Assembly (NCBI RefSeq): GCF_964204865.1
Contig: NC_135261.1
Span: 10,540,001 to 10,604,000, forward strand
DNA: 64,000 bases
Origin: Styela clava
Lineage: Eukaryota > Chordata > Ascidiacea > Stolidobranchia > Styelidae
Direction of reading: 5' to 3'
Shown: in pieces, positions 1 through 64,000 of the stretch
How the letters are laid out: every line of letters starts with the position of its first letter
Numbering within the stretch: the stretch's first letter is position 1
Position numbers and translations under genes: made by a program
Notes under the pieces: generated by a model
Seen by the model: the letters and a program-made list of their open reading frames with translations, nothing else
What the model was told of the DNA's origin: nothing
The model's database searches: none

Positions 1-189
1 TTACTAGTCATTGTACAGATGTGAACAACACGAAAAAAAATTGACAATGACTGATATACAAGCAATTTTTAATTTGAGTATCTGACAGGTTTTTAATTTG
101 CATTAAGCTTCTGTCAATCTGTAGATCTTTTCGTTATAAGGGAACACTGTCATAATTGCTACGGAATTTTAATCTTTATTGTATTTCAG

Positions 190-3100
190 AGCTGAGCAGC
201 AGCATTAAGAATTTGTCTGGATCTTCACAAAGTTTAAGCAAACAACACAAGAAATTACTAGGAGGTTCTACCCAGAGTTTGAATGTTAAATGTGAGTTCA
301 TGGTAACTTGTTCATCCACATATTGAGCGTGGAAAAGCATTACTGTGCTTTTCAAATTGGGAACACTTGTGATGGGGAACATTGTTTTTTAGCGATGGGG
401 AAAAAGTTGAAAAAATTAGGCAGCAGCAAAAAACATGGTGGATTAGCAGTGAGCCGTGAATCACTTGCAGCTTCTGATTTTGAATTGTCGGACAGAGAAA
501 AATTCAGTTCTGTGAGTATTTTATTTTAGTGGTTACAGAATTTTTTGCATCACTATTTAATTATATTTGTGCTGTCATTTTTTGCATTTTCAGACGTTCC
601 GCGAAGTGTTGAATGAGTTGGAACCGACTTGCCAGGATGAAGAAGATTTCTTGACAAGATTTTTTCATCTTAATATTGAGACTGCTGATACATTAATGCC
701 TGTAAGTATTTATTCAAATCATACTTTTGCCATTCAGTTATTCTAGCCATCTACATTGTTTAAGACTAATGTCACACATATAGTATATGTGGATTTAATG
801 TGGATTGTAGCTGCCTAAAATAACTGACTATATATTTTTAAGGCTATTTGTAAATGCTTCTAAAATCAAAAATTAACTACATTGAATATGAACAATTTGG
901 AATGTATTCTAATATCTGATTCACCAAAAATATCCCATGAACTTAAACTATCAGCATTTCTTTTCCATGTTTGCCATTTTAGTAAAATATGAATTACCTC
1001 AAATCTCACAGAAAAATTTGTCGCTTCTTCTAAAATTTACCAATTTCAATTTTTTTCGAGCATGCAATTTCATATCAAAGCTCACTTTTCTTTCAGGGTG
1101 GATCTGATGATGAAGAGGATGATACTGAACAAGGTGCTGCGAGAAGAAAACAATATCAGGAGTAAGTATAATACTAGAAATTGCTGCCTATTACAAACTT
1201 CATGATTCAAACTCTATTACCTGTTTTGTAAAGGATTTGCTGATGGAAAATACTCGTAACAGATATTTAGAGTATATGAAACTAAAGTAAATTTGTAAAA
1301 TTTGGCATAAGTTATGAATTTCATCAGTTTCGAGTTAGAAAGACTATCAACCTATCCTCTCTAGCAAAAATGAAGATGATTGTTCTTTGAGATTTGAGAG
1401 TCTTGCAGACTAACACAAATGTATTTCTGCAATGTTCCACGTTGTTCTTAATAAAGTGCTCACCGTTTCATTTTTCGTCGTTGAATAACAAATTCACCAA
1501 TGTGATAACCATTATTTATGTGCACATGCCATCGCTTTTTTGTCAAGTCAGATTATGATTTTGGGTTTTGATGTTGCCTAGTCATTTTTTTGAACACATA
1601 TTTTGTTTCAACCAAATTATGTATAACTTAGATTTAATAATTTGATGTTTTCGTTTCAGAACTTCGTTAATGTAAGTTTTCTCATGTATGCATGTTTATG
1701 CCAGGGCCGATCACACTAAAACCAAGCTGACTGCTTATTTTTAACAATAATGATTTTTATTAACATTAAATGATGTGCAACCTGTTTCTGGATGATTAAT
1801 AATTCCTGTTGCCAGAAATTGGAACTTTATAATTATTGAAAAAACTAATATTCATTTTTCTAGGGTGCAGGTTGTGAAAGACATCAGGTATGATTAATTG
1901 TAGTATTCATGGTTATTTTCTCACTGGATTTTCATTTGTAAATGGTGTTAGTAACTGTGCTGTTATGTCACAATAGAATATATATAAATGCTCACTGTGT
2001 GGTGTTTTGTGGTGGCTACATGTTAGTAATTTGTATGTGTATCTTCACCTACACTCTATTGATAATTACTGCCATAGATGCTAGCTAAGTTTTTTTTTGT
2101 GATAAAAATTTCCGGTACAACAGCAGTATGTAAACCAAGATGGCATACACCGGAATGTAGTATGTGTACCGGTCAGGCTATAATTTCAGGTACAAATACT
2201 ACGGGAGTCACTTGGCTAGTCCCCGAACTCGTAATAGAACTGAAATATAGTAAATTGGAATAAAATTATGGCCTAACCCTAACCTGGTACACGTACTATG
2301 TTCCAGTGTCCACTATCTTGGTTCACATTTTTTTGGCGTTTCAAAAGAAATGGCAACAGTATGTGTTTCATAGGATCAAAAAAAATTACTGTAGATAGCA
2401 ACCAACCCACTGGAAACAGGCTTGCTTTCTAGTCTCAATTAATCTTCAACGACTTATATTGTATTTTAACAAGTCGTATCCGGTAACCGCTGTTAAAGCT
2501 CCATATTTTATGTTAAATTGAACGATGCTCTTTGATAATCGATGAAAGTAGATACACAATGTTTTAATTGTGCCACATTATAGTCTGCAATTTTTTCACC
2601 AAAAGAACTTGATAATTACTTCACTTAGTGCCAGGCATAAACCAGGGTTCAAATTGGCAAAGTTTAGTCTTGGTTTATGCCTAAAAGAAAGTAATTTATT
2701 TTATTGTTTGATATGGATAAGATAATATTAGAATGTAATATACCATTAGACCGACAGACAAAATATGGTGAGTACGGTTTTGCGTAATTAGGTTTCTTCT
2801 ACTATTATTTAGTAGTGTTTCTAATAAGTTTCAATTCTGCATTTGAAATATATTTGATTTGTTCTGTGATTTGTGACTCTGGATAATGAAATATACTATT
2901 GCAATTCTATATCAAAGCATGGCTCCTTTTTGATTTTATCTGTTTACTTCATTTCTTGCATGATTTTATGTTGTTTTGGTTTCTGACTTCTGTAATTCAC
3001 ATGCTTGCTTGTCAATGAAGACTTTGTTTTCTTGTATACCCTATCTTCTGAAACTTCGGTGCTACAGAAGTGTGTGTACCAATATGGACGTAACTAATTT

Positions 3101-6100
3101 ATTCGCCTACTTTACATTAAGTTGTGTTAAGGGACTGAAACCTATGGGCAGGGGGTATATTGACTTGGCTAACACAGGCAGTCCCCGAACTTGTAATAGA
3201 CTAAAATAATGACAATTGGAATAAAATTATTGCCTAACTCTAACCTGGTACACATACTACGGAAGTACAGAAACTTCTATGCCATCTGGATGAAGTATTC
3301 TCTGAGTTTTCTTGGGGCATTAAGTTGAAAAAGATTAATTTTAATTCAAATTAGGGTTCAGTTTTTTATAGGAGATTTGAACTTGAGTTATCTGACATTT
3401 GTTAACGGGCCATGTAAGATAATTCATTTGTTGTTGAATATTCTTGTGTTTTGCTTTACATAAATGTATTGACAACAGTGTTCACTATTAGCGCACTTTT
3501 TTGCGAAAATTGCGAAGCACTTTCGCAACTTTTTTTAGGGACTGCGAAATAGCACTTTTTTCCGATTTTGAAGAGAAATAGCACTTTTTTCCGATTTTGA
3601 ATGGAATAAAAATTCAAAGTTAACAAATATTTTCGAGTATTGAGTTGACAAATAAGTAACATACTGGTACTTTTGTAACTCAATTCAGCATATCATAACG
3701 ATATTTACCGGAATTCTAACCTATGAGATGCAGACATAGGAGATAAAGCTTTTGCATTAACGGCAAAATTCTTGTTTATAATATGACTATTATACAAGCA
3801 CAGGGATTCCGCTTTTCCCGCAAAAAAACGCTCCCGGGGCGTTTCTTTGAACGAGAGTGGTCATGTGACTATCAATGATATCGATGAATTCAAAATGACT
3901 ATAAAAAGTGTTAGTAAGGTGTTATAGTCGCTTTGGATGAATTGTGACCAAACTGCACGATTTTCAAATCAGACGAAACTTTTAGCAGCATGTCACAGAT
4001 TTGCAAAATCAACAAATTCACATTAAGTACCATTTTATTGTAATCACAATTCACAATGTTGAAAGGAGGTGGCATTTCCCGTAATTTTGCGATATTTACA
4101 CAACTATTTCTCATTGATATGCGAAGAGGGGTGGGCATAATTCAATATATTTTTAAATCGAATATTTTTAAGGAGTACCGAATAAACGTGGTGGAAACAT
4201 TAAAAAATCGGCAACAAAGCCTTTTTACTGGTTAATTCCGTTGTAATCGCTAATTGTTCTCGTCACCGATCGTTTTGGCGGCGATATCCAGGTTTTGGGT
4301 AATCTATATTCCCGCCCTCTCTTTTTTACAAATATGAATTCTTGTGGGTCGGCGGACATCGAAGTTTTATATTTCGGGTTTACCCGTTCATTCACATTGG
4401 CAACAGCTGTTGAAGACATTGAGGACTCAAATTAACATTTGCGCTGGCATTAATATTACCTATCAAGATTTGTAAATTTACCGTCCCAATTTTATGCGAA
4501 TGGTAATATTATTGTCCATACCGTGATGCAGATATTTATTAAGAGTAAGACGATAATTAACTTTCTCATGTATTTCTATGGTGATAAACTTCGCAAATCT
4601 GAAATTGTGCCAATCCTGAATGTTGATTTGAAATAGTGATTGAATAATTCGGCTATAAAGGCATTTCTGCGTGGTCATAAGACGAGATGACGTTAATGAA
4701 CAGCACTTCTTTTACAGGATATTTTACGTATGCGACTTAATGCTAAAAAGATTGGGCTCGAGTGCTTTTTTTTCGAGTGCTGGAGTGCCTAATAGAGGTC
4801 AGGCGCTAATTGTAACTAATTCCCTCAAGTTTCAACGTGTTTTCAACAAAACAATACCCCGGCGATAATTATAGCTAAAATGTTACCGAGCAATTCACAA
4901 TTTCATTTATGGAATTTGCAAATTCACCAGTTTCTTGACGATTTTGATATTGTCACGCCCTAATTATTGGTGCAAAAAATACTCCTCTTCTTCTGTGGCG
5001 GTTTGACGGGTTCTTTGTTCCATTCTTCAGAAAGTTCTGACACGGGGGATATAGAATACTGAATCCGGAGGGTTGAATCCCTGTCCACTTACTGGTGAAT
5101 TTCCGTTTTGAAATGCGTGAAACATTCTCTATTTTAAATTAAATGACGTTTCGCGGGCTAGAGTTCTCCCCGAAAATGATGTGTTCCAGACGTTAGTTAG
5201 ACGATAGATAAAACATTTAATTAATAATTTTCGTGAGGCCCCGTTTTCGAAAATACAAAGTTATATCGCAAAAAAATGCGTTATGATACATTTGGAATGA
5301 AACATTATTTACGGTGAATTCAGATCACATTTTACTCTCCATGACACCCGGTATCCGAAAATACGGTTGTATCTCGAAAAATGTGTTTTGTTACATTTAA
5401 AATAAAACATTTAAAATAAAACATTTTTGCGATTAATTTAGATCATATTTTACTTTTCAGGACACCCGTTTTCGAAAATACAAGGTTATATCGCAAAATG
5501 TGTTTTGTTACATTTAAAATAAAACATTTTTGCAATTAGTTTAGATCAAATTTTACCTTTCACGGCAACCCGTCTCCGAAAATACAAAGTTATATCACAA
5601 AAAATGCGTTTTGTTACATTTATTTTGCATTCCCAATAAAATACATATTTTCCCTAATTAAGGTCGTCGATGAATCTGTTCCTGTCCTTCAAGCTCGACA
5701 CACGTTTGGACGAGTGTGGGGCGGTTTTTTGGTCGACGATAAATTAAAAAGTTGCCACACGTTATTTGTATAACGATAATAACTGAAAATTAAGATTTCA
5801 TAATAGAAGTTAATTTGTCTCAAGATGGTATTTTACGATTCCTGCCCACAGAAAATAAACACGCTGACAGGCTTGGTTATAATTGATATTCGTTTAATTT
5901 ATTTTACACTATTAATAAACGCGCCACACCAATTGCGACCATATAAATTGCAGTCGCATCGGTTGGACTGTATGTTTTTGGCGCTCTCACATTAATAATA
6001 ATTTTCAACAAAACAATACCCCGATGATCATTAAAGCTGAATTCGTTACCGAATAATTCGCAATTTTATTTACGGAATTTGCAATTTCAAGATCTCACTT

Positions 6101-9100
6101 GACGATTTTGATTATGTCATGCCCTAATTATTACTGCTTAAATGCTTCAAAATACAACAAATGTAATCATTTTCGACGATAACAGGCGCAACAATTCGTA
6201 AACGAGCCGGTATAACGAAATTCGCGATTGATTTTACCTCTCTCTTGTCTACAATTTTAACATCCCGCCGGCCATGTATGGTCGAATAAAATGTTCACAT
6301 ATTCGAAACATGACTTGGCCAAGGATGGAAGGGATCACAAAAGAGCTAATAGAAAGTACATACGCGAGGGTATGATATTAATATCGAGAATATTTGTGAG
6401 CATATCACAGGACGGAAATATTTTGCACCCGGCTGTTTATTGGCAGAACAACGATACGCTAAAGTTAATTGATCGAATACAGGGAAGTATTTATTTATCA
6501 TCTCGCTTGCGAACATCGAGGTTTTGGCGGAATTGTACGATCATGTTGTCTTTCTTAAATAATAACTTTTTCAATAAATGTTCATTTTACTTTTGCGTCT
6601 TTATTATATGACTGGTTTTCATTTATTTTAAATTCGAAATTGTCCGAAATACTCCAACAAGTGTATAGGTACAATAATAATAGTACTTACCAAAGTACCT
6701 ACCAGGGAAGTTTAATACACACGATGTGTAAAGGGCGTCGTAACTCCCGTTTATTAATTATAAATTTTTTTACATTCTGCTTAAAAAACAAGCAGTCATC
6801 TCACGTAACTCTCGCGATCAAATCTTTTTTGTTTTGTATGGCATCGTCTTGGCGACGAATTTATTGCCGACTGAATTTTAATTGTGTTTTAGGTTAGTTA
6901 TTTTCTGTTTGTTGGTTTCTAAACTTTACAAACTTGGGTAGCAATTACTATTAATGTGAGATTTGTGCATATGAACGATTGAATATCGCGACTGGATGTC
7001 CGATATCTGAGAATGCGTAATTCTCTTTCAACATTAATTTTCAGAATATCAGCGTTCATGTGGTTGAATAAAAATTATTTATCAAATGGATTGGTATTTC
7101 GAGACACTCTCAAAATTATTTGGGATCCATTATCCTATCATTCGTTTATTTTTTATATTCATGTTTTTCTCAAGAATCACCCTCGTTATATGTAGTGTAC
7201 CTTCGCAAAAGAAAACTCTTTGATGTCATCGTTCCTATTAGTGTAATTGAAATATATGGAAACCTCGCAAGTGGCGTTGTGATGCGAATATTTGATACTA
7301 GGTCAGCAACATTACAAAGAGTGCTATTTATGAATGCTGAAAGTACATGACATTACTAAACATTTTGCCAATATATGATGTTTTCTGCCCGATTTAAACT
7401 AACTCGCACGCAAACCAAGGCACGTGGACATTTAAAAATTACTTGTCTTTGGGTAAGCTCTGAAATAGTATAATATAAATGTAAATGAGAAATTAGGTCA
7501 CGCTAGCTCACGAAACGGGAGGATTTTCAAAGTGATCTTGTGTAATATTTCGGAGAAAAAGTTCGAAAAGAAAGTAGGTCAACCTATCTCCTAAAACAGG
7601 GGAGTATCCTGCGTAATATTACGGAGGGAACGTAGGTTAACCTATCTTTTAAAACAGCGGGTGGCGACTTTCAAAGTGGTTCAAAATCACAAATCAATAA
7701 TTATCAGATTAGGTTTAGGGATGAATCGAAAAGTTGAATTTCCAGCGCACCTAACCCTAATTAGTTGATTACTATTTATATTTGGGGGATGGGGGATTAT
7801 TTTGCACCGGATTTGTACAAACGATCCACCCTGTAACTAATATGGTTTCCAGTCGGCCTGGTGTCTGTTAGATGGAAGGAGTAACAAATGTGAAAGTCTT
7901 TGCTGTTTACGCGAATAAGCAACTGACACCGTGATACATTGCATGAAAGTTTTGTCCGCGGCAGGTGTGAGCAGATGTCATTTTGTTGCCGATGAATTCG
8001 CTTGTTTTAATTAAACATGAATTCGCTTAAAGGGAACTCGTTAACGAAAAGGCTTCTCTTTAATTCATAATATTAACCGGAGGAGCGCTTTTTCGAGTAT
8101 CTATGCCGTTTTAAATGGGTTATATGAAAGGCTAGGGCACCTAACTTGTTAAAATCGGCAAAAGCACTTTCGCACTTTTTTTTTGGACTGCGAAGCACTT
8201 TCGCACTCATAATTTGCTTAGAGTTAACACTGATTGACAAGCAAAACTTTAATAATCAACAGCGAATCAAACTTGATGATAGTGGGAAGATCAGTTTTAT
8301 AGGTATATCTTTAATGATTTTTAATTTATGGCCCAGTCGTATTTTATGCTTGATTTATGCATGATTTTGCAATTTTTATTTAATATCGAAGGTTTCGTTC
8401 AGGCATGTAAAACACTGTAGGCCTATTACATATTTAAAAGAATTGTTACCGTATGTTAAATGTAGAATGTTTTCCAAAAAATAACTATTATACACAATAA
8501 CACAAACGACTTGCATTACTGAGAGTAACAATTATCTACTTTGAGAACTGTTATTTTGTAAATTTTAATGCTGTAAAAAAATGAACAAAAAATTAGTTAA
8601 TAGAAGGTAATTGATTGCTGGATATGTCCAAGAGCTGCGTGATCAAGAATTTAATAATCGAAATGACTTGTTTTATGGTAAAAAAAAAATTTAAGTTGAA
8701 ATCCATTACTAATATAAAAAACTGTTAAAATATAATAACATAAAAATACTTTCTGTCAAATTGATAGAAACTTGTCAAATTATGATTTTTTGCAGCACAT
8801 TTTTCAATCTAGCTCAGCTCATATTAATATCACATACAAATATATTATTTTGTCATTAACTTTCAAAATACCAAAATTATTACTAAACATGCTCCATATA
8901 ACAACATTTTTATCAAACATCAAGTATCTCTGTCATTTTCGTGAATAAAATTTTTTTATTTAAATAATATTGAATATTTCAGGAGAATGATGACAGAAAT
9001 ATTTACTGTTGTTGAACCACAATTACTTGGATTAGTTGCTTTTGGTGAAAAATTAGATCCACTCAACTCTCTCAATATGTTGGTTGTTATTGGAGACAGA

Positions 9101-12100
9101 GTTGCGAAAGCTAGGCAGGTTAGTAATGGTGTTACTGACAATTTCAATTTAAGATTTTTAATCACAATAAAGACTTTAAATCCTCGTCCGTCAATTGCTC
9201 TGCCTATGACCATCATCACACTCGGGTTGTATGAAATTGTGTAGGCCAGTGTTCTTTTGACCTTTTTCATCTCGACCCACTCGGCACGGCCGAATTTTTT
9301 CGGTCATAAACTCATGCATCATGTTACTCAAGTATCTTTGTCCCACTAGTAACATATGGTTCTAGCTAGTTCTAGCACTTCTGTTTTCTGATTCTCATTT
9401 TGTATTATTTCAGGACAACGATGGATCCTTCCTTGCCAAGATGCTTGGAAACTCATTGATAGAAGTGAAGAGGAATTTTGATAATTTCATGGTGAGTAGT
9501 CATAATACCTTACACATGATTCTCAATTTTTTACCTGCAGGTCAATAAAAGGTAAAAATAAATTTAGGGTTAAATTTTGGTCCCTCTGGACAGATATATT
9601 TTGCTGGGGCCAACTGGCAACCCGAATGATAGCATCGAAACATACCCTAATCGTATTTTAATATAAATAGTCTAGGACAGGGTTTCCCAAACTGTGGTTC
9701 GTGGACTGCCAGGTGTTCATGATGACTGCACAGGGGGTCCGAAACGTCATGAAAAGAGTCTGATCGATAATTAAAGATTGATTTCAGTCAAAAATCCATT
9801 TCATTTTTGGTTGAGCATTGTGGACAAATATCCATTGTTGTCAGGAAAGGGCAATTAAAATGTCAAAATACAGGTCAAGACTTGCCATAGAGTGGGACCT
9901 ACGAATTTGCTTGTCGCAAATTTCTCCTCACATCACACTGTTGGTGTTTATGTTGTTGTGTTGTAAATAAAAAAACGGACCTGAAGTATGCGCACCAAGA
10001 TGGCGCACAACCTGAACTCTGGTTGTGTACCAGGTTAGGATCCAGGTTGTGTGACATCTAGGTGCGCATACTTCAGGAGTACCTAAAAACATTATCCCTC
10101 CTCGTTGGTTAGGCACAGACATTGATAGGACTCAAGATGGGGGTTCGTCAAAACTAAAATTGACAAATAGGGTTCCGCAACCCAAAAAGTTTAGGAGCAT
10201 TTATTTTTATTTTCCTGAATCTTGTTGCAAAATATATATAGATATAGTTCATTATATTTCATTTATTATTATATGCAAATTCTTTCGTATTTAGAATCAT
10301 AAAATCACAGTGGTGCAAGAAGCTCATTTGAGCAAAAACAAAAAATGCGGGATTTTGCCTTTTGTCACTGATTTTGAAGATTTTGCTGAACTTGCAGAAA
10401 GTATTTTTAAAGATTCTCACAGGCGAAATGATCTCGATAAAGCTTATAAAGGATTGATCAAAGCTGTGTTTGATGCTAGTAAGTGAATATTATTTCACTC
10501 ACAAAAAATATTTGAATACAAGGTTTAAAGAGATTTCACTAGATCCTACTACCTAGCTAACCTCTACTTTATAAAGTTGAACTATTTCCTGTTGAGAATT
10601 TGATAAAAATAAGTTTCCATTTTTCACTTTGAACAGGGCTCTTTTACAAGCAGCCCCTAAAACATACTTTACAGAGTTGAACTATTTTCGGCGCTCCAGA
10701 AGCATATGAGGGTAACTGATTTTGTGTGCCTACTTTACATCAAGTTGTGTAAAGGGACTGAAACCTATGGGCAGGGGGTATATTCACTTGGCTAACATAG
10801 ACAGTCCCCGAACTCGTAATAGAACTATAATATAGAAAATCGGAATAAAATTATGATCTAACCCTAACCTGGTACATTCTGCATTACCATTTTAAGTGCA
10901 ACGAGTTTCAACTTTCTTAGTAATTCTTCTAAATTATATTTAGTTGAAAGATTGGCGATGGAAAGCTACAAAACACCACGAGAAGTTGTTCTGTTTGAGA
11001 ATTACCACAATCTTCACGATTTCCTCGCTCGTCTCAAGATTGTTGGACTTGAACAGGAACGGAAAGAAGCGAAAACAAAATACAACGATAACTTGCAAAA
11101 TTATGTCAGTTCTTTGATGGGACGACCACTGGAAAAATTGAGTGTATGTATATTTTTGTCAGCTTGTTCACTAACGCTAAATCCGATAGTTAGGTGACGA
11201 ATCGTTCCGTCAATTAAGCAATTATTCAAAATTATTTGAAAACCATGTGACTTGCAGTGAAACTTCGTTTCTCTGTGAAACACAAATGAGAAGGCTTTGC
11301 ATTGATTTGGAAAGTAATGAAATTATCTCCAGAGCCACGTTTAGAGTAAACAGCATATACCCGCAGTCTCTTCTTCACGTTTCCCATTCAATTTATTTCT
11401 AAATATTACTTTCTCATTTATCATTGAATAGCGTTACCGTAGAAATTTTTATACGAGTTTGCTCGAAGTAAAGTCGAGAGCGCTCGACTAAGTGTTAAGA
11501 AAACTGATAAAAGAGTAACGATACATAAGAACTATTATACACAACATCTCAGTGACAGGGATTCCAGTAGATGTGACCAAATTTTCTGTCAGGTTATAGT
11601 CTTTTAAATACATTCTTTTTTATTATTGTAATATTAAATACATGCTTTTTTCAATACATGTTTTCCTGGTCCGAAACTGTTCATTCTTTTTCGTTTGTTG
11701 TTCAATCTTTAACGGACCATTATTAGCGAGTAATATACACCAGTCGCGTTGGTTTTTGCACAGTGTAAATAGTTAATAATGTGTGCATCAATATGCATTA
11801 CAATTATTTGTCCCGGGAATGTATCCTCTTAGTTGGGAAACCAGGGTTTAAATAAATTGGCAGAAATCTGTATTTTCACCAGTGGTGCATTACTTTGGTT
11901 TCATAGCTTTTGAATACGATTTACCATTATTTCCAGAACTTCTTTGAAGGAGTGGAACAAGTGATGGAGGGTGGGGTACGAGCTGAAGAAGTTAGCTTTC
12001 AGCTGAAATTCAGTAAACAGGAATTACGGAAATGCATCAAGGAATATACAGGGAAAGATGTCAAAAAGGGACTGGAAGCTTTATACCATAAAATAACAAA

Positions 12101-12914
12101 ACATACTTCGGATAATGAAAACAGGCTTCAGCGGGTAAGTGTAAGGTTAGGGAATGACTAGGACTATGTGATATTTTAAAATGATGGTCAAGAATGATCA
12201 AAACAGAATTCTTAATGATTCAGAGATATCAAAAACCGAATAGTCTATAGTTCTGAAATATTATTGGAGACTATAAAATGATCAAAACAAAGTAGTCTGC
12301 AATTCCGAGTGCTTTTTGTAATAATATTCTTGATTCGGAGAAAACCAAATAGTCTATAATTCTGAAATAATAATTCAAATATTTCTTCATTGTGTCCTAT
12401 TTAAGCAGAGAAATTTGCATGAATCATCAAAAATTCAGAAAAATTGAATTTCACAGTAAACTAAAATAAATATAGGCCTGCGCGTTGCTGTATTGTATTT
12501 GTTACTGTATTTTGCTTGTTTTTCCATAAGTCGAAGCGAATACCTAATTTTGAATAAAAACTTGCCACAAATTCTGCTGTTTTTTCCCCATTGCATGACA
12601 CTCTGTGCACTAATATATAAATATTGGTTTGTCCCGCGTTGTTGTGACAACAATAGTCATGCGCCCCTGTGTTCATAGATTTCAGCGTTTCTCTCTTGTT
12701 GCTTTGTAGAAGTGATATCAATACTTTTTGTAATATTTTGATTTTCTCTGTGTAGGTTGTCTGGCAATACATGCAGGATGAGTTTCTCCGGCAATATAAA
12801 CATTTTGAAGATCTAATAAATAAATGTTATCCTGGTAGCGGAATGAAACTAGAATTTACGATTCAAGATGTATTGCAGTACTTCACAGACATTGCTCTAT
12901 CACAAGAAAAATAA
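190..12914 (+). CDS. EXOC1: Exocyst complex component 1 (Sec3), C-terminal exons
   Basis: This is the 3' part of the gene for EXOC1/Sec3, the exocyst subunit that helps tether secretory vesicles to the plasma membrane. Exons I can place, all with GT-AG borders and compatible phase: 190-291, 393-511, 594-701, 1097-1161, 8983-9118, 9414-9491, 10295-10478, 10944-11143, 11937-12134 and 12756-12914 (stop TAA). The protein reads [64 protein letters not shown] and [15 protein letters not shown], which match the conserved C-terminal helical region of metazoan EXOC1 as I know it. The first placed exons encode a Ser/Lys-rich linker and an acidic stretch (GGSDDEEDD). The upstream part, including the expected PH-like domain, lies outside the window. 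The gene is intact as far as visible. Intron 4 (1162-8982) is inflated by repeats and may hold a 24-nt microexon. Confidence 0.93.
1864..1887 (+). other. Possible 24-nt microexon of EXOC1
   Basis: A 24-base stretch follows a pyrimidine-rich acceptor (tttttctag) and precedes a donor-like gtatga. It has length 3n and fits the flanking phase 2. Inclusion would add eight residues (VQVVKDIR) just before RMMTEIF. Exons at 1097-1161 and 8983-9118 also join cleanly without it, so it could be alternative or spurious. Confidence 0.35.
2117..2328. repeat. Short inverted-repeat element in EXOC1 intron 4
   Basis: The left end (accaagatggcatacaccgg) and the reverse complement of the right end (accaagatagtggacactgg) form imperfect terminal inverted repeats. 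The interior holds the phrase cctaaccctaacctggtaca, which recurs near 3240, 10860 and 25290. It looks like a MITE-type element. Confidence 0.5.
2632..2686. repeat. Small hairpin repeat
   Basis: The sequence aggcataaacca is followed about 25 bases later by tggtttatgcct, a near-perfect hairpin. It lies in the EXOC1 intron and is probably a solo palindromic element end. Confidence 0.35.
3070..3275 (+). repeat. Dispersed repeat, cctaaccctaacctggtaca family, copy 2
   Basis: It contains gggactgaaacctatgggca, cagtccccgaac, gtaatagac and ctaacctggtacacatacta. All of these are shared with 10730-10880 and partly with 2200-2300 and 25225-25320. No coding content is visible. Confidence 0.6.
4841..4990 (+). 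repeat. Dispersed repeat, acaataccccg family, copy 1
   Basis: It begins tttcaacaaaacaatacccc and continues through a 'gttaccgagcaattcacaat' phrase to ttgacgattttgatattgtc and gccctaattatt. The same order of phrases occurs at 6002-6230 and, inverted, at about 57345-57600. Confidence 0.6.
5248..5640 (+). repeat. Minisatellite, about four units of 100-117 bp
   Basis: Four successive units begin with a variant of cgaaaatacaaagttatatc (near 5250, 5360, 5475 and 5577). Each continues with 'gttttgttacattt', a 'aaaataaaacattt' tract and a 'gatcaaattttac' phrase. Unit 2 has an extra internal duplication of the aaaataaaacattt tract. Confidence 0.75.
6002..6230 (+). repeat. Dispersed repeat, acaataccccg family, copy 2
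   Basis: A direct-orientation copy of the repeat at 4841-4990. It extends further, through attattactgc and gtaatcattttcgacgat to acaattcgtaaac. These extra phrases are also found in the inverted copy near 57345-57600. Confidence 0.6.
7496..7665 (+). repeat. Degenerate tandem units in EXOC1 intron
   Basis: Three imperfect units of about 55-80 bp share the order 'taggtcaacctatctcctaa', 'aaacrgg' and 'gcgtaatattacggag'. No coding content is visible. Confidence 0.45.
9674..10195. repeat. Degenerate hAT-like MITE with inserted palindrome
   Basis: The left end (cagggtttcccaaactgtgg) and the right end (caacccaaaaagtttaggag) resemble the ends of hAT non-autonomous elements. No clean 8-bp target duplication is visible. 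The palindromic element at 9979-10084 lies inside it. Sits in the EXOC1 intron 9492-10294. Confidence 0.4.
9979..10084. repeat. Palindromic MITE, gaagtatgcgcacc family, copy 1
   Basis: The left arm cctgaagtatgcgcaccaag is matched by a right arm that ends ggtgcgcatacttcagg. Arms are about 38 bp with a short centre. A second member lies at 24311-24418. Confidence 0.7.
10730..10885 (+). repeat. Dispersed repeat, cctaaccctaacctggtaca family, copy 3
   Basis: It shares gggactgaaacctatgggca, cagtccccgaactcgtaata and ctaaccctaacctggtacat with the copies near 2200, 3070 and 25225. It lies in the EXOC1 intron 10479-10943. Confidence 0.6.
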
Positions 12915-13294
12915 TGTATCGATTGTGTTGGATGGAAAAATGATATTTTTGTCATTATATAATATAGTAATCAAGATACAATGTTTATTTTACTATTCGT
13001 TTCAATTATCTGCTTGTATGTTAATGTACACTGTATTTGTGCAATCCTGCTTAACAAGTTATGATTAATCACCTTCCTGTTGATGTATGGTTTAGTAAAA
13101 CTCATCATTATAAGACTAAAGAGATTCTGGTTTGTGATGTAGTGGTTCCCATGAAGGATTCAGCACCATGCTTAGAGAGGCTTGATAAGATAAGAAGCCT
13201 TCTTAGCTGAATGATTTGTTACGGCGCTTAGCTTATTGTTTGTCGTTGGCCCACAATATTATTTGTCTTCTAACTTATGAAACGAAATATTGTA
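12915..13294 (+). other. EXOC1 3' flank
   Basis: No gene is visible. This is presumably EXOC1 3' UTR and downstream DNA. I saw no AATAAA in the first 200 bases after the stop. Confidence 0.4.
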
Positions 13295-13302
13295 CCTGAA
13301 CC

Positions 13303-14196
13303 CAGGGTTGTCCAAAAAAAATCGAGTATTCGAAAACATTCGAATACCAAAGTATTCTAATACCTTTTTGGCTGATTTTAGAATAATTCCAAATAGTAGC
13401 CACTCTTCGCCGTCAGCGAGGTGTTTTACTTCTAAGTGAAATCTTCATACGATTTTTGGCGCTTCGTAACGTATTGTAATCACGATGAAATAGAATTGGC
13501 ACTTCAATTGTTTGTGATATTCTGTGCGAGCGTGCGCCTCATACTGTTGCATGATTGGCATTGCCGCTACTATCTTGCAAGGTTCTAATTTATACATTGA
13601 TTTCCTTCACGTCGAAAAATTTGAAATTATTTAATGCCACAATTGTTAAAACACCCAATAAGTTAGTCGGAATTATTAGAAAATATACTTTTTTTCGCTT
13701 TTCGGCAACCGATTTTGATAATGATAGTTAGAAGTATCGACTTTTTACTAGGATCTTTTTCTGTTGCGCAAAATATTTAGATACCAGCAATTAAAATGAC
13801 CTGCCGTTTTAATTTAATTCTGTTTAACATAACCCGTGATTGCGTCATGAAAAAAATAAAAGCATTGCTATCGTATATATATTAAAATATCACAGTAATC
13901 TGTGGACATAAAATGTGTGGAAAACTACCCATTAATATAATTAATTCTTGATTCGAAGTTTTGTTACTGAAATATGAAAAGCAATACTACTCTGAAATAT
14001 CAGGCAATCTGCGGACATAAAATGTCTGGTAAATAGGCAGGTTGTAGATGACAGTTTTTCCATTGTTTATTGTATGCAGTTGATTCATGGCCTAAAATAT
14101 GCTATTTACTTGAATTTATTTTTGAATATATTCGAAATTTCATATTCGGAAATAATGATTTCGAAATAGTGAACTATTCGGTATTGGCCATCCCTG
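13303..14196. mobile_element. hAT-type MITE (894 bp) with 8-bp target duplication
   Basis: The ends CAGGGTTGTCCAAA and (reverse complement of the right end) CAGGGATGGCCAA form short terminal inverted repeats. The element is flanked by perfect 8-bp copies of cctgaacc at 13295-13302 and 14197-14204, the size typical of hAT insertions. The interior near both ends is rich in attcgaat-type motifs. There is no transposase, so it would need an enzyme in trans. Confidence 0.85.
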
Positions 14197-14204
14197 CCTG
14201 AACC

Positions 14205-14867
14205 CTTCTGTTGTCGTCAGTTGCCCGCTAATTATTAATATAAGCGTAGTGCATTGGGATGCTGATCAAGCAAGCGAATTACAGATATTGTTAGCTTTGT
14301 AAATGTGTAAGATATAAAACATTGTTATCGCACTGGTGGGGCGAGAATGATGTTTAGCTGGGAAAAAAGTAAACTCACAGGAGTGGTAATCAGTTCTGTG
14401 CGCGCCTGAAGACTCTAGACCAAAACTTGGACCCTACTATTGCTGGTATGGTTTGAAAATAAGCAACATTCGTTTCCTTTTGTTTATTCAAGAAGGAAAC
14501 TCCGTTACACATGATATGCGCGGTAGCACCAAAACACTTGACATCGATATATATATGTGGGCAGTAAAAAGACTAAACGTTACTCACATTATCGAAGTAC
14601 TACAAAATATCACGATACAAAGATAAGATAGCTATCCTCCATAACTATAAGTTTCATTCCACTGTAAATATACATCTTAAAAATATACAAATATTAACTT
14701 AATTGCAAAAATCCGATATAAAAATTCATTTGTACGATAATAATGCAAGATAGAATAAAATAACCGTGAAATATGGGTGTTAATTAAAGTCCGGGACAAC
14801 AGCCGCCTCTCGTCCCGATTTAGAATGTTGGTATTTTGCAACTTGCGACGGCTCGAAATTATAATAT
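14205..14867 (-). other. 3' flank of ferroportin paralogue 1
   Basis: No gene is seen. A minus-strand AATAAA lies at about 14483-14488, some 380 bases past the ferroportin stop, and could serve as the poly(A) signal. Confidence 0.4.
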
Positions 14868-16556
14868 CTACCGACAAAGACAAAAATGTTTGTCGTATTT
14901 TCGAGAGTATATTGCATACAAAAAGTGTCCCATAATAATGAAGAATGCCGAAATCAAAATGAGAAGTCCGAATTGATCCGGATGTGGAAGAGCAATTACC
15001 AAAACAAAGTGAATCATATCCATGAAATTGTTGATAGAACTTTGAACGCCGTTCACGACACCTCTTTCTTCTTCGACTACTTGTTCTTGGAAGAGCTGAG
15101 TAACCGACAAATCAAAAGTCCAAAGACCTATTCTAGCCAGAACTGCACCTGCCATAAGCATCGATAAAGATAAATAGGATGATGGTGGGTCAACGCCGTC
15201 CATACATTTGAGAAATAAACTTGAATTTGAATTAGTTGTCCCGAAGAAATCTTCTCCGAAATTACGAGAACCCAAAGCAGGCCTTGTTGGAGGTTCGAAT
15301 GAAGCTGTAGTAGAGACTATATCATGTTGATTTTGAGGAAGAAGAAAAAATGGGCTTCCTGGGGCAAACACGGAATAAACGCATGGTCCCAAGGTAATGA
15401 TGTGTGTCACAGATGCAAACTGACCAGTGCGAATTAACCCAAACTTTTTACACACTGGTATAAAGGCAAATGTTGCAATAATTCCAGTAATTGCACTGGC
15501 ACCCATGAGAAGACCGACAAAAAATTCACTAAAGCACTGGTTATAAGCGTAGGAAACAGTTATCGAATCAAATCCGAGCACAGTCATATAAAGACAGGAA
15601 AGTCCCAATCCAGCGAGTGCGACTGACTGGAACATAAAGATTCCCCACCCCTTAGGAATAATGATTATAAAATAGAATGCAGTTTTCCACCAAGAAGAGG
15701 ATTGATCTGAGGGTTTCTTGGTTGTGGAGTTGTCTGTAGAACCGTAACCGGCTTTTTCATTTTTTGGGTGCGATGAAATTAGTGTCTCGTCATCAGCATC
15801 TGAGTCGTTACCAGGCGGTTCTTCAACAGAATCCGTATATGACCCTGAGGCCGATTCTAGCAGAGGTGCCTTATCGTCAGATGAAACAGTGTCTGATTCG
15901 TCCTTGATAGGTTGAAGAATTTTCTTACGAGCAAGCGCCGGAGTATTTCTGTAAACGATTTGCAACATTATGTACTCTATGATCATTGAAATCAAGTTCC
16001 ACCCTGCAACAAAAGCTATCCCGAAAGTCATTGATAGAAGTGTAATTATCTGACCACAGACCATCGGAGCAATGAGTTTTGTGAATAAATCGATTCTTCG
16101 GAGCATTGAATTCAGTCTTGTCAGTAATGCTTGGTCTCCGTCGGCTATGACCACAATCCAATCCTTTTCAATGATTATTCGGTTAGCAGTGTAAGCCAAA
16201 TGTGCTATGGAGCCTAGAATAACAGCTGCTATTTTTGAAAATAGTAAATACCAATCTCCCGGCACAACTGCAAGCTTATTCACCAATAAAACTGCAGCAC
16301 AAGCAACAATTGCGAGATCTTGTGAGACGACTCCAACACGAGCAGCAGGGAGTCGTCTGCTTCGGTCTATCATGTTTCCAATCATTGGCCCCAATATCAA
16401 AACCGACCCTGCTAATGACAGTCCGTAGATTGCCGGGAGAAGTAGACTATCCGATGCCAGGTCCATTAGAAACAGAGCAGCCGCAAATTTCCACATTCGG
16501 TCGCTCCATGTCGATAGAAAGTGACTGATATAAATGAGCCTGGACTTATTAACCAT
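14868..16556 (-). CDS. SLC40A1: Ferroportin (iron exporter) paralogue 1, intronless
   Basis: A single 562-residue open frame for ferroportin, the multi-pass plasma membrane Fe(II) exporter of the major facilitator superfamily. Family signatures: SHFLSTWSDRMW (residues 11-22, with D19 matching human D39), LLLPAIYGL, IDRSRRL, DWIVVIADGD, LRRIDL, AGWNLISM, CLYMTVLGFD, ARIGLWTFDL and GVVNGVQSS. A hydrophilic loop of about 90 residues, rich in Ser/Asp, separates the two halves as expected. The start is the ATG with good context (accATGG); the frame runs further upstream but offers no ATG there. The position equivalent to human C326, the hepcidin-binding cysteine, is Ser331 (GFDSIT). Vertebrate SLC40A1 has several introns; this gene has none. 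It lies head-to-head with the paralogue at 20673-22346. I saw no iron-responsive element in the 5' flank. Confidence 0.95.
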   Translation of the reverse strand: MVNKSRLIYISHFLSTWSDRMWKFAAALFLMDLASDSLLLPAIYGLSLAGSVLILGPMIGNMIDRSRRLPAARVGVVSQDLAIVACAAVLLVNKLAVVPGDWYLLFSKIAAVILGSIAHLAYTANRIIIEKDWIVVIADGDQALLTRLNSMLRRIDLFTKLIAPMVCGQIITLLSMTFGIAFVAGWNLISMIIEYIMLQIVYRNTPALARKKILQPIKDESDTVSSDDKAPLLESASGSYTDSVEEPPGNDSDADDETLISSHPKNEKAGYGSTDNSTTKKPSDQSSSWWKTAFYFIIIIPKGWGIFMFQSVALAGLGLSCLYMTVLGFDSITVSYAYNQCFSEFFVGLLMGASAITGIIATFAFIPVCKKFGLIRTGQFASVTHIITLGPCVYSVFAPGSPFFLLPQNQHDIVSTTASFEPPTRPALGSRNFGEDFFGTTNSNSSLFLKCMDGVDPPSSYLSLSMLMAGAVLARIGLWTFDLSVTQLFQEQVVEEERGVVNGVQSSINNFMDMIHFVLVIALPHPDQFGLLILISAFFIIMGHFLYAIYSRKYDKHFCLCR

Positions 16557-17223
16557 GGTTATTTTACTTAAATAATTTATCTGTATATAAAGCAAGTATT
16601 AGTTTTGCACCACAATTGTACGCAAAATTAGGCAATTCTACATATATATATATATGTATTATGATATACTGTATATTGTGCTCGATAAAACTCGGAACAA
16701 TCTTTTCTGGGATTTCTCGAATCATGACTGTACGAAATTAGAACATTTTATCATATTGAATGAAATGGATATTGTATGAGTATTTGCATTAATGTGAGAT
16801 GTTACGTTCATACGGCGGCCCTGATTTTTATAATAGTAGGATGTGTATTGATGGTTATCTCAGAGAAAAAGTGTGTAATAAATGTAATCAGCATTAAACA
16901 ATTTTTATTTAGCAAGCTAATATCTTAGTTTTGGGCTTTCAACAGATCAACTAGAACTTGCCAGTTGAGAAGTTCCCATTTCCTTTTCAAATAAAAAAGT
17001 CAAAGAGCTTGAGTGACATATTATTCTATCAATTTCGCTATTGACCCAAATAAAATATCAAATCTAAAATATTTATTATAGCAGGCTATTAATTTCTAAG
17101 TGCTATATGTGACTGGTAACAAATCATGCCTCTTTTGTAGGCTACATGAAATTCGATAACGCAAGAACATAACAAAATCCAGTAGAAAAAATTTAAAAAA
17201 AAATTCAGTAACAATGCCCAACT
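16557..17223. other. 5' flank of ferroportin 1
   Basis: No gene is seen. It contains a short (TA)n tract at about 16638-16656 and presumably the promoter of the minus-strand ferroportin. I could not define a TATA box or an IRE-type CAGTGN hairpin with confidence. Confidence 0.3.
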
Positions 17224-17619
17224 TTATTCACTTAAAATTTTCTGATTACTCAATGAGTCATCCAAGGCGTAGTTACAACGTATTCTGCACTTAAATGTAG
17301 CATTGTAGGCTATACATACACAAGTTCTGCTCAATTTCATCAAAACACAGATTTGCAAAAACGCTTTGCGCTCAACAACTTCTGCCTCCGCATTAATCGT
17401 TAATTCAATTATTGTAGGCCTCGAACCACGGAAAGACATGGAAATCTTGTAATCGGAAGCGCAGCACACGAATTGATTCCGGTCGTTACCACATTGAAGG
17501 AATCGAATTTCTTTAAACTTATTTCCGTTACCAGTAATCCGGAAAGAATTTAATTTTCCGGAATAGTCTGAAATCAACGAATTTGCTCGATTAACTGAAA
17601 CCACCATTTGATTTTCCAC
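17224..17619 (-). CDS. Hypothetical 131-residue cysteine-rich ORF
   Basis: An open frame of 131 codons with ten or so cysteines (QCGNDRNQFVCC, CVLMKLSRTCVC, CRIRCNY) and no signal peptide that I can see. A TATATATA tract lies about 30 bases upstream of the ATG on the same strand. I do not recognise a family. It is longer than most chance frames in this AT-rich DNA, but without homology or transcripts it may be spurious, or one exon of a larger gene. Confidence 0.3.
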   Translation of the reverse strand: MENQMVVSVNRANSLISDYSGKLNSFRITGNGNKFKEIRFLQCGNDRNQFVCCASDYKISMSFRGSRPTIIELTINAEAEVVERKAFLQICVLMKLSRTCVCIAYNATFKCRIRCNYALDDSLSNQKILSE

Positions 17620-17639
17620 ATTTGAACGTGGCCTGTCGA

Positions 17640-20600
17640 TAAACTGAATATATATAGCAGCAGGAAGTGTAGTCGACTAATGCATACATGAACTTTTCCT
17701 GAGTAATGACTTTAAGTTGTCTTCCATGATCATAAGTTAGTCACGAGGCGCTCTTTCGCAGTGTTACTTCGTTTCCTCTTAAGAAGGCCTAGTACAATGA
17801 CAGATGCGCTCGCCGATGGAGCTATTATTGACTTCTAAAAGATTAAAACCAATGTTTGTGCCACTTAACAAACTATAACTTCCATTTAGATTTTAGATGG
17901 AGGGTTTCCGAAATACTTTCTTCCCAAATCCCGGCTAATGCGTTCTTTTTATCTAGGTATTGCTGAGCGATTTTCTGAAGCCCTAGTTACAACGGTGTTT
18001 TATCGCATATATTTTTAAATATTTCACGCAGTTAATTTTGTTTGAATCCTCATCATTGTTTAATAAAACTCTGACTTATATATAACAACAGGAGTTTGGA
18101 CATTGTTTTAGCCAGCAAACAAAAATGAGAATAAAATTATCCGTACCGGTAAGCTAATTAAAAATATTTAAAAGCCACGCAATTGTCTTTAATCAGTCTG
18201 AAACGAATTTCCGCTGTCGTGATCCGGCGTCACTAGATACTGAACTTGTTTTCGTGATTTGAACTGGTGAGGCCGCTTGGCAGTTAATAGGTTTAAATCG
18301 AACTAGTCTACTCAAAATCTAGCTCTCAAACACATTGCTTGTGGCCATTCAGATTATCGCACCTATTCTCAAAAACACCTAAGTGTTTCTAATCTACAAG
18401 CGCATCCAATGCAATATTGTTCGTGCTCATCTTGCATTCAGGACCAAACAGATTAATTAATTCTTTCCATAACTCTCAAATTTTTGATATCGCGTTTCTT
18501 TCGCCACCAATCACCCTTGTTCTCAACCAATCATTATAAGCAAATGCCGCTGGATTCACGACTTACCAGGGGAAATTACAGACATGTTTCATAACACAGT
18601 AATATAAATAATCAATATGTATACAGTATATCGTAATGTTCATAGCAATAAAAATAAAACTTTCATTGTGATGTCACGAACACGTGACCAAGATTATAAT
18701 ATTCTCCGTGGTTGGGCATGTATGATATAATATATATCAATAATATAATCATTAACGCGAAAGCACAAAATTTTGGTGAGCAGACAAGTTTCGAAAATGC
18801 CATGGTCAATGTCAGAGAATTTATCAATAAGTTGGCCAATTGTTTCTTGAAGCTCACATCGCGTTATCAAGCGAAATTAGAAAGCGTTCTACTTACAACT
18901 CACGCGAACAAAAGTGCAATTTTTCAATTTCATTGATTGGAGACAAGATTATTATTCATTTATATTTAAAAACACGCTTGGTATTGTATTCTGATGCACA
19001 CAAACATCTTGACTTTCATCTATTCAGATTGGTCCAAGGTTGTCGCCTTCGCGGGCCACAATAAGTGTCAGAAATAGGTAAACTGGACAATACAAAACAA
19101 ACACTTTTATTTTGCAAACAATTTATCATTATTTGTCATTTATCGCTAAAACATGCAAAATACGCCAGAAAAATTACTTAAACATGCAAAAGTCTTTCTA
19201 TATCTACGTTTAATGTAAGATTTGTAATGTAATGTAATTGTAATGTAACTCTTCACAACAGAGAAAGTGCTTCCGCAATGTAAGTGCTTTCGAACATCGA
19301 TGGGGTTTCCAAAGAAAAATTTCTCAAAATTTGGAAATGCTCATTGGTCCCATGATAGCAAAATGCTATTCTAGATTATATTTGCCATAACCAGATTGAT
19401 TGATTATCAAATTTTACGAAATGTAAGGTACAGGAGAGTAATTACTAATTTTTCTGACATATTAGAATCATTTTCTGTAATACTGTTTAGGCTGGTTCCA
19501 AAAATTATCACCAAATGCGATTTGTTTGATTATATTTAAATTTTTATATTTATATTTGTAAATATTTATACGCGCAATCTGCTATTGTATATAGCCTATA
19601 CACACGTATGAATGTATTTTAAGCTGACACAGATTTTAGATACGTGGGCAAAATCCACGCTAAAATCTAATCTCTACCTCAGCCTGATGTTACGAGATGT
19701 CCTGCTACGAAGTCTTGAATATTATACAGTCCTGTCACAGCCTGATACCTCATTAAAAGTTTTGGTGCGTTATGATATTTTGTACCATGGCGGAGTTCAA
19801 AATAAATATCTATCTATTTCACATCAGTACACACATTAAAGCAATTAAAGTGTACAAGATAAGGCTCTGAATAAAATTACTAATTTATGTAACGGAAAAC
19901 TGACATAGCTTGATCACTCGTTACGCCACAATTCATCGCAAGCAAACACATAGCTGATCAAATTTATTTACTTATTCGACTGCAAATGTTGTTCATCTGA
20001 TCACGTGAGATGAATTAGCTTGCGTATTCAGGTTTGTGAGTGAGTGTATGACGCACTTGGTGAACAATTTCCAGGCATTTGACCAGTGTTATACCATGGC
20101 TCGTTTTTACTTTCTATCGTAGGCTCGCTTCGAAAATCGTTTCGTGGACGCCTGATTCTGGAGGGCACAAGACCTTGTGGTACACACGAAATTTTGGCAA
20201 GATTTATCGGTGTCTCGAAAATGTCGTATCCCACTTCTTCAACTCGGGACAAGTAGGACACGACATTTTTGAGACGCCCAGAATTTATGTGAGACTGTCA
20301 AGCTTTGGCGATCGTCTGTACCTTAGCGGAGTTTGAAATAAATTATTTAATTGAGTTTGAACCACAGGGCTTGATTCTAAGCTAAGTTGGGAAAGCGACT
20401 GATATTTTCCGAGCAACTAATTTTCTTCATGGAACCATAGCCGATCAGCGCGTTACATGAAGTTTGATCGTTATGAATATCCGCCTGATGTCGAGTTAAA
20501 AGAAAGCGCTGCGCCGTTGCTGGGTAGACTTGCTGTTTCTTGGCTGGTATTCAATCTTTTAGATTTGTAAGTAGATACTAGTCCCAGAGTTAGAACCACA

Positions 20601-20672
20601 ATATGACTTCATATAATTTGAAGGTAGCTCTGTGAATGCCGTAACAAGCTAGTTGGCGTAGTCATTGAAATC
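17640..20672. other. Intergenic region between 131-aa ORF and ferroportin 2
   Basis: No convincing gene. It contains a hAT-like fragment near 19020-19070 (attggtccaaggttgtcgcc, cgcgggccac) and two short direct repeats that end in tgtacc(a/t)tggcggagtt followed by an aaataaat tract, near 19785-19810 and 20318-20345. The remainder is AT-rich and unassigned. The ferroportin 2 promoter presumably lies in the last few hundred bases. Confidence 0.4.
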
Positions 20673-22346
20673 ATGATGAACAAATCGAAGCTGATTTACG
20701 TCAGTCATTTTCTATCGGCATGGGGGGACCGGATGTGGAATTTTGCAGTTGCAATTTTTCTCATGGATCTAGCATCCGAATCTTTACTTTTGCCAGCTGT
20801 ATTTGGCTTAACACTATCGGGTTCTGTTCTCATGTTTGGGCCGTTGGTCGGGGAATGGATTGATCGATCTCCTCGTTTACGTGCAGCACAGACGTCTTTG
20901 ATCACACAGAACAGCACAGTTGCAGCGTGCGCTATCATTCTTCTGGTGCAGAAAATCGCCCATATAGAAAGTAATGCATTCCTTCTTTTTGTGAAGATAA
21001 GTGCAGTATTCCTGGGTGCAATTGCAAGACTTGCAAGTGTGGCTTCATCCATTATAGTCCAGAAAGATTGGATTGTGGTTATCGCAGGTGGAGATGAAAC
21101 ATTTTTAACATCATTAAATGCAATGTTGAGGCGAATTGATTTGTGTACAAAATTTCTGGCACCTCTTGTCTGTGGACAACTTATTACTCTTGTTTCATTG
21201 ACATTTGGATGTGCATTTGTGGCTGGATGGAACCTTGTTTCAATGTTTGTGGAGTATATTTTATTACGCATTGTATATGATCACACCCCAGCTCTTGCAC
21301 TCAAGGTGAAGAAATCAAGAAAGTCTAAGAGGTCTGACGATGCTTCGAATAATCCAATGCTTGTTGATTCTCCAGATGCTGACGTGGGGGAAGATTGCAC
21401 AGTGAAGGATGAATTACCACTTCAAGAAATAGATAATGTGTCAAAAGAAACTCTGGTTGAATCCCCAACTGCGAACAAAGAATCTGATAAAAATGACAGT
21501 GCAAAAAATGAAAATAATCAGCAATTACAGACATCTATTTGGAGAAAAATTTTCTCTTTTCTTTTGATCATTCCCAAAGGTTGGAAGCAATATATGTCTC
21601 AATCAGTTGCCAAAGCTGGAATAGGTTTGGCATGTCTTTACATGACTGTACTGGGACTAGATGCCATCACAATTTCATATGCTTACAACCAATGCTTCAG
21701 TGAGCTCTTGGTTGGCATACTTCTTGCAGTAAGTGGTCTGACAGGAATAGTTGCCACTTTCATATTCACACCACTGAGTGCTAAAATTGGGATAATCAAA
21801 GCAGGATTATTATCATCGGTTGCCCAAATCTTAACTTTAATACCTTGTGTGATGTCTGTATTTGCACCAGGTAGTCCCTTTTTTCTTTTACCTCAAAATA
21901 AAGCACTAGAAACAACTGCCACACCCACATTCACACCATATAACACAATTGATGAAAATATCACCATTTCAAACAATCATTCCTCTATAAATGATGGTGT
22001 ATTTTTGAAATGTATGGATGGTATTGATCCTCCTCCGTCCTATCTTTCCCTAACGATGCTTACTGCAGGCATAGTGCTTGCACGAATTGGTCTTTGGGGA
22101 TTTGATTTGGCTGTGACACAACTCTTTCAACAACATGTTCCAGAACAAGAGAGAGGAGTTGTTGGTGGAGTACAAAGTTCCTTAAATTATTTGATGGATC
22201 TTATGCATTTTATTTTAGTAATTGCTCTTCCACAGCCAGACAAGTTTGGTATTTTAGTGATTTTGTCAGCCATTTTTGTGACAGCAGGTCATTTTTTATT
22301 TGCATTGTTTGCTCATAAAGAATTAGGGGGATTTTTATGTTGTTAA
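20673..22346 (+). CDS. SLC40A1: Ferroportin (iron exporter) paralogue 2, intronless
   Basis: A single 557-residue open frame, a clear second ferroportin. Signatures: SHFLSAWGDRMW (D19), LLLPAVFGL, IDRSPRLRAAQTSL, QKDWIVVIAGGDE, MLRRIDL, AGWNLVSMFVEY, CLYMTVLGLD, ARIGLWGFDLAVTQL and GVVGGVQSSLNYLMDLMHF. It ends in a Cys pair. The central hydrophilic loop is acidic and longer than in the N-terminal half. The hepcidin-binding cysteine position (human C326) is Ala331 (GLDAIT), and the site of human Y64 is Phe (AVFGL). Start chosen at the first of two adjacent ATGs, which aligns with the paralogue's start. A poly(A) signal AATAAA lies at 22823-22828. The lack of introns in both copies suggests descent from an intronless, possibly retrocopied, ancestor (inference). 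Confidence 0.95.
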   Translation: MMNKSKLIYVSHFLSAWGDRMWNFAVAIFLMDLASESLLLPAVFGLTLSGSVLMFGPLVGEWIDRSPRLRAAQTSLITQNSTVAACAIILLVQKIAHIESNAFLLFVKISAVFLGAIARLASVASSIIVQKDWIVVIAGGDETFLTSLNAMLRRIDLCTKFLAPLVCGQLITLVSLTFGCAFVAGWNLVSMFVEYILLRIVYDHTPALALKVKKSRKSKRSDDASNNPMLVDSPDADVGEDCTVKDELPLQEIDNVSKETLVESPTANKESDKNDSAKNENNQQLQTSIWRKIFSFLLIIPKGWKQYMSQSVAKAGIGLACLYMTVLGLDAITISYAYNQCFSELLVGILLAVSGLTGIVATFIFTPLSAKIGIIKAGLLSSVAQILTLIPCVMSVFAPGSPFFLLPQNKALETTATPTFTPYNTIDENITISNNHSSINDGVFLKCMDGIDPPPSYLSLTMLTAGIVLARIGLWGFDLAVTQLFQQHVPEQERGVVGGVQSSLNYLMDLMHFILVIALPQPDKFGILVILSAIFVTAGHFLFALFAHKELGGFLCC

Positions 22347-24097
22347 ACCTTGAATACACATTCTTATTTTTCTATCTTGCCATTTGCACTTATTATGGTG
22401 ACTAAACTTTATAGAATTGCTATTTTTTGCAGGAAAGTCGAGTAAACAGGCCTCTCATATTTATCCATTTGTACAATATTGCTATTAAGTATTTCTGTCA
22501 ATCTTCCATACTTTTATAATTAATTCTTTACCTCCATATCTCATTTATACACAACACATATATTTAACAATTTTGATGTCTTAGCATTTATGTTTTTGAA
22601 TATTGCATCGAGAATATGTATCACTTTAATAGAGGGTATTGTATAGGATCAATGTTAAACTCGTGTCTGTAAATCATTTGATGATATTGCAATGCTAGGA
22701 TAACCCAGCTGTTTTTCTTATTTGAATTCACCATATTCAAAATAGTGCCGACTGCTGTTATAATTATTAGTATTCCGGAGTGCCTCTTAACTGCTGTAAT
22801 TTGCTTTCCCATGACTACACCAAATAAAAGTTAACTCGCGAATGCACTGGTCTCTATCCTACTTGCTAGAGTGTCTTTTCCCAACAATCTTCAGAGAGTT
22901 TCATTATAGTAGATAAGCAGGCTGCTAAATTTTTTCATTTTACATAGCAAAAAAAGTGGCAAGAACCTTTTCCAACCAATATTAACTGTCATTGAGCAGC
23001 TGATCCAAAGTTGGACTTTCAAATATTGCTATCCATAGCTTTACATCGGTTTTACAATATTTATTAGAATCACCAAAATATAGATTCTTAAAAATAGAAA
23101 GAGAAATTGGCATAATACCACTCGAATATATCATTATCAGCGATTTGCATACATAATTGAGTAATTAAAACAATTGACACTGAATTAGCAATGCAACTAA
23201 TCACATTATCTATTGACCCTCTACTAGTTATCATAAATTGAAGGCACACGTCCGTAAAAAATGCAAATTATTGAAAACTCATGGCTGAAATTGTTCTGAA
23301 TTGCAAATAAAAACGGTGTTGCTGGGTAATAATATAAATTTATAACTGTACAAGAGTCCAACATAGCGGGTTTATCTTGTGCTGTATGGTACTGTACTAT
23401 TTTCGACCCCACGAGTGGTGAAACTTAAAAATACAATAAAATGTTGACAATTGTACTTCACCAATACCCATGCTAAGAATTGTAGTAATAAGGTTTTAGT
23501 TCTATTAAATCCCCTTATTTAGACAAATCAAATTCTACCCTGAATATTGAAAACTATGCTAACACATTTGAAAAGAATACAAAAATGATTAATACACCAA
23601 AATTTAAAATTAAGCCAATCAAAGAAACGGTGAATAAGAAAAACGTAATGAAAATGATAGGTCATGATGTTTTCTTAGTAAATATGGTGGATTTGGTTAA
23701 TGGAACAAGGAAAAGGAACAAAACACTGAAGGCCAATCATTATAAATTCAACGACAATTTGCTGACTCAAAGCATGAAATCCCACACTTGCAAACTAAAG
23801 ACTTGGATGCTGTCAATATCAGTACCAGTTGAGTTGAATGGAACAGTTTATAATACACCCAAAGGCCAATGAGCTAAACCTAGTTTGAATCATTAAATAT
23901 ATATAGTACGTTACTTCAGTACTATAGCAGGTTTCAGTATTGCATGTCGCGGATTCTATTATCACATCAGCTAATAATGATGAACATAGCTAGCTTTTAA
24001 GTCTCTGAACAGAGTATTTGGGTGAATGATTGTACAATACGATAAAGAAGAGGTACCGTATCACATAAAATGATAATAATTATGCAATAACAAATTG
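22347..24097. other. Intergenic region, ferroportin 2 to AKTIP
   Basis: This holds the ferroportin 2 3' UTR (to about 22850) and the AKTIP 3' flank. An open frame of 95 codons at 23585-23872 is Lys/Asn-rich and unrecognised; I do not call it as a gene. Confidence 0.4.
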
Positions 24098-27000
24098 CTA
24101 CGATGCGGCCTCCTGAGTCTTTTGAATCTTACTGAATGGAACAGGACTTCCCTGAGCAACCCATGAATATCCACGACGTTGATTTTCATTGGATTCAGCC
24201 TGTAATATTAAAAAGTCAAATAAAATACAGAATAGAAAGAAAATAGTAACGCGACACACTTCAAATATGATCAGAAAGCTATGGATTGATATGAAATAAT
24301 GTTAATCAGAGGTGCTCCAGAAGTATGCGCACCAAGATGCCGCACAACCTAAATCCTAACCGGTACATACTATGTTCAGGTTGTGCACCATCTTGGTGCG
24401 CATACTTCTGGAGAACCTAATCAAATCCCAAGCAGATATAGGTCATTTTGAATATTACAGCACTTCGAAACGTTTTTCTGCTATTGCTTGGAGGCCCAAA
24501 TAAAACAATTTTAAAACATCCTAATGAAAGACTATATCAAATCAAATCAGTCAAAAGCATAAGGTCAATCATTTCTGTAACACTTTTCTGATCAACCAAA
24601 TCACTTTTCTTATCAAAAAAAACTTTCGATCAATATTGTTTTTAGTGCTGATTAATAAGTAATAAAATATCATATGGAATTAAGAATTTGACAAGTTTTA
24701 TCTATATATGGATAAAGATACAGCAAAAATATCCTGAGCAGAAAAATGTTCCCCTCTAACAAAAAAAAGTTTTCTCACAGAACGTTAATTCTCCATCACT
24801 CTATAATACCCCAAATCAGGTTAGTTAGCAAAAACATGAAACTAAGACGCAAAACTGAAATCGCAAAAATGAGCATTATGAACACATTTTTTATTTAAGT
24901 CTGCAAACAATCACTCTTCATGCTGGCAAAACAAAATGATATTATATCACATCAAACATTTGTTTTTTTTTTGATATATGTCATTAAAATGAAATTAATG
25001 ATTATTAATTGGATTAATTAACTACTTAATTTTGAAATTCTTTCTAAACCTTGGGTTCATTGATGGTTTTTAACATCGATATTTTCCGACTTGCATGTAA
25101 TTTTTCTTCGTGATGTATAAACCTGTAAAGTTTGAAATTCTTAAGGTTAGACCTTTAACAATTTATGTAATTAGATAGAATTTTTATATTTATTCGAGAT
25201 GGCTGAATAATATAGCCTTTCAGTTATCACTCCCGAACAAGTAATAGAACTAAAATACGTAAGATCGGAATAAACTTATGGCCTAACCCTAACCTGGTAC
25301 ACACACTACGGGAGCACCCATGCAAGACACTTAGTACAGCTATTGTAAGTCTATTCCTAACGCATGAAAATCAGTGACCCAATAGTTCAATTACTACCCC
25401 CACAACTCGTAAAGTTTGCACATCTTGGAACATGAAAAAAAATCTTTGCTTGATATATTTTATATTGTTTTTATACATGATAAACTGAAATGAGACCAAA
25501 TTGAAAACGAGAATATCGGTCAGAGACCGAAGACTCATCGATCGAAAGTTAGGGGATCCCCCGAAACAGCGCTCTTACTCCATAGTGACACCTTGTGTCC
25601 CATTACTAATTAATCAATACCTCGCTAATTATACAACATAATTCATCCAAAATCAATAGGCTTCTAGTACGACATATAATGAATGCACATGCAAAATCTT
25701 GAGCAGATTCAATCTCGCTTTCGTGAGATATCGCGTGCATCTAACAGACAAATACCTATCAACATACTTACCGATTAAAATCGATAAGCAACAAAATATT
25801 ATTCCTGGTTGAAGCTCCAACATATAATTTATGGTAACTTACTCATATTTTTTACAAGTACCTAATCCATTTTTACAATAAAAACTCGTTTTTTGCACCC
25901 AAATTAATCTTTGACTAACTTTCAGCTGGGCTATTAATTCTGTATCTTTTACAAACCTTAATTCATATGGATCATCTGTCTTGGGTGGATCATATAAATG
26001 TAATTTACTGGCATCAATACTTTCAACTACCCTGGCTTTATAAGCAGTAAGTTCACTTTCATATCTGAAAAAAAAAAATTCATATGTATATTTAGAAATA
26101 ATCGACTTGGACAACGCCTCAAGTTGTGCCAGTTTGAAAAAAAAATGTCACTCGAAACATCTGTCCTTGAGGTCTTAACACAAATTTTTGTTTTACACCA
26201 TTGAACCACCAACATTTGGTTTGGTTTACACCACTGAATGTACTTGAGGACAGGTACAAATGATCATATTTTGACACAAATGTGGTACAACAAGCCCTAT
26301 TTGTTACAGACAACCACTGCCACCAAGAAGAAAACAGATTACAAACAGGACATAGTTCACACAAGTGACTACTTTTTGAAAGCTTGACCTGAACAAAAGA
26401 TTGAATTTATTTTATAATGGCGTAGTAATTTCCAGAATAAGTTACTAATGTAAACTAACAGTTACCTTTGTGAAGGTTTTGGTTATAGTCTCAATTCTAA
26501 CAATAATAATTTCCTATTAATAATACAACTCTTTTCATTGACATGTAAAAAGGTCAAAACAACATGCAAATTGTTTGGCATCAAAACAATTTTTCTACTT
26601 ACAATGCTGCTGCTTTAGTATTTAAAGGAAGTTGTGTATCGATTTTAAAAAATATACGACGAAGGAAAAGAAGAACATTCCAAATGTGGTTGACATTTCG
26701 CCTGAAATACAAATAGTATGTTATATATGTTGACTGACAATGATCAAGCACATCCAAGCATATCAGGCATTGATAAATGAAAAAAAAATCCAAAATTAAA
26801 ATATGATATTTTTTTCTAATATTAATTATATTGATGGTCTCAAAATAATTGGGATATATAAACATTCAAATCAGAACAAAATTTAAAATTATTTATTCTG
26901 CTGGAAGTATGAACATCCCTGAAGTTTGTATAGTAAAAATTAATTTCATGTTATCTGTGATATTGACATTATCCTTGGAGGAATATTTTAAATTGTTTCA

Positions 27001-28767
27001 AATACATTTAAAATAAAAAAATCATACTTCCATTTTGGAAAAGCACGTTTCACATCAAGTTCAAATGATTTTGGATCAATGAGTGGATGAAACGGTGGAT
27101 TGACGAAGACGATGCGCTGCAAAATAAAATTTATCATAAACGTAATAACAGCAACTATAGATAGTGAGCTCTAAATAATTCTTGGCATGTCTTACGATAC
27201 AGGCAGTGTTGTTAAGCACTCCTCGTAAGAATAAGCCCTGTTGAGAGAGAGAGAATAGCCATTGTCACGCAAGAAAATTTTTTACAACTTGCATACTGAC
27301 AGAGAGTAACAATTTTATAATATGTTGAGAGAAAGTCCATGCATCTCAAACTGGATAACTAATACACTTATCATAGGATAGGATTTACATATTTATCTCG
27401 AGGAGAGGAAAGCCGATAGGACAGTAAATCATATGGCGAACCCCGGCCGCTTTACCAGTCCCTGTCGGGTATGGGATCAGTTAGGCAGTTATTTGTTTTC
27501 GGAAGCATGGACTTGATGGTGGAGGAAGCCATAATGGACCATTACGTGAACCACCCTTCGGTGGCGAGGAGTCCAGCAATCATCTCGTACATAGCTATGC
27601 CCGCATGGGATTTTAACCCACGCAGGGTAATCAGAGGTGCAGTGGCAAGCATATTCCTAGCGCTTAGCATGATGCGCCACATTGCCGAGCCGAATTGATA
27701 ACCAAACAAGAAGGCATGGTCAACATTTTAACTAAGTTTCCTCATTGGCTTTCCTCTCTCTCAGGATATATATGAAGATCCTGAGCATTACTTATAAATT
27801 TGGAACAAGTATTGGTTCCGAACTTTTTCTATTCGCAGACTATTTTACCAAAGAACGGATAAAAGCATCAATGATACAAATAAATCTATCGTTTATTATG
27901 TAAAACCCACCGGGCAGTCACCATCTGGATAGTTAGCTGGTATCAGTACACAGAATTTGAATATTCCATCCTGGTATAAACCATGCCGTATGAAAATTAC
28001 TCCAAACCAAACTGTAAATTAACCCAATTAGACAAATTATTTTAAAGCAAAGATATTGACAAGCAGTAACTAACAGTTGCAATAAGTAAGATGGATATAA
28101 TTCTTATCAACTTAATATTTCAATTTATTATGCCGGTATAATTTAGAAATAGAAGAAAAATCATATCCATGAAACTCCATTTAAAATGATGATTATATTA
28201 AAAATTGAATATATTTGTATTGTGCAGCAATACCAGCCATTTGTCTTAATATTTTAAAAATTTAAAAAAGGAATAGAATAAATATACTCACCTAGAGGAG
28301 ATCTCGCAGATGGTATAACGTATATTCCTGGTAGATTTTGTTTTCTTAGCAGATTACTGTGAAATTAAATGTATTTTTTACGCTCTGCTCATACTATGAA
28401 AGTTTAGTATTATTGATTGGGAGAATGTAGAGTGATTATTACAATCCTTAGTTCTTGCAAAATGGAAAATCACTTGTACTGATTATGCTAAAGCAGCATA
28501 TTGCTTATTTATGCAGCAATGCAATAATCACCACTAACTCCGTAACTTTATGCAACATACAATTGATAGAGCCATCTATTCTTGCTGCACAGTTGGCAAT
28601 CAAAGCAAACAATATTATACAAAAAAAACTATTATGGTACTAAAATTTACTTACTATTCTGCCATTAACGAATATTCCAGAAAGAAAGGTCCATATGTTT
28701 GATGTGTTGGATTGTTGATGTTTTGCATGGGCTGTGGAGGTAATACTTTACGAGGCGGAGTGGCCAT
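24098..28767 (-). CDS. AKTIP: AKT-interacting protein (FTS), UEV-like
   Basis: A complete seven-coding-exon gene. Exons in transcript order: 28767-28655, 28356-28292, 28011-27911, 27116-27028, 26701-26603, 26064-25920, 24199-24098. All have GT-AG borders and matching phases. The product is about 240 residues. It reads [100 protein letters not shown] and a C-terminal [14 protein letters not shown]. These match AKTIP, an E2-fold protein without the catalytic cysteine that joins Hook proteins and FHIP to link cargo to dynein. The fold is complete; the N-terminal tail is short compared with vertebrates. The ATG is the first in frame in exon 1. A palindromic MITE (24311-24418), a SINE (27368-27700) and a dispersed repeat lie in its introns. 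Confidence 0.93.
24311..24418. repeat. Palindromic MITE, gaagtatgcgcacc family, copy 2
   Basis: A near-perfect hairpin. The left arm ggtgctccagaagtatgcgc is complementary to the right arm that ends gcgcatacttctggagaacc, with arms of about 40 bp. It lies in the last AKTIP intron. It shares its arms with 9979-10084. Confidence 0.75.
25225..25320 (+). repeat. Dispersed repeat, cctaaccctaacctggtaca family, copy 4
   Basis: It contains tcccgaacaagtaatagaac, atcggaataaac and cctaaccctaacctggtaca followed by cactacgggag. It is a partial copy of the repeat at 10730-10885, in the same orientation. Confidence 0.55.
25520..25795 (+). repeat. Dispersed repeat, cataattcatccaaaatcaa family, copy 1
   Basis: Shared phrases with 50030-50310 include catccaaaatcaatagg, atgaatgcacatgcaaaat, cgtgagatatcgcgt and caacatacttaccgat. 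The two copies keep the same order and orientation. No ORF is present. It lies in an AKTIP intron. Confidence 0.65.
27368..27700 (-). mobile_element. tRNA-derived SINE, copy on minus strand
   Basis: The reverse complement matches the SINE at 32728-33102 over its whole length: a tRNA-like head (gctcggcaatgtggcgcatc), the B-box region, a 'gtggttcacgtaatgg' middle and a tail ending in cctatccta-type repeats at the low-coordinate end. It is more diverged than the plus-strand copy. It lies in an AKTIP intron. Confidence 0.7.
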
Positions 28768-29547
28768 GATGCAAATATATGATAAAGTAATATATATTAT
28801 ATTACATCTAGAATGATAATACATGGAAATAATGTCGTGCAGCAGGTCTGTCATTTCAGTTATACAATTGCAAATTTTGAAGTTATCCTGATTGCAGTGG
28901 TTGAGTAATCCGGCAGTTGCGCTGTTTTGGACAATGAATAAAGCAGCAAATTTATCTCTTTCTACTAGCCTGACAACCTTGCACTGCTGTAAGTGAGCAT
29001 TGTCTTTCAGTTATGTACATATGTAGATACCGTAACTGTTTAGTCAAAGGCTAGATCAGTGGTTCCCAAACGATTTTTAAAAAAATTCTTAACGGACACC
29101 TTGCAATTTTTTTTATTGCTTACCGGACTTGTGCACTAAACCAATATATTAAAACAGTGTTTTCCAGTCCGAGTCCGCGGTCTCCAATGAGTTAAAATTT
29201 TCTAAGTAAAAGTAGAAAACAACAGCGGTACCTACCGTAATATAAAACATTTGTTAAGCTAGCTGAGAATCACGAAATTGGAACTGACAGAATCCCAGAA
29301 AATCCCCACGCGTAAAATTTAATGCTCCCACTCATTTTTTAATAGAAGTTGTAAATTTTGGTTAGTTTTGCAATAGCAGAGAGAGAGAGAGAGTTTATTC
29401 CATTTTGTTAAACGGTTAAACTAGGAAAATAATGCATACATATATAAAAATTAATTTCGATGTCAATATTTCGATACCTCTCATGTTTGTTTACTAAATA
29501 CAATATTAACACGTCTTTCTTATTTTCTATTATAAAAGCGAACCTAT
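28768..29547. other. AKTIP 5' flank
   Basis: No gene is seen. It holds the presumed AKTIP promoter, a hAT-like end fragment at about 29058-29080 (cagtggttcccaaacgattt) and a short (GA)n run near 29380-29393. Confidence 0.4.
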
Positions 29548-30207
29548 TAGGCCGCGAGCCGAGGCCATTTATCTTTCAGTTTCGTAGCGCACATCAGGTA
29601 ACTACCTGAAAATGATTTTAAAATGTTCCTTAGAAATTTAGTAACAAATATTGCCTTGTTCCCACTTCCAAAAGTTGCACGTTTTACAGAAAAGACGCTT
29701 TTACTACAATAAATATGTGTTACCATCTGTCCTATTTTCTCTGCTTTTCCGGTATCATGGGCCAATGAACGCCGACTTCTGCACGACGTAACAGTCAAGT
29801 TAGTCAGCTGTAGGTGGATCCCCAGTGGTCGGATGAATATCAGATGTACTACAACTGCTCGCTTTTGCGTTGAGTAGCCTTTCCATAGTTTTTTTCAGTT
29901 ACCGGTAATATTAGTTCAGTTATTCTAAGGAGGTGTTGAAAAGTATAGGTAAGATATTAAACACTTGTATATCCTTACCATAACAACCAATTTTAGTTGA
30001 GCACTAGCCCATAAGACGTTGTTAAATAGGTACCGTATGGTGCGGTAACTCCAAGGAAGGCTATACCTAGAATAATAGGCTATGTCACAAACAACGATAT
30101 TTTCTGGCTTGCATGAAATGTTTATGATTAATTTAATGACTCTTCTTGACTATTCAGCAGACTTATACTACTATATAGGCCACAGCATATTTGGAAATAG
30201 AAATGAA

Positions 30208-30767
30208 TGGCTGTTTCTGTAATGCACGGTTGTGTGAAAGAGAAGAAATTAATCAATTTTACTAATGTCGGTTGGTCTAAATCTAAATTCATAGAGTCGA
30301 CAAGAACCTGGGAAGCAATGATAAGTTATGCCGGAGTGGAAAGGAAGGTAGCATTGAAAACGACTGAGAGGTGAGAAATCAAGTTGTAGACAAACAGTTT
30401 ATGTTTCAAAATATAGTCTATAGTCCATACTCATACTGTCATAGGACATTTCAGACTGTGATATATCAAAATTTAGTGTAGATATACCGGTAGTCTAGTA
30501 ATGGTATGCAAACACTGCTGAACTGTAGTACATGCAATGAGCATATACCGGTATACGCTCATTTAGTACATCAGATAAAATGCATTATGTATTCAAGGTA
30601 TTAGTTAGTATTTAGGGGTATTTTTAAAATCATGCTGCTCCAAATATTATTTTCTTCCTTATTTTAGATACTGTACTACAAAAGAAAACGGCAATGTTCC
30701 ACCAATCCGACCTAACGCAGGCTCTGATCCCTGCTGCTATCAGTGCTATAAAATGGATTAAACAAGA
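30208..30767 (+). CDS. Small spliced ORF inside the TIR element, unknown
   Basis: Two exons can be joined across GTGAGA...TTTTAG: 30208 to about 30371 and 30667 to 30767. The frame includes HGCVKEKKLINFTNVGWSKS, KFIESTRTWEAMISYAGVER, then RYCTTKENGNVPPIRPNAG and a Cys-rich end DPCCYQCYKMD before the stop. The WxKF...W....Cys-Tyr pattern recalls short zinc-binding domains at the N-termini of transposon-linked proteins, but I cannot name a family. The exact start and first exon border are uncertain. Confidence 0.35.
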
Positions 30768-31312
30768 AGTCTTGAAGCTTAAAGGTATATGAGAATCATA
30801 ATAGTTGCAAACAGCTTAGATGGGCTATTCATATTGAAATACTTTAGCACTTTTCTGCAATTGGAACTGCCCATCAAATTCATGTTGGAGACTTCATTGA
30901 GATTTTCAATTCATTTTTTTCCCTCGACTATGAAGATCTTTTGAGGTTAACGAGGCATTAATAAATAAAGCTGAGGAATTTGAAGAGGATATGAAGAATG
31001 TAAATGATACCAGGCCACGTCTATTTAACACTGTCAAACATAAGGATTATACTCTCCACCCAACAATGATTCACTGAAGAAGCATGTGGCCCTCAAATCA
31101 GTTTTTGAGTTGGCAAACTGCAAAGAAAAATAGTCAAAATAATTTATGAAAGTGTGCCAAAATCAACTTAAATTGCACAGATTTTTGTTTTTGTATTGAC
31201 TGCAGAAATCACAGTACACCTATAAAGGAAAAGTCGATTTTTGAGATAGTGGATTTCGAAAACAATTCAGAAGAAAGTGAATTAGATATTACAGTTGATT
31301 TAATAAGTATCA

Positions 31313-31487
31313 TACATTTGTTTGTTTTTTCGGACATTTGTTAGTGTCGTAGTCCTGTTTCTAGAAATATTATTGCCTTTTCAAATACATAACCACATAA
31401 TACATTTGTTTTTTTTTCGGACATTTGTTAGTGTCGTAGTCCTGTTTCTAGAAATATTATTGCCTTTTCAAATACATAACCACATAA
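31313..31487 (+). repeat. Tandem duplication, 2 x ~88 bp
   Basis: Two adjacent, almost identical units (31313-31400 and 31401-31487) each carry tcggacatttgttagtgtcg and run to caaatacataaccacataa. They differ mainly in the length of a T run, which indicates a recent tandem duplication. Confidence 0.85.
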
Positions 31488-31879
31488 ACTAAGAAAGATT
31501 AATTGTGAATTGTAATATTTCTGTTCACTATGTTATGTACATATTGTACATTCATTTAATTTTCTTGACTTTTGCGGTAAATTTCTAAGTGAGAAATAAC
31601 TGATTTATTTGTGTTTTCGTGCTCACGATGTTAATTTGTGACTTCATTGCTAAAAAATAAATAGGTTTGATAGCTTCTATAAAATGGATGTAGCTTTTTA
31701 TGCTGTTCTTGTTGTAAACTGCTTGTGGTTATTACATGAAATTTATTCGCAAATGTGAATCAGCGTTGTTGGTGTCGCTGCTTTCGAGGTCACCCCCGAC
31801 TCCTGTCACACAATTAAAGTATTTTTTGTTGTTGGTTACATGTATGCCATATTTTTCGTAATCTACCTAATAAATTATG

Positions 31880-31965
31880 ATTGACTGAGGAAGTCCGATT
31901 TTGGTCAGGCAAAACATTACAGGAATACATTTGTGTTAGTGTGCTGTAGGGCTCTCGAATTGTAT
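31880..31965 (+). repeat. Dispersed repeat with hammerhead-like core, copy 1
   Basis: It reads ctgaggaagtccgattttgg, a caggcaaaac segment, then atttgtgttagtgtgctgta. The same sequence, inverted, occurs at 60575-60656 and 1385-1452. It is inside the TIR element 29548-32593. Confidence 0.55.
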
Positions 31966-32727
31966 AGTTCTCATGTATGTGTTGTAAACTTATGGTTATT
32001 GAATTTCCGGGAACCTCTTATATTCAATTTCGCACCAGGATTGTGGAACAAGCTGTAATGCGTTCAGTATGTTCATTTTCACACAAAACTGAAGAATTTA
32101 TTTAGTTACCAGATGTGCGCTACGAAACTCATTTTCTGGGCGTTTTCATGGTTTCGTCTCACAGCCCATATCCGTGGTAAGGATCTACAAGTGTTTAATA
32201 ACTTACTTATACATTTTTCAACAACGTCTTAGCATAACTTAACTAATAATAACTAAACAGGGCTATGGAAAGGCTGCCCAACTCAGCGCAAGGTCGAGCA
32301 GTAATAACTAATATTCATCCGCTCGCTAACAGCTGGTTTAATTCAATTGTTACGTCTTGCAGAAGTCATTGTTCCTTGCCGAAAATGTAGAGAATATAGG
32401 ACAGATCGTAGCACATATTTCTTGTAGTAAAAGCTTCTTTTCCGTAAAACGTGCAACTTTTGGAAGTGGGAACAAGGCAATATTTGTTACTAAATTTTTA
32501 AGGAACATTTTAAAATCATTTTCAGGTAGTTACCTGATGTGCGCTACGAAACTCACTTTCTAGGCGTTTTTCAGGGCCTCGGCTCGCGGCCTATATGGTG
32601 TATTGTGGTTTCAACTAAGGTAATCTGACATATCTTGAATTTGTATTGCACAAAAACTAAGCAAAACTATAAAAATGATCAAAACAAAATAGATTGGTAT
32701 TCGAAGACATCAATTATTCGATCAACT

Positions 32728-33102
32728 CGACGGTGTGGCTCAACGGCTCGGCGGTGTGGCTCAACGGGCTAAGCGTTAGGAATACGCCCGCCACCGCACC
32801 TCTAATTACTCTACGTGGGTTCGCAGGTTCGAATCCCATGCAGGGATGGTTATGTGCGAGAGGATTGCTGGACTCCTCGCCGTCGTTGGGTGGTTCACGT
32901 AACCGCTGATCGGTTACGGCTTCCTCCACCACCAATTCCATGCCTCCGAAAACAAACAATATAACCGTAAATATATACTACTACCCCCATACCCGACTTG
33001 GAATGATAACCGGACGAGAGGCCGTGGTTCGCCATATGGATAAGCCGTCTTATCGACTTTCCTCTCACCCGGGATAAATATGTAAATCCTATCCTATCCT
33101 AA
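32728..33102 (+). mobile_element. tRNA-derived SINE, plus-strand copy
   Basis: It has polymerase III-type boxes: an A-box-like tggctcaacgg and a B-box ggttcgaatcc about 70 bases apart. A tRNA-unrelated body follows, and the 3' end carries the simple repeat tcctatcctatcctaac. The head segment cggtgtggctcaacgg is tandemly doubled at the 5' end. A second copy lies at 27368-27700 on the other strand. It is not a functional tRNA gene because the acceptor stem does not close. Confidence 0.8.
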
Positions 33103-33550
33103 CTTGAATACTTATGAAAGCATGTAAGTTCAAACTTGAAATGGATAGAATTTTGAACATGCAAACATGGGTTTTAGTCTACTATATATATGCATACTAG
33201 TGCAATATAATCAGAAGCACGAGTTGGATCATCTAAACAAATCAGGTTTTGGATTACACAATACATTTCTCTGGTCAAAGTCATTCATGCAAATATTGTA
33301 GTAAATGGTAGACTTCGTATAAATGTAATATTCAAGATTCAATATAATCAATATTGAAATATCAATCAAATGAATGAAAAAAACAGAACAGTTGACAACA
33401 AAGTAACCGTAAAGGGTTGGCTTAATATAAAGAAAAAGAGGATGCAACATTTTATAAGACCATGTAAAATGATTATGGACACTTTGAATATAAACATTGA
33501 AATGGTGTTGCACACAGAAATTAGCAAATAACGTAAAACAATCAGTGGCT
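33103..33550. other. Unassigned spacer
   Basis: AT-rich DNA between the SINE and the next MITE. Nothing recognisable is seen. Confidence 0.4.
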
Positions 33551-33558
33551 ACACTAAT

Positions 33559-34335
33559 TAGGCTTACCATATATCTGGAACAAAAAAACGGGACGGTACG
33601 GATCGGACTAACTTTGGTTCGATTCTGAGGTTAGTAATATCTGAAACTTTTATCATATCTTTGCGAGTAGATACCGGGCGTTAAATTAGCTATAAATCAA
33701 TTCGTACGCGCAGTCGCCAAACATTATTTATGAAAGCAATCCAATTATTTGAACATTTCAATAATCGACATATGAGAGACACCTGCGGTTGCCCCACTGC
33801 AATAGTTGTACTCATAATGACAAAATGATTTCTGCTCTGTTACTTGAACAGTGTAAGTTTAAAAAAATTATAAATTTTGACAACAAGACTCTATACTCAA
33901 ACGGGCAACGTAACCACGGAATGATGTTGAATTCAGTTTTAAGGTAAATGAGACGCAAATCCTATGCCAGTCTCGTAGAGGCTCGTTTCAGTTTTATTTT
34001 CGAGATTGAAAAAAACATTATTGTGTCTTTCTACGCGTCCATTTGGAATTTTGATAATCTATCGACAGGTCAGTTAACGAATTATCGCATTTAACATAAT
34101 TATAATACCTATGACACAACAAAACAGCAGTTTTCTCTCCCTCTGTTAACTAGTGAATCAGAGATAAATTGGATGCTTCCGTTAAGAAAATAACTTTGTA
34201 ATAATATTATATGAAAAAATTGTTTTTGACTGCCACGCTACATAACCGGGACATTTAAGTCTACCGGGCGGGACGCCGGGACAGCTTGTCAAAATCGGGA
34301 CTGTCCCGGTTAAACCGGGACGTATGGTAAGCCTA
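33559..34335. mobile_element. hAT-type MITE (777 bp), TAGGCTTACCAT ends
   Basis: Terminal inverted repeats TAGGCTTACCAT at both ends, and perfect 8-bp target duplications acactaat at 33551-33558 and 34336-34343. The right subterminal region is rich in ccgggac/gtcccgg motifs. There is no coding capacity. Confidence 0.88.
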
Positions 34336-34343
34336 ACACTAAT

Positions 34344-35195
34344 CATTCTGTTAATATATAGTGGACACGCCGAAATGACCGTAATTATGCTTAATAAAAT
34401 TGCATGAGTTATTCATAAAAAACTAAATTTTCGCATCCCTTCCGTGGTGAAATCAGAGCCTTTATATGGCTCTGGTAAAATTGTATTTTCTTACTTTGGA
34501 TACTTTCTTGTAACTAGAAGTGAACACTGCATGCGCGTGGACATTATATGTAATATGTGAAAATATGCTGGCTGAAATTCCTGAGGCCTCTTGTCGTTGT
34601 CCGCTAAGGTAACCAGTCCCTGTCGCGTACAGAATTAGCTAGCTTTTGGCCAGTTACCTGTATGGATGTTTCCTCGAGCATCGATTACCTTGTATATATC
34701 CGTAACAAAGACCAACCAATTCGTCAACAACATCGTAACTATTACTGCAGCTGCTCGGACACTTCTTTCGCCAGACAGATATTCAAGCGTGGTTGTAAAC
34801 ATTGCCCCCATTTCGTAGTTTTGCGTGTTATTTGTTAGTTTTCGAGGTTTTTCTCAAAAATTAGTTGCAAATCAAGTAACCTAATTGTCCTTATGTTTTC
34901 TAAATTGGTTTCATTCAGCAAGTCATGATGATATAATTCTTATCAATAACGTTTGTTTGATTTCATCTGCTTTTCAATTCAGCAAACAAGGTGTCGCTGA
35001 CACGATGACTACCGTCTTCCGCGGTCCCGCGTAAGTTGCGGAAATATTGTATGTTTTTGTTCATTTTATATTTTTGTATTTGCTTAATTTTGTCTGTACA
35101 ATGTATTATGCACGACGAAATAAATATCTGAATTGGCTATTAGTACTTAGAAGCTGTGTGCGAGTGTGACTATTTGATACACGGAAACCTTATCA
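34344..35195. other. Unassigned spacer between two MITEs
   Basis: No gene is seen. A phrase near 34615 (cagtccctgtcgcgtacaga) resembles part of the SINE body but is too short to call. Confidence 0.35.
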
Positions 35196-35399
35196 TACTA
35201 GGCCAGCGGTTCCCAAACTATGGAGCGGTTCCCAAACTATGGGTCGCAAAAGGAATGAAATTAAACTGAAATTATAATCTCTCAAAGTTTCCTTTTTACG
35301 ATCTTCTCAAAGGAACAACAATTTGCAACACAAAGAATGACCATGTGGCTTTTTTACGCATAGCAGTTTTGTACACTGTACAGCACTTCTTACTAGAGC

Positions 35400-35491
35400 T
35401 AAGATCTGAAGCCCGACCCGACATTTCGGGTCGGGTTCAATACCCACGGGCCCGTGTCGGGTCGGGCTGGAATTTTTGGGCCCGATCTTAC
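35400..35491. repeat. Nested palindromic element, gcccgacccga type
   Basis: The outer taagatc and gatctta ends enclose gcccgacccgacatttcggg and its complement. About 92 bp, within the hAT MITE. Confidence 0.5.
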
Positions 35492-35501
35492 CTCTACTTC
35501 T

Positions 35502-35890
35502 TACCGTGTTCCCCCGAAATTTAGACAGGATTTAGATTTTTTTAAGAATAACACCATGTTTTTTTTGGAGGTCTTTTGTGAGTTAATTTATCAAAAATAA
35601 AATTACATTGTAGAAAATCACGAGATTTTTTAAAACATATGAAAACCGACATCCATTGTTTTTATTTGTATTTCCTATACAAAAATCAAATGACAAATAT
35701 CATAGTTATAATTGTGACCTCACACAATCTTAAATAGTGGCGTGATCTTCACCTTACCTCAGGTCATTGAATCTTTCCTCTTCCACACATTTTAAATTTA
35801 TTTTAAGGGTAGGGTTTAATTAAAATCATTTTTAAAATTCAAACTATGTCTTATTTTCAGGCCATGTCTTATTTTCGGGGGAGAACGGTA
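35502..35890. mobile_element. Nested MITE with taccgt...cccccgaaa ends
   Basis: The left end taccgtgttcccccgaaat and the reverse complement of the right end taccgttctcccccgaaaat form terminal inverted repeats. The right end also carries doubled 'atgtcttattttc' phrases. 389 bp, no coding content. Confidence 0.65.
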
Positions 35891-36016
35891 GTTTTACGAT
35901 GATTAGCCATGGCTGTGATCTGTGTTATGTCTTAAAAAGTTGTATGGGTCGCCATACGCTGTGGTAGTAAATAGTGGGTCACAACTCTAAAAAGTTTGGG
36001 AACCACTGTACTAGGC

Positions 36017-37949
36017 TATTTTCGTGAACTAACCGAAGAGAAATTTCACCAAAACTCGACGTTTATTCACATTCAATTGAATATGGAGGGATTGGTGGAA
36101 TATTTTCAACAGCTGGTCCCATAGTTGAGCTCAATAGAATAAATTTTTTGAATAATCTGCATCCTTCGCCTTCTAATATAAAAATTGATGCAATCAGATT
36201 GACGGGGAATCGTAATACTATGTTATGTTGAGTGGGCCTATAGTGACGAGGAATACATAAAAATCTGTATAATACACTATATAGTAATATCCGATGAATT
36301 AAATTTACCTTCTGCATAGCCTATATAACATCTTGTTAGAATGGTTAGATGATCGAGTTCGAACATCTTCTCCATGAAAAAAAATCCTTTTCCGCTTTCA
36401 TCTGGAGATATTTATCATGCGAAACGTCCTGCGAATTAGATAATAAGCATACAGATCGATGTTCGATCTGATTTGGGGCCTAGAAGCTTTCAAAAATCAC
36501 ATATTCAAGCAAACTTAAAATCGTTGTCTTGTGTGTTCCTGCTTCTGAGAGGGCCTATACACCTGACTCAACGGCGCCCTATTAGGAAAAGAATTCCCGT
36601 GTTCGAGACAACAATGTGATCGATACCCTTTTTTCTTCATGTCACCAAGTAGAAGCTAAATTTGAATCACGTCGTTTACTACGATATTGACGGGGAATTG
36701 TCACACCGAATTGGTCCTGCAAACATGATCATTTTTAAATAACTCGCACATTTTTAAACGAATAGCAGTCGATTTAAAGGATTGGTCGTAGGCCCAGCGG
36801 AAATTACAATATCAAAACAAATGTAAGGACTTCAATTACGCACCTGGCATCATCATACAAATGGCTGAATTAATTAATATAAATATCCAACTTATTTTTT
36901 ATTGTGATCTACAACTATAAAACATACGCAACTATCATCCTAAGTCGTGCCATCTTCCGTTTCCATAGTTATATAAATATGAATATATAAAAAACATTTT
37001 TAGATTTGTATAAATTTTTCTAATTATATATCACAGCTGCGATGAACAATTTCAGTTCCGCCAATATATCAATAGTGTGTTCTGGACACTTGTGGGTGAA
37101 TTGTTTGCACCCAAAGCACAAATCAAATAACTTCGGCTTTCAAAAAAGTCTCTTCCCAAATATTTTTTGTTCATGCGAAATCCGGCCACCGGTCACCATT
37201 GAAAAGTTGAATTCACATTCTCTGGGTACTCTGACAACCTGAACATTTGGTATAAATATATAAAAGTAATTAATGTTATTGCAATAATGGTTAGTTCAAC
37301 TCAATATATATTGAATATTAATATATTGTAACTTATATTTTCGTAGGGGGACGCAGCCAGGTTTTTTATAACTTGTGTGTGTGCGGAATGTCTGACAACA
37401 GTTTTGACGTTTCCAAATCAGTTCAACATTATTTTTCTGAGTGATCTTCAGTAGCAAATACGCTAAACAACATGATGGCTCACTTTGTCGCTCTTAAGAA
37501 GCCTTTAAGTGGGATTTAAAGTAGGCCCGAAAACTGTCTCTGCATCGAGTAAATTAGATTCATTTTTACATTCAAGAAATTCCGCTTGACAAGAAAGTAA
37601 ACGCAAAGTGGCACTTGTTATCTTTTATACAATAACTTCAAATGATGATGGCTTTTAACATCGGTTTTCCACACTTTGTGTATTAGGGACAGTGTGATTT
37701 TTTAAAGCTCCCAATGATATGAGAATTGGTTTTGCTCTTATGTGACCATGTCAGATAAATTTAATGAAATAGGGCCAGTGTAGCCAAGAAGTAAAATAAA
37801 ATATGGCATCAGAGTTGTAGACTAGTTGTCGTATAGTGTGTGGTGACATAAAGTAGGATTACTTTGTTTGTTTGAAAATATTTTCATTTAAAAATTCAAG
37901 CTCATCGTGCCATTCGTATGTTATTGTAAATAAACAAATGTAGATAACT
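36017..37949. other. Intergenic region upstream of death-domain gene
   Basis: No convincing gene. On the minus strand at about 37034-37250 there are two short frames that together hold a CFGC...HKCPEH motif and an N-terminal VPRECEFNFSMVTGG segment, in different frames. They may be a gene or transposon remnant. The rest is AT-rich and unassigned. Confidence 0.35.
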
Positions 37950-40437
37950 ATGGGAGCATCGTCTTCTAGTTCCAAGAAATTAAACGAAGAACAGCAGAAA
38001 CGAAAAAGACTGTTACAGCAACGTAAAGTAACTAATGATATTTTAGAAAAATTGGCAAGAAGTTTACCGCAAGTACCGAATCAACTTGGAAAAACTTTAA
38101 GGTATTCTACTAGGAGAAATTATCATAGCAAAACTTCTTTATCTTTTTTGGATTTTTTTAGAATCATGCTACGAATCACTTATTGCTTTCGGTAGCTTTA
38201 TGAACGATGATTGTCAAGGGAGTTAAAATATACAAACCATTTAGTTTAACTGATAATTTTAGCGCATTACCTTGGGAACTTGAGTAGTTGTTTTGATTAT
38301 AAATTATCGACATAGAATGAAACTCAATAGAACTTTACTAATTTTATTGAAGACTCTTGATATGCCAAGATCAACTATTTAGTAATGCATACAGTAACTC
38401 AAAAATGATTAGAACCTCCTGTCGCAGAAAAATCAGTTTTCAAATCATACTGTGTATTGGGCAGTAGCCGATATATGATGCGGCTGGTAACAGAGTTGTG
38501 CTAATACGTGCCTGAAGCTCAGTTCGTTAATCGACATTGTGACGGATAGACCACAGCGCTTTTGAACAATGTTATTCTGCTTTCAGGCTCGACTCCGAAG
38601 TCATAAAAGAATTGGAATGGAAAGGAAATCTTTCCTATCTTGAGAAATGGAAATTATGGAAGAAGGATGATGCGACAATAGGAAATCTTATTACTTTACT
38701 CAAAGATAATGGAATCAAGTAATTCATTATAATATTATAGAAAACAGTTTTCTATATTAAAAGGTATTATCTACTTCTAAGATATGAACGTCCGACTGAA
38801 GTAAAAGAGAGTGGGTACCGGGTGGTGTACCAACCTATAAGAGAGGGGTGATAAATACATGGACACGAAAGTCGCACATAGGTACCGGTATGTTAAGTTT
38901 TGGCGCAACGCCTTTGTTGTAAAGATCGCCGCGGAAAAGAGTGGTGGAATAGAAAAGGAAACCTCACTGATCACAAGAATGCAGCAAAACAATCCATACA
39001 GTTTGTTCTCAATAACAGAAACAAAAATCAATATCGTGAGCATAGATACCGTAACTTACGGTGTTAATTTTTTTTAAATGATCCGCATATCAGGTAGGTG
39101 TTGGCGTTTGTTTTGAGATTTACCAGTTATACGATATATCATTTTCTGGAAAGTGTGCATTAATGTCAGAATGCAAATTCACTTGATGTTAGTACTTATA
39201 TAGTTGCGTTTTCCTGATATGAGGGAGACTTAGATCTTTCTTGAATTATTATTTGTTTTTACACGCAGAGAAGATGTGTGGGAATGCTTATTCAATATCA
39301 GTCGAGAGCCCAAGAATGCAACTACAGCAATGGAATTGACAGATACAGTTTTAATGGGAAATTCTCTCAACCATTATGAATTCTCCAGGAAACCAAGCAC
39401 TGCTTGCAGAGTATCACCTCTTCACCTCCCAAGTTTGTTAAATAATTGTTTTGTATTTGTACTACATCATTATATATATATATTTGTCGTTTCAGCTGAG
39501 TTGTATAAGTTTGGTCGTCATCTTTGGCATATTTTATTAAAAAAAAGTAAATAAGACGGAGAAATGCCATATAGGGATTGAATATTAATGCGAGTTTCAA
39601 TTTAGTTAATGAAAATTCCATATTTCGTATTAAACCACAGAGAAATTATGACAGTAAGTAAGATTTCTGAAGCCAATACCTCTTATATGTTAACTCGACT
39701 GTATTGCGATTTTGGTTCTGCTTAAATATGTTCATATGCTAAATACTATTCAACTGGGTTATTTAGTAAACAAATAAAAAAGTTATTGCATTTTATCAAA
39801 TGTTCTTGGCAAAGTAACCAGTATAGTTTGGACATCTTAGCCCAGAGTTTTATAATTTTTGTATTTTATAAAGTAGAGTCATGTTTTTACCTCTTCTCGT
39901 TATTTTGCATATTAACTTTAAAAATCGAATTCAAACATTTAGATGAAGTGTTCCCCGATCCATCCCTGCAACAGACAACGACCTCAGCAAGAATCTGGCA
40001 CAGAGATATCACTACAGCAAGTAGAAGAAACTCAACACAAAACGGTGTCAGACAAACTTCTCTTCATCAGCGATTAGATCAATATCCGCAAGAGAGTCTC
40101 TTAGAAGATATTTTAAGAAATCATGACAGACGTTCTTCCGATAGAGGTATAATTACCGTATAAATAAAAAATTTTAGCATATTGTAGAATTCGTTTCACA
40201 GAAACCCATCCACTTAACAAGTATAATAATCTGTACATATATGGTGAACTCTTTGGCTCATTTTGTCAAGCTGCCAACGGCCAAAATAGTAAAATTTTAC
40301 GTTTGTGCAATAGATCAGTATGACAATAAAATAAATAATATTTTTAAATATTTGCAGACTGTTCATTGGCCGACTCAAAATCACCTCTACCAAAAGAATC
40401 AAGTCTTCATGCGAGTGTGGGAAACTCTCAATATTAG
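37950..40437 (+). CDS. Putative N-myristoylated Death-domain adaptor
   Basis: A spliced gene. Exons: 37950-38101, 38587-38718, 39269 to an uncertain donor near 39400, 39943-40146 and 40358-40437. The product starts MGASSSSSKK, a pattern fit for N-myristoylation, followed by a basic Lys/Arg/Gln helix. Residues ~30-115 (ILEKLARSL, LDSEVIKELEW, YLEKWKLW, ATIGNLITLLKDNGIKREDVWECL) resemble the last helices of Death domains as in MyD88 or IRAK/Pelle proteins. The C-terminal part is polar and shows no kinase or TIR domain. An AATAAA at 40492-40497 supports the terminal exon. The exon 3 to 4 junction is unresolved; the alternative frame in exon 4 would stop near 40080. Role in innate or apoptotic signalling is inference from the fold only. 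Confidence 0.6.
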
Positions 40438-40815
40438 AAACTTATGAATTCACTATATTTTGTTATCCGTCTATGCAACCATACATTCTCTAATAAACTG
40501 GCTCGTTTACGCCATGAAAATAATTCAAAAGATATGATTTTAATAATCCTGATGATTTTAGTTCGTTCACAAATTCAGGCAAATAAATGTCGAACAAACT
40601 TCGCTACCATATTTCAACGTGAATATTCTCTCTCCCATAGAAAACAGCCGGCGCGTTGACTTCATTGATAAATATATTTGGACCCAAGTTTCGGCGGTAC
40701 CACAATGAGAAGCTTGTCTAACTGTGGGGAATCAATCACCGTAATCCATTACTACTGTAGAACAAATCCGATACGTAGCGAAAATGCTGCATTATCACTT
40801 TCGATGCCAAGGACG
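40438..40815. other. Spacer between death-domain gene and LINE
   Basis: It contains the poly(A) signal of the upstream gene and then unassigned DNA up to the probable 3' end of the LINE. Confidence 0.35.
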
Positions 40816-41121
40816 TATATATATATTTTTTTTGTTTCGGATCAGAGTATGTATGGTCTGCCTCGGATCAGTGTTACATATAATAACACGTCATACCCGA
40901 GTCGTATCGGTATTAATCCTCGCAATCACATTGCCGCATATGCGGCGGTCAGATGGCATCCACTCATCACTTCCGTTGGGTTGTTTGATGGTATTCTCAG
41001 GAGTATGCTACCATTTGTGGGTGGCATAGATAAAAGGTTCATTACATTTATTGTTGTTAGGATCTGGTTTTCTCGTTATTTTATTGTTCGTACCCCGCAA
41101 GTATTTCTTTCCAATTAGGTT

Positions 41122-44100
41122 TCAAATTGGATGTGTATACCTTGGGAAATTTTTGTCAAGTTGGTTGATAAAATCGGACCATTTTCGAGTTGTTTTGGGG
41201 ATAAGTTTGTCCTCGCTCGGATCGACTGTTCTATTTTCTATATCTAACTTGATTTTGAAGTTGAATATTGCTAATTTGAATATTAAAAATAGTTTTATGG
41301 TTATGGTCTGAACTGTCTGGTTGGGCATGGTGTAAGAGTTGTAGAAGATATTTTCTCTAGATATTTGTACTGGTATTTTAAGGGTCCTGTTCAGTTTGCC
41401 CGTGGTTTTGGAAAGGTGTCGTGAAATGTAAGAGCAGTGTAAGAAAATGTGTAGGGTATTGTCTTCACGGCTTCCACAGAATTTGCATTTTAGCAGTTTT
41501 CTTTGGCCGTGCGCATCGCTAAACATAGATCTTTTCCGCGCTTTATTCCCTAAGATGTACCCATCAGCCACTATTCTGTACGAACATATCTTCTCTTTGT
41601 TTGTTGTTTTATGTTTCAGAGTTCTTTGCTTTACGTGAACGCAAGTCCAATCTATTCCCGTTGGGTATGGAGACTCAGTTTTCATGTTGTATAGGAGATT
41701 TCTGTATATGTCTTTGTGCTTCATGCCAGCCCACTGTTGTTTGGTAAGATGTATTCCCTTTGTTGTATCCAAATATTTTTGCCAGATTTTGGGGACGAAG
41801 GGGAGATGTGGGGTAGAATTTGTATATAAGCTTGGGTTGTTTTTTATGATTTTGGATCCTAAAGCATAGATTGCTTCCTGATGCCAAAAAAGGTAAGGTG
41901 TATCGATATTGCTTAGTATTTTTATTCGCTCTGCTATACATGCTGAAATTTTAATTTTGATATTGGGCATATTTATGCCGCCTTCTAACCATGGCCGTTG
42001 TAGCGTGGTTCTCTTTATCGCCTCCATTCCCTCGGGGAACCATAGGTATTTAGCAACTAGGTGTTGTACCTTGTTGAGATATACTGGCGGTATTTCTACA
42101 AATCTCGCGTGATATATTATTAGTGACATGAGCAGGGAATTTATTACTGTTAGTTTTCCAATCCAGGTGAGTTTTCGTGTTTTTAAAAAGTTTAATTTTC
42201 TGGTTATTTTGACAAGTGTTTCGTCCCATGTTATTGTTTCCCGCCCTAATCCATAATATATCCCCAAGATTTTTGCTGTATGTTTATGGTGGGTATTATA
42301 GTTGGATTTCCGGAGACGTTGTGCTGCGTCAGTTGTGAGACTCAATATCTGGGTTTTATCTATATTAATTTTTTGTCCTGCTGCTTTTTCGTATTTTTTG
42401 TAATTCAAAGAAGATTTGTTGAATGGAAGTTATATCTCTCACTGCGCAGGTGGCGTCATCGGCAAATTGGTCCAGTTTATGTGTGAATTTTCCAAGTTTG
42501 ATGCCATGTATGTCGGAATTTCGTTGTGCTGATCTAATTAGTGGTTCTGCGTTTAGAATGTATAACAACATGCTCAATGGGCATCCTTGTCGAATTGATT
42601 TTGATTGGGGAGCTCATTTTACCGTTAATATCTATGTAGTTGTAAATTTCTTTGTACATGTTTTTGACGATATTGGTTATTTTGGGGCTGAGGCCGATTT
42701 CGTGTAGTACTTTAAAAAGGAAGTCATGGTCTATTCTGTCGAACGCTTTCAAGTTGTCGATCATTACTAAATATCCTGGAATTTGCTTGGTTTGACAGTA
42801 GCGGACAACCGCTTCTAGGTTGTAATGGGCATCAAATATACTTCGTCCAGGTAAGGTACTCTTTTGCTGTTGGCTTACCAATGTGTTGAGTGGAGATTCT
42901 AGTCTTTTGGTTAAAAGCCTTGCAACCAGTTTGTAGTCAAAGTTGAGATTCGAGATCGGTCGCCAATTTTTTAGTAGATTTTTGTTTCCCTTTTTAAATA
43001 TCAATTTCACTCTGGCATAGTGTGAGCTTTGCGGTAGAGCGCCGAAGCTCAGGATAATATTAATCATATTCGTCAATTTTTCTTTTATCATGTGCCAAAA
43101 TGTTGTATAGAATTCTTTGCTTAGCCCGTCAGGGCCGGGGGATTTATTATTTTTCATATCTTTTATAATAGAGAATATCTCGTCCTCGTTTGTGGGTTTT
43201 TCTATCTCTTCGTTTTGATCTTGGCTGAGTTGTGTGGCGCTCATTTGATTGATACAGTGGTGCTGGTGAGATTCGTCTATTTTACACTTCATGCCCCATA
43301 GCTCGTTATAGAAATCCTCTACCGCCTTAGTTACTTCGTTTTCACTTGTAACTGTCTTCCCGTTTACATTTTGGATAGAATCCATCGTTGTTTGTTTTGC
43401 GCGTGTTTTGATCCTATCATAGAAGTACTTCGTTGGTTCTTCACCTTCTTCTTGATCTTCTATGCCCGCCAGGATTGTTTTATAATTGGATTTGTTGTCA
43501 ATCAAGTTTTTTAGCTGTACCCTAAGTCTTTCCAGCTTTCTTACGTCTGTACTATTCTTGTTGGCCACTGTATTCGCAATGTTTTGTCTTATCAATTGTT
43601 CAGTTATATTGTCTTCTTTTGCTTTTTTTATTGAGTATGCTATAGTTTGTTTTTTGGTGTTTAGTTTAAAGTTGTCCCACCAATCTAGTAAAGATTCGAA
43701 ACTTTCAATGTTTATCAAGGCCCTATTATATGTATTTTTTATAATTTCCAAGTAATCTTTTTCTTTGTATAGCGAGATATTGTTCCGCCACATCCCCCGA
43801 CCCCATCTTATATTTTTCAAAACTCTGAGTTTAATATATGGGCATAGAGCGCGATCGGCTACGGTGTTCACGGCATGTCCTACGTATGTCTTTACCATTA
43901 TTGCGGTGCCCTTCCTGAAGGTTTTGTCTTCGGGATCTAATACGGTAAGCGTGTTAGGGAAAATGTGGTAACCCAGTTTTCCTGCCCACTCTTCCACTAT
44001 GCTGTTTCTGATTTTATTGACCTCCTGTAGGCATAGAATGTCAGGTTTTTCATATGATACGAATCGGGCTAGTTTCGTTTTATGATGGTTAAGCCCGTTT

Positions 44101-44132
44101 ACGTTTATTGATATGATTTTCATTTCGCTCAT
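41122..44132 (-). pseudogene. LINE ORF2: endonuclease-reverse transcriptase, broken
   Basis: Three frames in series. Frame A (44132 to about 42600) starts MSEMKIISINVNGL and ILCLQEV, the first motifs of an APE endonuclease, then jumps from VADRALCPYIKLRV to RWGRGMWRNN. The central endonuclease motifs (the GDFN and SDH regions) are absent, indicating an internal deletion of several hundred bases. The RT follows: KSPGPDGLSKEFY, RPISNLNFDYK, PGRSIFDA, MIDNLKAFDRIDH. Frame B (about 42600-42400) carries RQGCPLSM and FADDAT, the RT active-site box. Frame C (about 42400-41122) carries GQKINIDKTQ, the thumb, and a C-terminal zinc motif CKFCGSREDNTLHIFLHC. The B/C shift lies at an A run. The first Asp box reads MIDNLKAFD, as in other L1-like RTs. 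Confidence 0.85.
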
Positions 44133-44322
44133 TTTAGTAATTTAAATTTAACTCACGTTTTTGACTTCCCTTTGTTTTGTTTCGAGATCCTAGGTACATC
44201 CATAATTTATATCCGAGTTATAATCCTTATTTATATCCTAGTTATGTCTGTGTGGTTCGTTTTGTATCAATTATCTTTCCTGGTGTCGTTTGATTGGTGG
44301 ATTGGTTGCCACAGTCGATTGT

Positions 44323-45639
44323 TTATGTCTGTGGGCGCTCGGTTGTGGCGGTGGCTTTCTCCTTCTTGGGGTTAGGCGGTGTGCACGAGGATGATGCAGA
44401 GCTCAAATTAAGTCTATCTCGTTTATTTGCGCCACTGGCTTGTCCAATTGGATTGTAGTCACTGTTTCCCAAATGAGCGGGGGCCGAGTTATTAATCCAC
44501 GTATCAGAAAACGAGGAAGAGTCAATGGATTCGTATCCTCTAACCATTCCTTTTACGTATGATTGTCTTGTCATTTCATGTACTATGGGGGTCTGTCCGA
44601 TTGTTGAAGTTGGTTTTAACTTTCTTCTAGGTGTTCTCGGTATGTCCAACGGTTTCTCTAACTGGGAGTCGTCTCTGCTCAGAGACCAATCTTTCGTTTC
44701 GTCGTTTAAGTCATCGTTTTCGCAGTTTGAGGAGGTTTCGTTATCGCTTATTGCTTGTGTGCTCTCCTCTTCGGTTTGTGGTTTGCTGTTTGCCTCTTCT
44801 CTTAGCAATGTTGAGGATAGCGGCGAAAGGCACATGCCTGCATTAAGTTGTGGTACGTTGTGACGGTTTGTATTTATCCCTGTTTTGTTGTTAATATTAG
44901 CGGTTCTTTTAGATATGTTCCAAGCGGTTGGTTCTTCCTGATTGTGTCGGTCGATACGTTTTTTGCATTGTTTTACTAGGTGTCCTTCCTCTTTGCAGTA
45001 TCTACATACCGGTGTATTCTGACATGCGACGAATGTATGGCCCTGTTGTAAACACCTGCCGCATGTCGGAGTGTATAACTCTTGCGGGAGATACGTTTTG
45101 CATCTTATTCCATCGAATATGATATAGTCCGGTAGTTTATCCTTGTTAAAGTCTGTGATGAAAAAAGCGGTATAACCGTTATATATTTCCGTGCCTTTGT
45201 GCCAGTTTCTCATTGCGTTTTTAATTTTGCCGCATTCTAGGTTGTTTATGATTGCCGCGGCCCTCGCAAACGGTGTTTCATCGGGCATGCCTTTGATTGA
45301 AATTCTTGTCGGTGTACCTGCGGGTAGCATGAAGTGGATAGGCCCATACATTGAATTCAACTTGCCACCGGTTGCGCTTAGGAACTCATCCCTGCAACTA
45401 GACGTTTCGTTTGATGTAGGTTTAAAGAATATTGTCCAGAGACCTCTTCTCACTTCAAATAATCCTTTTATTTCATTGTAGTACTGGTTGACATCGGGTG
45501 TTGTTTTTAAAACTCCAAGCAGTCCTTCAAAATTTATGTTGTCCTCCGTCTCGATCATCAGAGATCGCGGTCTGTTATTACTTGGTGTGGTCATTACTGG
45601 GGGTATAGCGGCGACTTTTGCGTAGGCCATAATATCCAA
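44323..45639 (-). CDS. LINE ORF1, gag-like with two CCHC zinc knuckles
   Basis: An intact 438-residue frame. The N-terminal part (about residues 30-185) is an RRM-like nucleic acid binding region typical of gag-like ORF1 proteins (TIFFKPTS, ISIKGMPDETP, IIFDGIRCKTYLP). Two zinc knuckles follow, CGRCLQQGHTFVAC and CRYCKEEGHLVKQC, both CX2CX4HX4C. The C-terminal 200 residues are Ser/Thr/Asn-rich and of low complexity. It is expected to bind element RNA. It lies 190 bases upstream of ORF2. The other candidate Met is three codons in (MDIMAY). Confidence 0.85.
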   Translation of the reverse strand: MDIMAYAKVAAIPPVMTTPSNNRPRSLMIETEDNINFEGLLGVLKTTPDVNQYYNEIKGLFEVRRGLWTIFFKPTSNETSSCRDEFLSATGGKLNSMYGPIHFMLPAGTPTRISIKGMPDETPFARAAAIINNLECGKIKNAMRNWHKGTEIYNGYTAFFITDFNKDKLPDYIIFDGIRCKTYLPQELYTPTCGRCLQQGHTFVACQNTPVCRYCKEEGHLVKQCKKRIDRHNQEEPTAWNISKRTANINNKTGINTNRHNVPQLNAGMCLSPLSSTLLREEANSKPQTEEESTQAISDNETSSNCENDDLNDETKDWSLSRDDSQLEKPLDIPRTPRRKLKPTSTIGQTPIVHEMTRQSYVKGMVRGYESIDSSSFSDTWINNSAPAHLGNSDYNPIGQASGANKRDRLNLSSASSSCTPPNPKKEKATATTERPQT

Positions 45640-45686
45640 AGGTATTTAGACTATCTTGTAATTCCAACTATAACTTGTTCCTAAGG

Positions 45687-45717
45687 CTTGATCTTAGCCG
45701 AAGAGCCGAAGATCGAT
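45687..45717 (-). other. Diverged second copy of U2 5' hairpin
   Basis: A 31-base minus-strand segment in the LINE 5' UTR aligns without gaps to U2 nucleotides 1-31, with 25 matches. The 13 bases GGCTAAGATCAAG are identical. GATCTT and AAGATC can pair to close a hairpin. Confidence 0.65.
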
Positions 45718-45749
45718 ACTCAGGTCTAGCTAGCATACGACCTACTACT

Positions 45750-45789
45750 GATACTACACTTGATCTTAGCCAAAAGGCCGAGAAGCGAT
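45750..45789 (-). ncRNA. U2 snRNA 5' fragment (nt 1-40) fused to LINE
   Basis: The minus strand reads ATCGCTTCTCGGCCTTTTGG and continues to GTGTAGTATC, identical to U2 snRNA nucleotides 1-40, including stem I and the GUAGUA branch-site recognition sequence. The match stops at position 40; the next base departs from U2. The fragment starts exactly at U2 +1, with piggyBac coding DNA on its other side, so no snRNA promoter is present and this is not a working U2 gene. Confidence 0.9.
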
Positions 45790-47406
45790 AACTTGTACTC
45801 TGTTTTTGAATGCTTTATGTTGCTGCAGCGAACATAAGTCCCCATTCAAGGCTGAACAAGTGGGAATCAACAACAACAACCGAAATATATGTTCTGATCG
45901 GTCTTCTTCTAAACATGGGGATTGTGAAGCTGCCAGCTTTACATCTGTACTGGAGCACCATGGAGCCTTACAAAACAAATATCTTCAGACAAGCCATGAG
46001 TCGAAATCGATTTCAATTGCTGTACCAGACAATGTTACATTGCTGCACAAGCGACGAACAAAACAGAATTAGAGGGGACAAAATAGATCCAATTGTCCAA
46101 CAATTAGTATCAACGTTTCAGAGGTATTTTTGTCCTTATTTTTATTATTTTATTTTAATAGCAGGCTTCGACCCACCATACTTACCTTGTTTTATACTTC
46201 GTCTTTTCAGGTATTTTTGTCCTTATCAAAATGTATCGGCCGATGAAACCATGATTGCATATAAAGGAAGAGTTTCATTCAGAAGATATATGCCAAACAA
46301 ACCGGTTAAATGGGGCATCATTGCTAGATCGATTGCTGATTCAACAACTGGATACATTTTCAATGTAAAAATAGATTATGGTAATCCAAACTTGGAACAA
46401 CTTCCACCCGGCGTCACAAAAACTTCGAATTTAGTTTTGCAACTAATGGAAAGTCATCTGGATAGAGGATATCACGTATTTGTTGATAGGTATGTTGATT
46501 ATTCGGTATTGATAAGACAAATTAGATAATTTACGTCTCGGCGCCATACTGCGTTCTATTTTAGATAACGAATCATTGTCGGATATATCAATCAATTGCA
46601 TAAACTGTTTTATCACAACCAATTTTTAATAATATTCATTTTTAATTTAGACTCTACAACTCTATCGCATTAGCCGAGGAATTGCAGCGAAGGAAAACAT
46701 CGATAACGGGAACAGTCATGGCAAACCGGAAGGGACTTCCAGCAGAAATAAAAACAAAACTAAAGAAAGGGGAAATCATCTCACTACGAAAAGGACAATT
46801 ACTCGCACTACTATGGCAAGATAAGAGGCCGATTCCAATACTTTCTACGTATTGTAATGGTGACGAGGTCATAGAGAAACAGTTGCGAGGTTCATCAGAA
46901 ACCATAAAAAAACCTACGTGTATTGAACTTTATAACAAATTCATGGGAGGCGTAGATTTGGCAGATCAGTATACCAGCTATTACAACTTCTCTAGGAAAT
47001 CGGTGAAATGGTGGAAAAAAATATTTTTCTGGCTGATTGAAACAAGCGTCTCGAACAGTTATATTATTTACAAATTAACTCGCCCTGAAGGTAGAACTGA
47101 TACACTTCTCAAGTACAGACAAATGGTGATCGATGATCTTTTAGCTGGTGTTCGTACCAGTCAAAAAAAGAGCCCAAAACTCCAAGTCCTCCTCCAAAAA
47201 AAATTAAACTGGCGAACGAAAGACTCAACGGCCTATTACATATTCAGTCAAAAGAAGCGAAACAGCGCCGATGTAAAGTATGCAGCACAAAAACACAAAG
47301 AAGAGAAACAACATATATTTGCATCACATGCTTCGACGCGCCCGCTTTACATCCAGGAAACTGTTTCGCTCGCTACCATACTCTTCTGGATTATCGATGT
47401 AATTGA
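45790..47406 (+). pseudogene. piggyBac-type transposase, 5'-truncated, two introns
   Basis: A DDE transposase of the piggyBac (DDE_Tnp_1_7) family. Visible parts: ISPHSRLNKWES, LLLNMGIVKLPALHLYW, SADETMIAYKGR (first Asp), HVFVD (second Asp), NRKGLP, FMGGVDLADQYTSYY (third Asp), and a C-terminal Cys-rich finger (RRCKVCSTKT, ICITCFDAPALHPGNCF, stop at 47404-47406). The three catalytic Asp are kept. Two introns: 46124-46210 (87 nt, flanked by an 18-bp direct repeat) and 46490-46650. Removing them restores the family's usual sequence at both joins. The N-terminus is missing; coding similarity begins right at the U2/LINE junction. A one-base shift in an A run at about 47163-47169 separates the C-terminal finger from the catalytic part. 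No terminal repeats were found, so domestication cannot be excluded. Confidence 0.8.
46124..46210 (+). other. 87-nt intron flanked by 18-bp direct repeats
   Basis: The sequence AGGTATTTTTGTCCTTAT occurs at 46122-46139 and again at 46209-46226. Splicing GT (46124) to AG (46210) removes one copy plus about 70 unrelated bases and restores FQRYFCPYQNVSADE. The insert is 29 codons with no stop, so retention would keep the frame. Confidence 0.75.
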
Positions 47407-48639
47407 CACTGCAATGGGCAATAGGGCGTTCCAGAATTTTCTGGAGCGCGAAGGACCCCATAAAACAAGTCCTAACGAGTGGGTAAACCGACACCTCTTG
47501 GGTCCACATGGAAGCTCGGTAATAAATTTACTATGTTCGTATGTTTCAAGTACATATGTGTTACAGTTGTATGAATATGCAATGTGACTACTTTGTTTAT
47601 TTTGCAATATGTTATCCTTGTGAGTGACAATAATTGGCCATTATTAATGTTATTGGAATATATAGCGAATGAAGGATATATTTTTATGCTAGTAAACGAT
47701 TTTGTTTTCTTTGTTCAAATTTGATATTTTCGTATAATAAAATGATTCTGATTGCTGAATAAAATGTTCGAATTGAATCTTTATCGCAATGAGAGATCAA
47801 GACAAGTTATCATCAACTTATGTTATAATAGCATGAGAGAGCAATTCCGACAAGATACGCGTGTGTAGGTGAGTTCTTTCACCTACGACTGAAGTGTCGG
47901 AATGAACGATAACTGATGACACCGCTGGGTTCGCCCCTTTCCCGATGAATCAAAAACTAAATACGAGAGAGAATGAATAGGAGAGAACTCTCTCGTTTTC
48001 ACCTTGGCACGGAACGGTAAAATTGAAAAAACTGATCTTGGCATCGAAAGTGAAGCAATAAGTTGAATGAAAGTACGTCCATGTTGGGGATACAATCAAA
48101 TTGAGCAGAACATAACCGCAAGCGAAATTGTTGGAAAATATAACCACCACGTGGCTGATGCTCAGTTTGAAATGAATTAACAGAGCAAATAATGTTAACT
48201 TGGTTCCACTAAAAATGATAATTATTTTAATAAAATAATCGATTTCACAAAAAAATGCGTCTCTGTGTTAAAGTGTTCAATTATCTCATATTTTTGTGCG
48301 TTCATTGCCACGACAATCACTAGCAAATAACTATATCAGTTTATATTACATATTGGAATAATACAATCATAGTACAATAGTACAATAATCGTAAGAAATA
48401 ATAAAAATAAAATGAACAAGAGAGCTATGCTCAAATAAATGGAAAGGAAGACGAGAATGAAATATTTTAACCACAATTTTCTAAAAAATTATATCCTGAA
48501 CGAAGCTGCCAACTGTGGAGCATCGTAACTTCTGAACTTACTAGTACCGGTGGCCAGCCAGACTGCTTCGACTTTACCTGGTCTCGTAACGATGATTATT
48601 CATGCGTATTGTGCCAACATAAATACCAAATGATTCAAA
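47407..48639. other. 3' flank of piggyBac copy
   Basis: No gene is seen. AATAAA motifs occur near 47520 and 47737. I searched by eye for a TTAA-flanked terminal repeat and did not find a convincing one. Confidence 0.35.
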
Positions 48640-48647
48640 TACTAAAT

Positions 48648-49598
48648 CAGGGTGGTCCAAGGTTGTGAGGTTGGTGGGCGGCAAAAACTTTTGAGGATGT
48701 ATCGCGGGCCGCAGACGGAGAGAATCCAAAAGCGATCAAAACATCGCGAGTTTACTCACTTTACATATATTTCGAAATGAGAGTTTACGGTTATAATCAG
48801 TTATTTAAGGAAAATATAGAAAGCTTTCAGTTATTTTAAAATTGCTTAGCGAGAAATACCGCGGCATTTTCGGTATCTTTTCTCGTGTTTGGTTTTGTAA
48901 TGTCGCTTCGAATTATATTGTTTCGTGGTTGATATTACTTGAAAACACACCAGACACTGTGGTTTGACGTTGTTATGGATTAGGAAATATATTTTCTCAC
49001 AGTTTACCTCGGTCACCTTTATTTACACTCATGGTATGATGAATTGGTATATTTGACTAATTTTAGTACTGGTAGCGTGAGCAGACCTGGAGTTATCGTC
49101 AAAGAACAAGCAAGTCCGTCTAAGTTGGGATTCCAGACCAAGCTAAAAAAAAACTGAATCGCGCGGCGCTAAGTCAGCTCTGTGGTTTGTCACTGCTGTC
49201 ACATGGCCAACGCTTGAAAATAGAAGAGTGTTTTTACTAAAATAAAGGCGTCTCTCCAAATGAGGAGTTAGTTACTTGACGCGAGCTTAAGGTACGAAAA
49301 AAAGGCTTGACCCATCTCATCGGGTCGGTCTTGTCTGCATAAGACAATCCATTCCTCTTTGTCCTGATCACAGGACGTCATTCCCATATTGGCCCCGTCT
49401 TGACGTTTATAGATACAACATTGAAATTCCGTGATTTTAACAAACATTAATACCGACATCGGGATTAGGAAAAGCGTTATTTCCAGTTGAAATAGTTCTG
49501 CCAATAAATACAAATATCTGCCAATGATTTAGTGAACGATAAAATTGTTCTGCGGGCCGCACAGAATGTGTTGGCGGGCCGCACTTTGCACCCCCCTG
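48648..49598. mobile_element. hAT-type MITE (951 bp) with 8-bp target duplication
   Basis: The ends CAGGGTGGTCCAAGG and (reverse complement of right) CAGGGGGGTGCAAAG are inverted repeats. Flanking 8-bp copies of tactaaat lie at 48640-48647 and 49599-49606. cgggccgc motifs lie near both ends. A minus-strand frame of 81 codons at 49268-49513 is unrecognised and may be a leftover or captured fragment. Confidence 0.85.
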
Positions 49599-49606
49599 TA
49601 CTAAAT

Positions 49607-50029
49607 GATTCGACTCCACTATATCAAATCTTTGACAGTAGGCGTACTTTACCTTGTACAGGTACTGACCGTACCCAGTCTACAGTCCGTCACGGGTATT
49701 GAAAAGCTTCCGAATTTCGCGTAGCACGCTTTGTGAATTGAAAACCGTGTTCCCGCGAGTGGAAATGAAACTGCGAAATTTTGGATGAAATATCAAATAT
49801 CACAGGATTCACAAGACAATAATAACATAATAAAAAACGATCCATATGTACAGGTTGTAACCAATAAAAAATTGAAGAGGATATAATATTACTCACTCAC
49901 GAGTAAAAAATCTTATAGCTAAAGGTCCTTAGGGCCTGAGATTATATTTTGGTCAACTCCTACCAATTGTTGAAACACGGTTTTCATTTATTCACAAAAG
50001 CTAGCTGTGGTAAAATCGTAAACTAGATA
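49607..50029. other. Unassigned spacer
   Basis: No gene or repeat is recognised. Confidence 0.35.
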
Positions 50030-50310
50030 GCGATCTGAGACCGCCGACTTAGCGATCTGCGGTTACGATTCTTTTGCTCTGACTCAATAGCGACACCGCG
50101 TGTCTCATCACTAATTAATTGATAGCTCGCTAATTATATGACATAATTCATCCAAAATCAATAGGTTTCTGGTCCGAGATATGATGAATGCACATGCAAA
50201 ATTCAACTTCGTTTTCGTGAGATATCGCGTAAGATACGAAAGTGCAAACAAATTGACAAATACCTCAACCTCGATCAACATACTTACCGATCGAGATCGA
50301 TAAGTACTAA
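50030..50310 (+). repeat. Dispersed repeat, cataattcatccaaaatcaa family, copy 2
   Basis: A second copy of the repeat at 25520-25795. The shared phrases are in the same order: gcgacaccgcgtgtctcatc-like start, cataattcatccaaaatcaa, atgaatgcacatgcaaaatt, cgtgagatatcgcgt, caacatacttaccgat. Confidence 0.65.
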
Positions 50311-50404
50311 ACTATTAGAAATCGACGGTATTGATTGATTTCAAAATTAACAGAGAAATAACCCAGTTAGGACAAGTTCTACTAAACTCTGGACAGTACT
50401 CTGT

Positions 50405-50648
50405 ACCAACATACAAGAAACAATATTCACAATGCAATTAATAAATATGTTGAGGCAGGGTATGATGCATATTATCATATTAGTTTTGCGTTGCCTTGTC
50501 ACGGAATTCAACGAACGCATGTTATAACAAGCACATTATTTACCAGCACGCGATTGTGCCGGATCCTGTCAAATGTACTGGCATGCCAATACATTTAATT
50601 AGAGAAAGACTTGAGTATCCTATGTGAAAATACAGAAGACAATTCTAT
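50405..50648 (+). repeat. Long direct repeat, left copy (~244 bp)
   Basis: Begins ccaacatacaagaaacaata and runs through aggcagggtatgatgcatat and gattgtgccggatcctgtca. It is nearly identical to 51359-51598. The two copies start 954 bp apart. Confidence 0.85.
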
Positions 50649-50670
50649 GTATTCTATGTACGCAGCACCC

Positions 50671-50901
50671 CTACACCACCTCAATCATCAGCTCATTTCT
50701 CACCTGCAATGATGACGGATAAGTTGCAGAATTTGCGGTGAATACCTCGAGGTACAGCCCGTGCCTCCCTTTTCTGTCGGAGCTACAGATCCTTCCAATA
50801 ATTTGCACGGAAATTGTGGTGCGCAAATGATGTCTATTTGATAATACTTCTGTTCTCAGAAACGGCCTTAGAAACTGGACAATGATACAGGGGCCCAACA
50901 A
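50671..50901 (-). other. Exon-like minus-strand frame, unknown
   Basis: A 76-codon frame (PCIIVQFLRPFLRTEVLSN, CSSDRKGRHGLYLEVF, ANSATYPSSLQ) is followed by a good donor (CAG/GTGAGA) near 50700. It has coding-like composition but I do not recognise it. It lies between the two direct repeats and may be a captured or orphan exon. Confidence 0.3.
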
Positions 50902-51358
50902 ATGCTCTATCGGGAATTTCTAGTATGTACTCAAGTTTAAATAGTGGTAAATCCCCGATCGAGTGCATAAAACCATTTTGTATCAAATGAAGCTTGGTTT
51001 ATATAGAGTCAATCTTGAATTGTCGTCTCACGATAGATAGTCCACAACAGGGAAGCGAGAAAAGATTTCATATTACTTGTGCAGATCTTATATCCCCCAT
51101 CCTAAAACTAAACAATAATTCAGGTCCCCTGGGCCCGACTGGGAGAATCTGCTTTGAACTGTGGTATATTTTTTTTTATTTACAAAAATAATTCATTTGA
51201 CAGCGAATCTAAAAAAAAATCATCTCTATAATATTGAACATTTTTATAATGGATGAATTATTTACTCAGAACAGCAATAACCCTCAAAGAATATAAAATG
51301 TATGTTGACTTTCATAGTTTGCTGAGTGGTTAACACGCCTCGGTTCCAGTAAATCAAA

Positions 51359-51598
51359 CCAACATACAAGAAACAATATTTACAATGCAATTAATAAATA
51401 TGTTGAGGCAGGGTATGATGCATATTATCATATTAGTTTTGCGTTGCCTTGTCATGGAATTCAACGAACGCATGTTATAACAAGCACTTTATTTACCAGC
51501 ACGCGATTGTGCCGGATCCTGTCAAATGTACTGGCATGCCAATAAATTTAATTAGAGAAAGACTTGAGTATTCTATGTGAAAATATAGAAGACTATTA
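51359..51598 (+). repeat. Long direct repeat, right copy (~240 bp)
   Basis: Copy of 50405-50648, differing at a handful of positions. No TG...CA ends and no obvious primer-binding site are present, so an LTR identity is not supported by eye. Confidence 0.85.
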
Positions 51599-51930
51599 TA
51601 TGTGTTTCAGGGATTGTCAAACTTAAGGACGCAAGATGTATTAAATTAGATGTGCCAGATGCAAATTAATTTATATAAATATATATATAATAAAAAATTT
51701 GGATTGACGCAAATGAATTTTTGGTTGATATAAACTGAGGTATAGCAATGTTCGTTTCTATTATTTATTTATGTTAAGTTGTACTAAAACAATAAAATAT
51801 CGCTGTCTCATTATCGCCCGGCGGCACAGATCTCTCCTTACTCAAAAATAAAAATACTTCCAAACTGCAATAATTTTGTTTCATCAATATTTATTTCTTG
51901 ATATTGATTCAAATCAAAGGCCGAATAGAC

Positions 51931-62256
<10,326 letters not shown>

Positions 62257-63102
62257 TAAGTAATGATAATGCTGATATTGAGCTTTATTTCGGATACCTA
62301 ATAAAAAACTATCATTTCTACTTAGTTGACTGTGGTTGACGATTTTATGCAAACAGATGTAACAGAATGTTCCTATAAATATTTTTTTTTCGATGGTCAA
62401 GGGATTTTTTACATAACTTTTAGGTTAGCGCCTTGAATACCACTTTCGTTTCTTTGTTCAGTACTTATTTGCGGTAGGCTGGGACTGGTAAACTTGCTCG
62501 AAATTAGTTTGGATAATCGAATACATTTTGTATTTGTGGATTGGTATTCATTGCACACTATCGTACTCGTCAACTTACCTTATTACTCGAATAACGTGAT
62601 TGGGCCCTATTTACTTACGGTAAACGACAGCAAACTGCGTTTAAATGTCTTCCAATTAGCTATACAAACGTCCACAACATCTCAATTATTAATCATTAAC
62701 AGAACAGCATTGTTTCACGGATTTCACTGGTTGATAGAACAGTAAAGTATAGTTGATAGAAAGTGAATCAGCTTCGTCGAGTATGAATGGACCAGTCATA
62801 CCGTGCGATTCATACTGAAATAGTGGGTTAAATTGACAAAGTATAAGTATATACATAAAGATCCGGTCAGTTATAGATTCAATACGATCGAATTGCAGAT
62901 AGAGGTTTTATACAATTTAGATATAATTTGAGGTAGTTGATGTTTTCAGTGCATAAAAACTAGGGCAATGAATGAGAAGTATGTGTTTGAGTATATTTAA
63001 AAGTGAATATGGTTTGGTGGATATTTCAGTATTTAAACTGTATTTTTTTCATTTAATTATTAGATATTGAATAAGTAGGCTATAATAAGAATAAGACGAA
63101 AT
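62257..63102. other. Intergenic spacer between cholinesterase genes A and B
   Basis: It holds the poly(A) signal of gene A (62300-62305) and presumably the promoter of gene B. A frame of 83 codons at 62494-62745 is unrecognised. Confidence 0.4.
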
Positions 63103-63882
63103 ATGAGATTAGTGGTTTTTGCAGCTGTGATTCTATCTTTGTTGTATATTTCCAACGCGAATTCAGATTATGCCAAAAATTTAGCGGGTTTATTGGCTCA
63201 TCTTGCCCGGAAAGAAGATCTTTATCACGGACCAATCCATGTTGAAGACTATTCAAAAGTACATTTGCCCACTGATGTTTATAACGAAAAAGGTAAATAG
63301 GTATCTTGTTTTAAGCGTAATGACAAGTTGGAGTCTGGCTGGGCGGAATATTGTAAAAATAGCTATCTTCGAGAAGATTGTAGAACTTTTCGCCGTCACA
63401 GGGTGGTTGACCAAACTGAATGCCCGTTACGACATCGCCCGCTATTTAAGTTCACGCATCTCGAACGATAAACCGCGATGCAAATGTAAGGTTTTCCCAT
63501 GAACCTTTTGCAAATACTGCCAAATAACACATACCACACATTTAATCTTTTACAGCTCAGCGTGTGGGAGAATCAAATCCACTAGTTAATACAACTTCTG
63601 GTGAAGTTGAAGGTATATCTACAGCATTGGCTCATTCGTTTTACCAGATACCGTATGCTGAACCACCTGTCGGAGAATTGAGGTACCCTAATATTACAAA
63701 ATAAATAGATTAGGCATCAATACACGTACTACAGAAAAAAAAAAGATATATATTCCAGATTTCAACCTCCGATCCCTTTGCAAACTCCAAGAAAGATTGA
63801 TGCCACGAATGGAAACGGCCGGAGGTGCCACCAATTTGAGGGACCGAATTGTATTATAACACCAATCGGATGCGGTCGGAAT
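63103..63882 (+). CDS. Cholinesterase/carboxylesterase-family gene B, 5' exons
   Basis: The first three exons of a second esterase gene, cut by the window end: 63103-63292, 63556-63682 and 63759-63882. MRLVVFAAVILSLLYISNANS is a signal peptide. Exon 2 (SNPLVNTTSGEVEG, SFYQIPYAEPPVGELR) and exon 3 (FQPPIPLQTPRKIDA) align to exons 2 and 3 of gene A with identical intron phases (1, 2, 0). This marks a tandem duplication. The catalytic part lies beyond the window; the last bases (ttccagat) may be the acceptor of exon 4. Confidence 0.85.
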
Positions 63883-64000
63883 GTATGTATCAGGCAATTA
63901 TTATCGACAAGATTATCAGATTATTACAAGATTATCAGTCTAAACAAAACAAACTATATCATTTTCAAGATTATTTTTAACTTTCGTTCAAATTCCAGAT

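Follow-up and report, generated by a model that had tools for sequence, protein, structure and literature searches.

Small-RNA 5' heads, inherited and in part stacked, on a group of L1-like LINEs in Styela clava

A group of L1-like LINEs in the Styela clava genome carries the 5' ends of small RNAs as heads, and one of these heads, formed by nucleotides 1-40 of U2 snRNA, has passed down through a family of dispersed copies. We suspect, with a probability of roughly 0.55, that such a LINE lives in a small-RNA gene, that its RNA starts at the +1 of that gene, and that the 5' end of the gene becomes a heritable head. Residence in U2, U1 and U5 genes, and the use of the promoter of any such gene, are parts of this reading that we infer.

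Results

The U2-headed copy in the window

The window, which is the whole stretch of 64,000 nucleotides analysed, corresponds to C16:10540001-10604000, and the genome searched comprises 376.6 Mb. The original prediction, that on the minus strand a perfect U2 1-40 segment leads directly into the 5' UTR of a like-oriented LINE, is borne out. The head (45750..45789, minus strand) matches L007, a U2 gene in this genome, at 40/40 positions, the LINE runs in the same direction as the head, and the Rfam U2 model (RF00004) matches with 48.1 bits (E 7.7e-7 with 30 kb searched, E 1.5e-8 with 601 bases searched). A chance match at 45789-45750 is ruled out by this identity and the Rfam E of 7.7e-7. On the other side of U2 +1 lies piggyBac-type transposase DNA (45810..47587, plus strand), as had been claimed, with two open frames that match DDE_Tnp_1_7.

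The head is followed by a 5' UTR (45640..45749, minus strand) that is common to L031-L034, with a join 9 nt shorter in L034, and that L035 shares only from nt 78 of the 150-nt query. Inside it, a degenerate U2-like stretch (45687..45709, minus strand) resembles U2 nt 9-31 at 20/23 nt (87%, E 0.002) and, judging from the sequence, may be an older head behind the fresh one. The segment between the two U2-like pieces (45718-45749, minus strand) has no Rfam match; it starts AGTAGTAGGTCGTATGCT, which we take to be faintly let-7-like, perhaps by chance.

Downstream of the 5' UTR, ORF1 (44323..45639, minus strand, 438 aa) has a CCHC zinc-knuckle match of 20.1 bits (E 6.8e-4; Pfam cut-off 20.8). ORF2 is broken, with 428 bp near 43889 missing relative to L032, L033 and L035. 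Its first part (42534..44132, minus strand) gives Pfam matches to an APE-like endonuclease and the start of a reverse transcriptase, and its last part (41122..42408, minus strand) is an open frame with no Pfam match at E 0.001. The 3' UTR (40826..41121, minus strand) ends in CTGATCCG and an A-rich tail. No target-site duplication was recognised for this copy, the longest shared string being 7 nt versus up to 11 in 50 shuffles. The window also holds two long single-frame ferroportin genes, at 14868-16595 (minus strand) and 20673-22346 (plus strand), with FPN1 matches of E 3.6e-133 and 2.4e-140.

One inherited head in family A

A 150-base query from the 5' end of the window copy hit LINE copies at six places, of which C16 has two and C9, C3, C13 and C1 have one each; we call these six family A. 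In this genome search for the 5' UTR that follows U2 nt 40, which the original prediction had proposed, five of the six copies proved to be U2-headed, starting at U2 nt 1 (three copies), 2 and 4; the sixth is 5'-truncated within the UTR. The DNA upstream of the U2-headed copies is mutually unrelated. The U2 join is identical in the window copy, L031, L032 and L033, and 9 nt shorter in L034. Compared across their initial 1.9 kb (1.4 kb in L031), members of the family diverge by 0 to 1.03%, with zero base changes within U2.

Five informative sites are compatible with a single tree, in which L031 pairs with L033, L032, L034 and L035 form a second group, and the window copy stands separately. The shorter join of L034, on C13, sits between direct repeats and this copy differs by only 0.21% from L032, so that its 9-nt deletion is most simply derived. 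Since the same join occurs across the tree and the L034 deletion is most simply read as derived, three groups of copies within family A must have received the head by descent. This inheritance rules out a template switch confined to the window copy. A head found on this single copy only had been named as grounds for doubting the prediction; the junction recurs across the family, and further families have U2 heads of their own. L034 is also an inverted insertion, with its inverted 3' part lying against U2 +1 at a distance of about 3 nt, an arrangement as expected of twin priming in which the second cDNA ran to the 5' end of the RNA.

The ORF2 of L033 has an Exo_endo_phos match (E 2.3e-14) and thus an APE-type endonuclease. 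ORF2 frames without stops reach 1142 aa in L033, 1169 aa in L038 and 1163 aa in L039, and the best match among solved structures is human L1 ORF2p (E 5.9e-69).

U2 heads acquired in several families

Genome-wide, a U2 core pattern has 17 matches at up to 3 mismatches, of which 13 are perfect, namely nine LINE heads and four U2 genes. Besides family A, the heads belong to family B (U2 2-35 in L036 and U2 1-33 in L037, the sole two full B matches in the 5'-region search), family C (U2 2-36 in L038) and family D (U2 4-50 in L039); L091 has a fifth, diverged U2 head (U2 10-35, 96%). The nine heads of families A-D all start at U2 nt 1, 2 or 4, and the 3' ends fall at 33-40 in A, B, C and L091 and at 50 in D. 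In protein, families A-D share 32-44% identity over ORF1; over ORF2, the identity among A, C and D is 38-44%, and the B protein, compared in three pieces, gives 30-56%. Given that the heads equal present-day U2, that their boundaries differ and that the proteins are far diverged, the simplest reading of these sequences is that U2 heads were acquired repeatedly, in separate events.

The LINE heads match the canonical U2 genes rather than the variant U2 genes of a tandem array on C6 (17.53-17.56 Mb, L016-L030, and 17.78-17.79 Mb), which has a 1169-bp period and a changed 5' end.

Duplications abutting the head were recognised in 5/8 U2-headed copies tested. Those of L032 (57 nt), L039 (16 nt, outside its U5 piece) and L038 (13 nt) exceed all 50 shuffles; those of L037 (10 nt) and L036 (8 nt) are not above the shuffles by length, yet sit right against the head at one end and the tail at the other. 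In each copy with a recognised duplication, the U2 head falls within the inserted unit. The search for the longest shared string, run on 15 cases, recognised no duplication in L031, and it gave strings at chance level or misplaced for the window copy, L031, L033, L057, L062 and L074; short head duplications were seen by eye only in L033 (GGGATCT) and L074 (AAGGTCT). The 57-nt duplication of L032 (C9:13112000-13121999) is unusually long. Both the unrelated flanks of family A and the duplications that end at heads make insertion into a resident U2 gene unlikely, in agreement with what had been argued for the window copy.

Search for copies in U2 genes

The copies predicted to sit in U2 genes at the same site did not turn up: searches with the 5' UTR, with U2 nt 41-74 and with a poly(A)-U2 pattern revealed no U2-resident copy in this assembly. 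U2 nt 41-74 has 13 matches, nine of which were inspected and found not to adjoin a LINE, the remaining four being copies of the C6 array; a genome-wide search for poly(A) at most 25 nt from U2 sequence of nt 41 onwards gave 0 exact matches, and none of the 3' flanks inspected is U2. The U2 promoter region is absent from 9/9 head flanks, in a comparison where U2 genes themselves share a weak block only (E 0.003-0.04 between non-tandem genes). For U1 and U5, the top matches included no resident copy. Three U2 matches without the 5' core, considered as possible resident copies, are truncated U2 pseudogenes, those at C16:20336897 and C16:20360708 (L109, L110) and, of the array type, that at C17:17329093 (L111). 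With few canonical U2 genes, U2 insertions may be rare or removed by selection.

The claim that a source element sits at nt 40 of a U2 gene and is transcribed from the U2 promoter is therefore left partly standing, with the heritable, shared head in its favour and the lack of any U2-resident copy found against it. Relatives that lack U2 and never occur in U2 genes had been named as evidence to the contrary; the second half of that description matches our findings, the first is false for families A and B, and most wider relatives carry non-U2 heads or none.

The U2 head ends at 33-40 adjoin the heptamer GATCAAG, one mismatch from GATTAAG, the site in the spliced-leader-like (SL-like) gene described below. 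In shuffled U2, 0.14 heptamers that close are expected and two occur, the second being GATTAAT at nt 52, near the family D boundary. U1 resembles the SL-like site no more closely than expected by chance.

Stacked heads

Some copies carry more than one head. In L038 (family C), the U2 head abuts a U1 head with no nucleotide between U2 nt 36 and U1 nt 1; the latter piece extends to U1 nt 39 and has the same sequence as a U1 gene. Two other family C copies, L097 and L098, start within the U1 piece and have no U2. In L091, U2 nt 35 meets a second SL-like exon (15/15 nt, E 5e-4) with a 2-nt overlap. In L037, U2 nt 33 gives way at once to nt 1 of an SL-like stretch (89% over 19 nt, E 0.007), a stack that is weak alone since the E value about equals that of the best control matches, 0.008.

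The order in L039 (family D) is a U5 piece and then the U2 head. The U5 piece is 100% identical over 55-57 nt to U5 genes on C1, ends at about U5 nt 57, and scores 35.4 bits in Rfam (E 6.5e-4), below the gathering score of 40. The 16-nt duplication ends where the U5 piece starts, and alongside that piece, before the U2 head, stand about 29 nt of no recognised origin. Between the U2 head and the family D 5' UTR lies a 44-nt piece of a dispersed repeat with more than 30 places among the matches listed.

The 5' UTRs throughout this LINE group may, at roughly even odds, preserve layer upon layer the succession of small-RNA genes that housed each lineage, with every move borrowing a new promoter and leaving the 5' end of the former gene within the element.

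Many U1 matches occur at C5:2.7-3.68 Mb, where L101 (C5:2732800-2733500) holds a U1 gene beside a second SL-like gene with the exon ATTATTTGCTGTCCAAG. Large arrays at C13:6.26-6.46 Mb and C1:19.46-19.58 Mb match U5 at 91-93% over about 55 nt and U6 at 92-93% over nt 18-106.

Relatives in tRNA and SL-like genes

The search for relatives of the ORF1 protein gave at least 101 rows, with 96 of 546 candidates scored. DNA upstream of ORF1 was read for 40 of the 101 rows, top-scoring first and then hand-picked in favour of dispersed, distinct copies, with the A and D copies kept separate. A sense small-RNA piece was present at the 5' end or target in 27/40 relatives (E up to 0.05), against 2/40 with reversed references. 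The 27 comprise 16 SL-like and 11 tRNA cases (L088 has both) and one U2 case. One of them, L064, has a 13-nt match (E 0.008) no better than two control matches (L059 and L071, E 0.008), and the count without it is 26/40. Some positives are neighbouring genes or internal remnants; the neighbouring genes are tRNA-Glu at L077 and L078 and a full SL-like gene at L059, L071 and L073, each beside a second match at the element. In 12/40 no small-RNA match was found (L058, L060, L063, L066, L072, L075, L076, L082, L089, L090, L093 and L095), and L070 matches only an SL-like intron beside the tail of a neighbouring LINE. Rfam named no U6, 5S or 7SL in the DNA upstream of these 40 copies, even with E values as high as 1 admitted. 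In a genome-wide search with U6, the matches were taken up by arrays of U6 genes.

Two insertions, of families E and H, are proven to lie inside tRNA genes. Joining the flanks restores an intact tRNA-Ile(aat) in one case (L094/L104, with the 9-bp duplication GCGTCGTGC) and an intact tRNA-Lys(ctt) in the other (L062/L105, with the 7-bp duplication GCGTTGG). L079 seems to occupy a tRNA-Glu gene whose middle has been deleted, with tRNA-Glu 1-30 in front and, by eye, the end of the gene with its downstream DNA behind. In L088, tRNA-Gly nt 4-33 is flush with an SL-like exon, and the region holds further tRNA-Gly-like genes whose upstream DNA, by eye, resembles that of L088. The 3' junction of L088 was looked for and not found, so that its residence in a tRNA-Gly gene is probable rather than proven. 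For the tRNA-Lys piece of L057, no duplication was recognised and no 3' part of tRNA-Lys lies behind the element.

The exon that we call SL-like owes its name to its resemblance to the Ciona spliced leader, ATTCTATTTGAATAAG (PMC7986045, in excerpt). By this likeness, the arrayed gene that houses insertions of families F and I is a putative SL RNA gene; its exon ends in ATTATTCGCTRTTTGATTAAG, followed by GTAAGCT, or a variant of this. The upstream block of the gene was recognised by eye before 5/40 copies (L059, L061, L069, L071 and L073), and three LINE 3' ends run directly into the intron of the SL-like gene (control 0). Among the copies that have an SL-like head but not the upstream block are L084 and L087, where the head starts at nt 1, and, by eye, L080 and L083, where it starts at nt 1-2 of a variant exon. 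A duplication of 10 nt lies at the shortened SL-like head of L067; the lengths in L067 (10 nt) and L094 (9 nt) are within the longest of 50 shuffles, and their weight comes from abutting head and tail. Same-strand clusters of related LINEs occur at C4:23.30-23.48 Mb, C6:19.28-19.69 Mb and C5:7.91-7.96 Mb, and several members on C4 and C6 lie beside SL-like genes.

Discussion

From small-RNA gene to heritable head

In the scenario that we favour, the L1-like LINE group would use small-RNA genes as homes, namely SL-like and tRNA genes and, by inference, U2, U1 and U5 genes. An element inside such a gene would be transcribed from the promoter of the gene, and its RNA would start at the +1 and include the 5' part of the gene up to the cut site. 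The family-A endonuclease may nick the U2 gene near the border of GATCAAGT and GTAGTATC, much as an F-family endonuclease would nick the SL-like gene between GATTAAG and GTAAGCT. If reverse transcription elsewhere then proceeded to the end of the RNA, the 5' part of the gene would be carried along as a heritable head, and a landing in the next small-RNA gene would set a new head before the old one, giving stacks. The window copy would be an off-target descendant, with a family source at U2 nt 33-40.

Capture of the 5' end of a target gene is plausible because relatives are found in tRNA genes and SL-like arrays, and because SL-like heads occur without the upstream DNA of the gene. Residence in small-RNA genes would explain why heads start at +1, why they are inherited although the flanks hold no promoter, why boundaries are shared and how stacks form. 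Some points go against it. Head ends vary (U2 33-40 and 50, U5 about 57) more than one strict cut site predicts, the filler between the heads of family D has no explanation, and the tRNA pieces start, by eye, near the mature 5' end. Since transcription by pol III normally begins a few nucleotides ahead of the mature tRNA, template switching fits the tRNA pieces better.

Template switching was named as the main alternative in the original prediction and stays the main and a serious rival, although we consider it less likely than residence. A reverse transcriptase that reached the 5' end of its own RNA would jump onto a U2, U1, U5 or tRNA RNA, or a fragment of one, and copy to its 5' end, and the chimera would later be inherited. 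This fits the flush joins and the lack of resident copies, both in U2 genes and, among the top matches, in U1 and U5 genes. The inner U1 head of L038, flush at nt 1, is as expected of a jump from an RNA end, and the involvement of several RNAs with several boundaries is also in its favour. However, the identical join in three groups of family A, with flanks that lack a U2 promoter, means that headed copies would need to start their own transcription at U2 +1. Relatives residing in tRNA genes and SL-like arrays, and the ends of 4/5 U2 head types within 33-40, also count against it. In L1-type template-switch chimeras, the head is a one-off of each insertion and junctions vary between copies; here the junction is the same in four family-A copies (the window copy, L031, L032 and L033) and differs by 9 nt in L034. 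Same-orientation chimeras of mammalian L1 with U6, U3 and 28S RNA, which lend support to template switching, have been attributed to ligation or template switching (PMC13174262, in excerpt).

Joining at the RNA level before reverse transcription, by SL trans-splicing for the SL-like heads and by RNA ligation for the U2 and tRNA heads, seems improbable. Trans-splicing is common in Ciona (PMC7986045, in excerpt), and in several copies (L068, L069, L084 and L088) the SL-like head stops where the exon does (AAG, plus one G) and LINE sequence takes over. However, other SL-like heads retain seven intron nucleotides, GTAAGCT (L061, L067, L074, L080 and L083), L069 lies behind the upstream block of an SL-like gene, and U2 pieces that end at 33-50 do not correspond to ligation of the 3' end of a whole RNA. 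An error of assembly, or a LINE inserted into a U2 fragment already present, would suit the window copy and L031, which have no recognised duplication, but is hardly credible for U2-headed copies on eight contigs with unrelated flanks, 5/8 of those tested having duplications that end at the head.

These heads bear on the question of how a LINE replaces its 5' UTR and promoter. The new 5' UTRs of primate L1 show up with no intermediate forms (PMC13174262, in excerpt). If these LINEs do live in small-RNA genes, intermediates may be visible here as in-gene copies, dispersed single-headed copies and two-head stacks. Such residence also suggests how an element moves between scarce targets (SL-like, tRNA, U1, U2 and U5 genes), and a route to small-RNA-headed elements, perhaps including SINEs with snRNA heads.

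Comparison with known systems

Keno belongs to the Tx1 clade. LINEs associated with small-RNA genes are, as such, already known, as with Keno, Utopia and NeSL (PMC4640811, in excerpt). Keno and Utopia, the latter of the RLE type, are specific to U2 genes, with a U2 3' flank that starts at nt 39, and the family A join at nt 38-40 is near their site (PMC4640811, in excerpt). The elements described here share with them the association of LINE and U2, and with Keno an APE-type endonuclease. They differ in that no copy in a U2 gene and no U2 3' flank was found, the U2 5' end being a head at dispersed sites, and in that heads of U1, U5, tRNA or SL-like type are found on other families.

SLACS and CZAR are SL-gene LINEs of trypanosomes, and NeSL is their nematode counterpart in this comparison (PMC4640811, in excerpt). 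Like SL-gene LINEs, copies here lie in SL-like arrays with 3' ends joined at the exon/intron border; unlike them, they have an L1-like ORF2 with an APE endonuclease, and copies elsewhere keep the SL-like 5' end. In the mammalian L1 chimeras described by Law and Burns (2026, PMC13174262, in excerpt), a small RNA also precedes the LINE in the same orientation as one inserted unit, and the authors raise, as speculation, that L1 gains new 5' UTRs through joins of this kind. The heads described here differ in being inherited within families and stackable, in starting at or next to nt 1 of the RNA, and in having relatives in small-RNA genes. Dada elements have similar homes, in U1, U6 and tRNA genes, but are DNA transposons, and the excerpts of PMC3706591 describe no heads on them.

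We found no description of inherited, stacked small-RNA heads on long-ORF LINEs among the open-licence PMC papers searched. SINEU is a short non-autonomous element, reportedly a SINE with a head derived from U1 or U2 snRNA (Kojima 2015). By that description, it shares with the present elements a U1- or U2-derived head on a retroelement; the heads here differ in sitting on LINEs with long ORFs, with ORF2 frames of 1142, 1169 and 1163 aa.
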